Source: a virus. Taken from it: 46,422 nucleotides of DNA. Positions 1-46,422 of the stretch are shown here, piece by piece. Both the position numbers and the translations under genes were made by a program. The stretch's first letter is position 1. Each line of letters starts with the position of its first letter. The notes beneath the pieces are model-generated. The model was not told the origin of the DNA. It saw only the letters and a list, made by a program, of their open reading frames with translations, and searched no databases. The stretch spans positions 1 to 46,422 of IMG/VR virus record IMGVR_UViG_3300012001_000015; one strand, written 5' to 3'.

Positions 1-53
1 AAACCAGCGAAGGTTTATCCCTTCCGTGAGTTCGAATCTCACCGCCTCCGCCA
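1..53 (+). tRNA. tRNA-Ser, 3' part (integration site)
   Basis: The window opens inside a tRNA gene. Visible are the 3' side of the anticodon stem, a long variable arm, the T arm (GTGAG stem 26-30, TTCGAAT loop, CTCAC 38-42), the acceptor 3' strand 43-49, discriminator G at 50 and encoded CCA at 51-53. A long variable arm with a G discriminator fits tRNA-Ser. The anticodon lies outside the window, so the isoacceptor is unknown. The integrase gene starts its 3' end 92 bases downstream, so this 3' end is the probable attL core. Confidence 0.85.
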
Positions 54-90
54 GCACTCGTTTTTAACGATAGTGCTTACTAACAAAATC

Positions 91-127
91 TTAATCGTTT
101 CCGCAACTTTTTAATCATTTCCGCAAC
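91..127 (+). repeat. Tandem direct repeat, candidate integrase arm sites
   Basis: Two copies of a 17-base word, TTAATCNTTTCCGCAAC (91-107 and 111-127, one mismatch), lie 20 bases apart between the tRNA 3' end and the integrase stop codon. Tyrosine integrases of tRNA-targeting prophages bind short direct repeats (arm-type sites) beside the core, so this is a natural candidate. The role is inferred from position only. Confidence 0.5.
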
Positions 128-145
128 CCCCCTTCGAAAATGGCT

Positions 146-1204
146 CTACCGGGTCGGTTTGACTGACTCTCCGATGCGCCGATAGACTTTCTCGGTGATC
201 TGCTGCTTCGTGTGGCCAAGCAGCTTGCTGGCATCGTCCAGGCTCTCAATTTCACTCGCGGCCTTGGGCCGGATGTCGCGGAATTGAAACTCTCGGATGC
301 GGGCGGCCAGTGCGGTTTTTTCCTCTGCGTCGGCCGTCTTGGCAGCCGCGGCGCGCGCCTTATCAAAGCGCAGTCTCAGCGTCCCCTTGTTGAGTGGCTG
401 ACCCGCCGGTGTCGCGACCAGGTAAAGACTGTGTACTTTGCGTGGGCGCGCTTTCACGCGATCAATGACCTTGCCTAGCTCCGATCGGACACCGCTGTCG
501 TCCAGGACAATGCGGAGGAACTTCTTTGTTTTCCCCTGGCGGATCTGCAGCGCGCCGTCGCGCTCGTCGGTGAGCATAATCTTGCGCACGTCGGCGGGAC
601 GCTGGCCCGTCAAATAGGCGATGTCCATTGCGTCTTGCAGTTCGACCGACGACGCGCGATAGACTGCATCCCATACTTCTCGGTCCGCGTAAAAATCGCG
701 CGGTTCTTCCTTGTTCTTCCGCACGCCCTTGCATGGGTTCTCCTTGGCCGTGTATCCCCATTCGCGGGCCATGTTGAAGACGTGCGAAAGCAGCGTGACC
801 TCGCGGTTAGCGCGGACCTTGGCGGACCGCTTGTCGCGGTATTGGGCAATGTGTTGGGGCGTCATCGAATTGACCGGCGCGTCGTCAAATCCCTTGCGTA
901 GCTGCTTCAAGGAATTGAGATTGTCTTGCTGTGTGGCCGGCGCTTTACCAGGGAGCATATCGCGCACATAGCGGTCAAAAATGTGTTTCATGCGGCCGGT
1001 GTCAACCGGCTCAGGCGCGCATTCCAGGGTCGCCCATTTGCGCTTGGCCTCGTTCAGATCGGTGCCTAATGCGATCTCAAGCCGCTTGCCTTGCTCGTCG
1101 CGGCCATTGTAGTAATAGCCAACCCAAAGCGCGCCGCTTTTAAGCGTTCTGGATCGCCGCAGCATACGCGGCGGTAGATCGCGGGCGGTGGATTTTGGGC
1201 GCAT
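146..1204 (-). CDS. int: Tyrosine-recombinase integrase
   Basis: Site-specific recombinase that would insert and excise the phage at the adjacent tRNA-Ser. The 352-residue protein has an N-terminal DNA-binding part (LPPRM near residue 12) and a C-terminal catalytic domain. Catalytic candidates are Arg in GQRPADV (~202), Lys in QGKTKK (~225), Arg in FRDIRPKAAS (~312), His in LLGHT (~331) and the Tyr nucleophile in EKVYRR (~341). The box II histidine of HxxR is replaced by Arg, as in other phage members of this group. I chose the ATG at 1204: the reading frame can be extended to a TTG at 1243, but family proteins start near the MRPK...LPPRM segment. It is the last gene of the long leftward operon. 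Confidence 0.95.
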   Translation of the reverse strand: MRPKSTARDLPPRMLRRSRTLKSGALWVGYYYNGRDEQGKRLEIALGTDLNEAKRKWATLECAPEPVDTGRMKHIFDRYVRDMLPGKAPATQQDNLNSLKQLRKGFDDAPVNSMTPQHIAQYRDKRSAKVRANREVTLLSHVFNMAREWGYTAKENPCKGVRKNKEEPRDFYADREVWDAVYRASSVELQDAMDIAYLTGQRPADVRKIMLTDERDGALQIRQGKTKKFLRIVLDDSGVRSELGKVIDRVKARPRKVHSLYLVATPAGQPLNKGTLRLRFDKARAAAAKTADAEEKTALAARIREFQFRDIRPKAASEIESLDDASKLLGHTKQQITEKVYRRIGESVKPTR

Positions 1205-1212
1205 GCGCACGA

Positions 1213-1464
1213 TTATGACACTTTCGAAAAGTCTGGCGTCCAACCGCCCGATGTGGTCAAGGTGGTGGGGTTAATGCCGGCCAATTTCAGGCGAGCGAAC
1301 AAGCGGCCGACGATGGGGTCTCCGGCCTTGTTCTTGTGGAATATCCAGCCATTGATCGTCAACCATTCAATCTGATCGCCTTTGCGCATGCAGCCGGAAA
1401 TTTGTCCAACTTCGTCCGGCGCAAGCGTTTCCGAGTCGATCGGCATTTCAAATATTGCGCTCAT
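1213..1464 (-). CDS. DUF4224-like small protein, candidate excisionase
   Basis: 83 residues. The segment from about residue 8 to 60 (LAPDEVGQISG, then WLTINGWIFHKNKAGDPIVGR) matches my memory of the DUF4224 domain, a short winged-helix-like domain usually encoded directly before phage integrases. In that position it is a plausible recombination directionality factor or int regulator. The start ATG overlaps the stop of the upstream ASCH gene (ATGA) and has GGAGG nine bases upstream. It ends eight bases before the integrase ATG, so the two are probably co-translated. Function is inferred from family and position. Confidence 0.75.
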   Translation of the reverse strand: MSAIFEMPIDSETLAPDEVGQISGCMRKGDQIEWLTINGWIFHKNKAGDPIVGRLFARLKLAGINPTTLTTSGGWTPDFSKVS

Positions 1465-2030
1465 CCTTCCATCCTCCGAAATTCGACGGCCCATACCCAT
1501 GGGTTCGCATCCCATGACCCGGCGCCGTTGATGGTTTCCCATAGATGTGAATAGCCGTGTACCGCAGCTGGCAACAATTTGAATCGTGAAGGCGCACGGC
1601 CGACAGCTGCGGCGCACATTGGACCATCAACGCCCTCAGCGATTGCGTCATCCTCGGTGATGTCCTGCAGGCGCTCAACTCGCACCGAAACGATTTCAAG
1701 AGTGATGCGGCTATATTCGCGGCGCATGTGGATTGATGGCGTCCATTTTCTGCTTCCAAGGTGATCCTGCATCCGCTCCCATCGCTCTCGCGGATCGGCC
1801 TTGTAATCAACCTCGATCAGGCCGCAAGTCTGTCCGAATATCGGTGTATGGGTCTCGCGGACCCATAGTCGGTCGCCAAGCACTCCGTATGGCGATTTGT
1901 CGACGTTAAAAAACGACTGCCCTTTAAAATCCAAAAACGCCGGTTTCGCTATCCGCCGTGTTTGTGTCTTTGATCCATCAAGCAGGGCGCGCACCATCGG
2001 CGCGCTGAAAAGGATTGGGCGCTCTTTCAT
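1461..2030 (-). CDS. ASCH/PUA-like phage protein
   Basis: 189 residues beginning MKERPILFSAPMVRALLDG with KTQTRR near residue 21. This opening is typical of the phage ASCH-domain family, a PUA-like beta-barrel predicted to bind RNA or modified nucleotides. The central GDRLWVRET segment (~52) is another family hallmark. Its role in phages is not established. The ATG has AAGG seven bases upstream, and its stop overlaps the next gene start (ATGA). The gene is in the middle of the leftward early operon. Confidence 0.8.
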   Translation of the reverse strand: MKERPILFSAPMVRALLDGSKTQTRRIAKPAFLDFKGQSFFNVDKSPYGVLGDRLWVRETHTPIFGQTCGLIEVDYKADPRERWERMQDHLGSRKWTPSIHMRREYSRITLEIVSVRVERLQDITEDDAIAEGVDGPMCAAAVGRAPSRFKLLPAAVHGYSHLWETINGAGSWDANPWVWAVEFRRMEG

Positions 2031-2031
2031 G

Positions 2032-2277
2032 TCAGCCTTGAATCTTGTGAACTGTCAACCCAGTAATGCCGGGTGGTAGCGCCGCTGGCTTTTCCAGAAA
2101 GCTGCTCGTCTTTTTGCCGGTGGCCTGTGCGTACTTCACTTCCACCATCGCGCTGTTGATGATGGTCTGCGAGATATCGGACATTGCTTTCGCCGTCTCG
2201 ATAGTCATGGATTTGTCCTTCAGTCCCTTGAGCGCGTCGAAAAGGTGTGCTCTCAAATCGTCAATGTTATTGCTCAT
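2032..2277 (-). CDS. Conserved small phage protein, unknown function
   Basis: 81 residues, soluble and mostly helical in appearance (SNNIDDLRAHLFDALKGL, then AKAMSDISQTIINSAMVEV). Proteins with this pattern are common next to early phage nucleases and ASCH genes, but I know of no assigned function. It starts inside the 3' end of the HNH gene (11-base overlap), which suggests translational coupling, and ends just before the ASCH gene start. Confidence 0.75.
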   Translation of the reverse strand: MSNNIDDLRAHLFDALKGLKDKSMTIETAKAMSDISQTIINSAMVEVKYAQATGKKTSSFLEKPAALPPGITGLTVHKIQG

Positions 2278-2947
2278 TTTTGGTCCTATGGTTGATCGCC
2301 CGGCTCAGTGCGCCGCGCAGTTGAATCAGGTCAGACAATTCCTTAGGTAAGTTATGCCTGGTGTTGCGCCGCATGTTGTCGGCCAGGCTGATGCACTCCA
2401 CGCGATCGAGCGTGATCTCCTCGAGCACGCTGGTCCGCATGCCTGGCTTGAACACGACGATGTGCTTAGGAGGTAGCGGGCCGTTGGTCTCGATCCACAC
2501 CAGCTCGTGCACGCCGCGCCAGCGCTTGCTATTACTTCCCTTGCCGTTGCCGATCTTGCGTTGCAGTGTGCCGTCTTTGGTGATGCGGAAGCTGCCAATC
2601 GCATTGGTGTTGTGTGGCATCTGGCCCGGCTGGAACCTGGTCTCCGGCGAGCGGCCGCCGGCAGTGAAGTGGCTGCCCGTATTCCAGCTGACGTGTCCTG
2701 GCAAGAAGCGGCACGCCGCGCCAACCTGGTCGCCGCGCCGCAGTCGACAAGCATCGGGCGAGGCGAGGTATTCGGGCGACTTCTTCAGGCCAAGCCTGGC
2801 GGCTCGCTGGTACACCGTTGTGGCCGTTTTGCTCATCACGCGGGCAAGATCGGCGGTCTTCGTGTCCGCGTACTGCTCGCGCAGGATCTGCAGCTGTTCC
2901 GGCGTCCATTTCGCGCGTGGGGCGAGGATGCCGCGGGATTTGGTCAT
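2267..2947 (-). CDS. HNH endonuclease with N-terminal helix-turn-helix
   Basis: 226 residues. The N-terminus (KWTPEQLQILREQYADT to VYQRAARLGL, ~13-55) looks like a MYB/HTH DNA-binding helix set. The C-terminal half has the HNH/NUMOD arrangement: RFQPGQMPHN (~105), a WRGVHELVW segment (~143) and a late DRVECISLADNMRRNTRHNLP segment. This is the architecture of free-standing HNH nucleases found in phages, either homing-type or DNA-metabolism nucleases. It overlaps the methyltransferase stop/start by ATGA and has GAGGG just before its ATG, so it is translated with the methyltransferase. Confidence 0.85.
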   Translation of the reverse strand: MTKSRGILAPRAKWTPEQLQILREQYADTKTADLARVMSKTATTVYQRAARLGLKKSPEYLASPDACRLRRGDQVGAACRFLPGHVSWNTGSHFTAGGRSPETRFQPGQMPHNTNAIGSFRITKDGTLQRKIGNGKGSNSKRWRGVHELVWIETNGPLPPKHIVVFKPGMRTSVLEEITLDRVECISLADNMRRNTRHNLPKELSDLIQLRGALSRAINHRTKNEQ

Positions 2948-4839
2948 GCTGCCCTCGCCATCTCAAGCTCATGCGTGCAGTTGACCCGGATCAGGGCGAT
3001 CGCTGGCGGCGGCGAGACGCTGTTGCCGATCATGCTCACTTGGGCGCTGCCAGACAGACGTTTGGTAACAGACTTGCCGCGCTTGTTCACGCTGGTGTAC
3101 CAGGGGTCCAGAATGTAGCTGCGCCGAAATCCTTGGGCGGTGGCCAGCTCACGCGGTACGAGCATGCGCAACCCGATGTCGACCACCTCCATGATTTCGC
3201 CGTGAATAGTCACCAGCTCGGGGCGCTCAACGCCTGCCAGGCTCGGGCAGTTGTCCCACAAGAATTGGCGGATCTGCTGCCGTTTCGCCTCTGACTCTGG
3301 CGCGCGTGCGATGGTGGTGCGTACCTCGCCGTGATGTTGTCCGCCGGCGCTGATGGTCGACAAAGGCGAGCCTGTATCAGCTGCGTTACTGGTGCCGCGC
3401 AGTTTGATTAGGTTGCTGGTGACAAGCGCGTGCCGGTTCTCGGTCACAATCGTATTCAGAGGCTTGGCCACGTCCCATGCCGCGCCGTCGCCGCTGCTCC
3501 GGTTGTCGATGCCAACCAGGTGCGCCGTGATCAGGGAGTTGTGGTCCACTGTCGTGACGGTCGGCATTGGAGCTTCTAGGCTGGCGCCGACGACGCCCTG
3601 ATAGTGTTTGGCCAGGTAGGCGCAGGTAACGCCGATGCGATCCTTGGTCACGATCGTTGGGACCGGCGCTTCTAAGGATACATTCTGGCTGCCGCCGGAA
3701 TAATATTGAACCATCGAGGCAACCACCAGCGCGATTTCACCGCGATTGGCGCAAGTAATCGTCGGCAATGGTGCGGCCGGGTCACTGGTCCGGTCGCTGC
3801 CCTGGTGGGTCAGCGGCACGAAGATCGGGGCGACCAGCGCTGCACCATTGCCACCAGCCATAACCGTCGTCAGCGGATCGTTGATGTCGCGCACGCCGGC
3901 GCCCCATCGTTTTGCGCCAGACGGTGATGTTTCTCCGTGGGCGCACTCGACAATGAACGGGCTCGCCGCATCCTTGACATACTTCTCGTAGCCCTTGCCA
4001 ACCCGGCGCAATGTCGCCGGAGCCAATGGTTTCTTTCGCCCGAAGATCGACCGGCATGGGATGGACCAGTCGATGCAGTCTGCCGCCCGCATGAATGGTT
4101 TCAGCTTGCCGGATTTCACCTCGTTTGATTTAGGATCGCCATGGGTAGGCGCAGGCCAGACAATCGGCCGCCCGTCGCGCCGCATCACCATGAACAGCCG
4201 CTTGCGGATCGTTGGAGCGCCATAGTCGCAGGCCCGCAGGATATTCCACTCAACCTTGTAACCAAGACCCGTATGCAAACGATGAATCGGGAAGTCTCCC
4301 CCTAGAGTTTCATGGATTTCCTGCAGGTCGGGGTGATCCTTCGGGATGCCGGTCGACATCGCCTTTACAAAGGCATCGAAGGTTCGTCCCTTGAATTCCT
4401 TGATCGGACGTCCGTTCCCGTCAAGCGGTCCCCAGCCTAGAAACTCTTCGACATTTTCAAGAAAAATAAGTCGAGGCGCCTGCATGGCAGCCCACTTCAA
4501 GGTAACCCAGGCCAGCCCACGCATTTTCTGGCTCAGTAGGTTGCCGCCCTTTGCTTTGGAAAAATGCGTGCAAGTCGGAGAAAACCAGGCCACACCAATC
4601 GGCTGCTGCTTTGTGACGAAGCCAGGATGAATCAGGAACACATCTTCTTGATAGTGCTTGGTGGTCGGGTGGTTGGCCGCGTGCATGCACAATGCCGGTC
4701 CGTTATGGTTGATCGCAATATCTGGCTCGCGGCCGAGCGCGATGGCGAGCGCTTCGCTGGCGCCACCCCCGCCGGCGAAGTTATCTATGATGAGTTCGTC
4801 ACGCAGGCCGAGCGGAAGGGTGAATAAGTCGCGCTTCAT
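2944..4839 (-). CDS. dcm: DNA (cytosine-5-)-methyltransferase with repeated central domain
   Basis: 631-residue C5 cytosine methyltransferase. Motif I FAGGGGAS is at 21-28, the catalytic Cys at ~90 in SPTCTHFS (replacing the common PPCQ), ENV at ~128, TIRKRLF resembles motif VIII, and MIGNSVSPPPA near the C-terminus is the motif X region. Between about 310 and 520 the target-recognition part holds about six degenerate repeats, each with a P-x-x-T-I/V turn (PLTTV, PLPTI, PVPTI, PMPTV, PLNTI, PLSTI) roughly 40-45 residues apart. It could protect phage DNA from restriction or mark it. Its start overlaps the stop of the DGR reverse transcriptase by ATGA, an unusual tight coupling. Confidence 0.93.
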   Translation of the reverse strand: MKRDLFTLPLGLRDELIIDNFAGGGGASEALAIALGREPDIAINHNGPALCMHAANHPTTKHYQEDVFLIHPGFVTKQQPIGVAWFSPTCTHFSKAKGGNLLSQKMRGLAWVTLKWAAMQAPRLIFLENVEEFLGWGPLDGNGRPIKEFKGRTFDAFVKAMSTGIPKDHPDLQEIHETLGGDFPIHRLHTGLGYKVEWNILRACDYGAPTIRKRLFMVMRRDGRPIVWPAPTHGDPKSNEVKSGKLKPFMRAADCIDWSIPCRSIFGRKKPLAPATLRRVGKGYEKYVKDAASPFIVECAHGETSPSGAKRWGAGVRDINDPLTTVMAGGNGAALVAPIFVPLTHQGSDRTSDPAAPLPTITCANRGEIALVVASMVQYYSGGSQNVSLEAPVPTIVTKDRIGVTCAYLAKHYQGVVGASLEAPMPTVTTVDHNSLITAHLVGIDNRSSGDGAAWDVAKPLNTIVTENRHALVTSNLIKLRGTSNAADTGSPLSTISAGGQHHGEVRTTIARAPESEAKRQQIRQFLWDNCPSLAGVERPELVTIHGEIMEVVDIGLRMLVPRELATAQGFRRSYILDPWYTSVNKRGKSVTKRLSGSAQVSMIGNSVSPPPAIALIRVNCTHELEMARAA

Positions 4840-5978
4840 AGTGGTTTCCGGTAGGTTTTGGTGAATGTGCTATTGACCGAGTGCCCACGCCGCAGCACCG
4901 CCTTTGCTACCAGCACACGGTCGGCGTGGCTATGGGGCGCCTGGCGCAGCAAGCCGAAGTAACTGTTGGCTGCGGTGAAGACGTCGGCAGCGGGCATGCT
5001 TCCGATCCGCTTGATTGCCGTGCGCACGGTGCGCGGGCGTGTCCTGGTGAACCATGGCTTGATGACGTGACCGACGAAGTCGACGCCGCGGTCGACCGGC
5101 TGCAATATCGTTTTGCTTGGGTTCAGCGTGGCATGCAACGTGGCCGGCACAAAGGTCTCGATGGCGGCCAGCGCGGCGTTGAGCCATTGCGGTGATTCAT
5201 GCAGCAAAATGAAGTCGTCGACGTAGCGGATGTAATGCCGGGCCCGCAGCTGGTGCTTGGCGTATTGGTCGAGCGCATCGAGGTAGATATTCGCGAAGAA
5301 CTGTGACGACAGGTTGCCGATCGGCAGACCCAAATGCGCCGGCTGGTTGATTAGCCGCTTGTGCGGCGGTACCAGGGCGATCAGTGCCGATGCGCCACGC
5401 AGCTCGTAATTCTGGCGCGGGTCGTGAAACAGGATCGTTTCCGTCAGGCGCAGCCACCAGGGTTCGGTGACGCGGGCGGCGATCTGCTCGCGCAGCACGG
5501 TCTTGTCGACGCTAACGAAAAAATTGGCGAGATCGCATTTCAGGTACCAGATCGGCTTGGTCCAGTTCTGGCTGGCGCTACGGATCTTCGCTTCCAGCCG
5601 TTGCGCTGCATACAGCGTGCCGCGGCCCGGAATGCAGGCGCAGGTGTCGGCGATGAAGGATGCGTAAAAGCGCGGCGCGATCCGGTTGTAGAGCAGGTGG
5701 TGCACGACGCGATCGCGGAAGTCGGCCGCCCAGACTTCGCGCGGCTTGGGCCGGGTGACGAGAAAGCAGATCGAACGGCCGGGCGTATAGGTGCCGTCCT
5801 GCAGCTCGTCATGCAATGCGATCAGATTGCGCTCAAGCTGTTGCTCGAAGGCGAGGGCGCTTGGGGTATTGCGTTTGCTCCGGCGGCAGTCATGGTAGGC
5901 CTGCGCCAGTTCGGTAAAAGAAAATTCAGCATGTGCATCATCGGATTGATCTGCGGACGGCACGAGCGCGACCTTCAT
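4836..5978 (-). CDS. DGR reverse transcriptase
   Basis: Copies the template-repeat RNA into adenine-mutagenised cDNA used to overwrite the variable repeats. In a 380-residue product, motif A is LKCDLANFF (Asp ~149), the DGR-specific motif 4 is IGNLSSQ (220-226) in place of the retroviral/intron QG-type motif, and the active site YVDD is at 252-255. There is no endonuclease or maturase domain, as expected for DGR enzymes. The N-terminal FSFTELAQAYHDCRRSKR segment is also family-like. The frame is open further upstream through the template repeat, but that part is noncoding by analogy. Candidate starts are the ATG at 5978, which lies inside the template repeat, or a GTG at 5963 preceded by AAGG. 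The stop overlaps dcm by ATGA. Confidence 0.95.
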   Translation of the reverse strand: MKVALVPSADQSDDAHAEFSFTELAQAYHDCRRSKRNTPSALAFEQQLERNLIALHDELQDGTYTPGRSICFLVTRPKPREVWAADFRDRVVHHLLYNRIAPRFYASFIADTCACIPGRGTLYAAQRLEAKIRSASQNWTKPIWYLKCDLANFFVSVDKTVLREQIAARVTEPWWLRLTETILFHDPRQNYELRGASALIALVPPHKRLINQPAHLGLPIGNLSSQFFANIYLDALDQYAKHQLRARHYIRYVDDFILLHESPQWLNAALAAIETFVPATLHATLNPSKTILQPVDRGVDFVGHVIKPWFTRTRPRTVRTAIKRIGSMPAADVFTAANSYFGLLRQAPHSHADRVLVAKAVLRRGHSVNSTFTKTYRKPL

Positions 5979-6056
5979 ACGTCTTGTGGTTGTTGTTCTG
6001 GTTGCCATTGTTGAAGTTCTGATTCCAGGCGTACGAGTCGTTGGCCGCGTTCTGCG
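5951..6056 (-). repeat. DGR template repeat (TR)
   Basis: 106-bp invariant donor of the retroelement. On the minus strand it is rich in AAC and AAT codons in the register of the targets, and would read through residues such as NQNFNNGNQNNNHK. Those adenines are exactly where the three variable repeats differ. The 27 bases at its 3' end (5951-5977) are identical in TR and all three VRs, despite containing three adenines on the coding strand, so this segment is the likely homing-initiation region. The TR 3' end overlaps the ATG candidate start of the reverse transcriptase. Right limit 6056 is where identity to VR1 and VR2 ends. Confidence 0.95.
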
Positions 6057-6235
6057 GTATGTCGTGCTATCTACGTCGCCGCGCCGAAAGCAAAGCCGAT
6101 CAGCGGGGTAACTGCGCCAGACCTGCCGGCATGGGCCGGCGGTATCTGCGGTGCGCATGGCGGTGGCCCGTTGCATTGATGCGGGCCAGCGGCACGACCA
6201 GATAAAAAATCGCTCTGTCACGATGACCTTGGTCA
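6057..6235 (-). other. Noncoding stretch between avd and TR (probable TR-RNA 5' part)
   Basis: 179 bases without a convincing gene between the Avd stop and the TR. Two structured elements are visible: a hairpin of two GCCGGC arms (6125-6130 and 6135-6140) and a near-perfect palindrome GATGACCTTGGTCATC (6222-6237) that overlaps the avd stop codon. In BPP-1 the RNA needed for cDNA synthesis extends well beyond the TR into the flanks, so this region may belong to the functional template RNA. That role is inferred by analogy. Confidence 0.5.
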
Positions 6236-6589
6236 TCATGCGGCTGGCGTCGATGTTGCTTTGCGCCATCCATTGGCCTGCTTGCCGATTGCATCGGTTA
6301 GCAAAACTGCTGTGGCGTACTGGCTGATGGAAATGAATCTCATATCCTTGGCTAGCCGGATCAGCAGTTCTGCTTCCATCACCTTTTCCAGCAACTCGCC
6401 CAGGTGCGGGGCTTTGTCGCGCGCGGCGTTGGCTTTGGCTACCAGCAGGGTGATGCGCACGCACGCGTCTTGAATCGCGCCGCCGATCGATGCCTTGACC
6501 GAACGAGGGAAATTCTTGACGAGCGCGCTGGCGACCTGCAGCAGCTCATAGGACGATTTGTAGATCGGCAGATTGGTATGGATAGCCAT
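6236..6589 (-). CDS. avd: DGR accessory variability determinant (Avd), four-helix bundle
   Basis: 117 residues. The opening IHTNLPIYKSSYELLQV and the following LVKNFPRSVKASIGGAIQDA are the hallmarks of the Avd/S23-like four-helix-bundle family, followed by ITLLVAKANAARDKAPHLGELLEKVMEAELLIRLAKDM. In BPP-1 the homologous pentameric protein binds the reverse transcriptase and template RNA and is required for cDNA synthesis. Placement between target 1 and the TR is the classical DGR order. No strong Shine-Dalgarno is seen before the ATG at 6589. It starts 55 bases after the target 1 stop, past hairpin 1. Confidence 0.93.
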   Translation of the reverse strand: MAIHTNLPIYKSSYELLQVASALVKNFPRSVKASIGGAIQDACVRITLLVAKANAARDKAPHLGELLEKVMEAELLIRLAKDMRFISISQYATAVLLTDAIGKQANGWRKATSTPAA

Positions 6590-6617
6590 GCTGAATGTAA
6601 AAGGAAAAATTTTCGAT

Positions 6618-6632
6618 CCGGGCTATGCCCGG
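6618..6632 (-). repeat. Hairpin downstream of VR1
   Basis: Perfect 6-bp stem with a 3-base loop (CCGGGC, TAT, GCCCGG on the plus strand), 12 bases after the target 1 stop and 31 bases after the 3' end of VR1. The same structure with different stem bases follows VR2 and VR3, with the surrounding AT-rich sequence also conserved. DNA hairpins downstream of VR are known to promote target recognition in the BPP-1 DGR. Confidence 0.8.
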
Positions 6633-6644
6633 AAAATTGTTGAA

Positions 6645-7172
6645 TTATTCAATGATCAAGATTCTGCGGACGGCACGAGCGCGACCTTCATACGTCTTGC
6701 GGTAGTAGCTCTGGCCGCCACCGAAGAAGTACTGATACCAGGCGCACGAGACGTTGGCCGCGTTCTGCGTGGACGTCCAGTACCATGCGTCTTTATCGAA
6801 GCCCGCTGACGCATTGATGTGGATCAGGCGCGCTTCGCGGCGATCCGGCAGCGACCAGTCGGTAAAGCCTTCGATTTTCTTTTTCGCCTGCTCGCCGGCT
6901 GCCTGCCAATTTGCGCCGACGATTTCATGCTCGTCTGTCGCGCGAATCAGATGGTAGTCAGGCGCTCCGTTTTCTCCACCGATGATGCCAACGTAGACGC
7001 CGCCTTGGCCGTTCCAGCCTTCTCCGATGCGCGGCGCGATCATGTTGTAGGCCGGGTGGCGTGGTGCGCGATTGCAGGTATCCAGCTGCGTGGACAGCCA
7101 GCGCTGCAGCAGCTGGTCCTTGGGAATATTTAGCGTGGCGCCATCGATGGCGAATTGAACGTTTTCAGACAC
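6645..7172 (-). CDS. DGR target protein 1 (DUF1566-like, C-type-lectin fold)
   Basis: 175 residues from a GTG start with GGAG eight bases upstream. The N-terminal and middle part (PRIGEGWN, then PDYHLIRATDEHE and FTDWSLPDRREARLIH) and the AWYWTSTQ motif are typical of DUF1566-type C-type-lectin-like domains. The last ~35 residues are encoded by VR1 and end in RRILIIE. Fourteen TR adenines are changed, putting Tyr, Phe, Gly and Ser at template Asn positions. No signal peptide or membrane segment is visible, so it is either cytoplasmic, released on lysis, or virion-associated. Its core is homologous to target 3, not to the N-terminus of target 2. The ligand is unknown. Confidence 0.93.
   Translation of the reverse strand: MSENVQFAIDGATLNIPKDQLLQRWLSTQLDTCNRAPRHPAYNMIAPRIGEGWNGQGGVYVGIIGGENGAPDYHLIRATDEHEIVGANWQAAGEQAKKKIEGFTDWSLPDRREARLIHINASAGFDKDAWYWTSTQNAANVSCAWYQYFFGGGQSYYRKTYEGRARAVRRILIIE
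6664..6769 (-). repeat. DGR variable repeat 1 (VR1)
   Basis: Aligns without gaps to the TR over 106 bases. I count 14 differences, all at TR positions that are A on the coding strand (T on the plus strand): eight became C and six became A as read on the plus strand. No change is seen at any template G, C or T. This establishes target 1 as an active or recently active DGR recipient. Confidence 0.96.
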
Positions 7173-7197
7173 GGCGTGATCTCCAAAAATTTGCGAT

Positions 7198-7212
7198 CCG
7201 CGCTGCGCGCGG
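7198..7212 (-). repeat. Hairpin downstream of VR2
   Basis: Six-bp stem CCGCGC / GCGCGG around a TGC loop (plus strand), 11 bases after the target 2 stop and 30 bases after the VR2 3' end. It differs in stem sequence from hairpin 1 but keeps pairing, length and distance, which is compensatory conservation of structure. Confidence 0.8.
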
Positions 7213-7223
7213 AAATTATTAAA

Positions 7224-7829
7224 TTACTCAATGACCAATAATCTGCGGACGGCACGAGCGCGACCTTCAAACGCCTTGCGGTCGTCGTTCTGGTAGCCAC
7301 TGTCGAAGTCCTGACCCCAGGCGCACGAGACGTCGGCCGCGCCCTGCGTGGACGTCCAGTACCAGCTCGTCTCCAGCGCCTCCGGTCCGCCTTCTTGAAA
7401 CGCCGCGGCGCCGGTTTGCGGGGGGCATTGTTCGGTGTACGGATAGCCGGGCGGCACGCTGCTCGGGTTGTCGCCGCGATAGGTGTAATTTTCTTCAGCG
7501 CTTGGTTTGAAATGGCGATAGGCCAGCTCGACCGCATCGCGCGCGCCGATGTGCCAGTCGTCGAAGCCGCCGGTGCGCAGCGCCCGCGCGGCGATCGCCA
7601 GTTCGCTGCCGGCAGCTGCCATCGCATCCGTGTTGGCGAGACCGTCGATGTAGCTGCATGCACCTGCGACCGCATTGGTCGATTTGTTCCAGGCGCCAGC
7701 GATCTCGCCTTCCTTGCCGGCGACGACGTTGGCGTACAGTTCGCCATCGAGACGGAACAGGCCGCCGAAGTAGCCGCCGGCAAGCGGTGCGCACAGCTCT
7801 GGCAATTCGTTAATGTGGATGTGCTTCAT
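7224..7829 (-). CDS. DGR target protein 2 (DUF1566-like, C-type-lectin fold)
   Basis: 201 residues from the ATG at 7829, chosen over an in-frame ATG at 7865 because AGGGAG lies nine bases upstream and the longer start would overlap the previous gene stop. The N-terminal ~60 residues (MKHIHINELPELCAPLAGG, then YFGGLFRLDGELYANVVAG) differ from the other targets. The middle DDWHIGARDAVELAYRHF and YRGDNPSSVPPGYPYT and the SWYWTSTQ motif are recognisable DUF1566-family features. The VR2-encoded C-terminus carries 16 adenine substitutions and ends RRLLVIE. No export signal is visible. The different N-terminus suggests a different partner or location from targets 1 and 3. Confidence 0.93.
   Translation of the reverse strand: MKHIHINELPELCAPLAGGYFGGLFRLDGELYANVVAGKEGEIAGAWNKSTNAVAGACSYIDGLANTDAMAAAGSELAIAARALRTGGFDDWHIGARDAVELAYRHFKPSAEENYTYRGDNPSSVPPGYPYTEQCPPQTGAAAFQEGGPEALETSWYWTSTQGAADVSCAWGQDFDSGYQNDDRKAFEGRARAVRRLLVIE
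7243..7348 (-). repeat. DGR variable repeat 2 (VR2)
   Basis: Gapless 106-base match to the TR with 16 differences, all at template adenines. It is the most diverged of the three VRs and the only one with changes reaching the Thr and Tyr codons near the 3' constant part (Thr to Ala, Tyr to Phe). Confidence 0.96.
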
Positions 7830-7861
7830 TGGTATCGCTCCCTTGGTTGCTGTGATGGCGC

Positions 7862-8266
7862 TCATGCGCCGACTTCGATGCAGAACGCGGATACGTCTGC
7901 GACTGACTGCTTGAATTTGTTCATTGGAACGGTGCCGATCTGGTAGTCGAGTCCGCCGGCGGTCTGGCGCAGGATCGCGGCTTCGGCATCCGATACGCCA
8001 ACCTTGTTGACCCGGTCGTAGCGGTCGCAGATGGCCAGCATGGCGTCGCTGGCCAGATCGAGACTGGCGGCGGTCGACCCGGCGCGCCGTAGCGCAGCCA
8101 ACATCTTCGACAGCTGGTTATAGGTCTCGGCCGACGGTGCCGCGATCAGTGCTTCGGTCGCCAAGTGCAGCTCCAGCGCGAGGCTATCGCGGGTAGCGGC
8201 CATCATCGGGATGGCGACCGGGCGCGGACGGTAGGCCTTGTTGCGCGGCTTCTTGGAGCGTGCCAT
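7862..8266 (-). CDS. Conserved phage protein of unknown function
   Basis: 134 residues with a basic N-terminus (MARSKKPRNKAYRPRPVAIP) followed by a mostly helical region (LALELHLATEALIAAPSAETYNQLSKMLAALRRAG). Proteins with this opening are frequent in Burkholderiales siphovirus and myovirus early regions, but none has a function known to me. It starts one base after the stop of the DUF3310 gene. The basic N-terminus could contact nucleic acid, which is speculation. Confidence 0.75.
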   Translation of the reverse strand: MARSKKPRNKAYRPRPVAIPMMAATRDSLALELHLATEALIAAPSAETYNQLSKMLAALRRAGSTAASLDLASDAMLAICDRYDRVNKVGVSDAEAAILRQTAGGLDYQIGTVPMNKFKQSVADVSAFCIEVGA

Positions 8267-8267
8267 G

Positions 8268-8516
8268 TCAGTCGTGGTCCAAGATGGTGACGATCTTGCT
8301 GTAGGCCGCTTCGCGTTTGGCGATCTCCCGATCCAGATACCAGCGGGCCTTTTTTAAGTCGCTGAGTGGTGCACCTTTTTCGTCCGCGCGCCACACGTAC
8401 TTGACCACGTTGCCGACGTTGAATGACATGTGTTCCGTGATCTGGATGCACTCGACGCCGCTCGGATGGCTGGTGTAGTGCTTCGGGTGATTCACCGGAT
8501 CGCTTGCGGTGCTCAT
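8268..8516 (-). CDS. DUF3310 family protein (SaV-like)
   Basis: 82 residues. The VNHPKHYTSHPSGVECIQIT opening, NVVKYVWRADEKGAPLSDLKKARWYLDREI and the size are diagnostic of the DUF3310 family, found widely in phages. Some members are annotated as nucleotide kinases, but I see no P-loop here, so I make no enzymatic claim. The ATG at 8516 overlaps the upstream gene's stop (ATGA). Confidence 0.88.
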   Translation of the reverse strand: MSTASDPVNHPKHYTSHPSGVECIQITEHMSFNVGNVVKYVWRADEKGAPLSDLKKARWYLDREIAKREAAYSKIVTILDHD

Positions 8517-8710
8517 AGCGCGGCCTCGGTGTACCGTGTGTCGCGCTTGAGCTCGTGCATCGGGATCGTGGCCGGCGTGCCGGCCACGTGACCGTGAATC
8601 TGAACGATGCCGGTCTGCGCGCCATTGACGAGGCACGTGCGGATTGCCTTGAGCTTGCCGAGCGGGTACCCGTTGTGGGTGACGTCGTCGCCTGGTTGAA
8701 TGCAGTGCAT
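8513..8710 (-). CDS. Small phage protein, unknown function
   Basis: 65 residues (MHCIQPGDDVTHNGYPLGKL start), beta-rich in appearance with several Gly and Val turns, resembling a small SH3-like barrel by pattern only. It has a perfect AAGGAG six bases before the ATG and overlaps DUF3310 by ATGA, which makes it a convincing gene. No function is recognised. Confidence 0.75.
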   Translation of the reverse strand: MHCIQPGDDVTHNGYPLGKLKAIRTCLVNGAQTGIVQIHGHVAGTPATIPMHELKRDTRYTEAAL

Positions 8711-8755
8711 AAATTCTCCTTGTGTGTCTGGTGCTGCCAGCCATTCGCCGGATCG

Positions 8756-8983
8756 TTACGTCTGTTTCGATCTGGCCTTTAACATCGCATCGGCATACTG
8801 GTAACACTCGCGAGCCGTGAAGCTCTTATCTGGCCCGATATCCCAATCAACTCCGTTTGACGCAAGCATTCCCTGGAGAGAAGCCATTGCAAATCGATCG
8901 CGCAACGTCGCGTGCATCGGTTGGCAGTCGTCGGATTGCAAAGATTCGTCCCTGCGTTTCGGGAATCTGACTGGGGTTACCAT
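8756..8983 (-). CDS. Small phage protein, unknown function
   Basis: 75 residues. The segment LRDRFAMASLQGMLAS followed later by ECYQYADAMLKAR is a pattern shared by many small early phage proteins, which I recognise but cannot assign a role. It starts six bases downstream of the DUF2303 stop, with no clear Shine-Dalgarno, so reinitiation from the upstream gene is likely. The paralogous idea that it binds a host or phage partner has no direct support. Confidence 0.7.
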   Translation of the reverse strand: MVTPVRFPKRRDESLQSDDCQPMHATLRDRFAMASLQGMLASNGVDWDIGPDKSFTARECYQYADAMLKARSKQT

Positions 8984-8989
8984 CGAGGG

Positions 8990-9814
8990 TTAGGGCTTAC
9001 CGATCAACACCGTGTAGCCGCTTTCCTTGGCCTTTTCGACATAGGCCTTGAAGGCGTCTTCGATCGCGTTTTCCGGTCGGTCCAGCTCGTACCAGAACTT
9101 GACCTTGCCGGCGCTTAGGCGGTACTTGAGGCGCGCCTTGATCCTGTAGCCGTCGCCGTTTTTAAACAGGCGCAGGCCGATCGAGAATTCGCGCGGGATT
9201 TCAATCGACCCAGCGCCGGCGCGGGCCTCAATGTTTTCGGTGTAAGTCAGCTGCACCTGGCCGTTGTCGAGGCGGCGCGAGCTGCCGAAGTTGACCTCGG
9301 TCTTGGCTTGAAGCGTCAAGGCGACGGCGAGCAGGACGTCACCGGATGGATCGACGACGTCGGCGATGTTGTCTTCCAAGAAAACCGCAAAGTCTTCCTG
9401 TTCTTTCGGCTGCTTGTTGTTGCGGATCCAGGTGTCGAGCTCGCGGCTCAGTTCCGCGGTGTAGACGGCGCGGTGGTCGCGCCAGCCGGGATAGTCGACG
9501 CTGCGTTGGTCGTTGAAGACGGCGGTCAGGGTGCGTGCATCCGGGTCGGCATACATGTAGCCAATATCTTCAGACTTCTGGTGCTGCGCGTACTCGATAA
9601 AGGACCCGACGTCGCGCAGCTGCACTATGCCGCGTTTGCGGTTGGGATGATCTTGGGCCGCTTCGATGGCGCCGGTGATGTCGACGTGCTGGAAGCCCTG
9701 CGGCAGCACCAGGTGCGTAGTGCCTTCGTGTGTCTGGATGGATTGCGCGGCAACGGCCAGTGCGCCGATGCGCTGCAGCGCGGAATCGTTCAGGTCGATG
9801 TTTTCTTGTCCCAC
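8990..9814 (-). CDS. DUF2303 (YfdQ-like) phage protein
   Basis: 274 residues, GTG start with AGAGG about six bases upstream. The segments GTTHLVLPQGFQHVDITG, GSFIEYAQHQKSED and YADPDARTLTAVFND, followed by the long DTWIRNNKQPKEQEDFAVFLEDNIADVV region, match the DUF2303 family (E. coli prophage YfdQ). Function is unknown; members occur in early or recombination-linked operons. It is soluble with no membrane segment, and its start lies one base beyond the stop of the 113-residue gene upstream, typical of this pair. Confidence 0.88.
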   Translation of the reverse strand: MGQENIDLNDSALQRIGALAVAAQSIQTHEGTTHLVLPQGFQHVDITGAIEAAQDHPNRKRGIVQLRDVGSFIEYAQHQKSEDIGYMYADPDARTLTAVFNDQRSVDYPGWRDHRAVYTAELSRELDTWIRNNKQPKEQEDFAVFLEDNIADVVDPSGDVLLAVALTLQAKTEVNFGSSRRLDNGQVQLTYTENIEARAGAGSIEIPREFSIGLRLFKNGDGYRIKARLKYRLSAGKVKFWYELDRPENAIEDAFKAYVEKAKESGYTVLIGKP

Positions 9815-9815
9815 G

Positions 9816-10157
9816 TTATGCCTCTTTGAATTTGGATGGTTGTTTGGCTGCCGCGTCGCGCAGTTCCAGGCTGGCTTGACGCGGATGGTTGCGCGACAGG
9901 TCGTTATCGTCGGTCAGCCAGAAGAAGTCCTCGCCGCGCTCAGGTTTCGGCAAATCAATCGTGATGGCGTCCGAGATCACGACCTTGTCGACGTCGCCGC
10001 CGCGCGAGGCCGGCTTGATTTTGATCTTCAGGCTGATGGCGCCACCCTTGCCGGTTTCCTTGACCTTGGCGATCAGCTCGGCCAACTGGATCGACAGCTC
10101 GGCGTGGGCGCGGCCGTCGCGCAGGTCTTGCAGGAATACTGCAAATGCTTTACTCAC
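9816..10157 (-). CDS. Conserved phage protein preceding DUF2303
   Basis: 113 residues from a GTG start with AAGGAG six bases upstream (an ATG two bases earlier runs straight into TGA). The N-terminal helix (AFAVFLQDLRDGRAHAELSIQLAELIAKVKETG) is followed by a beta segment (GAISLKIKIKPASRGG) and FFWLTDDNDLSRNHPRQ. It is a recurrent neighbour of DUF2303 in phages. No function is recognised. Confidence 0.78.
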   Translation of the reverse strand: MSKAFAVFLQDLRDGRAHAELSIQLAELIAKVKETGKGGAISLKIKIKPASRGGDVDKVVISDAITIDLPKPERGEDFFWLTDDNDLSRNHPRQASLELRDAAAKQPSKFKEA

Positions 10158-10195
10158 ATGGTTCTCCTTGGGGTGCGCTCACTGAAAAAACGCGA

Positions 10196-10210
10196 TCGCG
10201 CTGCGCGCGA
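10196..10210 (-). repeat. Hairpin downstream of VR3
   Basis: Six-bp stem (TCGCGC / GCGCGA) around TGC, 11 bases after the target 3 stop and 30 bases after the VR3 3' end. The outer pair is T-A here and C-G in the other two hairpins, again keeping the pairing. Confidence 0.78.
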
Positions 10211-10221
10211 AAATTGTTAAA

Positions 10222-10614
10222 TTACTGAATGATTAATAATCTGCGGACGGCACGAGCGCGACCTTCATACGTCTTGAGGCTGATGTTCTGGCCGCCATTG
10301 CTGAAGTCCTGACCCCAGGCGTACGAGTCGTTGGCCGCGTCCTGCTCACCGGACCAGTACCAGCGCGGCTCAAACAGTTCCGGTACCTGGCCGAACAAGA
10401 TCGCTTGTTCTTTGCGCAGCGGCAGTGAGCAGCCGATTTCGTCAGCCCACTGCATCGCATCGTTCCGGCTGATGTCTTTCTTTTGGTCCGGATGGACGAG
10501 CAGGTAATAGTCCGGCTCGCCGGCGTTTCCTCTGACGATTCCCGCGTAGATGCAGTGATCTTGTTCCGGCCATGCGGCACCGATACGTGGTGGCGTCAGT
10601 TGTGTGTTTTCCAT
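10222..10614 (-). CDS. DGR target protein 3 (DUF1566-like, C-type-lectin fold)
   Basis: 130 residues, ATG with AAGGA about six bases upstream. The shortest target: PPRIGAAWPEQDHCIYAGI, PDYYLLVHPDQKKD, SLPLRKEQAILF and RWYWSGEQ align with the body of target 1 without its N-terminal 40 residues. The VR3-encoded C-terminus has 10 adenine substitutions and ends RRLLIIQ. It lies 2.4 kb upstream of target 2, separated by seven ordinary phage genes, so the retroelement acts on a distant target in the same operon. No secretion signal is seen. Confidence 0.93.
   Translation of the reverse strand: MENTQLTPPRIGAAWPEQDHCIYAGIVRGNAGEPDYYLLVHPDQKKDISRNDAMQWADEIGCSLPLRKEQAILFGQVPELFEPRWYWSGEQDAANDSYAWGQDFSNGGQNISLKTYEGRARAVRRLLIIQ
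10241..10345 (-). repeat. DGR variable repeat 3 (VR3)
   Basis: Gapless match to the TR over 105 bases with 10 differences, all at template adenines. It is the VR closest to the template, so it is either the most recently rewritten or the least often selected. Confidence 0.96.
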
Positions 10615-10637
10615 ATATGTCCTTGGTCTATTTCTGT

Positions 10638-10826
10638 TTAATCGAGGTCATTGGCTTGCAGCTTCTTCACATCAAATCGCGCGCGGCGCTCCATGTGCCG
10701 ACGGGCGATGTTTTCTAAAATAATTTTCAATGCCGGTTGCCTGAGCATCTCGTCCAGCGGCATCTCCACGAACAGCAGCGCGTGTGCGATTTCGAGCGAT
10801 ATGCGGTCTGGTTGGATGCGTGGCAT
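10638..10826 (-). CDS. Small phage protein, unknown function
   Basis: 62 residues, helical and charged (SLEIAHALLFVEMPLDEMLRQPALKIILENIARRHMERRARF pattern). It starts four bases after the stop of the next upstream gene, with no good Shine-Dalgarno, so it is probably translated by reinitiation. It ends 23 bases before target 3. No function is recognised. Confidence 0.65.
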   Translation of the reverse strand: MPRIQPDRISLEIAHALLFVEMPLDEMLRQPALKIILENIARRHMERRARFDVKKLQANDLD

Positions 10827-10830
10827 GGCA

Positions 10831-11028
10831 TCAAATGGAATTGCGTTCGCGCTTCAGATTCATCAAATCGATCTGCAGAGTGCGCTTGGCGGCCAGGCGG
10901 TCTGCAATCTCGCGGCACGTCAGTTCCAGATCGCGCTCGGTGCGATGGATCGCGTGCTTGTTTTGGTAGCGGCGGTGTGCCTGGGCGACAGAGGCAAGCC
11001 ACAAACTGAGCAATTGGGTTGGGGTCAT
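10831..11028 (-). CDS. Small phage protein, predicted helical
   Basis: 65 residues, strongly helical (LLSLWLASVAQAHRRYQNKHAIHRTERDLELTCREIADRLAAKRTLQ pattern), possibly a coiled coil. The ATG overlaps the stop of the 45-residue gene upstream (ATGA). No function is recognised. Confidence 0.65.
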   Translation of the reverse strand: MTPTQLLSLWLASVAQAHRRYQNKHAIHRTERDLELTCREIADRLAAKRTLQIDLMNLKRERNSI

Positions 11029-11162
11029 TGCGCTCTCACGAAGACGCTGCAGATGCCGAACTTGTCGATCGCGGCGCCGGCCACGTCGGCGCTGCTGTTG
11101 CCGATCGCGGTGTATGCAAATCGCTCGTACGCGGTGCGAACTGTTACGGTGTATCGGTTCAT
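11025..11162 (-). CDS. 45-residue phage protein
   Basis: A very short gene (MNRYTVTVRTAYERFAYTA start) supported by GGAG seven bases before the ATG and an ATGA overlap with the following gene. Its beta-alpha pattern (YTVTVRTAYERF, then SSADVAGAAIDKFGICSVFV) resembles small early phage proteins with a ferredoxin-like half fold, by pattern only. Confidence 0.6.
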   Translation of the reverse strand: MNRYTVTVRTAYERFAYTAIGNSSADVAGAAIDKFGICSVFVRAQ

Positions 11163-11200
11163 GTTTGGCTCCATGTCAAAGTGGCGATTCGGGCAATGCA

Positions 11201-11470
11201 TCAATAGAACCAGCGGTGTTCTCTGGAGGAAGACAGACCCTCGTCAGGCTCGCCCGTTGAATGCCTGGGGGCGGATCCGGCAACAGCGCCTACCTGGTCG
11301 GCCAGCTCCCCCTCGTTCATGGCATCGAGTTTGCCGGCCAGTCGGGCCACGAAGTCGCGGCAACGAAATTCCTTGTCCGTACGCGCTGCCAACGAGTCGG
11401 CGGCACATGCGGCGATGGCGGCTTTGAGTGCGTCGATGGATGCGGTGTTCTTTTCTGCTTGCTTGTTCAT
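11201..11470 (-). CDS. Small phage protein, unknown function
   Basis: 89 residues from the ATG at 11470, which has GGAGG six bases upstream (an in-frame ATG at 11494 lacks this). Helical N-terminal two thirds (NKQAEKNTASIDALKAAIAACAADS, RLAGKLDAMNEGELADQV) and a polar tail. It follows the 55-residue gene by one base. No function is recognised. Confidence 0.65.
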   Translation of the reverse strand: MNKQAEKNTASIDALKAAIAACAADSLAARTDKEFRCRDFVARLAGKLDAMNEGELADQVGAVAGSAPRHSTGEPDEGLSSSREHRWFY

Positions 11471-11471
11471 G

Positions 11472-11639
11472 TCAATCCTCCAGTCGTTCCACATCGATGA
11501 CGGCGCAGCCCATGGTCAGCTGTGCCAGACGCATCGCCTCGACGGCGTTTGGCGCCTTGAGCTGGACGAAGCGGTCCAGCGCGGGATCGGGAGCGCACGC
11601 CTGGTCGATGGCGCGCAGGGTGCAGCGGTAGCGCTTCAT
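11472..11639 (-). CDS. 55-residue phage protein
   Basis: Short gene starting MKRYRCTLRAIDQ, containing FVQLKAPNAVEAMRLAQLTMGCAVIDV. This beta-alpha-beta pattern recurs in tiny early proteins of Burkholderiales phages. AGGA precedes the ATG, and the ATG overlaps the stop of the first gene of the operon (ATGA). Confidence 0.65.
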   Translation of the reverse strand: MKRYRCTLRAIDQACAPDPALDRFVQLKAPNAVEAMRLAQLTMGCAVIDVERLED

Positions 11640-11761
11640 ACGGGTCCTGCCAGGGTGCGCAGATCTCGCATCGCCAGATAGGATTGGAAGCTCATTTGCG
11701 CCAGGTACGCGCTGCCAAGGTATTCACGGAACAGTTCTTTCGTTTGCGTGGCGGTCTTCAC
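11636..11761 (-). CDS. 41-residue first gene of the leftward operon
   Basis: GTG start with GGAG about six bases upstream (the ATG two bases earlier is followed by TGA). It encodes a 41-residue helical peptide (KTATQTKELFREYLGSAYLA start). It is the first gene after the OL-like region and overlaps the next gene by ATGA. No function is known. Confidence 0.55.
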   Translation of the reverse strand: MKTATQTKELFREYLGSAYLAQMSFQSYLAMRDLRTLAGPV

Positions 11762-11785
11762 ATTGTCTCCGTTGCTGTTTGGAAC

Positions 11786-11841
11786 TACAACCACAGGTTA
11801 CAGCACGAAATTTAATAATGCAACTTAAAGTTGTAATGCAA
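11786..11841 (-). promoter_or_regulatory. OL-like operator and leftward early promoter
   Basis: Two 15-bp dyads of the form RCAAC-N5-GTTRY lie at 11787-11801 (ACAAC CACAG GTTAC) and 11820-11834 (GCAAC TTAAA GTTGT), centres 33 bp apart. On the minus strand a candidate -35 TTGCAT (11836-11841) and -10 TTATTA (11813-11818) have a 17-bp spacer that contains the second dyad, so a bound repressor would block the promoter. The 17-bp word at 11786-11802 recurs inverted in OR at 13940-13956. Seen: repeats and symmetry. Inferred: binding by the CI-like protein at 13164-13871. Confidence 0.65.
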
Positions 11842-11916
11842 TGTAAAATAATTCCATCGCTCAATTTCTGAGCGAAAAAATACCGGCGCTGGGCCGGTTA
11901 TTCAGGAGGGAGTGCT

Positions 11917-12162
11917 ATGAGTAGTGAAGCTGGTGGTATCGTTTGCACGACGCGATTACTTACTCAGGACGAGATGGATCAGCTTGCGTTTGACGATCCT
12001 GACGGATCTATTGTATGCAGAGAAAATTCTGCATCGATGGAGGATGTGATGACAAAGTTAGCCGCAGGTCAAAGTTTTATTGAGGTTTCTCATAATGGCG
12101 TTCCAGCTCAGGCTCTTGAAGTAGGACTGCCAGTTATTGGGAGCAATAAATTTGTGGTTTGA
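11917..12162 (+). CDS. Small rightward protein between OL and the lysogenic operon
   Basis: 81 residues, acidic N-terminal half (LTQDEMDQLAFDDPDGSIVC) and a C-terminal MTKLAAGQSFIEVSHNGVPAQ segment. A good AGGAGGG ribosome site precedes the ATG. The 3' 105 bases overlap the end of an opposite-strand gene. A short hairpin (11882-11898) lies in its leader. No homologue is recognised. In this position a regulatory role is possible but unsupported. Confidence 0.55.
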   Translation: MSSEAGGIVCTTRLLTQDEMDQLAFDDPDGSIVCRENSASMEDVMTKLAAGQSFIEVSHNGVPAQALEVGLPVIGSNKFVV

Positions 12163-12342
12163 TCCAACCTGCCAAACAGGGACCACAGTTCCTGCCAGGC
12201 CAGCTGATGAAGCACACGCCTGCAGCGCCGAGACGATACCCTTCTGATCGGAGCTGGACTTGTGTTCAAAAGACGGGTCAAGCGGAACAATGATGATGTT
12301 CTGTCCTTGCTCGCGTAGGTGTGCAATTTTATATGTTGACAC
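12058..12342 (-). CDS. Conserved small bacterial protein, unknown function
   Basis: 94 residues from a GTG start preceded by AGGGA. The central LREQGQNIIIVPLDPSFEHK and ASSAGLAGTVVPVWQVGSN followed by FIAPNNWQSYFKSL are a pattern I know from small uncharacterised proteins in many proteobacteria, some on mobile elements. It has an alpha-beta appearance and no membrane segment. It lies downstream of the CI and BRCT genes on the same strand and may be expressed in the lysogen. Confidence 0.65.
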   Translation of the reverse strand: MSTYKIAHLREQGQNIIIVPLDPSFEHKSSSDQKGIVSALQACASSAGLAGTVVPVWQVGSNHKFIAPNNWQSYFKSLSWNAIMRNLNKTLTCG

Positions 12343-12431
12343 TATGAATCCCTGTCATGAGTAGATTAAGGTGGGCCGTTGCGCCTTATCCCGTACACCG
12401 CGCGTGCCCGCTATGTGGGCGTCGTTACACA

Positions 12432-12452
12432 ACTTCACCGCTTCGGTGAAGT
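12432..12452 (-). terminator. Hairpin at the end of the BRCT-protein gene
   Basis: Nine-bp perfect stem ACTTCACCG / CGGTGAAGT with a 3-base loop, overlapping the stop codon of the leftward BRCT-domain gene. There is no U-tract on either side, so it is a weak or protein-assisted terminator, or an mRNA-stabilising hairpin. Confidence 0.4.
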
Positions 12453-13141
12453 CATAATTTTGTCACGTGCTCATACCAATGTTGCTCACCGATGATGGCA
12501 ATTTTTGCGCCGCCATCATTGTATTCAATAGCCTTTTCGATCTTGCGGCCATGCGTGGAGTGTTGCCAGTCTTTGCTGCCAATTTCGCCAATCACCAGGT
12601 AAGTGAGCTTTTTGGTAATGGTGCTTGCAGGAACGCCGCCCTTGGCAATAATCTGATTCTCGCACCAGCTGCGGCTGCCGGACTGAAATTTTCCGGTGAA
12701 GCAAAACGACGTGGAATTGAAGGTGATGATGGGCGCTGGGCTGGTGTATGGGAGCGCCGTGCTGTTGCTCGCTTCCCCATATTGCGGGGCGGTGTTGCCG
12801 CCGATAGTGGCAAGCAGTAGGTCCATGATCTCGCGTTCTTCATCAAGATCCATATGCCCATCTTCCATGGCTGCTACCAGACGCGGGTAAATTGCCTTGG
12901 CGGGCCATAGACCGCACACTTTTTTATTGGCCGTCATCCAGCGCAACAAAAATTCGACTTCGCTTTGATCCACCATACCATCGGCCATGATGCCTTTTAT
13001 TATCCCAATGAGCTCATCAATTTGGCGGTCAAGCACTGCTTCAGATCGAAATGCCTGAACAAGTGGCTGTCCATTCGGGTCATTTGTAGTGACTTCTGCA
13101 TTTTTCACGATCTTTTGGCGAACATTGCTAAACCAATTCAT
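12452..13141 (-). CDS. TerB-like plus BRCT domain protein
   Basis: 229 residues from the ATG at 13141 (GAGGAGA six bases upstream). The first half (LDRQIDELIGIIKGIMADG to EREIMDLLLATIGG, ~40-120) is an all-helical TerB-like domain. The second half (NSTSFCFTGKFQSGSRSW, KKLTYLVIGEIGS, then GGAKIAIIGEQHWYEHV, ~140-229) is a BRCT domain of the DNA ligase type. BRCT domains bind DNA ends or phosphopeptides. The gene lies 22 bases downstream of the CI-like repressor on the same strand and is therefore likely expressed in the lysogen. Possible roles are DNA-damage sensing or phage exclusion; neither is proven. Confidence 0.85.
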   Translation of the reverse strand: MNWFSNVRQKIVKNAEVTTNDPNGQPLVQAFRSEAVLDRQIDELIGIIKGIMADGMVDQSEVEFLLRWMTANKKVCGLWPAKAIYPRLVAAMEDGHMDLDEEREIMDLLLATIGGNTAPQYGEASNSTALPYTSPAPIITFNSTSFCFTGKFQSGSRSWCENQIIAKGGVPASTITKKLTYLVIGEIGSKDWQHSTHGRKIEKAIEYNDGGAKIAIIGEQHWYEHVTKL

Positions 13142-13163
13142 GGCTTCTCCTCGGTGAATTTCG

Positions 13164-13871
13164 TTATTCGTCGGTCCACTTGCCGATGACCACGCCACAG
13201 ATCGTCGCGTTGCCATTGATCTCAATGATCTTGTCCGGCCATGCTGGGTTGAGGGCTTTCAGATACTTCTTGTCGCCCTCGATGACCAGCTGCTTGAAGG
13301 TGGCTTCGTTGCTTTCGTCCAGGCGCACGATGATGCGCGATCCGTTTTCGGGATGGCGCTCCGGATCGACGAAAATCACGTCGCCATCGGAATAGCTGTA
13401 CTTTCCACCGAGGTTCTCCATGCTGACACCACGCACGCGCAGCGCGAATGTGCGCTTGCTGTGGCTCTTGGGGCAGGGCAGCCAATTGGAGGCAAGGCCG
13501 GGCTCGTAAGGATCGGATACCAGCGCCCAGGTGCCCGCCGTGATCCATGAAATGACCGGCACGTCGCCGTGCAGGACGGGGCCGGACGTCACGTTATAAG
13601 TTGCTTTCGATTGACCGAGTGCCAGCGGATCTTCGATGAATTTGGCTTGCACATCAATGACGTTCTCGTCGGTGCCAAATTTCAGGTAGGCGGGAGATAC
13701 CGCTAAGAATTCTGCAGCCTTGAGCAAATTATCACCTCGTGGTTCCGACTCGCCAGCAACCCATTTCTGAACGGCTTGCGGGCTAACGCCAACAAATCGA
13801 GCCAATTCAGACTGGTTGCCACCATTTTTTCGTTGAAGCGCTTCTGTAATGCGATCACTCATTATTTTCAT
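13164..13871 (-). CDS. CI-like repressor (HTH and S24 autopeptidase)
   Basis: Lysogeny repressor. The N-terminal HTH is NQSELARFVGVSPQAVQKW (~19-37). The C-terminal LexA/CI peptidase domain has a cleavage site TAG (Ala112-Gly113), nucleophile Ser150 in RGVSMENL and Lys193 in EATFKQLV. Induction by RecA-stimulated self-cleavage is expected for this architecture. It starts at the ATG at 13871 or 13862, adjacent to three operator-like dyads, and is transcribed away from cro. The OL and OR sites suggest it controls both the leftward operon with the DGR and the rightward replication operon. Confidence 0.93.
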   Translation of the reverse strand: MKIMSDRITEALQRKNGGNQSELARFVGVSPQAVQKWVAGESEPRGDNLLKAAEFLAVSPAYLKFGTDENVIDVQAKFIEDPLALGQSKATYNVTSGPVLHGDVPVISWITAGTWALVSDPYEPGLASNWLPCPKSHSKRTFALRVRGVSMENLGGKYSYSDGDVIFVDPERHPENGSRIIVRLDESNEATFKQLVIEGDKKYLKALNPAWPDKIIEINGNATICGVVIGKWTDE

Positions 13872-13882
13872 CCATTAACTTT

Positions 13883-13956
13883 ACAACTGCTTGTTGTATT
13901 AAGCATTGCAATTATTTGTTGTAGTTATGCCGCTTTAGTTGTAACCTGTGGTTGTA
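13883..13956. promoter_or_regulatory. OR-like operator region between cI and cro
   Basis: Three 15-bp dyads: 13883-13897 (ACAAC TGCTT GTTGT, perfect palindromic arms), 13908-13922 (GCAAT TATTT GTTGT) and 13941-13955 (GTAAC CTGTG GTTGT). The last two have centres 33 bp apart, the same spacing as in OL, and the 17-bp word 13940-13956 is identical (inverted) to 11786-11802. The first site sits at the cI start, fitting autoregulation. Individual promoters cannot be placed with confidence. Confidence 0.7.
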
Positions 13957-13973
13957 AATGCCAAAGGTGAAAA

Positions 13974-14312
13974 ATGGAAACAGGAATTGAAAAGGCTGTT
14001 CGTCTTGCCGGTAATCAAACCGCGCTGGCGAACCTTGTCGGCGTCACTCCTCAAGCAATACAGAAATGGGTTGCTCAAGGAAAGCCGTCTCCAGAGGGAT
14101 GCAAGCAAATTGAAATTTGCTTGAATGGCCAAGTTACTCGGCATGAGTTGGACCCGGATCTATTTGGTCCTCTTCCTATTGAGTCAACCCGCACGCCAAC
14201 CGAAGAAGCCGAACCCCAAAAGCAAAACCGCGATCACGACATGCCAGAACTGTTGCGCGAGACGCGGATTGGAACGCGGGAAGTTTTGCCAATTGACGGA
14301 ATGATGGAATGA
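13974..14312 (+). CDS. Cro/YdaS-like HTH regulator
   Basis: 112 residues. The helix-turn-helix segment KAVRLAGNQTALANLVGVTP followed by QAIQKWVAQGKPSPEGC is typical of YdaS/Cro-type proteins, with a polar C-terminal tail rich in Glu and Pro. First gene to the right of the OR region with AAGG upstream of the ATG. It would act opposite to the CI-like repressor in the lytic switch. It ends two bases before the convergent stop of the next leftward gene. Confidence 0.88.
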   Translation: METGIEKAVRLAGNQTALANLVGVTPQAIQKWVAQGKPSPEGCKQIEICLNGQVTRHELDPDLFGPLPIESTRTPTEEAEPQKQNRDHDMPELLRETRIGTREVLPIDGMME

Positions 14313-14314
14313 AT

Positions 14315-14731
14315 TCATTTGCCCACAGTTCGGAAGGGCTCCCTCGCGTTCCGCTCCCATGGGAGTCCTTCCGTGTTCCATACAACAAGCGCAGATCGTT
14401 TTGCTTCGTCAAGTGCGTGCGCAATGGATTGCTCGTCAAGTCGTTCGATACCCTGACGGTCTATCAGGAGTTGGGCGAGGGTCAGGTGGTACACCAGGTA
14501 GCCCGCGTAACTCGCTTGAACGAATCCGCCATCCGGATACAGCTTGGTAAACGATTCAAGACCGGCTTTCCACTCAGCCGTCGCGGCTTCGTACGCCTTG
14601 GCGACAACATGCTCGCGGCTGCGCTGATCCAGGCTCTCTCTATGAGCGCGATAGTTGAAAACAGCCACGACGACGGCGCCAGAAATTGCACCGATGGCAG
14701 CCGAGATGGCGGCAATAACAGGGGCTTCCAT
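14315..14731 (-). CDS. Membrane-anchored protein in the immunity region
   Basis: 138 residues from the ATG at 14731 (14737 possible). One N-terminal membrane helix (VIAAISAAIGAISGAVVVAV) is followed by a soluble charged domain (YRAHRESLDQRSREHVVAKA, then TLAQLLIDRQGIERLDEQ). The topology places the soluble part in the cytoplasm after a short N-terminus, or in the periplasm with opposite orientation. It is oriented against the rightward lytic transcript, as lysogenic-conversion genes often are. No homologue is recognised. Confidence 0.6.
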   Translation of the reverse strand: MEAPVIAAISAAIGAISGAVVVAVFNYRAHRESLDQRSREHVVAKAYEAATAEWKAGLESFTKLYPDGGFVQASYAGYLVYHLTLAQLLIDRQGIERLDEQSIAHALDEAKRSALVVWNTEGLPWERNAREPFRTVGK

Positions 14732-14805
14732 AAGCATCTTTCTAAAAGCAGTGATTTGAAGGTGCGCCCATGACCGCCGACAGCGTGACGATAGAGGGTA
14801 ACGCG

Positions 14806-15108
14806 ATGAAAAACGCCATATATTTTGACTGTGCCGAAGCTCGTTTTGAAGTTGCGGAAGGCAATGAATTTCTGGTTGGATTTTCAAGGTCACTGCCGCC
14901 GAAAAATAAAAAAACATTCTTTACGCCGCTTACCGCGCTCGGTGAGTCGATTGGCTGGATGGAATTTGAATATGCGCTCACGGTGCATGGGAAATCATTT
15001 TATAGAGCCATCCGACTGCATCCGGTAGGTGATGTAAGCCCTGCTGCATCAGATATTTGCCAGCTTCTTTCCACGCCTCCCCTGAAAGAGTTGCCAGATG
15101 CTTCTTAA
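14806..15108 (+). CDS. Small rightward protein, unknown function
   Basis: 100 residues from the ATG at 14806 (GAGGG seven bases upstream); an ATG at 14770 is less supported. Beta-rich pattern (NAIYFDCAEARFEVAEGNEF, GWMEFEYALTVHGKSFYRAI). Its last 131 bases overlap an opposite-strand gene of comparable quality, so one of the two may be spurious or they may be mutually exclusive in expression. Confidence 0.45.
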   Translation: MKNAIYFDCAEARFEVAEGNEFLVGFSRSLPPKNKKTFFTPLTALGESIGWMEFEYALTVHGKSFYRAIRLHPVGDVSPAASDICQLLSTPPLKELPDAS

Positions 15109-15253
15109 GCCTGGATTTCTCCTCTTTGGGAATATCGCTGGTTTCGATTTTATCGAGCAGCAAAGCTTTGACGGTGTCCGCATGAAAACGCACGGTGACA
15201 ACGCCAAGAATTGCGGTGAGCGCGATCCGGCAAAAATAAAGGAGTGATTTCAT
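14978..15253 (-). CDS. Small membrane-anchored protein
   Basis: 91 residues: one N-terminal membrane helix (SLLYFCRIALTAILGVV) then an amphipathic helical domain (DIPKEEKSRLKKHLATLSG, YLMQQGLHHLPDAVGWLYKM). The composition is very protein-like, but no Shine-Dalgarno is seen. It belongs to a leftward series with 14315-14731 and 15379-15663. A role in superinfection exclusion is possible by position and topology only. Confidence 0.5.
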   Translation of the reverse strand: MKSLLYFCRIALTAILGVVTVRFHADTVKALLLDKIETSDIPKEEKSRLKKHLATLSGEAWKEAGKYLMQQGLHHLPDAVGWLYKMISHAP

Positions 15254-15647
15254 GATCGACAACGAGACTTTGACGAAAGCGGCATTGCTTCTTTGCGACG
15301 CCGTCCTCCAAATGAATGTAGATCCTGCGTCCAAGCAGTCCGCGCGTATATGCCGCGAACTGCTTGAGGCTGGGGATGCTATTCCGCCAGCTTCGCCCAT
15401 GTCTCTAGTGCCGACGACGGGCTTGGATGGCCTGTCCCGCTGGCATTTGCAAGTATCAGCGCAGCCCGTGCAAGCGCTTCGTTTTGAATTGCCACAAGAC
15501 TTCGATCCCCGGCTGGAACAAGGACCGACAGGGAGATTTGCTCTGGAATTGGTCCCGCGTGGCTCTCCAAGATCACCGCTGCCCGAAAGAGTGACAGGCC
15601 ATTCTGGCTCGACTCTGGAGAGAGCTGAATGGAAACAAAATTTGTAG
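15252..15647 (+). CDS. Possible rightward protein (overlaps antisense gene)
   Basis: 131 residues preceded by AAGGAG. The first ~50 residues (NETLTKAALLLCDAVLQMNV, SARICRELLEAG) look natural; the last 40 (PRGSPRSPLPERVTGHSG) look like the shadow of the opposite-strand gene. It may be a real gene whose 3' part overlaps, or a false frame. Kept because of the ribosome site. Confidence 0.3.
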   Translation: MIDNETLTKAALLLCDAVLQMNVDPASKQSARICRELLEAGDAIPPASPMSLVPTTGLDGLSRWHLQVSAQPVQALRFELPQDFDPRLEQGPTGRFALELVPRGSPRSPLPERVTGHSGSTLERAEWKQNL

Positions 15648-15663
15648 CAATTGGATAAGTCAT
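15379..15663 (-). CDS. Small soluble protein in the immunity region
   Basis: 94 residues, ATG with AAGGA eight bases upstream. Even hydrophobic pattern (LFRAAVILESHAGPIPEQI, LVAIQNEALARAALILANA) with no membrane segment. It heads the leftward group 15663 to 14315. No homologue is recognised. Confidence 0.55.
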   Translation of the reverse strand: MTYPIATNFVSIQLSPESSQNGLSLFRAAVILESHAGPIPEQISLSVLVPAGDRSLVAIQNEALARAALILANASGTGHPSPSSALETWAKLAE

Positions 15664-15784
15664 GGGAGGTTCCTTTGTTGTTGATTGATGTGTGGAAACT
15701 GAAATTTACCACGTTGGAATCTCCCGCCTAGTTTTGAAGGATGGTCATTTTTTTTGTCTTTGCAGTTGCCAAGCGTCAAGGTTT

Positions 15785-15813
15785 TTGCAGCAAGTTGAAA
15801 CGAAGCATATATT
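15785..15813 (+). promoter_or_regulatory. Candidate rightward promoter before the CII-like gene
   Basis: TTGCAG (15785-15790), a 17-bp spacer and TATATT (15808-15813), in the AT-rich 200-base gap between the immunity region and the replication operon. The -10 is good and the -35 poor. Nothing else of note is seen in 15664-15863. Confidence 0.35.
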
Positions 15814-15863
15814 TTTTTGTTGTTTTTTCTACAGGAAAGTACCGGGAATATCTAAAAAACATC

Positions 15864-16256
15864 ATGACAATAAAACCCACTACCCAGATGACTCTCGATT
15901 TCCAACCCGGCCTCGCCGAGCGCTTTACCGGCCTGTTGGACTGCATGCGCCAGGGTGCCTACACGCACCGCAACCCGTTGAAGACGATCGCCGCCGACAT
16001 GGACATGAGCCAGTCCGATCTGTCGCGCAAGCTGTCCGGCAATCCAGAGGACCCGCGCCGCATGTCGGTGGATGACTTCGAAAAATATCTGCAGGCGAGC
16101 GGCGACATGACGCCGATTTACTATCTCGTCGAGAAATATCTTGCGGACCATGAGGCGACCCAGCGTCGCGCCGCCGGCGAGCTGGCGCGGCAATTGCCGG
16201 ACATCCTGGCGCTGATCAAGGCGGCGACGCTGGCGACCGCAAAGGATGCAGCATGA
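15864..16256 (+). CDS. CII-like phage regulatory protein
   Basis: 130 residues from the ATG at 15864. The frame is open further upstream, but the preceding part is AT-rich and not protein-like. The segment TIAADMDMSQSDLSRKLSGNPEDPRRMSVDDFEKYL (positions ~32-67) is a helix-turn-helix followed by a helix, resembling CII/CP76-type regulators that act in small oligomers, and the C-terminal helix may serve oligomerisation. It is first in a run with two ATGA overlaps leading to the VapE helicase, as cII precedes replication genes in lambda. Confidence 0.65.
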   Translation: MTIKPTTQMTLDFQPGLAERFTGLLDCMRQGAYTHRNPLKTIAADMDMSQSDLSRKLSGNPEDPRRMSVDDFEKYLQASGDMTPIYYLVEKYLADHEATQRRAAGELARQLPDILALIKAATLATAKDAA

Positions 16257-16675
16257 TCCAGTACAAGGGCCCGCGCCGCGACAGTTCCGCATATCTCGTT
16301 CTTGATCGCCTGCACAAGTTGGGTGGCAAGGCGTCGACCGATGAATTGAAACCTGTGCTGCTATCGCATTTCCGCTCGACTGGCCGATTCAATGACTTGG
16401 TGGTCCGGCCGCTATTGATCTTCAAATTTATTCAGGCGATCAAGGGCGAATTCATCTTGACGCTGTGCGGCCGGTTGTTCATCGAGTCGCACATAGGTCA
16501 ATCGAATAAGCAGGGACAGCCCACCGAGCAGGCTTATCACGCGCCGGCTGGCACGCTGGACCTGAAGAAGCATTTCAATTTTGTCGAGCGCCGTCCTGGC
16601 GCGCTGGGGTATCGTGAGATCCCGTCGATGTTGGCCAACCTGCGCGTGCTTCCGAATGGCGAGGTCATTGAATGA
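16253..16675 (+). CDS. Replication-operon protein, unknown function
   Basis: 140 residues with a winged-helix-like N-terminal part (SAYLVLDRLHKLGGKASTDE, LLSHFRSTGRFNDLVVRPLL) and a longer polar C-terminal part. The pattern suggests DNA binding. It overlaps the CII-like gene and the helicase gene by ATGA on both sides, so it is probably produced together with the replication protein. No named family is recognised. Confidence 0.65.
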   Translation: MIQYKGPRRDSSAYLVLDRLHKLGGKASTDELKPVLLSHFRSTGRFNDLVVRPLLIFKFIQAIKGEFILTLCGRLFIESHIGQSNKQGQPTEQAYHAPAGTLDLKKHFNFVERRPGALGYREIPSMLANLRVLPNGEVIE

Positions 16676-18933
16676 TGGGTGCGACGGCACAGCGCCCACA
16701 ATTTGATGCTGGCGTGATTCCTTCTGCTCTGGCAGAGCGCCCGCAATGGCTAGTCTGGCGCTTTGAGCCGGGTGAGAAGAAACCGAAGAAGATGCCGTAC
16801 TACGTATCCGGCGATCGCCGCACCGGCGTGCAGGGAAGTGATGCGGATCGTGCCGCGCTGGTGCCGTTGGCAATCGCGGTTAAGCGGTCAGCGGCTGGTT
16901 ATTCCGGGGTCGGATTCGCTTTCCTTCCTGGTGATGGCCTGATCGGGATTGATATCGACGGTTGCATCGATCTTGAGACCGGCGAGATTGCGCCGCGGGC
17001 TGGTGCCATCATAGATGCCTGCGCGTCCTATACCGAGTATTCCCCGTCTGCCAAGGGCGTGCATATCATCGTTGCCGGTGAGTCGGAAACATTCAAGTCC
17101 AACGATATTGGGTTGGAGGTATTTTGCGGCCGGCAGTTCTTCACATTCACGGGGAATGTCTACCCCGGCACACCAAGCGTCATTTCGACGATCGCGCCGG
17201 TGGTGCTCAATAAGCTGCGGGTCACGGTCAAGCAGGCAAAGGGCACTCGCGAAGCCAAGAGCGAGCACATGCCGGCTCCGGTAACGGATGAGCGATCTAA
17301 GCTGGAGTCAGCATTGACGTGCATTCCGCCTGACTGTGGCTACGATGACTGGATTCGGGTCGGAATGTCGATCTTTGCCGCGCTCGGTGCTGGTGGCATT
17401 TCGGTGTGGGATTGGTGGTCATCGAAGTCTAAAAAATACGGCGGCATCAAGGACTTGGAGGGGCACTGGAAATCATTCGATGGTGCCGGCGGAATCACTG
17501 CTGCTACGGTCTATAAGATGGCGGTCGATGCCGGATGGCGGCCGCCGAAGTCGGCCAAGCAACCGATTATCCCGCGCGATAGGGCTGCGCCCGCGCAAGC
17601 GTTGCATGGGGGTGAAGGCATTTCCACCCTGGGCGCGGCTGGCGCGATGCCGCTGGTCTTGCCGGGTGATGATGCGATGGATGACGTCTGGCGGGACTCA
17701 TTGATCCGCAAGCCATCGAATAACCGCCTGGAAGATTGCCGCGAGAACGTACTGATTATCATGCTGCATGATCCGGAGTTGAGGGGCGTGGTCGCGCTGA
17801 ATGAATTCTCGATGATGCAGGTGAAGCAGCGCACGCCTCCATGGGGCGGCGAGTTAGGCGAGTGGTCTGAGGCCGATGATTTCCATCTTGGTATGTACCT
17901 CGCGCAGCAGCACGGCTTGGTGATTAAGTCTGATGGTGCGATCGAGAAGGCCGTTGCCCAGGCGGCGCGTGAATCCAAATACAACCCGGTGACGGCATAC
18001 CTGCGCGGCCTGAAATGGGACGGGAAGCAGCGCTTGCATACCTGGTTGACGTCTGCGATGGGCGTGGAGCCGTCCAAGTACTCTGCACTCATCGGGACGT
18101 TGTTCATCATGTCGCTGGTGGCTAGGGCGTTTCGGCCTGGCTGCCAGATGGATTATGCTCCTGTGTTCGAGGGCGGTCAGGGTGCCGGTAAATCATCTGC
18201 AATGCGGGTCTTGGGTGGCGAGTGGTATTCGGAGACGCCGTTCAAAATTGGCGACAAAGACAGCTATCTGGCGATACAGGGCGTGTGGCTGTACGAGATC
18301 GCGGAACTGGATTCATTCAATCGGTCTGAAACGACGGCCGTCAAAGCATTCATCACCAACATGATCGACCGTTTCCGTGCGCCGTACGGCAGGCGCATGC
18401 TGAATGTGGAGCGTCGAACGTGCTTTTGCGCGACCACCAATCAAGATGAGTATTTCAAGGATACGACCGGTAACCGGCGATTTTGGCCGATACGCTGCGG
18501 CCATATCGATTTGGCTCTGCTGGCTTTGCTGCGCGACCAGTTGTTCGCCGAGGCCGTGGACATGGTGGACGCGGGGTCGAAGTGGTACCCGACACGGGAA
18601 GAGCAGCGCGAGTTGATCGAGCCGCAGCAGGAGATGCGCGAGTTGGAGGACGTGTGGACGCCGCGGCTCTATCGCTTTGTGGAGGGCATTTCCGAGTCTG
18701 AGGATCGCGTTCCGTTGCAGCGCTTGGACGAGGTGACGGCAGAGACATTGCTGACCAGGGCGCTGCATATCGAGATTGGCAAGATCAGCGCGGCCAAGGG
18801 GGACACGATGCGCATAGCGTCGTGCATGGGGCGCATGGGGTGGAAAAAGAGGCGCAGGACAGGTGGTGCCCGCGAATGGTATTACGCGCGCCCTGCGGAC
18901 GTTGTGGAGGATGGCGATGCGCTGCCGATTTGA
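16672..18933 (+). CDS. VapE-type primase/helicase replication protein
   Basis: 753 residues with the three-part layout of phage VirE/VapE replication proteins. The N-terminal prim-pol-like part has ALAERPQWLVWRFEPG and GLIGIDIDGCID (Asp pair, ~85-92). A PriCT-2-like helical middle (LESALTCIPPDCGYDDWIRVG) follows. The C-terminal AAA+ helicase has Walker A EGGQGAGKSS (~499-508), a Walker B-like WLYEIAELDSF and sensor region FCATTNQDEYF. It would unwind and prime phage DNA at the origin. The 262-bp symmetric repeat array directly downstream is a natural partner site. Confidence 0.9.
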   Translation: MMGATAQRPQFDAGVIPSALAERPQWLVWRFEPGEKKPKKMPYYVSGDRRTGVQGSDADRAALVPLAIAVKRSAAGYSGVGFAFLPGDGLIGIDIDGCIDLETGEIAPRAGAIIDACASYTEYSPSAKGVHIIVAGESETFKSNDIGLEVFCGRQFFTFTGNVYPGTPSVISTIAPVVLNKLRVTVKQAKGTREAKSEHMPAPVTDERSKLESALTCIPPDCGYDDWIRVGMSIFAALGAGGISVWDWWSSKSKKYGGIKDLEGHWKSFDGAGGITAATVYKMAVDAGWRPPKSAKQPIIPRDRAAPAQALHGGEGISTLGAAGAMPLVLPGDDAMDDVWRDSLIRKPSNNRLEDCRENVLIIMLHDPELRGVVALNEFSMMQVKQRTPPWGGELGEWSEADDFHLGMYLAQQHGLVIKSDGAIEKAVAQAARESKYNPVTAYLRGLKWDGKQRLHTWLTSAMGVEPSKYSALIGTLFIMSLVARAFRPGCQMDYAPVFEGGQGAGKSSAMRVLGGEWYSETPFKIGDKDSYLAIQGVWLYEIAELDSFNRSETTAVKAFITNMIDRFRAPYGRRMLNVERRTCFCATTNQDEYFKDTTGNRRFWPIRCGHIDLALLALLRDQLFAEAVDMVDAGSKWYPTREEQRELIEPQQEMRELEDVWTPRLYRFVEGISESEDRVPLQRLDEVTAETLLTRALHIEIGKISAAKGDTMRIASCMGRMGWKKRRRTGGAREWYYARPADVVEDGDALPI

Positions 18934-18940
18934 CTCTAAT

Positions 18941-19202
18941 CCGTCCAACCAGCCTAACCATGTAATAAAGGTTAGACGGCCAAGACCCGCATGGATAAAG
19001 GCCCCGTCTAACCTCCTAACCCGTCTAACCTGTTTTACGTACATATATGTGCGCGGGCGCATGACGTGCTTGTAACTAGCTCTATATCATTATTTATACT
19101 AATCAAATATAGGTTAGGTTGGTTAGGAGGTTAGACGAACCCAATAGATATGCGGGTCTTGGCCGTCTAACCTCTGACACCCGAGGTTAGGAGGTTGGAC
19201 GG
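18941..19202. repeat. Nested centre-symmetric inverted repeats, candidate replication origin
   Basis: Four pairs of perfect inverted repeats share a single centre at 19071: 18941-18950 with 19193-19202 (10 bp), 18953-18959 with 19185-19191 (7 bp), 18970-18992 with 19150-19172 (23 bp) and 19005-19021 with 19121-19137 (17 bp). The arms consist of a recurring motif GGTTAG(A/G) or GGTTGGA (about eleven copies on either strand). The right centre is AT-rich (19081-19112). Only a gap between genes, it lies just after the VapE primase/helicase. Iterons beside an AT-rich core are typical of origins; function is inferred. Confidence 0.65.
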
Positions 19203-19203
19203 A

Positions 19204-19488
19204 ATGGATAAATCAGAGAAAAGGCGGTGCGGCATGATTAATTCAGGACTGGATATTTGGTACGACGAGAAGCGATGCGGATATTTCGTGACTGGCAGTG
19301 GGTTCGATTTCTTTGCCTACTTGACCGACGATGGTGACGGCAACAACTTTATCGAATGTGACCATGTGGTGCGACAAGGATATGACCAAGCCGTGCCGAT
19401 CGTAGTGGCATTTGGCGGCGCAAAGAATTTGTCGCTTGATATCGTGGAAACCGCGATCTTGATTGAGTTGAAAAAATATTGGAAATAA
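19204..19488 (+). CDS. Small protein downstream of the repeat array
   Basis: 94 residues from the ATG at 19204, or 84 from the ATG at 19234, which has AAGG nine bases upstream. Pattern GLDIWYDEKRCGYFVTGSG, FFAYLTDDGDG and LDIVETAILIELKKYW looks like a small alpha-beta protein. Its leader carries the right end of the inverted repeat. No family is recognised. Confidence 0.6.
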   Translation: MDKSEKRRCGMINSGLDIWYDEKRCGYFVTGSGFDFFAYLTDDGDGNNFIECDHVVRQGYDQAVPIVVAFGGAKNLSLDIVETAILIELKKYWK

Positions 19489-19492
19489 CTGC

Positions 19493-19699
19493 GTGTCTAA
19501 AGAATCCATGCGAGAGCAAATGCCGGAGATCGCGGCCCTCATAGACGCCCTCAGGGCGACTTTTGGCAAGGAGGTGATAGATGGGCAGATACGGAAGGGA
19601 ATGAAGGGCGAGCCGGTGTTTTGGGCAACAGAGAACGGGTACGAAATTGGAACGCATGTCTACCGTGAAGCAAAAACAGGAGAAGAGAATGGCGTATAA
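19493..19699 (+). CDS. Small conserved phage protein
   Basis: 68 residues from a GTG (or an ATG at 19508). The core REQMPEIAALIDALRATFGK followed by GMKGEPVFWATENGYEIGT is a frequent pattern in phage regions between replication and late-control genes. Function is unknown. It overlaps the start of the next gene by 11 bases. Confidence 0.65.
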   Translation: MSKESMREQMPEIAALIDALRATFGKEVIDGQIRKGMKGEPVFWATENGYEIGTHVYREAKTGEENGV

Positions 19700-20099
19700 G
19701 TCGGTAGACATGAGAGTTCGGTTGCCAGTGGCCGCGATGGTCGATGCGTTACGCGACCGCCGCACGCCGCTCGATAAGTGTCTGGACGTCTGGGTATGTT
19801 GGCAGCGAAGGAATGACACTGGGATTGGTTGGCGCGGACAGTCTGCGTTATTGGCAAGCGAGGCAAGCGCTAGTTCTGATCAGCTGTATGACCGGATGGA
19901 TAATCAAACTGCAGAGGCGGTAGAGGCGATGATCAACAGCTTGCCGCAGCATCTTGGATGGGCGATCCGGAAGCGTTGCAGTATCGTGACGTTGTGGAAG
20001 TTCCCTAGATTGGTTTTTGTAGATGTTCTGGTTCTGGCCGAACATGAGCTAGAAAAGAAACTTAGAAATAATATTGCAACTGGAATTTACTTCCGATAG
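19689..20099 (+). CDS. Candidate Q-like late antiterminator
   Basis: 136 residues from the ATG at 19689 (AGGAG upstream). The C-terminal half (AEAVEAMINSLPQHLGWAIRK, then WKFPRLVFVDVLVLAEHEL) resembles small phage late regulators of the Q/ArpU type by pattern and position: last gene before a strong terminator and the late operon. N-terminal VRLPVAAMVDALRD is helical. I cannot confirm family membership by search. A late activator is otherwise missing from the window. Confidence 0.5.
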   Translation: MAYKSVDMRVRLPVAAMVDALRDRRTPLDKCLDVWVCWQRRNDTGIGWRGQSALLASEASASSDQLYDRMDNQTAEAVEAMINSLPQHLGWAIRKRCSIVTLWKFPRLVFVDVLVLAEHELEKKLRNNIATGIYFR

Positions 20100-20134
20100 A
20101 ATCTGCCACAGACGGGCAGCGCTTGCCCGAAACA

Positions 20135-20170
20135 AATGCAAAGAGCCCACTTCGGTGGGCTCTTTGCATT
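20135..20170 (+). terminator. Strong 16-bp hairpin, probable (anti)termination site
   Basis: Perfect 16-bp stem (AATGCAAAGAGCCCAC with its complement) closed by a TTCG tetraloop, 36 bases after the stop of the Q-like candidate. The descending arm is T-rich but no clean T-run follows. It is a good place for a terminator that a late antiterminator would override. Confidence 0.7.
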
Positions 20171-20195
20171 GTGCGTCGTCTTTCGTGAGGAAGCT

Positions 20196-20351
20196 ATGTA
20201 CCAATCCAAGCAGCCCAGCAAAGAGCAAGTACGGAATTGGATGGCACAACGCCAGTCGGAGCATAAGCCGCCGCCGGACCCAAAGCAAATACGCCGCCAG
20301 CTTGGATGGGAAATGATCGGCGCAGAGCGCAACAAGCAACGCGCATACTGA
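20196..20351 (+). CDS. 51-residue phage protein
   Basis: MYQSKQPSKEQVRNWMAQ start with a Pro-rich centre (EHKPPPDPKQIRRQLGW). GAGGA lies five bases before the ATG. It resembles small proteins near late-control terminators in related prophages. Function is unknown. Confidence 0.55.
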   Translation: MYQSKQPSKEQVRNWMAQRQSEHKPPPDPKQIRRQLGWEMIGAERNKQRAY

Positions 20352-20396
20352 ATTGCAGTTGAACCGAGTCTCCTCCACGCCATCCGGCTGGACTTC

Positions 20397-20435
20397 GCCG
20401 CAGTAGCGTTTCTCCTTCGCTGCTGCGGCTTTTTT
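20397..20435 (+). terminator. Rho-independent terminator
   Basis: GCCGCAGTAGCG (20397-20408) pairs with CGCTGCTGCGGC (20418-20429, one T-G wobble) around a 9-base loop and is followed by six T residues (20430-20435). Typical intrinsic terminator ending the early/middle transcript. Confidence 0.8.
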
Positions 20436-20449
20436 ATTCAAGGCGCGCC

Positions 20450-20647
20450 ATGGCCACGTACTATCTACAGCAATGGGAAAAAAATGGTCGATTGGTTATT
20501 GACTCGACGTTCCCGCACAACGCACACAGCGTCAAGGAATCACGGGAAGCAAACTGCTGGATTGCGGCTAAGAAGGCGTTTGGATTTCCATTGACGAACG
20601 TGCATGATGCTCTGCTTTATCTGTTCAACAATCCGCCAAAACGCTGA
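20450..20647 (+). CDS. Small phage protein, unknown function
   Basis: 65 residues (MATYYLQQWEKNGRLVIDS start), AAGG six bases upstream of the ATG. It lies just after the terminator and before a tiny 26-codon frame I do not count. In composition it is beta then alpha. No function is recognised. Confidence 0.55.
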   Translation: MATYYLQQWEKNGRLVIDSTFPHNAHSVKESREANCWIAAKKAFGFPLTNVHDALLYLFNNPPKR

Positions 20648-20778
20648 CCATGAGCGTCCTTGCCATGATGTTGATCCTCTACGGTAGAGCCAAGCCAGCA
20701 CCGGTTTCGCGCAACTGGCCGTACAAGTGATGCATCTTACCGACACGGAGTGTGACGTCGTTCTTATTGCGAGTTGAG

Positions 20779-21462
20779 ATGTCATCGTTCGATATTTCCA
20801 TTCAGAGCAACCTGAAAGAGATCCAGGCAAAGCTCGGCGCTTTCGCTTACAAGCAGTTGCCATTCGCGACCGCGACCGCATTGACGTCGATGGCGAAGCT
20901 GGTGCAGAAGGCTGAAGTAGCAAATCTGCAAGCGACGTTCGCGAACCCATCCCCATTCACGCTGCGCTCGGTTCGCATGACAGCGGCGCGCAAGGATGAT
21001 CTGGTCGCGACGGTATTTGTGATGGACAAGGCGGCGGAGTATCTGAGCCCGTACGAAACAGGCGGTGTCCACAAGCTGAACGGAAGAGCGCTGCTGAATC
21101 CGAAAGACATTGGGCTTAACCAATATGGGCAACTGCGTAGAGGTACGCTGTCCAGCCTGAAGGGGCGCAGTGACATATTCATTGGCCCGGTCAAGACAAA
21201 GAAAGGCGTTGTCAACGGCGTGTGGCAGCGCGAGGCCGGCAGTGCATCTGTGACGAACAAGCGCACCGGCAAGACATCGATCACGAAGCGGGGCGTCAAC
21301 AAGTCGGGAGCATTGAAGCTGCTGATCCGATTCGGTGATGCTCTGCCGGTGAATAAGCACCTTGGCTATCAGGCGAGAGCCAAGGCGATCGTCAATGGCA
21401 GCATCAACAGGGAGCTGGGTAGAGCGCTGGCCAAGGCGATGGCGACTGCTAACCGAGGATAG
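20779..21462 (+). CDS. Conserved phage protein before terminase
   Basis: 227 residues from the ATG at 20779. The helical start SSFDISIQSNLKEIQAKLG, YKQLPFATATALTSMAKLVQ, and a Gly/Lys-rich second half (TKKGVVNGVWQ) are similar to phage proteins found upstream of terminase small subunits in Burkholderiales phages, likely tail or neck related. I cannot name the family. It opens the structural region. Confidence 0.65.
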   Translation: MSSFDISIQSNLKEIQAKLGAFAYKQLPFATATALTSMAKLVQKAEVANLQATFANPSPFTLRSVRMTAARKDDLVATVFVMDKAAEYLSPYETGGVHKLNGRALLNPKDIGLNQYGQLRRGTLSSLKGRSDIFIGPVKTKKGVVNGVWQREAGSASVTNKRTGKTSITKRGVNKSGALKLLIRFGDALPVNKHLGYQARAKAIVNGSINRELGRALAKAMATANRG

Positions 21463-21596
21463 GGGAGACGGGTCATCGCCGCCGTGGGGAATGATGGGTC
21501 GTCAAGGCGTCGCGGGTCCCTCCCGGGCAATCCGACAACGAGGGCATTGCGCACCGCGTTCTTTCTCTATCTAGAAAATATTTGCTAGGGGGTTGT
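21463..21596 (+). other. Gap before terminase, candidate cos region
   Basis: 134 bases without a gene, directly upstream of the lambda-type terminase pair. The GC-rich, partly palindromic patch CGCGGGTCCCTCCCGGGCAA at 21511-21530 stands out. Cos sites of lambda-type phages lie in this position. No cleavage site can be fixed from the sequence alone. Confidence 0.35.
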
Positions 21597-22112
21597 ATGG
21601 TTGATCTGTCCCAAGCAAGTTCTCAGGCTGTATTTGGAGAACTGGTTGGGATTAGCCAGCAGGCCGTCAGCGACTTGGTATCGCGCAGCGTATTGATGCC
21701 GGGCGATACGGCTGGCAGCTGGTTGCATGCGTATTGCTCCCACCTCCGCGAACAAGCTGCGGGCCGCGCCGCCGCCGGCGACCTCGACCTGGCTGGCGAA
21801 CGTGCAGCGCTTGCGCGGGTCCAGCGCGAACGAATCGAAATGCAAAACGCAGTCACGCGCCGCGAGCTGGCGCCGGTTGCGCTGCTGGAATCTGCCCTGG
21901 CGACGATCGGCCGGCAGGTTGCCGCAATTCTGGAAGCTATCCCCGTCAACATCAAGCGCCGGTCCAATAACCTGACATCAGAAGACATTCAGTTCATGGT
22001 CGAGGAAATCGCCAAGGCGCGCAACCTGGCTGCACAGGCGCAGCTAGAAATGAAAGATGCGGATGTGGACGGAAATTCGGAAAGCGATACGGAAGGGACT
22101 GAAGAGTATTGA
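21597..22112 (+). CDS. Terminase small subunit (Nu1-like)
   Basis: 171 residues from the ATG at 21597. The N-terminal winged-HTH segment FGELVGISQQAVSDLVSRS (~12-30) recognises the packaging site in this family. A charged helical middle (ARVQRERIEMQNAVTRRELA) connects to the large subunit, and the tail is acidic. Overlaps the large subunit start by 56 bases. With the large subunit it forms the DNA-packaging motor. Confidence 0.88.
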   Translation: MVDLSQASSQAVFGELVGISQQAVSDLVSRSVLMPGDTAGSWLHAYCSHLREQAAGRAAAGDLDLAGERAALARVQRERIEMQNAVTRRELAPVALLESALATIGRQVAAILEAIPVNIKRRSNNLTSEDIQFMVEEIAKARNLAAQAQLEMKDADVDGNSESDTEGTEEY

Positions 22113-24087
22113 GGTCCCGATGCCGATGCGCCTATCCCAATGGGCCGCAGAGCATTTTTATTTAAGTGGTGAGTCATCGTACGTTGAAGGGGCATGGAAG
22201 GCCTATCCGTATCAGACGGGCATTCTCGATGCCTTCAGCAATGATGACATCGAGGAGGCAACGTTTCAAAAGTCGGCGCGCGTCGGCTATACCAAGATGA
22301 TTGTTGCCGCAATTGGTTATTTCGCGCACCACAAACGTCGTAATCAAGCAATTTGGCAACCGACGGATGACGACGCAGACGAGTTCGTCAAGGTTGAGCT
22401 CGACACCATGCTGCGCGACGTGCCGGTCATGCAGGAGGTACTGCCGACGCACCTCAGTCGCGACAAGAGAAGCACGCTGCGCGCCAAAGTATTTCTAGGG
22501 TCGATCGCATATATCCGCGGCGGCAAGGCGGCAAAGAACTACCGGCGACTGTCTGTCGATGTCGTCATTCTGGATGAGCTTGACGGCTTTGATCTGGATA
22601 TCGAAAAAGAAGGCAGCCCCGACAAGCTAGCGAAGAAGCGTACCGAAGGCGCGACCTTCCCCAAGCAAATCATGGGGTCTACGCCAAAGCTGAAGGGATT
22701 CAGCCGCATTGAGGCGCGGTATCAGCAGAGTGATTTGAGATTCAAGTTTCACGTTCCTTGCCCGGTATGCGATGAAGAACACGCGCTCGAGTTCGGCGGG
22801 GAGAAGAAACTCTACGGTTTCAAATGGATCGATCGCGATCCGGAGACAGTCGGTTATGCGTGCCCGCATTGCGGTGGGATTTACAAGCAAGCCGATTACT
22901 TATCGGTCTGGGAGCGTGGGCGCTGGATCGCGGAGGACGGCACCTGGATCGATTCCGACTCTCGGTTTCACGCAACTGGCGGTGAAATCGTCAAAGCGCC
23001 ACGCTCGATCGCTTTCCATATCTGGACGGCGTACAGCCCACAAGCGACCTGGCAACAAATTGTCCGTGAATATCTCAGCGCCGTTGACAAACTGCGCTCC
23101 GGCGACAAGAGCGAATTAAAAACTTTCACGAACACCACGCTGGGCGAGACCTGGGAAGAGGAAGTTGAAAAGACCGAGGCAGACGAACTGTCGAGGCGGG
23201 CCGAAGACTATCCGCTACGCATCGTGCCCAAGGGTGGACTTGTCCTGGTTGCCGGCGTCGACGTCCAGTCAAACCGATTCGAAATCGTTACCTGGGCAAT
23301 CGGGCGCGGCGAGGAAATGTGGGTAGTCGATTACCACGTCATCGACGCAAATCCTGCGGATGAGCGCGACTGGGAAGAGAAGCTCGACCCTTATTTGCAG
23401 CTGAGGTTCCGGCATGCACAAGGACAAACGCTCGGTATAGAAGCGGCGGCAATCGACACCGGTGGACACTTTACCCATCAGGCCTATAACTTTTGCCGCG
23501 TGCGTACCAGGCGCAAGATTTATGCGATCAAGGGCGATACACGCCAAGGGCAGCAGGTGAAGGGCCGGAGCAGTTATCAGGATGTAAACCATCGCGGCGT
23601 CATCTTGAAAAGGGGCGTGAAGCTCTGGATGGTGGGTACCGATACTGCGAAAGATTTGATATTTGGCCGCCTGCAAGTCACTTCTCCGGGCCCCGGGTAT
23701 GTTCATTTTTCGAAACACTTGCCCAATGAATTTTATGAGCAGCTGACATCGGAAGTGCGGGTCCTGCAGAGAACATCCGGCGGCGAACAATACCGGTGGG
23801 TAAAGCGGCGCGCACGCAATGAAGTGCTCGATTGCACGGTGTATGCACTGTTTTCAGCGCATGCGCTTGATCTGAACCGCTTTACCGACCGCATGTGGAC
23901 CAAATTGGAAGATGCGGTGTGCCCTCCAGTTGGCGACCTGTTCGCCAGTGAGTCGCCCGACATGGCAACAGCAGTACCGTCGCAAATGGATACCGATGCG
24001 GACGCTCAGCGCGAGGCCGATCTTCCGGGCGTAAAGCTGTTGATCAATGCGCAACCAAAGAAAACGTTTACCAGCCGTCTGGCCTAG
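22057..24087 (+). CDS. Terminase large subunit (GpA family)
   Basis: 676 residues of the lambda GpA type. The ATPase region has a Walker A-like KSARVGYTKM (~71-80) and Walker B VVILDELDGF (~167-176), then GSTPKLKGFSRI (coupling). A zinc-finger-like pair follows (CPVCDEEH and CPHCGG, ~235-275). The C-terminal nuclease part contains AGVDVQSNRFEIV with the conserved Asp. It cuts concatemeric DNA at cos and drives it into the prohead. It starts within the small-subunit gene. Confidence 0.95.
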   Translation: MRMWTEIRKAIRKGLKSIEVPMPMRLSQWAAEHFYLSGESSYVEGAWKAYPYQTGILDAFSNDDIEEATFQKSARVGYTKMIVAAIGYFAHHKRRNQAIWQPTDDDADEFVKVELDTMLRDVPVMQEVLPTHLSRDKRSTLRAKVFLGSIAYIRGGKAAKNYRRLSVDVVILDELDGFDLDIEKEGSPDKLAKKRTEGATFPKQIMGSTPKLKGFSRIEARYQQSDLRFKFHVPCPVCDEEHALEFGGEKKLYGFKWIDRDPETVGYACPHCGGIYKQADYLSVWERGRWIAEDGTWIDSDSRFHATGGEIVKAPRSIAFHIWTAYSPQATWQQIVREYLSAVDKLRSGDKSELKTFTNTTLGETWEEEVEKTEADELSRRAEDYPLRIVPKGGLVLVAGVDVQSNRFEIVTWAIGRGEEMWVVDYHVIDANPADERDWEEKLDPYLQLRFRHAQGQTLGIEAAAIDTGGHFTHQAYNFCRVRTRRKIYAIKGDTRQGQQVKGRSSYQDVNHRGVILKRGVKLWMVGTDTAKDLIFGRLQVTSPGPGYVHFSKHLPNEFYEQLTSEVRVLQRTSGGEQYRWVKRRARNEVLDCTVYALFSAHALDLNRFTDRMWTKLEDAVCPPVGDLFASESPDMATAVPSQMDTDADAQREADLPGVKLLINAQPKKTFTSRLA

Positions 24088-24094
24088 GAACTAA

Positions 24095-24361
24095 ATGTCA
24101 TCCTTTAATCCAAACACCAGTCTGTTTGCCGGCATGCCAACGGCCACGCTGCAACAAGCGCTGGCCACAGCCCAGCAGGCATATCTGGATCTGTCGACCG
24201 GCGCCAAAGGGGAGTCGTACTCCTATACGCAAGGCGATGGCGCCAAGGCGGTGACCTACACCAAGACCAATATCCAGCAGCTGATTACCCTGATCAAGGG
24301 ACTCCAGCTCCAGCTCGGCATTATTAGTCAGGCCCGCCGCCCAGCAAGGTTCAGGTTCTGA
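24095..24361 (+). CDS. Head-tail joining protein gpW
   Basis: 88 residues with the gpW-family pattern TLQQALATAQQAYLDLSTG and GDGAKAVTYTKTNIQQLITL. In lambda gpW stops DNA leakage and allows gpFII attachment. Located between terminase and portal as in lambda, and overlapping the portal start by one base (TGATG). Confidence 0.9.
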   Translation: MSSFNPNTSLFAGMPTATLQQALATAQQAYLDLSTGAKGESYSYTQGDGAKAVTYTKTNIQQLITLIKGLQLQLGIISQARRPARFRF

Positions 24362-25995
24362 TGGAGAACCCAGTGACGATACTCGGCCCTAACGGCTTGC
24401 CGTACGCGCCGACGCGCAGCCGTGCATCCATGTTGGTGGGGGCCAGCAACACGCCCTATGATGCGGCCGACCAGCGCGGCGACCACATGGCTGACTGGAA
24501 TCCGTACTTGGGATCGCCCGATGGCGAACTCAACATGTACCGTGACCGCATCGTGTCGCGCGTGCGGGATCTGGTGCGCAATGACGGTTGGGCATCCGGC
24601 GCCGTCACGCGCATTCTGGACAATGCGATCGGCGCGAATTTCCGTCCGATTTTCAAGCCGGACTATCAGGCGCTCGCGGCGCATACCGGTATCAAGGGAT
24701 TCGACCATGTGTGGGCGGACGAATATGGTCAGGCGCTGGAAGCGGCTTGGCGCACATGGGCCAACGATGTCGGTCGTTACTGCGATGCGCAGCGCAACCT
24801 GACAGTCGCGCAAATCATGCGCCTGGCGTTCCGCCACAAGATCATCGACGGCGATGCGCTGGCCGTGTTGCACTGGCTTCCCGGGCGCATTGGCGAGGGC
24901 CGGGCGCGCTATGCGACGACGATTCAGGTGGTCGACCCGGACCGGCTATCGAACCCGCAACTCAAATTCGATGCCGAAACCATGCGTGGCGGCGTCGAGA
25001 TCGATGCGTATGGTGCTGCGGTCGCGTACCACATTCGCAAGGCGCACCAGGGCGATTACTTCAGCGCGGCCAAGGCCGTGACATGGGAGCGCATCGAAAA
25101 AGAAACCAGCTGGGGTCGCCCGATCGTCGTGCATGATTTCGACCATGACCGAGCCGCCCAGCACCGCGGTGGTTCCGGCATCTTCGCGCCGGTGGTGCAG
25201 CGCTTGAAAATGCTGGTCAAATATGACGGCGCCGAACTGGACGCATCGATCATCAATGCGATTTTCGGGGCGTATATCGAATCGCCATTCGACCCGGCAA
25301 TAGTGGAACAGGCGCTCGGCGACACGTCGGAACTTGGCGCCTATCAAGACAGCCGAGCCTCGTTCCATGATGAACGCAGGATCAAGCTTGGTGGCGCCCG
25401 CATGCCGATCCTGTTCCCTGGCGAAAAAATCAACGCGGTCACTGCAGCGCGCCCGAACAGTAACTTCAAGGATTTCGAAGCAGCCGTGTTGCGCAATTTC
25501 GCAGCCGGGACCGGACTGTCCGCGCAACAGGTCAGCAACGACTGGTCGGACGTGAACTACAGCTCGGCACGCGGCGCCATGCTTGAGGCTTGGAAAACAC
25601 TGTCCCGCCGGCGCAATGACTTCGCGACCGGCTTCGGTCAGCCGATTGTCTGCGCCTTCACCGAAGAGGCGATGGAAGTCGACGATTTGCCGCTGCCGGC
25701 CGGCGCGCCATCATTTTCCGAATTTCGCGCCGCGTACTCGCGCACCAAATGGATGGGGCCCGGGCGCGGCATCATCGATCCGGTCAAAGAGCGCCAGGGC
25801 GCCATCCTCGGCATGGATGCTGCGCTATCGACGCTGGAAGATGAGGCGGCGGAACTGGGTGGTGTTGACTGGCGCGAAACCGTTGCGCAGCGCGCGATCG
25901 AGATTGCCCGCTTCAAGGAACTCGGCATTCCGCTGCCGGAGTGGGCCGCCGGCGCCGATGCGACCGAAGCAATCAATGAACCAAAGGCGACCTGA
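24361..25995 (+). CDS. Portal protein (lambda B family)
   Basis: 544 residues. DWNPYLGSPDGELNMYRDRI, SRVRDLVRNDGWASGAVTRI, and the C-terminal SARGAMLEAWKTLSRRRND and KWMGPGRGIIDPVKE segments are hallmarks of lambda-type portals, which form the dodecameric DNA gate of the head. Starts within gpW's stop (TGATG) and overlaps the protease start the same way, so stoichiometry is set by coupled translation. Confidence 0.95.
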   Translation: MENPVTILGPNGLPYAPTRSRASMLVGASNTPYDAADQRGDHMADWNPYLGSPDGELNMYRDRIVSRVRDLVRNDGWASGAVTRILDNAIGANFRPIFKPDYQALAAHTGIKGFDHVWADEYGQALEAAWRTWANDVGRYCDAQRNLTVAQIMRLAFRHKIIDGDALAVLHWLPGRIGEGRARYATTIQVVDPDRLSNPQLKFDAETMRGGVEIDAYGAAVAYHIRKAHQGDYFSAAKAVTWERIEKETSWGRPIVVHDFDHDRAAQHRGGSGIFAPVVQRLKMLVKYDGAELDASIINAIFGAYIESPFDPAIVEQALGDTSELGAYQDSRASFHDERRIKLGGARMPILFPGEKINAVTAARPNSNFKDFEAAVLRNFAAGTGLSAQQVSNDWSDVNYSSARGAMLEAWKTLSRRRNDFATGFGQPIVCAFTEEAMEVDDLPLPAGAPSFSEFRAAYSRTKWMGPGRGIIDPVKERQGAILGMDAALSTLEDEAAELGGVDWRETVAQRAIEIARFKELGIPLPEWAAGADATEAINEPKAT

Positions 25996-26864
25996 TGAAA
26001 TTTGAATTTTTGGCACAACGGTTGTTCAACACGCCGCTCGCAATTGCACCGGGAAAAGCGGAAGTGATCATGGCGGCGCTTGCGGACCGGCTCGGCATTG
26101 GGCAGATTGCACGGCTGACCGCGGCACCGATGGCCTATGACGAGTATGAGGACGATGATTACAGTGCACCAGGGCGCAATCCACGCGGCGGCTACGATAT
26201 CGTCGGCGGCGTCGCGATCATCGAAGTGTGCGGCACGCTGGTGCAGAAGCTGGGCACGCTGCGGCCCTACTCGGGTATGTCTGGCTATGACGGAATTCGG
26301 CAAAACTTCATGATGGCGATGAGCGATCCGGAAGTGAAGGCGATTATGCTCGACATCGACAGCCCGGGTGGCGAAGTGTCCGGCTGCTTCGACCTGGTCG
26401 ACGCGATCTACCAGGCACGCGGCAAGAAGCCGATCTGGTCAATCCTCAATGAGTCGGCCTACTCGGCCGCCTATGCGATTGCCAGCGCAGCAGACAAGAT
26501 CATCATCCCGCGCACCGGGGGTGTCGGCTCGATCGGCGTGATCTGGATGCACATGGACTGGTCCAAGGCGCTGACCGGGGCCGGATTCAAGGTGACGTTC
26601 ATCACCTACGGCGACACCAAAGCCGACGGGCACCCGGAAATCCCGCTCTCCACTGAGGCGCTGGCAAGGTTCCAGGGCGAAATCAACATGATGGGCGAAC
26701 TGTTCGTTTCGACAGTCGCCCGCAACAGGAATATTTCGGCGAAATCCGTCCGAGATACGCAAGCCGCAACGTTTCTTGGGGCTGATGGCGTAAGCCAAGG
26801 TCTTGCGGATGCTGTGATGGCGCCGGATGCCGCCTTTCGCCTTCTTCTGGCGGAAATCGATTAA
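25995..26864 (+). CDS. Prohead S49-family protease (lambda C-like)
   Basis: 289 residues, ClpP-fold S49 peptidase: MLDIDSPGGEVSG (oxyanion loop, ~116-128), catalytic Ser in YSAAYAIAS (~156) and Lys in GDTKADG (~209). In lambda the C protein carries its scaffold domain at the C-terminus. Here the protein ends after the protease domain and the scaffold-like part is in a separate gene beyond an HNH endonuclease gene. The stop TAA overlaps the HNH ATG. Confidence 0.93.
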   Translation: MKFEFLAQRLFNTPLAIAPGKAEVIMAALADRLGIGQIARLTAAPMAYDEYEDDDYSAPGRNPRGGYDIVGGVAIIEVCGTLVQKLGTLRPYSGMSGYDGIRQNFMMAMSDPEVKAIMLDIDSPGGEVSGCFDLVDAIYQARGKKPIWSILNESAYSAAYAIASAADKIIIPRTGGVGSIGVIWMHMDWSKALTGAGFKVTFITYGDTKADGHPEIPLSTEALARFQGEINMMGELFVSTVARNRNISAKSVRDTQAATFLGADGVSQGLADAVMAPDAAFRLLLAEID

Positions 26865-27280
26865 TGGAAGCAGATCGGTTTGAAAGCAAAATTGAGCGAG
26901 TTCCAGAATCAGGATGCTGGGTATGGACTGCAGCTCTTAATTCTTATGGGTACGGTCAATTTAAAAAAAATGGATCAATGCGTGGGGCTCATCGGATTAG
27001 CTATGAAAAATCAGTCGGCCCGATTCCAGTCGGATTAGTGCTCGATCACTTGTGCCGAAACAGATGCTGCGTAAATCCACATCACTTGGAACCTGTAACG
27101 ATTGCGGAAAACGTGGCACGCGGGAGTAGGGGCATTCTGAAAACACATTGTGTCAATGGTCACTTGCGTTCTGATGACAACATTTACATTAGGCCGGGCA
27201 ACCCCCATAGGGACTGCTTGATATGCAAACGAGCTGCCGCTAAAGCAGTAAGCAAATGCAACAGAACTATCTGTAATTAA
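26864..27280 (+). CDS. HNH homing-type endonuclease inserted in the head operon
   Basis: 138 residues. ESGCWVWTAALNSYGYGQFK (N-terminal DNA-binding), AHRISYE, then VLDHLCRNRCCVNPHHLEPV (HNH ~63-82) and a C-terminal zinc-binding pair (HCVNGH, DCLICK). This is the classic free-standing phage HNH homing nuclease. Base composition is visibly more AT-rich than the flanking head genes, and it sits between protease and scaffold, which are usually one gene. It starts one base into the upstream stop (TAATG). Confidence 0.92.
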   Translation: MEADRFESKIERVPESGCWVWTAALNSYGYGQFKKNGSMRGAHRISYEKSVGPIPVGLVLDHLCRNRCCVNPHHLEPVTIAENVARGSRGILKTHCVNGHLRSDDNIYIRPGNPHRDCLICKRAAAKAVSKCNRTICN

Positions 27281-27296
27281 CTTTAGGAGATTGACG

Positions 27297-27860
27297 ATGA
27301 AATTATCAAAACTGGCGGCTGCATTGCCATATGCACATTTGCTCGGCTTCTCTGCCGCTAAAGCGGAAGACGATGACGAGATGAAGCAGGGCGCCGATGA
27401 ATCCGACGAGGACTATGCCAAGCGCATGGAAGAGGAGGATAAAAAGGAAACGGAAGACGACGCCAAAAAGGCCGAAGACGACAAGGGAAAAAAGGACGCC
27501 AAAGCTGAAGAGGGCGATGACGACGAAGAAGAAGACGACGAAAAGAAGGATGACAAGGAACAGGCCGCTCGCAAGTCCGAGCGCGCACGCTGTGCCGCCA
27601 TTTTCAAATGTGACGCAGCGGGCTCACGTCCTGATGTCGCCGCCCACCTGGCATTCGCAACCGATATGTCGAGCGCAGATGCCATCGCCATGTTGAGCAC
27701 CGTCGCCGGCGGCAAGACTCGCGGCCTGGCAAGCCGCATGGCAACAGTCCAGACCCCGAATGTGGGAACGGAAGCAGGCGCTGTACCCGCAGCAAACAGC
27801 CCGCAAGGGGTAGCAGCGCGAATTGTCGCAGCAGGTAAAAAACGCCGCGGCGAATCCTGA
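27297..27860 (+). CDS. Scaffold-like protein, C-terminal half of a protease-scaffold gene
   Basis: 187 residues from the ATG at 27297 (AGGAG upstream). A highly acidic, Lys/Asp/Glu-rich stretch (~28-100) is followed by ERARCAAIFKCDAAGSRPDV and LAFATDMSSADAIAMLSTVA, which are the usual C-terminal scaffold motifs of S49-protease fusions. It probably guides capsid assembly and is digested by the protease. The short hydrophobic start (LAAALPYAHLLGF) is also seen in such domains. Separated from the protease by the HNH gene. Confidence 0.8.
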   Translation: MKLSKLAAALPYAHLLGFSAAKAEDDDEMKQGADESDEDYAKRMEEEDKKETEDDAKKAEDDKGKKDAKAEEGDDDEEEDDEKKDDKEQAARKSERARCAAIFKCDAAGSRPDVAAHLAFATDMSSADAIAMLSTVAGGKTRGLASRMATVQTPNVGTEAGAVPAANSPQGVAARIVAAGKKRRGES

Positions 27861-27892
27861 TTTCAACTTTTCCATATTAAGGAACCATAACC

Positions 27893-28309
27893 ATGACACT
27901 TACCGTCAATTCGTTGGGCGACAACCCGCAGACCCCCGGCATCTATGCTGAGGCCTATATCCCAGATCAACTGATCGCGGGCAACCACAAGCTGGTGACC
28001 GATTCGGTGACCATTCTTTCCGGGCAGGTGCTGCAGCGCGGCTCCGTGCTGGGCAAAATCACCGCATCGGACAAATACATTCTGGCCTTGAGCGCTGCCG
28101 TGGACGGCTCACAGAATCCGGTCGCCATCGCGGCTGACTATATCGACGCAACCGCCGGCGATGTCACTGGTGGCATCTACCTGGCTGGGGAATTCAACAG
28201 CACAGCGATCACGCTCGGCACCGGCATCACGCTGGCGGCGGCGACTGCAGCTCTCCGGCCGTTGTCGATGTATCTGAAAACCAACGTCAGCGCAACCGAC
28301 CCGACCTAA
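27893..28309 (+). CDS. Head decoration protein gpD
   Basis: 138 residues, beta-rich, matching lambda gpD type (QTPGIYAEAYIPDQLIAGNH, QVLQRGSVLGKI, NPVAIAADYIDATAGD). It stabilises the expanded capsid against DNA pressure as trimers on the surface. Followed by an intrinsic terminator. Confidence 0.9.
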   Translation: MTLTVNSLGDNPQTPGIYAEAYIPDQLIAGNHKLVTDSVTILSGQVLQRGSVLGKITASDKYILALSAAVDGSQNPVAIAADYIDATAGDVTGGIYLAGEFNSTAITLGTGITLAAATAALRPLSMYLKTNVSATDPT

Positions 28310-28328
28310 ACAATCCCGCCCAGCTAAG

Positions 28329-28350
28329 GCCCTCTCCGGAGGGCTTTTTT
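28329..28350 (+). terminator. Intrinsic terminator between gpD and capsid
   Basis: GCCCTC / GAGGGC stem (28329-28334, 28339-28344) with a TCCG loop and six T residues. Partial attenuation before the major capsid gene is common in phages. Confidence 0.75.
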
Positions 28351-28378
28351 AATGGACAAAAATTTACGGAGCTAGCAA

Positions 28379-29452
28379 ATGCCAAACAACACTTTCATCT
28401 ACGACACCAACGCACTGATTGGCGTCGTCCCGAACTTGAAGCGTCCTCAGAAATTCCTGCTGGACAAATTTTTCCCGAATATCGTCATGTCCGACACCGA
28501 ATATGTGTCGATCGACGTTGACGTCGGCAAGCGCCGCATGTCGCCGTTCGTCTCTCCGCTGGTCGAGGGAAAACTGGTTGAGCAACGCCGGTTCCAAACC
28601 AACGTGTTCAAGCCCGCCTACATCAAGGACAAGCGCGCTCCGGATCTGCGCAAGCCAGTTCGCCGCATGATCGGCGAGCGTATCGGCGGCGAGCTGCTTG
28701 GCGCCGAGCGTGAGGCCGCCAATCTCGAAGCCGAGATGACCGACCAGATCGACATGATCGATCGCCGCCTGGAATGGATGGCATCGCAAGCGCTGGTCGG
28801 CGGCTCCGTCACGATCGCTGGCGATGGCTTCCCGTCCGTCGTGGTTGACTTCGGTCGGGATGCAGCGCTCTCCATTGCCCTGGCAGGTGCTGCCAAGTGG
28901 GACGCCGCGTTTGCAGCGGTTGGTGCAAATGGCATCTTTACCGTGCCGTCGACCAACATCGAGCAGTGGTCCCACATCATGTTGAAGAAATCGGGCGGCG
29001 TTGCCACCGATCTGATCTTCACCACGACGTCCTGGCTGCTGTTCATCGCCGACACCAACGTGCAGAAGTCGGTCTACTATCCGCGCGTCGGCGAAAGCAA
29101 CAACGTCAACTACGGCTCGCAGACTCAGCGCGGTGCGCAGTACAAGGGCAAGTGGGGCCAGTACGATTTGTGGGTCTATAACGACTGGTACGTCGATGAC
29201 AACAACGTCGAGCAGCCGATGCTGGTCGATGGCTCGGTGATCATGAGCGGCGCCGATCTGATGGGCACCCGCGCATTCGGTCAAATCCTCGACCCAGCGT
29301 TCAACTATGCGGCTATGCCTTACGCGCCGAAGACCTGGCTGGAAAACGACCCTGCGCAGCGCTTCATCATGATGCAGTCATCGCCGATCGTCATTCCGTC
29401 GCGCGTCAATGCCTCGCTGTGCGCAACGGTTGCTACTGCGGTAGTGAGCTAA
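28379..29452 (+). CDS. Major capsid protein (lambda E type)
   Basis: 357 residues of the HK97-fold gpE family: FIYDTNALIGVVPNLKRPQK, SPFVSPLVEGKLVEQR, RMIGERIGGELLGAEREA (E-loop/helix) and the C-terminal PAFNYAAMPYAPKTWLENDP. The ATG at 28379 is preceded by GGAG. It forms the icosahedral shell. Confidence 0.95.
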   Translation: MPNNTFIYDTNALIGVVPNLKRPQKFLLDKFFPNIVMSDTEYVSIDVDVGKRRMSPFVSPLVEGKLVEQRRFQTNVFKPAYIKDKRAPDLRKPVRRMIGERIGGELLGAEREAANLEAEMTDQIDMIDRRLEWMASQALVGGSVTIAGDGFPSVVVDFGRDAALSIALAGAAKWDAAFAAVGANGIFTVPSTNIEQWSHIMLKKSGGVATDLIFTTTSWLLFIADTNVQKSVYYPRVGESNNVNYGSQTQRGAQYKGKWGQYDLWVYNDWYVDDNNVEQPMLVDGSVIMSGADLMGTRAFGQILDPAFNYAAMPYAPKTWLENDPAQRFIMMQSSPIVIPSRVNASLCATVATAVVS

Positions 29453-29454
29453 CC

Positions 29455-29682
29455 ATGGCCGCCAAGTTAGTGACGGCAATTGTTGCTGAGCGCAAGACCG
29501 TTCTGTTCGAGGGCAAGTACGCCGGTCCCGGCACTGAAATCAGCCTCCCGGCTGACGAAGTAGCAGAGCTGCGCGCGCTCGGGTTCCTCGTGGATCCCAC
29601 GGCGCCCGAAGCTCCTGCAACTGGCGAGGGGCCGACGTTTGATCTGCCAGCCGGCCCGCAAGTAAAGGTCGGTAAGGAATGA
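29455..29682 (+). CDS. Small head protein in the FI position
   Basis: 75 residues from the ATG at 29455. MAAKLVTAIVAERKTVLFEG plus GTEISLPADEVAELRALGFL resembles small head-completion proteins between the capsid and gpFII genes. The tail is Pro/Gly-rich. Overlaps the next gene by ATGA. Confidence 0.65.
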   Translation: MAAKLVTAIVAERKTVLFEGKYAGPGTEISLPADEVAELRALGFLVDPTAPEAPATGEGPTFDLPAGPQVKVGKE

Positions 29683-30011
29683 TCGACTGGGACAAGATAG
29701 TGAACGGCCCGGTGATGGGCGTGTTCGGCGAGCCGGCAGTATTCCAGCCGGTAGTCGGCGCGCCCTTTGATATCCACGGGACTTTTCATGAGGCGTATAA
29801 AAGCGTCGATCTGGTCGGCGGCATGGGCGTCACTTCGGAGATGCCCGCGCTCGGCGTTCAGCTATCTGAGTTCCTTATCCATCCCCTGCAAAAAGACCGC
29901 GTCGCGATCACCGCTACTGCCTTGCACGGTGGTGGCACATACGCAGTGAAGGAAGTCCAGCCAAATGGACTTGGCGCGGCCGTACTGCTTCTCAACCGTG
30001 TGGGGGACTGA
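29679..30011 (+). CDS. Head-tail joining protein (gpFII-like)
   Basis: 110 residues, all-beta appearance (GVFGEPAVFQPVVGAPFDIH, GVQLSEFLIHPLQKDRVAIT). This matches the head-tail joining family that caps the connector. Its stop overlaps the next start (TGATG). Confidence 0.8.
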   Translation: MIDWDKIVNGPVMGVFGEPAVFQPVVGAPFDIHGTFHEAYKSVDLVGGMGVTSEMPALGVQLSEFLIHPLQKDRVAITATALHGGGTYAVKEVQPNGLGAAVLLLNRVGD

Positions 30012-30628
30012 TGGCTGACCAAACGATGTTGGCACGCCGCCAGATTCGCTTAGCGGCACTGGCTGCGCTGACCGGTGCGTCGTTTGCCGGTGTCGTGATT
30101 GACTCGCCTGGCGACTGGTCGACCCCTCCCGAGGCTCTGCCGGCGATATTGTTGCGCGCGACAGATGACCGCAAGGAATCGATCACCAAAGGCCAACCCG
30201 AGTTCACCACGACCATCAGCCTCGAAATCGAGGCGCGGGTAGGTGCAGTCGATGACGCTGCAGCGCAAGACGCCATTGAGGCGCTTTGCTATGCCATCGA
30301 AATGGCGTTGCTGACGAATTACGCGCTTATTTCAATCGTCAATCAGGTTGCCTCGTTCGACACAAAGATGGAAATTTCATCTGACGGGAAGATTCATTTT
30401 GGTGGCGCCAGGATGACGGTGAATTTTGAAGTGCCGGAGATGTTCGATCCGTTCGCAACCGTCTTGCCGCCTGCCTTGACTAGCTTTGGCCTGCATTTCG
30501 ATGCTGGGTCGCCATTCGATTCGACCGGCACTTATGCCAATCCGCTGTTCCCTGGCTTACCCGCACCGCGTACCTCTGGGCCTGATGGCCGCGACGAGGG
30601 CGCTCTTGATATTACGTTGCCCCAATAG
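30011..30628 (+). CDS. Tail terminator or minor tail protein (gpU-like position)
   Basis: 205 residues. ARRQIRLAALAALTGASFAG, STPPEALPAILLRATDDRKE and TTTISLEIEARVGAVDDAAA follow the usual pattern of tail completion proteins (a minor-tail or terminator protein). It is the last protein before the tail-sheath module, fitting a neck/tail terminator. Confidence 0.7.
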   Translation: MADQTMLARRQIRLAALAALTGASFAGVVIDSPGDWSTPPEALPAILLRATDDRKESITKGQPEFTTTISLEIEARVGAVDDAAAQDAIEALCYAIEMALLTNYALISIVNQVASFDTKMEISSDGKIHFGGARMTVNFEVPEMFDPFATVLPPALTSFGLHFDAGSPFDSTGTYANPLFPGLPAPRTSGPDGRDEGALDITLPQ

Positions 30629-30637
30629 GAGTCCCTT

Positions 30638-30826
30638 ATGTACGTGAGACCAGCGCCGGGTATAAAAATCCGCGACCCTGATTTATTGGATTTCCTCCCG
30701 ATTGAGGGCAGAGAAGTCCCCACCACAGATTTCTGGAATCGCCGTCTACGTGACGGCGATGTCATTTCTGGCGCGCCAGAAGTTGCCAGTAACGTTAAAA
30801 AAACTGACCGGAGTAAAGAACAATGA
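30638..30826 (+). CDS. DUF2635 family protein (Mu-like tail)
   Basis: 62 residues; RPAPGIKIRDPDLLDFLPIE then TTDFWNRRLRDGD is the DUF2635 signature, found directly upstream of Mu-type tail sheath genes. Function is unknown. Overlaps the sheath start by ATGA. Confidence 0.85.
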   Translation: MYVRPAPGIKIRDPDLLDFLPIEGREVPTTDFWNRRLRDGDVISGAPEVASNVKKTDRSKEQ

Positions 30827-32304
30827 CCGTTCCATTCAAAAATATTCCCGCGAATATCCGGGTGCCGCTGTTCTACGCGGAAGTCGATAATTCGATGGCG
30901 AACACAGGGCAGATCAATCAGCGCGCGCTGATCATCGGACAGATTACGGTGGCCGGTACTGCAGTACCAAACGTCCCGATCATCTCCCAGGGCGTGTCCG
31001 ACGCAGCCACGGCCGGTGGCCAGAATTCGATGCTCGCCCTGATGACTGCCGCCTACCGGAAGAACGATACGTTCGGTGAAGTCTGGTACCTGCCCTTGGC
31101 AGACGACCCGGCAGCAGTCGCGGCAGCCGGCACGCTGACCTTCCTCACGGTCCCGACCGCGAATGGAACGGTCTATCTGTATGTCGGCGGCGTTCGTTAT
31201 GCGATGGCGGCGCTGACAACGCAAACCGTTGCCCAGATGGCTACCGCGCTGGCAGCGATCATCAATGCCGATCTGACCTGTCCTGTTACAGCCGCTGCGG
31301 CGCTCGGCGCGGTGACCTTCACTGCGGTGAATAAAGGGCCGGCCGGTAACGACATCGACTTGCGCTTGAACTATCAGGGCACACGCGGCGGCGAGGTCCT
31401 TCCGGCTGGGGTGACCGTCACTGTCGTTCAGATGGCGGCCGGCGCGACTGCCCCGTCACTGACGACCGCCTTGCTCAACCTCGGTAGTCAGGCATTCGAT
31501 TTTATCGTTTGCCCATACACCGACACCATCTCGCTCGATGCAATGAAGGGGCTGTTGAACGACACAACCGGTCGCTGGGCCTGGAACCTGCAGCTGTACG
31601 GCCATTACTTCGCGGTGTCCAATGGCACGCTCGGCGCCCAGGTCACGCTCGGCACCGCGCGCAACGACCAGCACGGGTCGATCATGGGAATCTATGATTC
31701 GCCAACCCCGACCTGGTTGTGGGCCGCTGCGCTGACCGGCGCCACGGCAACGAGCGTACGCGCCGACCCGGCATTGCCAGTACAAACCGTGGCGATTCAG
31801 GGCGTGCTCGCGCCGCCGTTGCAATCGCGCTTCCAGCTGACGGACCAGAATACCTTGCTGTATGACGGCATCTCGACGTTCTCGGTTGCCGACGATGGAA
31901 CGGTTGCTATTCAGAACCTGATCACGACCTACCAGAAAAACGCGTTCGGCAATCCGGATAACAGCTATCTGGAAGTCGAAACGATGTTCACTCTCGCCTA
32001 CGTGCTGCGCGCGCTCAAAACGCTCGTGACTTCGAAGTATGCCCGCGTGAAGCTGGCTGCGAACGGTACCCGGTTTGCAACCGGATCGGCGATCGTGACG
32101 CCGAATACCATCCGGGCGGACCTGATCGCGAAATACCGCGAGCTGGAAGCCGCCGGACTGGTTCAGAACGGTGACGCATTCAAGCAAGGGCTGATCGTGC
32201 AGCAAAACACGCAGAACCCGAACCGCGTTGATGTCCTCTTCCCCGGCATCCTGATCAACCAGCTGCGCATCTTCGCGCTGCTGAATCAGTTCCGACTCCA
32301 GTAA
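30823..32304 (+). CDS. Tail sheath protein (Mu gpL-like)
   Basis: 493 residues. The conserved opening FKNIPANIRVPLFYAEVDNS and QRALIIGQITVAGT and the C-terminal MFTLAYVLRALKTLVTSKYA with NPNRVDVLFPGILINQLRI are hallmarks of Mu-type contractile sheaths. It shows this phage to have a contractile tail (myovirus) behind a lambda-type head. Confidence 0.95.
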   Translation: MTVPFKNIPANIRVPLFYAEVDNSMANTGQINQRALIIGQITVAGTAVPNVPIISQGVSDAATAGGQNSMLALMTAAYRKNDTFGEVWYLPLADDPAAVAAAGTLTFLTVPTANGTVYLYVGGVRYAMAALTTQTVAQMATALAAIINADLTCPVTAAAALGAVTFTAVNKGPAGNDIDLRLNYQGTRGGEVLPAGVTVTVVQMAAGATAPSLTTALLNLGSQAFDFIVCPYTDTISLDAMKGLLNDTTGRWAWNLQLYGHYFAVSNGTLGAQVTLGTARNDQHGSIMGIYDSPTPTWLWAAALTGATATSVRADPALPVQTVAIQGVLAPPLQSRFQLTDQNTLLYDGISTFSVADDGTVAIQNLITTYQKNAFGNPDNSYLEVETMFTLAYVLRALKTLVTSKYARVKLAANGTRFATGSAIVTPNTIRADLIAKYRELEAAGLVQNGDAFKQGLIVQQNTQNPNRVDVLFPGILINQLRIFALLNQFRLQ

Positions 32305-32325
32305 CCCCGCCGCCATCCAATGAAG

Positions 32326-32343
32326 CCGCTCTCGAGCGGTTTC
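32326..32343 (+). terminator. Weak hairpin after the sheath gene
   Basis: CCGCTC / GAGCGG stem with a two-base loop and a short T-run (TTT). Probably only an attenuator. Confidence 0.4.
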
Positions 32344-32362
32344 CTCATTTAAGGAGCCTCAA

Positions 32363-32731
32363 TTGGCCGATACCACAAACAGACTGGCAGGCATTGCATA
32401 CCTGTCAGTCGATGGACAAAACTACATGCTGGCCGGGGATTTTGGCTACAGCGTTTCGAAGATTTCACGCGAAACGCTCATCGGTCAGGACCGTGTGCAC
32501 GGCTATTCCGAAAAACCGCACGCCGGCAGCATGTCCGGAACGATCCGCGATGCCGGCGGCTTGAGTGTCGCCAGCTTCAATGCAATGACCAACGTCACCG
32601 TGACCGCCGAGCTGGCGAACGGCAAGACGATCATTGGCCGCAATATGTGGACAACTGACGCCCAAGAAGTGAAGACGGCAGACGGGACCTTCGAAGTGAA
32701 ATGGGAAGGCATGAACGTCGAGGAGGCGTAA
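32363..32731 (+). CDS. Tail tube protein (Mu gpM-like)
   Basis: 122 residues from a TTG start, chosen because AAGGAG lies seven bases before it and the family begins ADTTNRLAGIAYLSVDG. LIGQDRVHGYSEKPHAGSMS and NMWTTDAQEVKTADG are usual tube-protein segments. It forms the inner tube around which the sheath contracts. Confidence 0.9.
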   Translation: MADTTNRLAGIAYLSVDGQNYMLAGDFGYSVSKISRETLIGQDRVHGYSEKPHAGSMSGTIRDAGGLSVASFNAMTNVTVTAELANGKTIIGRNMWTTDAQEVKTADGTFEVKWEGMNVEEA

Positions 32732-32736
32732 TAAAT

Positions 32737-33036
32737 ATGGACAGCCAAAATCAAATAGCGGAAATGCCGGATGAAAAAACCATCACCTTGCGCAAACCAG
32801 TGACGCTCGGCGGCGTTACTTACGAAAAGCTCGACTTGCGCGAGCCGACTGCAGGCGAGTTGGCTAAGGCAACCAAAGCTGGCGGAAACGTAGATGTGGC
32901 GATCGCACTAATTTCTCTGATCGCCAAAGTCCCGCGTGGCGCCATTGAGGGACTGAGCCAACGTGACTTGCAGGAGGCATCAGATTTCCTTGGGGGTTTT
33001 ACCTTAACTGGCCAGGAAACTGGCCAGACGTCGTAG
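32737..33036 (+). CDS. Tail assembly chaperone (Mu gp41/P2 E-like)
   Basis: 99 residues. EKTITLRKPVTLGGVTYEKL and LDLREPTAGELAKATKAGGN, then ALISLIAKVPRGAIEGLSQR, are the E/gp41 chaperone pattern. It wraps the tape-measure protein before tube polymerisation. A slippery heptamer at 32994-33000 allows a longer -1 frame product (separate entry). Confidence 0.9.
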   Translation: MDSQNQIAEMPDEKTITLRKPVTLGGVTYEKLDLREPTAGELAKATKAGGNVDVAIALISLIAKVPRGAIEGLSQRDLQEASDFLGGFTLTGQETGQTS

Positions 33037-33155
33037 CCGAACTGACGAAGTACTACGGATGGGGGCCGCATGATGCATGGTCCCTGACCTGGACAGAGTT
33101 GGATTGGTGGAACAGACAAGCGCATCGCATCGTTAAATCGGCTGGGACTCAGTAA
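32737..33155 (+). CDS. Tail assembly chaperone, -1 frameshift product (E-E' type)
   Basis: The heptamer GGGTTTT (32994-33000) has the canonical X XXY YYZ form in the zero frame (GGT TTT to GGG TTT). A -1 slip continues into an open frame ending at 33155: YLNWPGNWPDVVAELTKYYG, then HDAWSLTWTELDWWNRQAHR, which is the typical second chaperone domain (GpE'/gp42). The product would have 139 residues instead of 99. The second domain has no start codon or ribosome site of its own. Its stop overlaps the tape-measure ATG (TAATG). P2 and Mu use the same design. Confidence 0.85.
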
Positions 33156-35035
33156 TGGCAAATAATTTTCAGATCGTTATTTCGGCAGTTGATAAGGCAA
33201 CAGCGACCGTCCGGAAGATTAACGATTCGTTTTCACGCATTACGCGTCCGATCACGCAGATCAAGAGGTCGATGGGCTCGCTAGGCAAGGAAATGGGCTT
33301 GGACAGGATCGGAAAATCCATGTCCAAGGTCGGCAAGTCGGCAAGCGTCGTTGCCGGTAAGATTTCCTCTGTTGTCGCGCCGATGGCAGCTGTCGTTGGT
33401 GTTGGCTCCATCGCTGGTGTCGCTGCCTTGGCCACGGAGTGGGGTCATCTTGGATTCGAAATTGCCAAGACTTCAGCCAATCTTGGGATGGCGACATCAG
33501 ATTTGCAGTCCTTACGCGGCGCTGCACAGTTGGCCGGAGTCTCGGCAGGGGAGTTGACTGGTGGCCTGAAATCCGTAGGCGACACGATGGAAGACGCCCT
33601 TTTCGGGCGCAACCAATCGGCACTGATGCTCCTCAATAAAATGAATATCGGCATCCATAAAACCGCTGATGGCTCGATCGATGCGGCGCGCGGCTTCAAG
33701 GATATCGCGACCTATATATCCGGTATCAAGAGTGCTCAGGTGCAGGGCCTTGTCGCTCGGCAGTTCGGCCTGGAGACGGCATTGCCGCTGCTGCGCAAAG
33801 GGGCGAAGGGCATTGAGGAATACCAGCGTAAGGTCCAGGAGTTTGGAGGATCTCAATCACAAGGATCGATCAATGCCGCTGAAAATTTTGGACTGAGCCT
33901 GAATTACCTCAGTTTGGCGGCGCAAGGATTGAAAACCACGATTGGAGATAAGTTGGTTCCGATTCTGCAGCCATTTATCGAGAAATTAACATCATGGGTC
34001 TCTGCTAATCGGGATCTGATCGCCACGCGAGTATCTGAATTTGTCGAGGGATTTGCAAATTGGATCGAGCGCATTAATTTCGACGAGGTATTGAAGGGCA
34101 TCACAGACTTTATCCGTGGCATTGGCGAGGTAGTGGATTGGCTGGGCGGATGGAAAAGCGCGGCGCTGCTGGTGATGGGCGTGATGGCCGGGCCGTTCCT
34201 GCTGAGCATCGCCACATTCGGTGGCAGCCTGCTTAACCTGGCGTCGGTGACGATCCCCTTCATCATTCGCGCGCTTGGCTTGCTGCGGCTTGCCATGTTG
34301 GCTAATCCGATCACCGCAATCGTCTTGGCTGTGGCGACCGCGGCGCTATTGATCTACGAGAATTGGGACAAGGTGAAGCGGTGGTGGCATCGGCTATGGG
34401 GCGACATGTCCGACGATGCATCGAGCGGACAGAAATCGATTGCTGACTCTGCCGACAAGCTTGCCAATGGCGCGTTCAAAGCTGGCGGTGGTAAATTTGA
34501 CGGGCGTGGGGCTTCTGGCGATTGGGAGTCTGCTCCAGATAGCAATGCAGCTCTCGGCGTCCGCAATAACAATCCCGGCAATCTCAGATCGTGGGGCAAC
34601 GTGCCAAGAGTAGGCGGTTATGCGACGTTTTCCACGCCCGAAGCCGGCCTGACGGCGATGATCAATAATTTGCAGGCCCAGCAGAGCAAACACGGACTGA
34701 ACACCATCGCGGGCATCATCGGCAAGTGGGCGCCGCCTGGCGAGAACAACACGGCCGCCTACATTGCTGACATGGAAAAGCAAACCGGCTTCAAGGCTAA
34801 TCAACAGCTCGACCTGACCGACAAGAAAACCGTGGCACCGCTGGTGTCGGGCATCATCAAGCATGAAGGAAACAGCGCCGGATTCAGCAAAAGCATGGTG
34901 GATGAGGCAGTCACGCGGGTCGTTGTCGACTTTAAAAACGCCCCGGCCGGTACGACTGCGACGGCGAAATCGAAAGGTGGCGACATGGTTCCCGTACGGG
35001 TCAGCCATTCCATGCCGTCACTGGCGGCTGGATGA
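33155..35035 (+). CDS. Tape-measure protein with C-terminal lysozyme-like domain
   Basis: 626 residues. The N-terminal ~170 residues are the tape-measure start (NFQIVISAVDKATATVRKIN, SFSRITRP). Membrane-like helices lie near 340-420 (SAALLVMGVMAGPFLLSIAT, NPITAIVLAVATAALLIYEN). The C-terminal ~470-590 (GVRNNNPGNLRSWG, YATFSTPEAGLTAMINNL, AAYIADMEKQTGF) is a phage-type structural lysozyme/transglycosylase-like domain that could locally open peptidoglycan at infection. It sets tail length and is short by tape-measure standards, suggesting a fairly short tail. Confidence 0.9.
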   Translation: MANNFQIVISAVDKATATVRKINDSFSRITRPITQIKRSMGSLGKEMGLDRIGKSMSKVGKSASVVAGKISSVVAPMAAVVGVGSIAGVAALATEWGHLGFEIAKTSANLGMATSDLQSLRGAAQLAGVSAGELTGGLKSVGDTMEDALFGRNQSALMLLNKMNIGIHKTADGSIDAARGFKDIATYISGIKSAQVQGLVARQFGLETALPLLRKGAKGIEEYQRKVQEFGGSQSQGSINAAENFGLSLNYLSLAAQGLKTTIGDKLVPILQPFIEKLTSWVSANRDLIATRVSEFVEGFANWIERINFDEVLKGITDFIRGIGEVVDWLGGWKSAALLVMGVMAGPFLLSIATFGGSLLNLASVTIPFIIRALGLLRLAMLANPITAIVLAVATAALLIYENWDKVKRWWHRLWGDMSDDASSGQKSIADSADKLANGAFKAGGGKFDGRGASGDWESAPDSNAALGVRNNNPGNLRSWGNVPRVGGYATFSTPEAGLTAMINNLQAQQSKHGLNTIAGIIGKWAPPGENNTAAYIADMEKQTGFKANQQLDLTDKKTVAPLVSGIIKHEGNSAGFSKSMVDEAVTRVVVDFKNAPAGTTATAKSKGGDMVPVRVSHSMPSLAAG

Positions 35036-35925
35036 GCCTCGATAGCGCCTTGGGCGCGTTGCAGTCGATCACGACGACGATTGGCACGGGTGTCAATACG
35101 GTTATGCGTGCGGCTGGCGATCTTGGCGGCGGGCTTGGCGGTGCCGGCGGTGCAGCGTCCTGGACGAAGCAACTGCGGCCGGCTTCCTACCGAGGCGTGC
35201 CATTCGGTGTTTTTGGCGGCAATAGCAAGTTTGGCCGCCGCAATGCCGTGCATGAGTACCCGTTCCGCGACAAGCCATGGGTCGAGGATCTAGGCCGGGC
35301 TGCTCGCCGCATCAGCGTCTCTGGCTTTCTGGTTGGCGACGATGTTATCCAGCAGCGCGAGCGCATGATCGCGGCCAGCGAAAATCCGGGCGATGGCGAG
35401 TTGATCCATCCGACGTATGGGCGGCTCACGGTCAGCTTGATCGACTTCTCGACTGAAGAGCGGTGGGACCAGGGGCGCGTTTTTGAGGTCACGTTCTCCT
35501 TTGTTGAGGCCGGGCAGAGAACATTTCCGAGCGTCGCAACATCGACCAAGGATGCGGTGACGATGGCTTGTACTGCCGCAGATGCGGCCGTCAAGACTGA
35601 TTTTATTTCTTCCGCCACGTCGACCTTAAAACAAGGTGCAGCAGTAGTCGGGCAAGCAGTCAGCACAGCAGCCGCTTGGGGCCGGCAGGCGCAGCGCTTG
35701 GCGAATGATGCGACCAATCTGTTCAACATGGTCGGCACGCTGAAGGGCGGATTCGGTCGATTTTCCAACGGTAGCGGGATTAGTCGAGTTGCGGTTGCAG
35801 TCGGCGCCCTGTCGAGCATTTCGAACACGGTACCTGGCCTGATCGCGCTTGGCTCGGTTGCTCGGAGTACCGTTTCACGCGCTGTCAGTGGTCTTTCGTC
35901 AATCGCATCGGGGCTTGGATCATGA
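35032..35925 (+). CDS. Tail/DNA circularisation protein (Mu gpN-like), N-terminal domain
   Basis: 297 residues. SWTKQLRPASYRGVPFGVFG, GRRNAVHEYPFRDKPWVEDL and HPTYGRLTVSLIDFSTEE with FEVTFSFVEAGQR match the DNA-circulation N-terminal domain of Mu gpN (baseplate hub). The tail of the protein is Ala/Ser-rich and helical. Overlaps the tape measure by ATGA. The usual C-terminal region of gpN is not here but in the next gene. Confidence 0.9.
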   Translation: MSLDSALGALQSITTTIGTGVNTVMRAAGDLGGGLGGAGGAASWTKQLRPASYRGVPFGVFGGNSKFGRRNAVHEYPFRDKPWVEDLGRAARRISVSGFLVGDDVIQQRERMIAASENPGDGELIHPTYGRLTVSLIDFSTEERWDQGRVFEVTFSFVEAGQRTFPSVATSTKDAVTMACTAADAAVKTDFISSATSTLKQGAAVVGQAVSTAAAWGRQAQRLANDATNLFNMVGTLKGGFGRFSNGSGISRVAVAVGALSSISNTVPGLIALGSVARSTVSRAVSGLSSIASGLGS

Positions 35926-36485
35926 GTACCACCGCAGACTTCGCCGATGCAGCGCAAGCGCTTGCTGCGGCCCTTTACGCATCAGCCGTCAACCCGGCCG
36001 ACGCGATCCGGTTGCTGTCAAACCTCTCAAATTTTGTATCTGCTGCGCCGACATCGTCGTCCTCGATTGGACTGGCGATGGCGTCGATGCAGACCGCTTC
36101 GGGAGACTTGTTTCGGCGCGCCGCAGTCGTTGCGCTCGCCCGCGCCAGTGCGGACTACCAGCCCACGTCGTCCGATGATGCTGCAGCGGTCAGAACATCC
36201 GTTTGCGCCTTGCTGGACGCGGAGATTACAGTCGCTGGAGACCAGGGACAGGACGCAACGTTCAACGCGCTGCGCGTGGTGCGGGCGGCGGTGTGTCAGG
36301 ATCTAACTTCGCGCGGCGCTGGTCTCGCCGCGATCGCGACGATTGCGACCGGTCAGCCGGTGCCGGCGCCGGTTCTCGCACAGCGCCTGTACCGCGATCC
36401 GGCTCGGGCCGACGAGCTGGTGGGTCAAGCTAACCCAGTGCATCCGGCGTTCATGCCCGTGCGCTTTAAGGCGTTGTCGGAGTAG
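35922..36485 (+). CDS. Separated C-terminal part of gpN-like protein
   Basis: 187 residues, ATGA overlap with the previous gene. The end (PVPAPVLAQRLYRDPARADE, LVGQANPVHPAFMPVRFKAL) is the pattern at the C-terminus of undivided gpN proteins. Ahead of it lies a helical Ala-rich part. Seen as a split of one gene into two coupled ones; split forms occur in other phages. Its last 20 bases overlap an opposite-strand gene. Confidence 0.7.
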   Translation: MSTTADFADAAQALAAALYASAVNPADAIRLLSNLSNFVSAAPTSSSSIGLAMASMQTASGDLFRRAAVVALARASADYQPTSSDDAAAVRTSVCALLDAEITVAGDQGQDATFNALRVVRAAVCQDLTSRGAGLAAIATIATGQPVPAPVLAQRLYRDPARADELVGQANPVHPAFMPVRFKALSE

Positions 36486-36723
36486 CTGGTTGCTCTGCCA
36501 GTGATTTCCAGTCGTGCGTAATGACCGTCACTTTCGGTTTGATTTTTGATACCTCGATTTGGCCGCAAACAAACGATGCGGGGTGCCCCCACGATGTGTA
36601 TTGCATTGCCATTTGAGCGCCATTCTTATTGCATAGGGCCATGCTTTTGAAGTCGCGAGCATGAGTTGACCCGCCGAGGTAGCCATCGGCAAAGATGAGG
36701 GTCAGCGCAAAAACTGTAATCAT
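36466..36723 (-). CDS. Small exported protein in a moron-like position
   Basis: 85 residues on the opposite strand inside the tail operon. AAAGGAGG precedes the ATG by six bases. A hydrophobic N-terminus (MITVFALTLIFADGYLGG) suggests export or a membrane anchor, and two Cys (ALCNKNG, FVCGQ) could pair in the periplasm. It lies between the gpN-like genes and gpP, beside a terminator, as in lysogenic-conversion (moron) inserts. No family is recognised and no convincing promoter is found. Confidence 0.65.
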   Translation of the reverse strand: MITVFALTLIFADGYLGGSTHARDFKSMALCNKNGAQMAMQYTSWGHPASFVCGQIEVSKIKPKVTVITHDWKSLAEQPATPTTP

Positions 36724-36739
36724 GAAACCTCCTTTTATT

Positions 36740-36763
36740 GCCCGCCGATGCGCGGGCTTTTTT
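36740..36763 (+). terminator. Intrinsic terminator beside the moron-like gene
   Basis: GCCCGC / GCGGGC stem (36740-36745, 36752-36757) with a 6-base loop and six T residues on the plus strand. It interrupts the tail operon between gpN and gpP genes, so either it is read through or gpP has its own promoter. Confidence 0.75.
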
Positions 36764-36780
36764 GTGGAAAAACCAAGTCA

Positions 36781-37881
36781 ATGTCGGATGATCTTACTTT
36801 AATTGTCGGCGGGCGCCTTTTATCCGGATGGACATCGATCCGAGTCACCCGCGGCATCGAGCGCTGCCCAAGCGATTTCGAAGTGGCGATGACGGAGTTA
36901 TACCCGGATGAAGCCGGCGCCTTCATCATCCAGCCCGGCGATTCATGCCAGGTGCTGCTTGGTAGCGACCTTGTCATCACCGGTTACGTCGACCGGTTCA
37001 GCCCATCGATCGATAACGGCCAGCATGCCATACGCGTATCGGGACGTGGCAAATGCGCGGACCTGGTGGACTGCGCGGCGGAATGGCCTGGCGGTCAGAT
37101 CAGCGGATCCAATGTCCTCGCGATCGCTCAAAAGCTGGCGTTGCCTTATGGGGTGTCCACCACAGGTGATTCCTCCTATCCAATCACCGTCACTACCGAT
37201 GCAACCGACCTCGGTCCAGTGATTCCGCAATTTAGCCTCAGTCTGGGCGAATCGGCATTTGAAATCATCGAGCGCCTTTGTCGCTACACAGCGCTGCTTG
37301 CCTACGATAAACCAGACGGAAATCTATTCCTGACTCGCGTGGGGACCGTTCAGGCGGCTAGCGGATTCGAGCAGGGCGTCAACGTGCAATCGGCATCCCT
37401 CGACTACGCGATGGACCAGCAATATTCGGAGGTCTTGGCCTTCATCCAGTCCCTGGACACGTTTCACGATGTCAGTGATATCGGCAATCTACAGGCTATC
37501 GTGACGAATGCCGGCGTGCCGCGGCATCGCCGGAAAATCGTTATTGCAGAGTCCGGCGACAGTGGATTTGAAGTTCTTAAAAAGCGGGCGGACTGGGAGG
37601 TCGTGCGGAGATATGGCCGGTCTGCTCAATTGCATGTGACTACCGATGGATGGCGCGATTCGGCCGGCACGCTATATGCCCCGAACACATTGGTTCCGGT
37701 GAATTTTCCAGCCCTAAAGCGTCCGCCGGCGACCTGGCTCATCAGCGAAGTGACCTATAAGCGCGACGGTCAGAGTGGCACCACGTGCGACCTCGTCATC
37801 ATGCCGCCGCAAGCATTCAGCCCCCAGCCATCCCTGCTTTACCGCGTTTTCGCGGATGTTCCCGCAGCGGCCGGCAAATGA
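36781..37881 (+). CDS. Baseplate hub protein (Mu gpP/gp44-like)
   Basis: 366 residues from the ATG at 36781. LTLIVGGRLLSGWTSIRVTR, RCPSDFEVAMTE and GYVDRFSPSIDNGQHAIRVS with RGKCADLVDCAA are typical of Mu-like gpP, equivalent to P2 gpD and T4 gp27, forming the trimeric hub of the puncturing device. Overlaps gp45 by ATGA. Confidence 0.92.
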   Translation: MSDDLTLIVGGRLLSGWTSIRVTRGIERCPSDFEVAMTELYPDEAGAFIIQPGDSCQVLLGSDLVITGYVDRFSPSIDNGQHAIRVSGRGKCADLVDCAAEWPGGQISGSNVLAIAQKLALPYGVSTTGDSSYPITVTTDATDLGPVIPQFSLSLGESAFEIIERLCRYTALLAYDKPDGNLFLTRVGTVQAASGFEQGVNVQSASLDYAMDQQYSEVLAFIQSLDTFHDVSDIGNLQAIVTNAGVPRHRRKIVIAESGDSGFEVLKKRADWEVVRRYGRSAQLHVTTDGWRDSAGTLYAPNTLVPVNFPALKRPPATWLISEVTYKRDGQSGTTCDLVIMPPQAFSPQPSLLYRVFADVPAAAGK

Positions 37882-38465
37882 TCGCTGCCATCGAAAGGCT
37901 ATACCGGGTCGCAATGCTGGCGTTCGGCCGTGGCCGTGTCACCTTCGTGGACGACTCCGGCGCCGTGCAAAAGCTTCAGGTGAAGTTTAACCAGCTTGAG
38001 ATCATCGACAACATGCCGGCACCACATGATTTTGGCTTTACGTCGAATCCGCCGGTTGGCTCCGATGTGTTCGCCTCATTCCTGGGCGGCAATCGAAGAA
38101 ACGGCATGGTGGTGGCGATCGGAAATCAGACCTACCGCATGAAGAATTTGAAATCAGGCGAGATGGCGATTTATGACAGCTTGGGGCAGTCGGTTTACTT
38201 GACGCAAACCGGCATCGTGATCAACGGCGCAGGCCTGCCGCTTACGGTCAATAACACACCGAAGGTAACCATCAACGCATCGACGGAGATTGATTTGAAC
38301 ACGCCAATTTTGAAAGTGTCGGGCGACATCATCGATAACAGCGGCAGCAACACGCACACCATGGCGCAGATGCGGACGATTTACGATTCGCACAATCACG
38401 TCGTGACCGGTATTCAGACCGGGTCGAGTAGCGTCACCTCTAATACGACTACGCAAACAGAATGA
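37878..38465 (+). CDS. Baseplate assembly protein V, spike (Mu gp45-like)
   Basis: 195 residues. RLYRVAMLAFGRGRVTFVDD and AVQKLQVKFNQLEI (OB-like) are followed by QTYRMKNLKSGEMAIYDSLG and a beta-prism style repeat tail ending in SHNHVVTGIQTG, typical of Mu gp45. The HNH-containing tip (YDSHNH) probably binds a metal ion, as in P2 gpV-type spikes. Overlaps the gp46 start by ATGA. Confidence 0.9.
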   Translation: MIAAIERLYRVAMLAFGRGRVTFVDDSGAVQKLQVKFNQLEIIDNMPAPHDFGFTSNPPVGSDVFASFLGGNRRNGMVVAIGNQTYRMKNLKSGEMAIYDSLGQSVYLTQTGIVINGAGLPLTVNNTPKVTINASTEIDLNTPILKVSGDIIDNSGSNTHTMAQMRTIYDSHNHVVTGIQTGSSSVTSNTTTQTE

Positions 38466-38908
38466 GCGACACATCCACAGTTTGGATTCGCGATCTCGGG
38501 CGCGGTGATTGGGTTCTGAGCGCCGCAAACCTGCAAAGCGGAAACGATCTCGAAACAGCGATCTTGATCAGCATCTTCTCAGATCGCGAAGCAAATCCGG
38601 ACGACGTCATACCGGATGGCACAAACGATCCACGAGGCTGGATCGGTGACGCCGACCAGCCCTACAAAATTGGCTCGCGGATATGGCTGCTGACCCGTGC
38701 AAAGCAGACGCAAGAAACATTGAGCCGCGCGAATGACTACATCGCTGAAGCGCTGCAATGGCTGATTGACGACGCGGTGGTGGCGCGATTCGACATCACC
38801 ACGGAATGGAAAAAAGCATCGATGCTGGGGGCGCTCGTCGTCGCGTACGAGAACAATGGCTCATCGATCCCGATGAACTTTAGCTGGGTATGGAAAGCGA
38901 TTAACTGA
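38462..38908 (+). CDS. Baseplate protein gp46 family (W-like)
   Basis: 148 residues of the GP46 family: LQSGNDLETAILISIFSDRE, DDVIPDGTNDPRGWIGDA, and the long helix ETLSRANDYIAEALQWLIDD. It builds the baseplate wedge together with gp47 and gp48. One base separates it from the next gene. Confidence 0.9.
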   Translation: MSDTSTVWIRDLGRGDWVLSAANLQSGNDLETAILISIFSDREANPDDVIPDGTNDPRGWIGDADQPYKIGSRIWLLTRAKQTQETLSRANDYIAEALQWLIDDAVVARFDITTEWKKASMLGALVVAYENNGSSIPMNFSWVWKAIN

Positions 38909-38909
38909 T

Positions 38910-40025
38910 ATGCCATTTACACGCCCCACACTGACCGCGCTGCGCAACCAGGTCGCGCAAGACATTTCGTCGGCCCTGCCTGGTTCGGACGCACTGCTGC
39001 GGTTTTCGAACTTGAATATTTCTGGCATTGCACAGGCGAATTTAGCCAATCTGCATTACGGGTACCTCGACTGGATTGCCAGGCAGGCGAACCCTTTTAC
39101 TGCAACCGATGAATTCCTCGAAGGATGGGCCGCGCTCAAGGGCGTCTATCGCAAGTCCGCCACGTCGGCGACCGGTAGCGTGTCATTTTCTGGTGCGAAC
39201 GGCGCGGTGATTCCGGCCGGCTCTGGCTTGGTGCGGGGCGACGGCGTAACCGGTACGACGCTTGCGGATGCAACGGTTGCCAGCGGCACCGCAATTGTGA
39301 GCGCAACGATCACCGCCGATCCAACTGGCGTAGGCGGCGCATTCGGCAATGCGGCGGTAGGCGTGGCGATGACGCTCAGCCAGGCCATCGCGGGCGTACA
39401 GGCGAGCGGCGCAGTAAGCGCGGCGTTCACTGGCGGCGCAGACATTGAAACCGATGCCTCGCTCAAAAGCCGCATGTTGTTGGCGTATCAGAATACTCCG
39501 CAGGGCGGCGATAAAACCGACTATGAAGGCTGGGCCAAGAGCGTGCCGGGAGTGACGCGCGCCTGGTGTTCGCCGAACTCGTTCGGGGCAGGCACCGTCG
39601 TGGTCTACGTCATGCTCGACGCCAGCGAGTCCGCATTTAACGGGTTCCCGCAAGGGTCCAATGGCGTGGCCACTGGAGAGCCGCGCGCGGCACCAGCAAC
39701 TGGCGATCAATTGATTGTCGCAAATTACATTCTGCCGCTACAACCAGTCACCGCTCTGGTGTACGTGGTCGCGCCGACTGCTTCCCCGGTGAATTTCTCG
39801 ATCAGCGGCATCCCCTCCGCGAAGCACAGCGCCGTGCAAGCGGCCATCGCCGATGTGTTTTTCAGGAACGGAATGGCCACCGGCGGCAGTATCCCGATCG
39901 CGTTTGTCTGGACGGCGATTGCCACGGTTTCAGGGATCAGCGATTTCGTCATCACGACGCCATCGGCCGACATTGCAAACGCTGCCGGTACGCTGCCGAC
40001 GGTCGGCACCATCACCTACACCTGA
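38910..40025 (+). CDS. Baseplate J/gp47 family protein
   Basis: 371 residues. FTRPTLTALRNQVAQDISSA, PFTATDEFLEGWAALKGVYR, ALKSRMLLAYQNTPQGGDKT-type SLKSRMLLAYQNTPQGGDKT with DYEGWAKSVPGVTRAW are baseplate J hallmarks. It connects the wedge to the tail fibres. Confidence 0.93.
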   Translation: MPFTRPTLTALRNQVAQDISSALPGSDALLRFSNLNISGIAQANLANLHYGYLDWIARQANPFTATDEFLEGWAALKGVYRKSATSATGSVSFSGANGAVIPAGSGLVRGDGVTGTTLADATVASGTAIVSATITADPTGVGGAFGNAAVGVAMTLSQAIAGVQASGAVSAAFTGGADIETDASLKSRMLLAYQNTPQGGDKTDYEGWAKSVPGVTRAWCSPNSFGAGTVVVYVMLDASESAFNGFPQGSNGVATGEPRAAPATGDQLIVANYILPLQPVTALVYVVAPTASPVNFSISGIPSAKHSAVQAAIADVFFRNGMATGGSIPIAFVWTAIATVSGISDFVITTPSADIANAAGTLPTVGTITYT

Positions 40026-40029
40026 CGCC

Positions 40030-40623
40030 ATGGCTCCAGCATATACCGCCGCTGATTACCTCAGCGCGTTGCAATCCCTATTGCCTCGCGGCCGCGTATG
40101 GCCGCGCGAGCCGGACGCGGCGCAGACGAAAGCCCTGTCTGGTCTGACGCCGACCTACGAGCGTCAGAACGTGCGCGCCAACCATCTGCTGGTCGATGCA
40201 TTCCCGACGACGACAGTGGAATTGCTGCCCGAGTGGGAAGCGACGCTCGGTCTGCCCGACCCATGCGCCGGCATTGCTCCGACTATCCAGGCGCGCCGGG
40301 CGCAAGTTGTGGCGCGCTTTACTGCCTCTGGTGGGCAGTCGATCGCGTACATGACAGCGCTCGCTTTGAGCCTCGGCTACTCGATCACGATCACGCAATT
40401 TATCCCGGCGCGCGCTGGGATTTTGCGGGCTGGACAGCCCCTGTGCGGCAATGATTTTGCACATGCATGGCGTGTCAATGCGCCGTTAAACACGTCGTTT
40501 GCATTCCGGGCTGGCGCATCAGCGGCCGGTGAGCCATTGAGCTCTATCGGGAACACCGTTTTGGAGTGTGAGCTAAAGGAAGTTGCACCAGCTCACACAA
40601 ATTTATTTTTCTCCTACTCTTAA
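40030..40623 (+). CDS. Tail protein gp48 (YmfQ/DUF2313)
   Basis: 197 residues from the ATG at 40030. TAADYLSALQSLLPRGRVWP opening, TTTVELLPEWEATLGLPDPC and the FTASGGQSIAYMTALALSLG segment define the family. Last wedge protein before the fibres. Confidence 0.92.
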   Translation: MAPAYTAADYLSALQSLLPRGRVWPREPDAAQTKALSGLTPTYERQNVRANHLLVDAFPTTTVELLPEWEATLGLPDPCAGIAPTIQARRAQVVARFTASGGQSIAYMTALALSLGYSITITQFIPARAGILRAGQPLCGNDFAHAWRVNAPLNTSFAFRAGASAAGEPLSSIGNTVLECELKEVAPAHTNLFFSYS

Positions 40624-40637
40624 ATTAAGGATTTCTC

Positions 40638-41858
40638 ATGCGTCGGATTGATGATCCAAGTGCAGCAGCAACGCTGCCAGTCCCGGAATCTCCGGGTACC
40701 GAGGGGTATTTCACGGAGGGCTTAGCTGGCGTCACGCCGGCGACCCTGGTGCGCGCCTCATTCCTCAATCTCGTCCAGGAGGAGCTGCGTGCCATCGTCG
40801 TCGCTGGCGGCCTAACGCCTTCTAAAACGACATACAACCAGGTGCTTTTGGCAATCGAGGCATTGATTCAGCAAAGCGCCGGAAACTATGCTCTCGACAC
40901 GGGCACGGCCAATATCTATCAGGTCGCCTATGCGCCTGCCGTCACCGCTGTGACCGACGGTATGGTGCTCAAGTTTCGAGCAAAATTTGCCAACACTGCC
41001 GCATCGACATTCGCGCCGAACGCCATTGCAGCAGCGCCGATTTGGGGTGGCGACCATGCGGCGGTCGGTGGAGGTGAAATTATTGCGAACGGCGACGTCT
41101 GGGTGCAATGGAATAGCTCGCTGAACGGCGGCAGTGGTGCGTGGCTGTTGCTCGATTCGACCGGCGGGTTCCTGAAGTCGCCAACGCCTGCGCAGTTCGA
41201 CAACAGCACGAAGCTGGCGACGACGGCGTTTTTGAAGGCTGCCGGGCTTCAACTCGGGGGACGGCTCGGACTAACGGCGGCCACTACCCTGACCGCAGCA
41301 ACCGCGGCCGGAAAAGAGGTAATTTTATCCGGCGCCGGGATCTACGCTATTGCGCTACCGCCGGCGAATACCTGTCCCTCGGGGACGGCGATCTTGATGT
41401 TTTCCGTGGCCTCCGCGGGGATAACGGTCAACCGTCAAGGCGCCGACACGGTCAGCATAAACGCGGGAACCGCTCTTACGACTTTCAACCTGCTTCCCGG
41501 CGAATCGGCCCTGCTAGTTTCGGACGGTAACGCCGCATGGGACTTGCTTTCCGGTTCCGCTCAATTGCAATATGCGGGCAGCTTCGGGGCGTCCCTCGCG
41601 TCCAACGGATACCAAAAATTACCTAGCGGTTTAATTGAACAGTGGGGGGTAGTTACGAGCAACGCCACGCCGGGAGCCCTAGTCGCGGTGACTTTTCCAA
41701 TTGCTTTCCCATCCACTTTGCTTTCCCTAGTGGTAACGCCAGTCAACCCATCCGCATCAACTACCGCAGCCTGGGCCGAAGCTCTGACGACCGGAGGTTT
41801 TGCCGCCCATTCAAGCGCGGCAAGTCAGCCGATCTACTACATCGCAAAAGGGAAATAG
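40638..41858 (+). CDS. Tail fibre protein
   Basis: 406 residues. N-terminal attachment domain (PESPGTEGYFTEGLAGVTPA, LNLVQEELRAIVVAGGLTPS), Ala/Thr/Gly-rich shaft, and C-terminal NGYQKLPSGLIEQWGVVTSN typical of the gp53-like fibre tip. Receptor-binding part of the virion. It carries no DGR variable repeat. Confidence 0.9.
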   Translation: MRRIDDPSAAATLPVPESPGTEGYFTEGLAGVTPATLVRASFLNLVQEELRAIVVAGGLTPSKTTYNQVLLAIEALIQQSAGNYALDTGTANIYQVAYAPAVTAVTDGMVLKFRAKFANTAASTFAPNAIAAAPIWGGDHAAVGGGEIIANGDVWVQWNSSLNGGSGAWLLLDSTGGFLKSPTPAQFDNSTKLATTAFLKAAGLQLGGRLGLTAATTLTAATAAGKEVILSGAGIYAIALPPANTCPSGTAILMFSVASAGITVNRQGADTVSINAGTALTTFNLLPGESALLVSDGNAAWDLLSGSAQLQYAGSFGASLASNGYQKLPSGLIEQWGVVTSNATPGALVAVTFPIAFPSTLLSLVVTPVNPSASTTAAWAEALTTGGFAAHSSAASQPIYYIAKGK

Positions 41859-41859
41859 C

Positions 41860-42420
41860 ATGACGAAATTTTACTCAGAAACGGCCCGCTTTTTTTTCTC
41901 GCTCGATATGCGTGCTGATTACGAAGCCACGGGCTCATGGCCTATCGACGCGGTCAAAATTTCCGACTCCGACGAGGTGGTAATCCGTGCGGGGTTGGCA
42001 ACTGGCGGCACCGTGACCGGTACGTCCGGTGCCTGGACCGTTACGCCGCTCCCGCTCGCCCCTCTCGCCACACGCCAATCAACGCGATGGGAATCCATCA
42101 AAGAGGAACGCGATCAGTGCAAGTCCGGTGGCGTTTTAGTCGGCACCAAGTGGTTCCACTCCGACGCGGATAGCCGCATCCAACAAATCGGCTTAGTGAT
42201 GATGGCGGCAAGTATCCCCGCTGGTTTGCAATGGAAAACGCTGGACGGCTCGTTTGTCACGATGACGCAGGCGCTGGCCGGCCAAATATTCAGCGCGGTG
42301 GCAACCGGCGATCAAACCGTGTTTTCGGTTGCGGAGGCGCACCGGGCGGCCATGCTGGCTTCTGCATCGCCTGAGACTTACGACTTCTCGGCGAACTGGC
42401 CGAAGATCTACGGCGAATGA
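41860..42420 (+). CDS. Tail fibre assembly-like protein with DUF4376
   Basis: 186 residues. N-terminal region with SETARFFFSLDMRADYEATG, SDEVVIRAGLATGG, and C-terminal DUF4376 part (KEERDQCKSGGVLVGTKWFH, DADSRIQQIGLVMM). Such proteins follow fibre genes and are thought to assist fibre assembly or form part of them. Confidence 0.8.
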   Translation: MTKFYSETARFFFSLDMRADYEATGSWPIDAVKISDSDEVVIRAGLATGGTVTGTSGAWTVTPLPLAPLATRQSTRWESIKEERDQCKSGGVLVGTKWFHSDADSRIQQIGLVMMAASIPAGLQWKTLDGSFVTMTQALAGQIFSAVATGDQTVFSVAEAHRAAMLASASPETYDFSANWPKIYGE

Positions 42421-42905
42421 TGATCATCCTCTACCCATTGCTGGCGCTGCTCGACCTTTCCGCCACGATGTTCGCCTGCCTGCTCGTCAACTGGTGGGCG
42501 CCGCTGTTTGCGACGAGTGCCGCGCATCTTCCCATTTGGCTCGCATGGTTCGATACCTTCGATGCGGATCTTGACGCCGGCGGTGCTACTGACTATTGGG
42601 GCCGCGTGGCATGGCTCTATCGCAATCCTGCGTATGGCTTCAGCTATTGGGCGCTGGGCAGCGAGTTTTATTTTGACAGGTGGCACGTGTCGCGATGCGA
42701 CCAAGGCCCGGGAAAGCCCTTCACGTTTATCGCGCTGTCGGATGACGGTCGATTCAACGTCCATGCCATCAGGTTTGGCATTCGCTTCAAGCTTGGATGG
42801 GCGGCGTGGAATATGTACGACGCTACCACCGGAAAGTGGAAGTCGACGCGATGGGGCCCCGCGTGGCGCATCCCGTTCGTTTTCTCTGTTTCAGTCGCTA
42901 GATAG
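42417..42905 (+). CDS. Phage membrane protein, unknown function
   Basis: 162 residues with an N-terminal hydrophobic segment (IILYPLLALLDLSATMFACL) and a Trp/Tyr-rich soluble part (WGRVAWLYRNPAYGFSYWAL). It overlaps the fibre-assembly gene by ATGA. Similar proteins occur near phage lysis regions. No function is assigned. Confidence 0.7.
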   Translation: MMIILYPLLALLDLSATMFACLLVNWWAPLFATSAAHLPIWLAWFDTFDADLDAGGATDYWGRVAWLYRNPAYGFSYWALGSEFYFDRWHVSRCDQGPGKPFTFIALSDDGRFNVHAIRFGIRFKLGWAAWNMYDATTGKWKSTRWGPAWRIPFVFSVSVAR

Positions 42906-42912
42906 GCCAAGC

Positions 42913-43365
42913 ATGAGCACCATCACCGTCATCTTCACGAAGCGCCAATGGAATCCGGTATCGTGGCTGATTCGCTGGGCTGTGCCGCGTAGCCGGTTCG
43001 CACTGGCGCTATCGTCGCACTGTTTGATCGTTGATGGCGATCATGTCATTGAGGCGAACATGATCCACGGCGTTCGGCGAGTACCGACTGAGGTCGGCAT
43101 GGCCGGACTGACGGTCGTGAAGACGGTCGATTACTCGGTGCAGGATGCCGAGGCGGGGCTCGTCTGGGGGCGCTTGCGGGATGGTGAAAAATACGATTAT
43201 CCGGGAGCATTCGGGATTGCGATTCGTGTCGATCGTGATTGGGCGGAGCCGGGAAGATGGTTCTGCTACGAATTGGCTGCCGCCGTGCTCAAAGCCGCCG
43301 GCCGCGATGCGTTCGCATATGCCGGGTACATCACAGAAACGACGCTGCTATCGATTAAGCCGTGA
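42913..43365 (+). CDS. Permuted NlpC/P60-like (papain-fold) protein
   Basis: 150 residues from the ATG at 42913. Candidate catalytic His in SSHCLIVDGDHVIEANMI (~37) and Cys in GRWFCYELAAAVLKAAG (~117): the order His first, then Cys, is that of permuted YiiX-like NlpC/P60 enzymes, which cleave peptide or lipid amide bonds. It lies ahead of the lysis cassette and may act on peptidoglycan. The reaction is unproven. Confidence 0.7.
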   Translation: MSTITVIFTKRQWNPVSWLIRWAVPRSRFALALSSHCLIVDGDHVIEANMIHGVRRVPTEVGMAGLTVVKTVDYSVQDAEAGLVWGRLRDGEKYDYPGAFGIAIRVDRDWAEPGRWFCYELAAAVLKAAGRDAFAYAGYITETTLLSIKP

Positions 43366-43385
43366 GAATCACACGCCAAACCATG

Positions 43386-43407
43386 CCGCCTTCAGGGCGG
43401 TTTTTTT
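43386..43407 (+). terminator. Intrinsic terminator before the lysis genes
   Basis: CCGCC / GGCGG stem (43386-43390, 43396-43400) and seven T residues. It separates the tail genes from the lysis cassette. Confidence 0.75.
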
Positions 43408-43450
43408 ATGCCTAAAGGACGCGCATGAACCCACACGAAAAGGCATTCCC

Positions 43451-43723
43451 ATGATGGACTACGAAGCGACACGTCTGGCGATTGAGGTTGTTGTTGCTGT
43501 CCTCGTTACCCCTTTCGCAATTGTCATGTGGTATCTGATCCGCAGGGTTATCGCAGATCAGAAGGGCTCAGAAGCTGCTCTTTCAGAGTTCAAGTTGCAT
43601 GTGGCAACGAACTGTGTCTTGAAAAATGATTTCAAGGATGCCTTCGATACGATTTTTAAAAAATTAGATCGTATCGAGGACAGATTGAATCAGGCGAATC
43701 AGCACCAAGCGAGCAGCTCATGA
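43451..43723 (+). CDS. Small membrane protein with coiled coil, lysis region
   Basis: 90 residues from the ATG at 43451 (43454 possible). One membrane helix (LAIEVVVAVLVTPFAIVMWYLI) then a charged C-terminus (EFKLHVATNC, DTIFKKLDRIEDRLNQ) that forms a coiled coil. Similar proteins accompany phage endolysins and may be holin-like or holin accessory. Overlaps the endolysin by ATGA. Confidence 0.7.
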   Translation: MMDYEATRLAIEVVVAVLVTPFAIVMWYLIRRVIADQKGSEAALSEFKLHVATNCVLKNDFKDAFDTIFKKLDRIEDRLNQANQHQASSS

Positions 43724-44244
43724 ATGTCACGCTCGAGCAGCTCATCAAGATCATGCCGCAGGCCAGCGCGAGCCAGCGGCGACTGTTCGTCCAGCCGCTC
43801 AACGACGCGATGGTCGAGTTCGAGATCAATAATGAGAAGCGCGTCGAGGCATTTCTCGCCCAGATCGCGTGGGAAAGTGGCCAGCTCCGGTATGTTCACG
43901 AGCTGGCATCAGGCAAGGCTTACGAGGGTCGCGCGGATCTGGGCAACGTCCACCCGGGCGACGGGGTGAAATACAAGGGGCGCGCGCTGATCGAGATCAC
44001 CGGCCTGGCAAATTACATCGCCGTCATGATGGCGCTCGGCATTGATTGCGTCGAGCATCCGGAATTGCTCGAGGAGCCGGAAAACGCCTGTCGCGCGTCA
44101 GCGTGGTTCTGGAAATCACACGGTCTGAACGAATTGGCAGACGTAGGGAATTTTGAAAAGATCACGCGAGTGATCAATGGCGGTCTGAATGGCGAGAAGC
44201 AACGCTTGGCCCTTTGGGAAATAACGAAAGAGGTAATTGCATGA
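43720..44244 (+). CDS. Endolysin, GH19 (chitinase-like) family
   Basis: 174 residues. RVEAFLAQIAWESGQLRYVH (catalytic Glu ~52), HELASGKAYEGRADLGNVHP (second acidic Glu ~66) and KYKGRALIEITGLANY are GH19 muramidase features. No signal peptide is seen, so release needs a holin. It digests the cell wall at the end of lytic growth. Confidence 0.93.
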   Translation: MNVTLEQLIKIMPQASASQRRLFVQPLNDAMVEFEINNEKRVEAFLAQIAWESGQLRYVHELASGKAYEGRADLGNVHPGDGVKYKGRALIEITGLANYIAVMMALGIDCVEHPELLEEPENACRASAWFWKSHGLNELADVGNFEKITRVINGGLNGEKQRLALWEITKEVIA

Positions 44245-44810
44245 GCGGCGTCACGAGCGAACACGAGTACAAATCAACGCTGCAGGAAGATGTTTTCTAT
44301 CCGGACCATGTCAACCCGCGCGCCGAGTCATCAACCTTTCGACACATGAAGCATGATGAAAAGGCGCTCGGCACGCGCTGCTGTATCAGCGGCCAGGCGG
44401 TCGACGTCGAGTATCACCATATTTTCTGTGAGTGGGCCTGGTCAGATGGCGTCGACTGGCATGCAGTCCACGGCGTCGCGCTCGGCATCATCACGCATTT
44501 GCCGGTCATCGATCTGGAAACCGACCAACCGACGACGGAACTGTACCCGGTTGAGCAATCGCTGCTGTACATGATGATTCAGATTTCCAAGGCACGCGGC
44601 TTCGACTGGTCGACGTTCGACCCGGAGAAACCTGAGACGTTTGTCGATTCCTGGTCGAACATGCTCCCGCTGCACAAGAAATTCCACCGCGGCAAACAGC
44701 ACGGCGCACATGAAGAGACGGCCCCGATCTGGGGCTTCCAGATGTTCCCGCGCAAACCTGGCTTCGTCTATTCTCCGGACGAACTGCGTGCGCTTCACAC
44801 GAAAGGCTGA
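44241..44810 (+). CDS. HNH-like (His-Me finger) phage protein in lysis cassette
   Basis: 189 residues, ATGA overlap with the endolysin. GTRCCISGQAVDVEYHHIFC and NMLPLHKKFHRGKQHGAHEE contain Cys, HH and several His that look like a treble-clef His-Me nuclease core. The C-terminal PIWGFQMFPRKPGF is a recurrent conserved end. The gene is usual among lysis genes in this phage group, though its job is unknown. DNA end processing or packaging-linked cleavage is speculative. Confidence 0.65.
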   Translation: MSGVTSEHEYKSTLQEDVFYPDHVNPRAESSTFRHMKHDEKALGTRCCISGQAVDVEYHHIFCEWAWSDGVDWHAVHGVALGIITHLPVIDLETDQPTTELYPVEQSLLYMMIQISKARGFDWSTFDPEKPETFVDSWSNMLPLHKKFHRGKQHGAHEETAPIWGFQMFPRKPGFVYSPDELRALHTKG

Positions 44811-44812
44811 CT

Positions 44813-45040
44813 ATGAACACGATGATCAAAGACATCCTGACCGGCATCGATGGCCAGTCTTACGCGCTGGTGAAGGTGATCGGCTTCGCTGTCGTGCTGG
44901 TGTTCATGACTCTGGAAATCGTTGCCTTTGCCACCGGCAAGCCCTTTGACGGACAGGCCTATGGCATCGGCGCCGGCGCCGCGATCGCAGCCATGGGCGC
45001 GGCCATCAAGCTGTCTGAAAAGTCCGAGCCGTCAGCATGA
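44813..45040 (+). CDS. Holin candidate, two membrane segments
   Basis: 75 residues with hydrophobic segments VKVIGFAVVLVFMTLEIVAF and GIGAGAAIAAMGAAIKL, and a charged C-terminal end. Size, topology and position between endolysin and Rz fit a class II holin. Overlaps Rz by ATGA. Confidence 0.75.
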   Translation: MNTMIKDILTGIDGQSYALVKVIGFAVVLVFMTLEIVAFATGKPFDGQAYGIGAGAAIAAMGAAIKLSEKSEPSA

Positions 45041-45555
45041 ATCCGCTCAGCTCATACATCGGCATCGCCAAGATCGCCGCGGTTCTCGCGCTGGTGGCTG
45101 CCTTGGTAGGTGGATATTTCGCATGGCATCACCACGTTTTTGCGCAAGGCGAGGAGTCAATGAAAGCGGAATGGGACGCGGACAAGGCCGCGCGTGTGCA
45201 GGCCGACAATTCCGCGATCCTTACTCGAGTCAAAAATAACGAGCGCGAGCTCGATCAGCAGCACATCGACAATGCCAACATAACGAAAGTCCATGATGAC
45301 GAAATATCTACTGTCCGCGCTGCTCTTGCTCACTCTGAGCGCCTGCGCATCGGCGCCGCCCTCTGTGGTGGACTTACCGCCCCCGCCAAAGCCGCAAGCG
45401 CCGGCAGCGGCGATGCGGCCGATCCACCCGGCCGGCTGGTTCAGCCAATCGTTCAACGAGATATTGACACGCTAAAACTGGCAGTTGAAACCGATCTGGC
45501 GACCGGGCGAGCCTGTCAGGCATTTGCGCGGGCCAATGGGATGGCGCCTAAATAG
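45037..45555 (+). CDS. Inner-membrane spanin Rz
   Basis: 172 residues. N-terminal anchor (IAKIAAVLALVAALVGGYFA) and a long periplasmic helical domain (ADNSAILTRVKNNERELDQQ, then KVHDDEISTVRAALAHSERL), as in Rz. It pairs with Rz1 to fuse the inner and outer membranes. The Rz1 frame is embedded in its second half in another frame. Confidence 0.85.
   Translation: MNPLSSYIGIAKIAAVLALVAALVGGYFAWHHHVFAQGEESMKAEWDADKAARVQADNSAILTRVKNNERELDQQHIDNANITKVHDDEISTVRAALAHSERLRIGAALCGGLTAPAKAASAGSGDAADPPGRLVQPIVQRDIDTLKLAVETDLATGRACQAFARANGMAPK
45293..45475 (+). CDS. Outer-membrane spanin Rz1 (nested in Rz)
   Basis: 60 residues, lipoprotein signal with lipobox-like LTLSAC (Cys ~18) and a Pro-rich mature part (VVDLPPPPKPQAPAAAM), entirely inside Rz in the +1 frame. 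This is the classic nested Rz/Rz1 layout. Small lipoprotein in the outer membrane. Confidence 0.88.
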   Translation: MMTKYLLSALLLLTLSACASAPPSVVDLPPPPKPQAPAAAMRPIHPAGWFSQSFNEILTR

Positions 45556-46351
45556 CGATCGCAGATACGAATTGCCCGACCGGGCAATAAAAAGACGGAG
45601 CGCCTGGCCGATCGCCTTATTCCGCAGTTTCCACCGCATACCTGCTATGTCGAAGTGTTCGCCGGCGGTGCGGCACTCTATTTTCTACGGCCGCCAGCTG
45701 ATGTCGAGGTCATCAATGATATTAACGGCGACCTGGTCAACCTATATCGTGTGGTAAAGAATCACCTCGAGGAGTTCGTGAGGCAGTTCAAATACGCGCT
45801 GTCGAGCCGCGAGGTGTTCAAATGGGTTGCAGGACACGCCATCAGAGACCCTGACCGACATCCAGCGCGCGGCACGGTTTTTTTACCTGCAGCAGCACTG
45901 CTTTGGCGGTAAGGTCGACGGTCAGACGTGGGGCACAGCGACCACTGCACCGCCGGTCAATTTGCTTCGGATCGAGGAGAATCTATCGGCGGCACATTTG
46001 CGGCTGTCTCGCGCGTTTATCGAGAATATGGACTGGGCCAAATGCATCGAGCGGTACGACCGGCCGCATACGTTCTTTTACCTCGATCCGCCATATTGGG
46101 AGACCGCCGGGTACGGAGTCGACTTCGGTCTGGAGCAATACGAAAAAATGGCCGGCATGATGCGCGCGCTGAAGGGTAAGGCGATCATCAGCCTGAATGA
46201 TCATCCGGATATTCGCCGCGCTTTTGACGGATTCCAGATGGACGCGGTGCCGATTCAATACACCGTCGGCGGGGGTGGCAAGGGCGCGGATCGGATGGAG
46301 CTGATCATCTACAGCTGGGATCGTGCCTCGGAACCGGCCGGTCTGTTTTAG
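45556..46351 (+). pseudogene. Dam-like adenine-N6 methyltransferase, frameshifted and without a normal start
   Basis: Two frames together make one phage adenine methyltransferase: the first (to ~45826) has VFAGGAALYFLRPPADVEVI (SAM-binding) and YALSSREVFKW, the second (from 45827) continues QDTPSETLTDIQRAARFFYL and keeps catalytic DPPYWE (~46085). The frames join at a GGG run at 45824-45826, where one extra G would explain the shift. The 5' part runs into the Rz stop with no ATG (homologues begin near the PGNKKTERLADRLIPQF segment). It is either an inactivated gene or a sequencing error. Confidence 0.8.
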
Positions 46352-46422
46352 GGGTGGCGGCCTTTGCGTCTTGCCGCAGGCTCAGGCGGCTAGGCGCAGA
46401 ACAGTCCGGATCAAAATAGGGG
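46352..46422. other. Right edge without recognised gene
   Basis: 71 bases, GC-rich, with no open frame of note and no copy of the tRNA 3' end. The prophage's right attachment site should lie just beyond. Nothing further can be said from the sequence. Confidence 0.5.

Follow-up and report, generated by a model that had tools for sequence, protein, structure and literature searches.

A diversity-generating retroelement with three lectin-like targets in the early operon of a temperate phage and its relatives

The window, a stretch of 46,422 nucleotides of viral DNA (IMG/VR record IMGVR_UViG_3300012001_000015), carries a complete diversity-generating retroelement (DGR), consisting of a reverse transcriptase (RT) and the accessory protein Avd, together with a single template repeat (TR) and three variable repeats (VRs) (Table 1). 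A DGR with early-operon targets, mostly two or three in number, is a trait of the phage clade to which this element belongs; the DGR of Burkholderia phage Magia and two of its targets were already noted by its authors (PMC7883833). In the standing account, phage DGRs are tropism switches of tail proteins. This clade diversifies only predicted stand-alone lectins of the early operon, in phages with different tails, which does not agree with tropism switching and suggests that hypermutation has a different use here.

Table 1. Features of the DGR, its operon and its predicted control region (window positions)
Feature	Position	Strand	Remarks
Integrase, operon end	146..1243	-	PHROG 1, E 4.4e-38
C5 cytosine methyltransferase	2944..4839	-	gene following RT in the operon
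DGR reverse transcriptase (bRT)	4836..6032	-	RVT_1, E 2.5e-14; PHROG 1423 reverse transcriptase, E 1.5e-120; frame analysis
TR	5949..6056	-	108 nt, 34 adenines
RT-15 structured RNA (Rfam RF03018)	6055..6252	-	directly 5' of TR; 169.7 bits, cut-off 82
Avd accessory protein	6236..6589	-	Pfam bAvd, E 8.6e-14; PHROG 3206 Avd, E 1.5e-31
GC hairpin 3' of VR1	6617..6633	-	7-bp stem TCCGGGC, loop ATA
AT-rich 8-nt repeat element between VR1 and hairpin	6634..6662	-	also 7214-7240 (VR2) and 10211-10238 (VR3)
Target gene 1, carries VR1	6645..7172	-	175 aa, C-type-lectin/Lcl_C domain (E 1.7e-10); AF2 pLDDT 91, top PDB match 8q4e
VR1	6663..6769	-	14 mismatches with TR, all on template A
GC hairpin 3' of VR2	7197..7213	-	7-bp stem TCCGCGC, loop GCA
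Target gene 2, carries VR2	7224..7865	-	201-213 aa; PHROG 4245, E 2.6e-26; weak Lcl_C
VR2	7241..7348	-	16 mismatches with TR, all on template A
GC hairpin 3' of VR3	10196..10210	-	6-bp stem TCGCGC, loop GCA
Target gene 3, carries VR3	10222..10614	-	130 aa; weak Lcl_C and PHROG 4245; 43% identity to target 1 in alignments
VR3	10239..10345	-	10 mismatches with TR, all on template A
Two candidate CI/Cro-type operator sites (OL-like)	11786-11802, 11819-11835	.	head of leftward operon
CI-like repressor	13164..13871	-	HTH and peptidase S24
Three candidate CI/Cro-type operator sites (OR-like)	13882-13898, 13907-13923, 13940-13956	.	between cI and cro

Several features by which a DGR is recognized are found here: a DGR-type RT retaining the active-site motifs IGNLSSQ and YVDD, an Avd, TR/VR mismatches confined to adenines and a 3'-terminal VR in a gene of the C-type-lectin fold. 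The TR, 108 nt in length, contains 34 adenines, and every one of the 40 mismatches between the TR and the VRs (14, 16 and 10) coincides with one of them, an outcome with a probability of ~1e-20 if mismatches are placed randomly over the TR. A further single difference at the outer end of VR1 and of VR3 marks the limit of the repeat and is not a change within the VR. When considering 66 TR-VR pairs from the window and 29 related loci, scored symmetrically, 807 of 845 mismatches are on template adenines, the published criterion for a DGR being at least 75% (PMC8144416). No fourth VR is found when scanning the whole window on both strands. These results agree with a sequence-only reading of this DNA, which described a complete DGR (RT, Avd and one TR) serving three targets, with all 40 differences on template adenines and one target 2.4 kb from the other two: repeats, genes and counts were re-found as described, and target 3 is located, as re-measured, ~2.4 kb upstream of targets 1 and 2 in the same operon.

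It is highly probable that this DGR works by adenine-mutagenic retrohoming. The transcript of the leftward operon would carry the RT-15 RNA and the TR, bRT and Avd would reverse-transcribe the TR, inserting random bases wherever the template has an adenine, and the resulting cDNA would replace the 3' ends of the three target genes. Each VR would be marked by an end of the GTCCGCAG type, the AT-rich 8-nt repeat block and, here, the GC hairpin, which is absent from the TR. In each of the three small proteins of predicted C-type-lectin fold, up to 21 residues would thereby be rewritten, corresponding to ~1e19 sequences per target.

A hairpin 3' of the VR is needed for homing in BPP-1 (PMC3240598). 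The hairpins of the window are not adjacent to the VRs but ~28 nt 3' of them, and between the hairpins of VR1 and VR2 the stem sequence is exchanged with retention of the pairing. The GC hairpin was considered as a universal VR mark and rejected, since no such hairpin was found in some members of the clade, although the window and several relatives have it. The 8-nt repeat block, whose spacing is derived from statistics over 55 VR flanks, is the more general mark of the VR, and it is not found after the TR.

The arrangement is similar to that of BPP-1 (mtd-avd-TR-brt) in having the RT, the Avd, a TR between avd and the RT gene, mismatches only at adenines and a C-terminal VR with a downstream hairpin (PMC3240598). 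In BPP-1, the structured RNA (Rfam Phage_DGR) is located within the 144-nt spacer that follows the TR and precedes brt, where it recruits bRT-Avd and primes cDNA synthesis (PMC12875486), whereas in the window RT-15 is located 5' of the TR and Phage_DGR has no match. The distance between the TR and the conserved RT sequence, which begins near 5930, is 184 nt in BPP-1 and ~28 nt in the window. The TR is followed almost immediately by the RT gene, so that a priming spacer of the BPP-1 type would not fit between them; synonymous conservation 3' of the TR is not raised. The VR-downstream hairpin of BPP-1 is present in the window, and the structured spacer 3' of the TR and, as judged by gene position only, the tail receptor-binding target are not. 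With RT-15 upstream and no spacer downstream, the need of the BPP-1 spacer for cDNA priming becomes directly testable. The order avd-TR-RT is also seen in the DGRs of the VHML/VP58.5 type and the Faecalibacterium Lagaffe type, but there the target adjoins tail genes and the TR-RT spacing is longer.

RT-15 is in the same position in 16 of 16 relatives scanned, Magia and its kin have it wherever scanned, and compensatory changes are found in 27 of its 44 pairs (24 sequences). With strict filters, it is detected in one of 369 genomes of one class, this being the genome on which the sample was centred. The literature search found no paper connecting RT-15 with DGRs; this Rfam family, named only 'RT', is now tied to DGR template RNA. 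The start codon of the RT is uncertain because its frame is open through the TR and beyond, the candidates from the frame analysis being ATG at 6158, 6008 and 5978 and GTG at 5963. A conserved ATG of RT-15 is in frame with the RT in 18 of 24 loci. The open frame through the TR was rejected as proof of RT translation from inside RT-15, since it is equally open in BPP-1, VP58.5, ARM81mr, Lagaffe and ACA1.

The operator motif TRYAAYNNNNNRTTRYA occurs at five sites in the window, where 0.10 are expected, and the sites at 13940 and 11786 are exact reverse complements of each other. The symmetry and position of these predicted operators support control of the DGR operon by CI, as the sequence-only reading had proposed for this prophage early operon, and expression would then follow the release of the repressor, on induction or infection. 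That reading also described the targets as DUF1566-like proteins without export signals, which is borne out: all three match Lcl_C/DUF1566, one above and two below the Pfam curated cut-off, and no signal-peptide-like or transmembrane stretch is found in them. The targets are classed as stand-alone C-type-lectin domains, target 1 from its predicted structure and targets 2 and 3 from sequence similarity. A search with defence-system models gave generic RT and methyltransferase matches only, the targets being unmatched.

The element falls in an RT clade of temperate phages of Proteobacteria, and as its members mostly carry two or three targets, the number seen here belongs to the lineage rather than to the window alone. 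Magia, Shewanella QDWS, Pseudomonas Haboob, phPA-G, Cruim01, LPPA56 and SC_8 have the RT clade and the early-operon lectin targets in common with the window; a third target is newly found in Magia (gene 46), as well as in QDWS and Cruim01. A DNA search found no related RT in E. coli genomes. In seven of seven complete or nearly complete genomes, every target is located between the repressor and the integrase, and no VR is found in late or tail genes of the window and six relatives. The tails differ, being contractile in the window and Magia and long and non-contractile in Haboob and Cruim01, with baseplate genes in QDWS, and these relatives have their own tail fibre or tip genes. Tail proteins are the predicted targets of most phage DGRs (PMC8144416), and BPP-1 has a single tail target adjoining the late genes; the contrast with the usual tail-tip DGRs, also drawn in the sequence-only reading, holds for the three early-operon targets of the window.

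There is about an even chance that the variable proteins are intracellular binders, functioning in early infection or in the lysogen and directed, for example, at host or competing-phage proteins, rather than a tail receptor-binding protein. This role seems the most likely one because the targets are never late and because the cassette is found in phages with different tail types. Besides the location, it is the lack of an export signal and of a late position that suggests the intracellular role, and single-domain lectins could still enter virions or be released at lysis. A more specific and tentative version is that hypermutation serves an early intracellular contest instead of adsorption, in which two or three antibody-like lectin domains, expressed together with the rest of the early genes, would be diversified against variable host-defence or rival-phage proteins, with the template RNA reversed when compared with BPP-1, its RT-recruiting and perhaps priming part being 5' of the TR.

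It is rather doubtful that this is an ordinary receptor-binding DGR, unusually placed, in which the lectins are virion or adhesion proteins for the host surface. Such a function would agree with the tail targets of most phage DGRs, with the closest solved structure to the model of target 1, which is an adhesin domain, and with the Bacuni (Bacteroides) phages, in which VR changes of DUF1566 targets correlate with host-range differences (PMC8143477); for Magia, host-range use of the DGR is a suggestion. However, no VR is within or adjoining late genes in the seven genomes, the relatives differ in tail type while each has its own fibre or tip genes, and the targets are bare domains of ~116-220 aa without a fibre or anchoring part. 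Bacuni phages F1-F4 (Bacteroides uniformis) resemble the window in having DUF1566-type targets and two VRs, one of them remote (PMC8143477), and a TR near the RT. Their RT is, however, only ~35% identical, and the tree does not place it in the RT-15 group; no RT-15 match is found in these phages.

Conversion genes are common in temperate phages, and the lectins, if secreted or released, might act in lysogenic conversion on the lysogen surface or after lysis. The Lcl domain of Legionella indeed binds extracellular glycans (PMC11162425), but this function is unlikely for proteins without a signal-peptide-like or transmembrane stretch, and, with predicted CI-type operators at the head of the operon, the lysogen would be expected to express them only weakly.

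When considering its parts, the adenine bias and the relatives, this copy of the DGR is probably active. A decayed DGR, with fossil repeats and ended diversification, is very improbable, as the ORFs are intact, the TR/VR mismatches are at adenines only without decay elsewhere, the RT keeps IGNLSSQ and YVDD, and the relatives show VR divergence only at adenines. A second copy of the window phage was not found, and VR and TR diversity was compared in the relatives. Between Haboob and phPA-G, 25 of 25 VR differences are at template adenines, the TR differs at 0 of 104 positions and the divergence elsewhere is 2.6%; between Magia and QDWS, 23 of 23 VR differences are at template adenines. The TR is invariant or nearly so in both pairs, so that neither observation named in the sequence-only reading as speaking against it, being VR differences outside adenines or a TR as diverse as the VRs, is seen in these relatives. 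The 23-nt deletion within a VR of L013/L029 is likely an assembly effect and was left out. In two contigs that represent one phage, 5.5 kb of sequence contain a single differing base, located at a template-adenine site of a VR.

The element of the window is a diversity-generating retroelement (DGR) in its mechanism, and it is a distinct DGR variant by its placement, by the number and kind of its targets and by its RNA layout. Its reverse transcriptase (RT) and accessory protein Avd are clear members of their families. When the template repeat (TR) is compared with the three variable repeats (VRs), 14, 16 and 10 mismatches are found, 40/40 at template adenines, and this recount agrees with the sequence-only reading. 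The mismatches are at codon positions 1 and 2, giving 11, 14 and 8 amino acid changes, and 24 of the 34 template adenines are altered across the VRs. The coding potential of the TR is 21 variable residues, or ~1e19 proteins per target.

Features of the DGR and of the control region in the window
Feature	Position	Strand	Remark
Integrase gene	146-1243		
RT frame	6158-4836		
~107-nt repeat, four copies	starts 5949, 6663, 7241, 10239	minus	
TR	5949-6056		taken as template; 108 bases, 34 A
RT-15 match	6252-6055		ends at TR start
Target genes 1, 2 and 3	6645-7172, 7224-7865, 10222-10614	minus	VR-bearing
TRYAAYNNNNNRTTRYA sites	11786, 11819		just upstream of first leftward gene
Gene adjoining cI	12452-13150		
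cI	13164-13871		
TRYAAYNNNNNRTTRYA sites	13882, 13907, 13940		between cI and cro

A tblastn search of annotated phages finds nine records with RT identities of 61-69%, the next matches being below 40%, and a further 22 related loci come from scanning IMG/VR and genome contigs; in a scripted search, a TR and VRs are present at every related locus. In an RT tree that includes seven other phage DGR RTs, the window and its relatives form one group with moderate support (87/92). Over 66 TR-VR pairs (window and 29 related loci, symmetric scoring), 807/845 mismatches are at template A, a rate slightly favoured by the A-mismatch-tolerant scan that supplied the candidates. Three VRs are seen in the window, in phages Magia (Burkholderia), QDWS (Shewanella) and Cruim01, and at loci L012, L018, L021, L023 and L028; the remaining loci, some on short contigs, have one or two. 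The cassettes of Magia (L007 7531-10091) and QDWS (L008 1571-4132) are 88% identical across these hosts, which suggests that the cassette moves between phages as a module. Records OK094664.1 and OP650936.1 have the same length (47902) and the same match, but one is deposited under Shewanella baltica and the other under a Tenericutes bacterium, which are incompatible as hosts; they are probably one phage, with a wrong host label on one.

The sequence-only reading had named VR changes outside template A, or a TR as diverse as the VRs, as evidence against it, and it withstands this comparison in the relatives. Between the Pseudomonas phages Haboob and phPA-G (cassette identity 97%), all 25 VR differences are opposite template A, with 0/104 in the TR and 2.6% in other aligned sequence. 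Between Magia and QDWS, 23/23 VR differences are at template A, and the TR has two differences (2.2%) versus 12% elsewhere. L016 and L017, contigs of one phage, differ by 1 base in 5.5 kb, a template-A site in a VR. More distant pairs have a few non-A differences, as expected from ordinary divergence. A second copy of the window's own phage was looked for and not found. A 23-nt deletion exactly within a VR (L013 8878-8900) separates the otherwise nearly identical contigs L013 and L029, likely reflecting assembly trouble at a polymorphic VR.

The structured RNA RT-15 (Rfam RF03018) is matched with 169.7 bits (cut-off 82), and it ends at the TR start in 16/16 relatives scanned; 27 of its 44 predicted pairs have changes on both sides (24 sequences). 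In the control, the Bordetella phage BPP-1, the structured RNA (Rfam Phage_DGR) is instead in the spacer downstream of the TR, where it recruits bRT-Avd and primes cDNA (PMC12875486). The TR is ~28 nt from conserved RT sequence in the window, as compared with ~136-320 nt in BPP-1, VP58.5, ARM81mr, Bise, Lagaffe and ACA1; Bacuni F2 also has a short distance. Unusual synonymous-site conservation was tested for in this interval and not found, and the visible structured RNA is therefore the upstream one, directly 5' of the TR. At 23/24 loci the RT frame is open through the TR and across the RT-15 3' half, with a conserved RT-15 ATG in frame at 18/24; judged from these frames, the RT may be translated with a threonine-rich tail encoded by the TR. 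RT frames are open through the TR in other DGRs too.

Each VR of the window is followed by an AT-rich block of 8-nt repeats and then by a GC hairpin, whose stem sequences differ with the pairing kept; the TR has neither. At least two repeat units are present in 33/55 VR flanks versus 7% in shuffles, and TR flanks are at background level. By inference from PMC3240598, the absence of these marks would guard the TR against homing.

The cassette is located in the leftward operon between cI and the integrase gene; DUF2303, a C5 methyltransferase and a member of PHROG 204 are encoded there too. The pattern TRYAAYNNNNNRTTRYA has exactly five sites in the window versus 0.10 expected, an expectation slightly too favourable because the pattern was derived from repeats already found there. 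The arrangement of these predicted operators matches the OL/OR layout of lambda-like phages, and CI repressor control of the operon, as proposed earlier, is thereby well supported.

Each target is a bare domain, roughly 116-220 aa in length. The structure of target 1 is predicted with high confidence (pLDDT 91). Among PDB structures it is matched best by the C-terminal domain of Legionella Lcl (8q4e; TM-score, by target length, 0.72), which is itself C-type-lectin-like (PMC11162425), and next by C-type lectins. A hydrophobic core of signal-peptide strength is absent from the three N-termini (best 12-residue mean 1.0 versus 2.5 for OmpA; up to 2.1 in a few relatives), which bears out the earlier claim that export signals are lacking. 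All VRs are confined to the early region, with the late genes free of them, in the window, Magia, QDWS, SC_8, LPPA56, Cruim01 (scanned without its first 5.7 kb) and Haboob (the VRs of L009, with no additional VR in the rest of the genome). The tails differ: the window and Magia have a tail sheath, QDWS has baseplate genes, and the tails of Haboob and Cruim01 are long and non-contractile. Judged from location, the variable proteins are about evenly expected to be early intracellular binders, the favoured reading; virion or adhesion roles, ranked second on the same ground, are a doubtful alternative, and presence at the lysogen surface or release is the least likely.

cI and the divergent cro-like gene have a 41-nt inverted stretch in common (80%; 13755-13795 and 14035-14075), encoding the same helix-turn-helix segment (VGVSPQAVQKWV / VGVTPQAIQKWV), and they look like paralogues in opposite orientation. 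The gene adjoining cI encodes a PHROG 3989 protein with weak matches to the BRCT-like region of NAD-dependent DNA ligase and to a PADLOC candidate (PDC-S48). A possible Dam-like adenine methyltransferase frame, seen in translation, is present past the lysis genes, at the record's right end (45827-46351).
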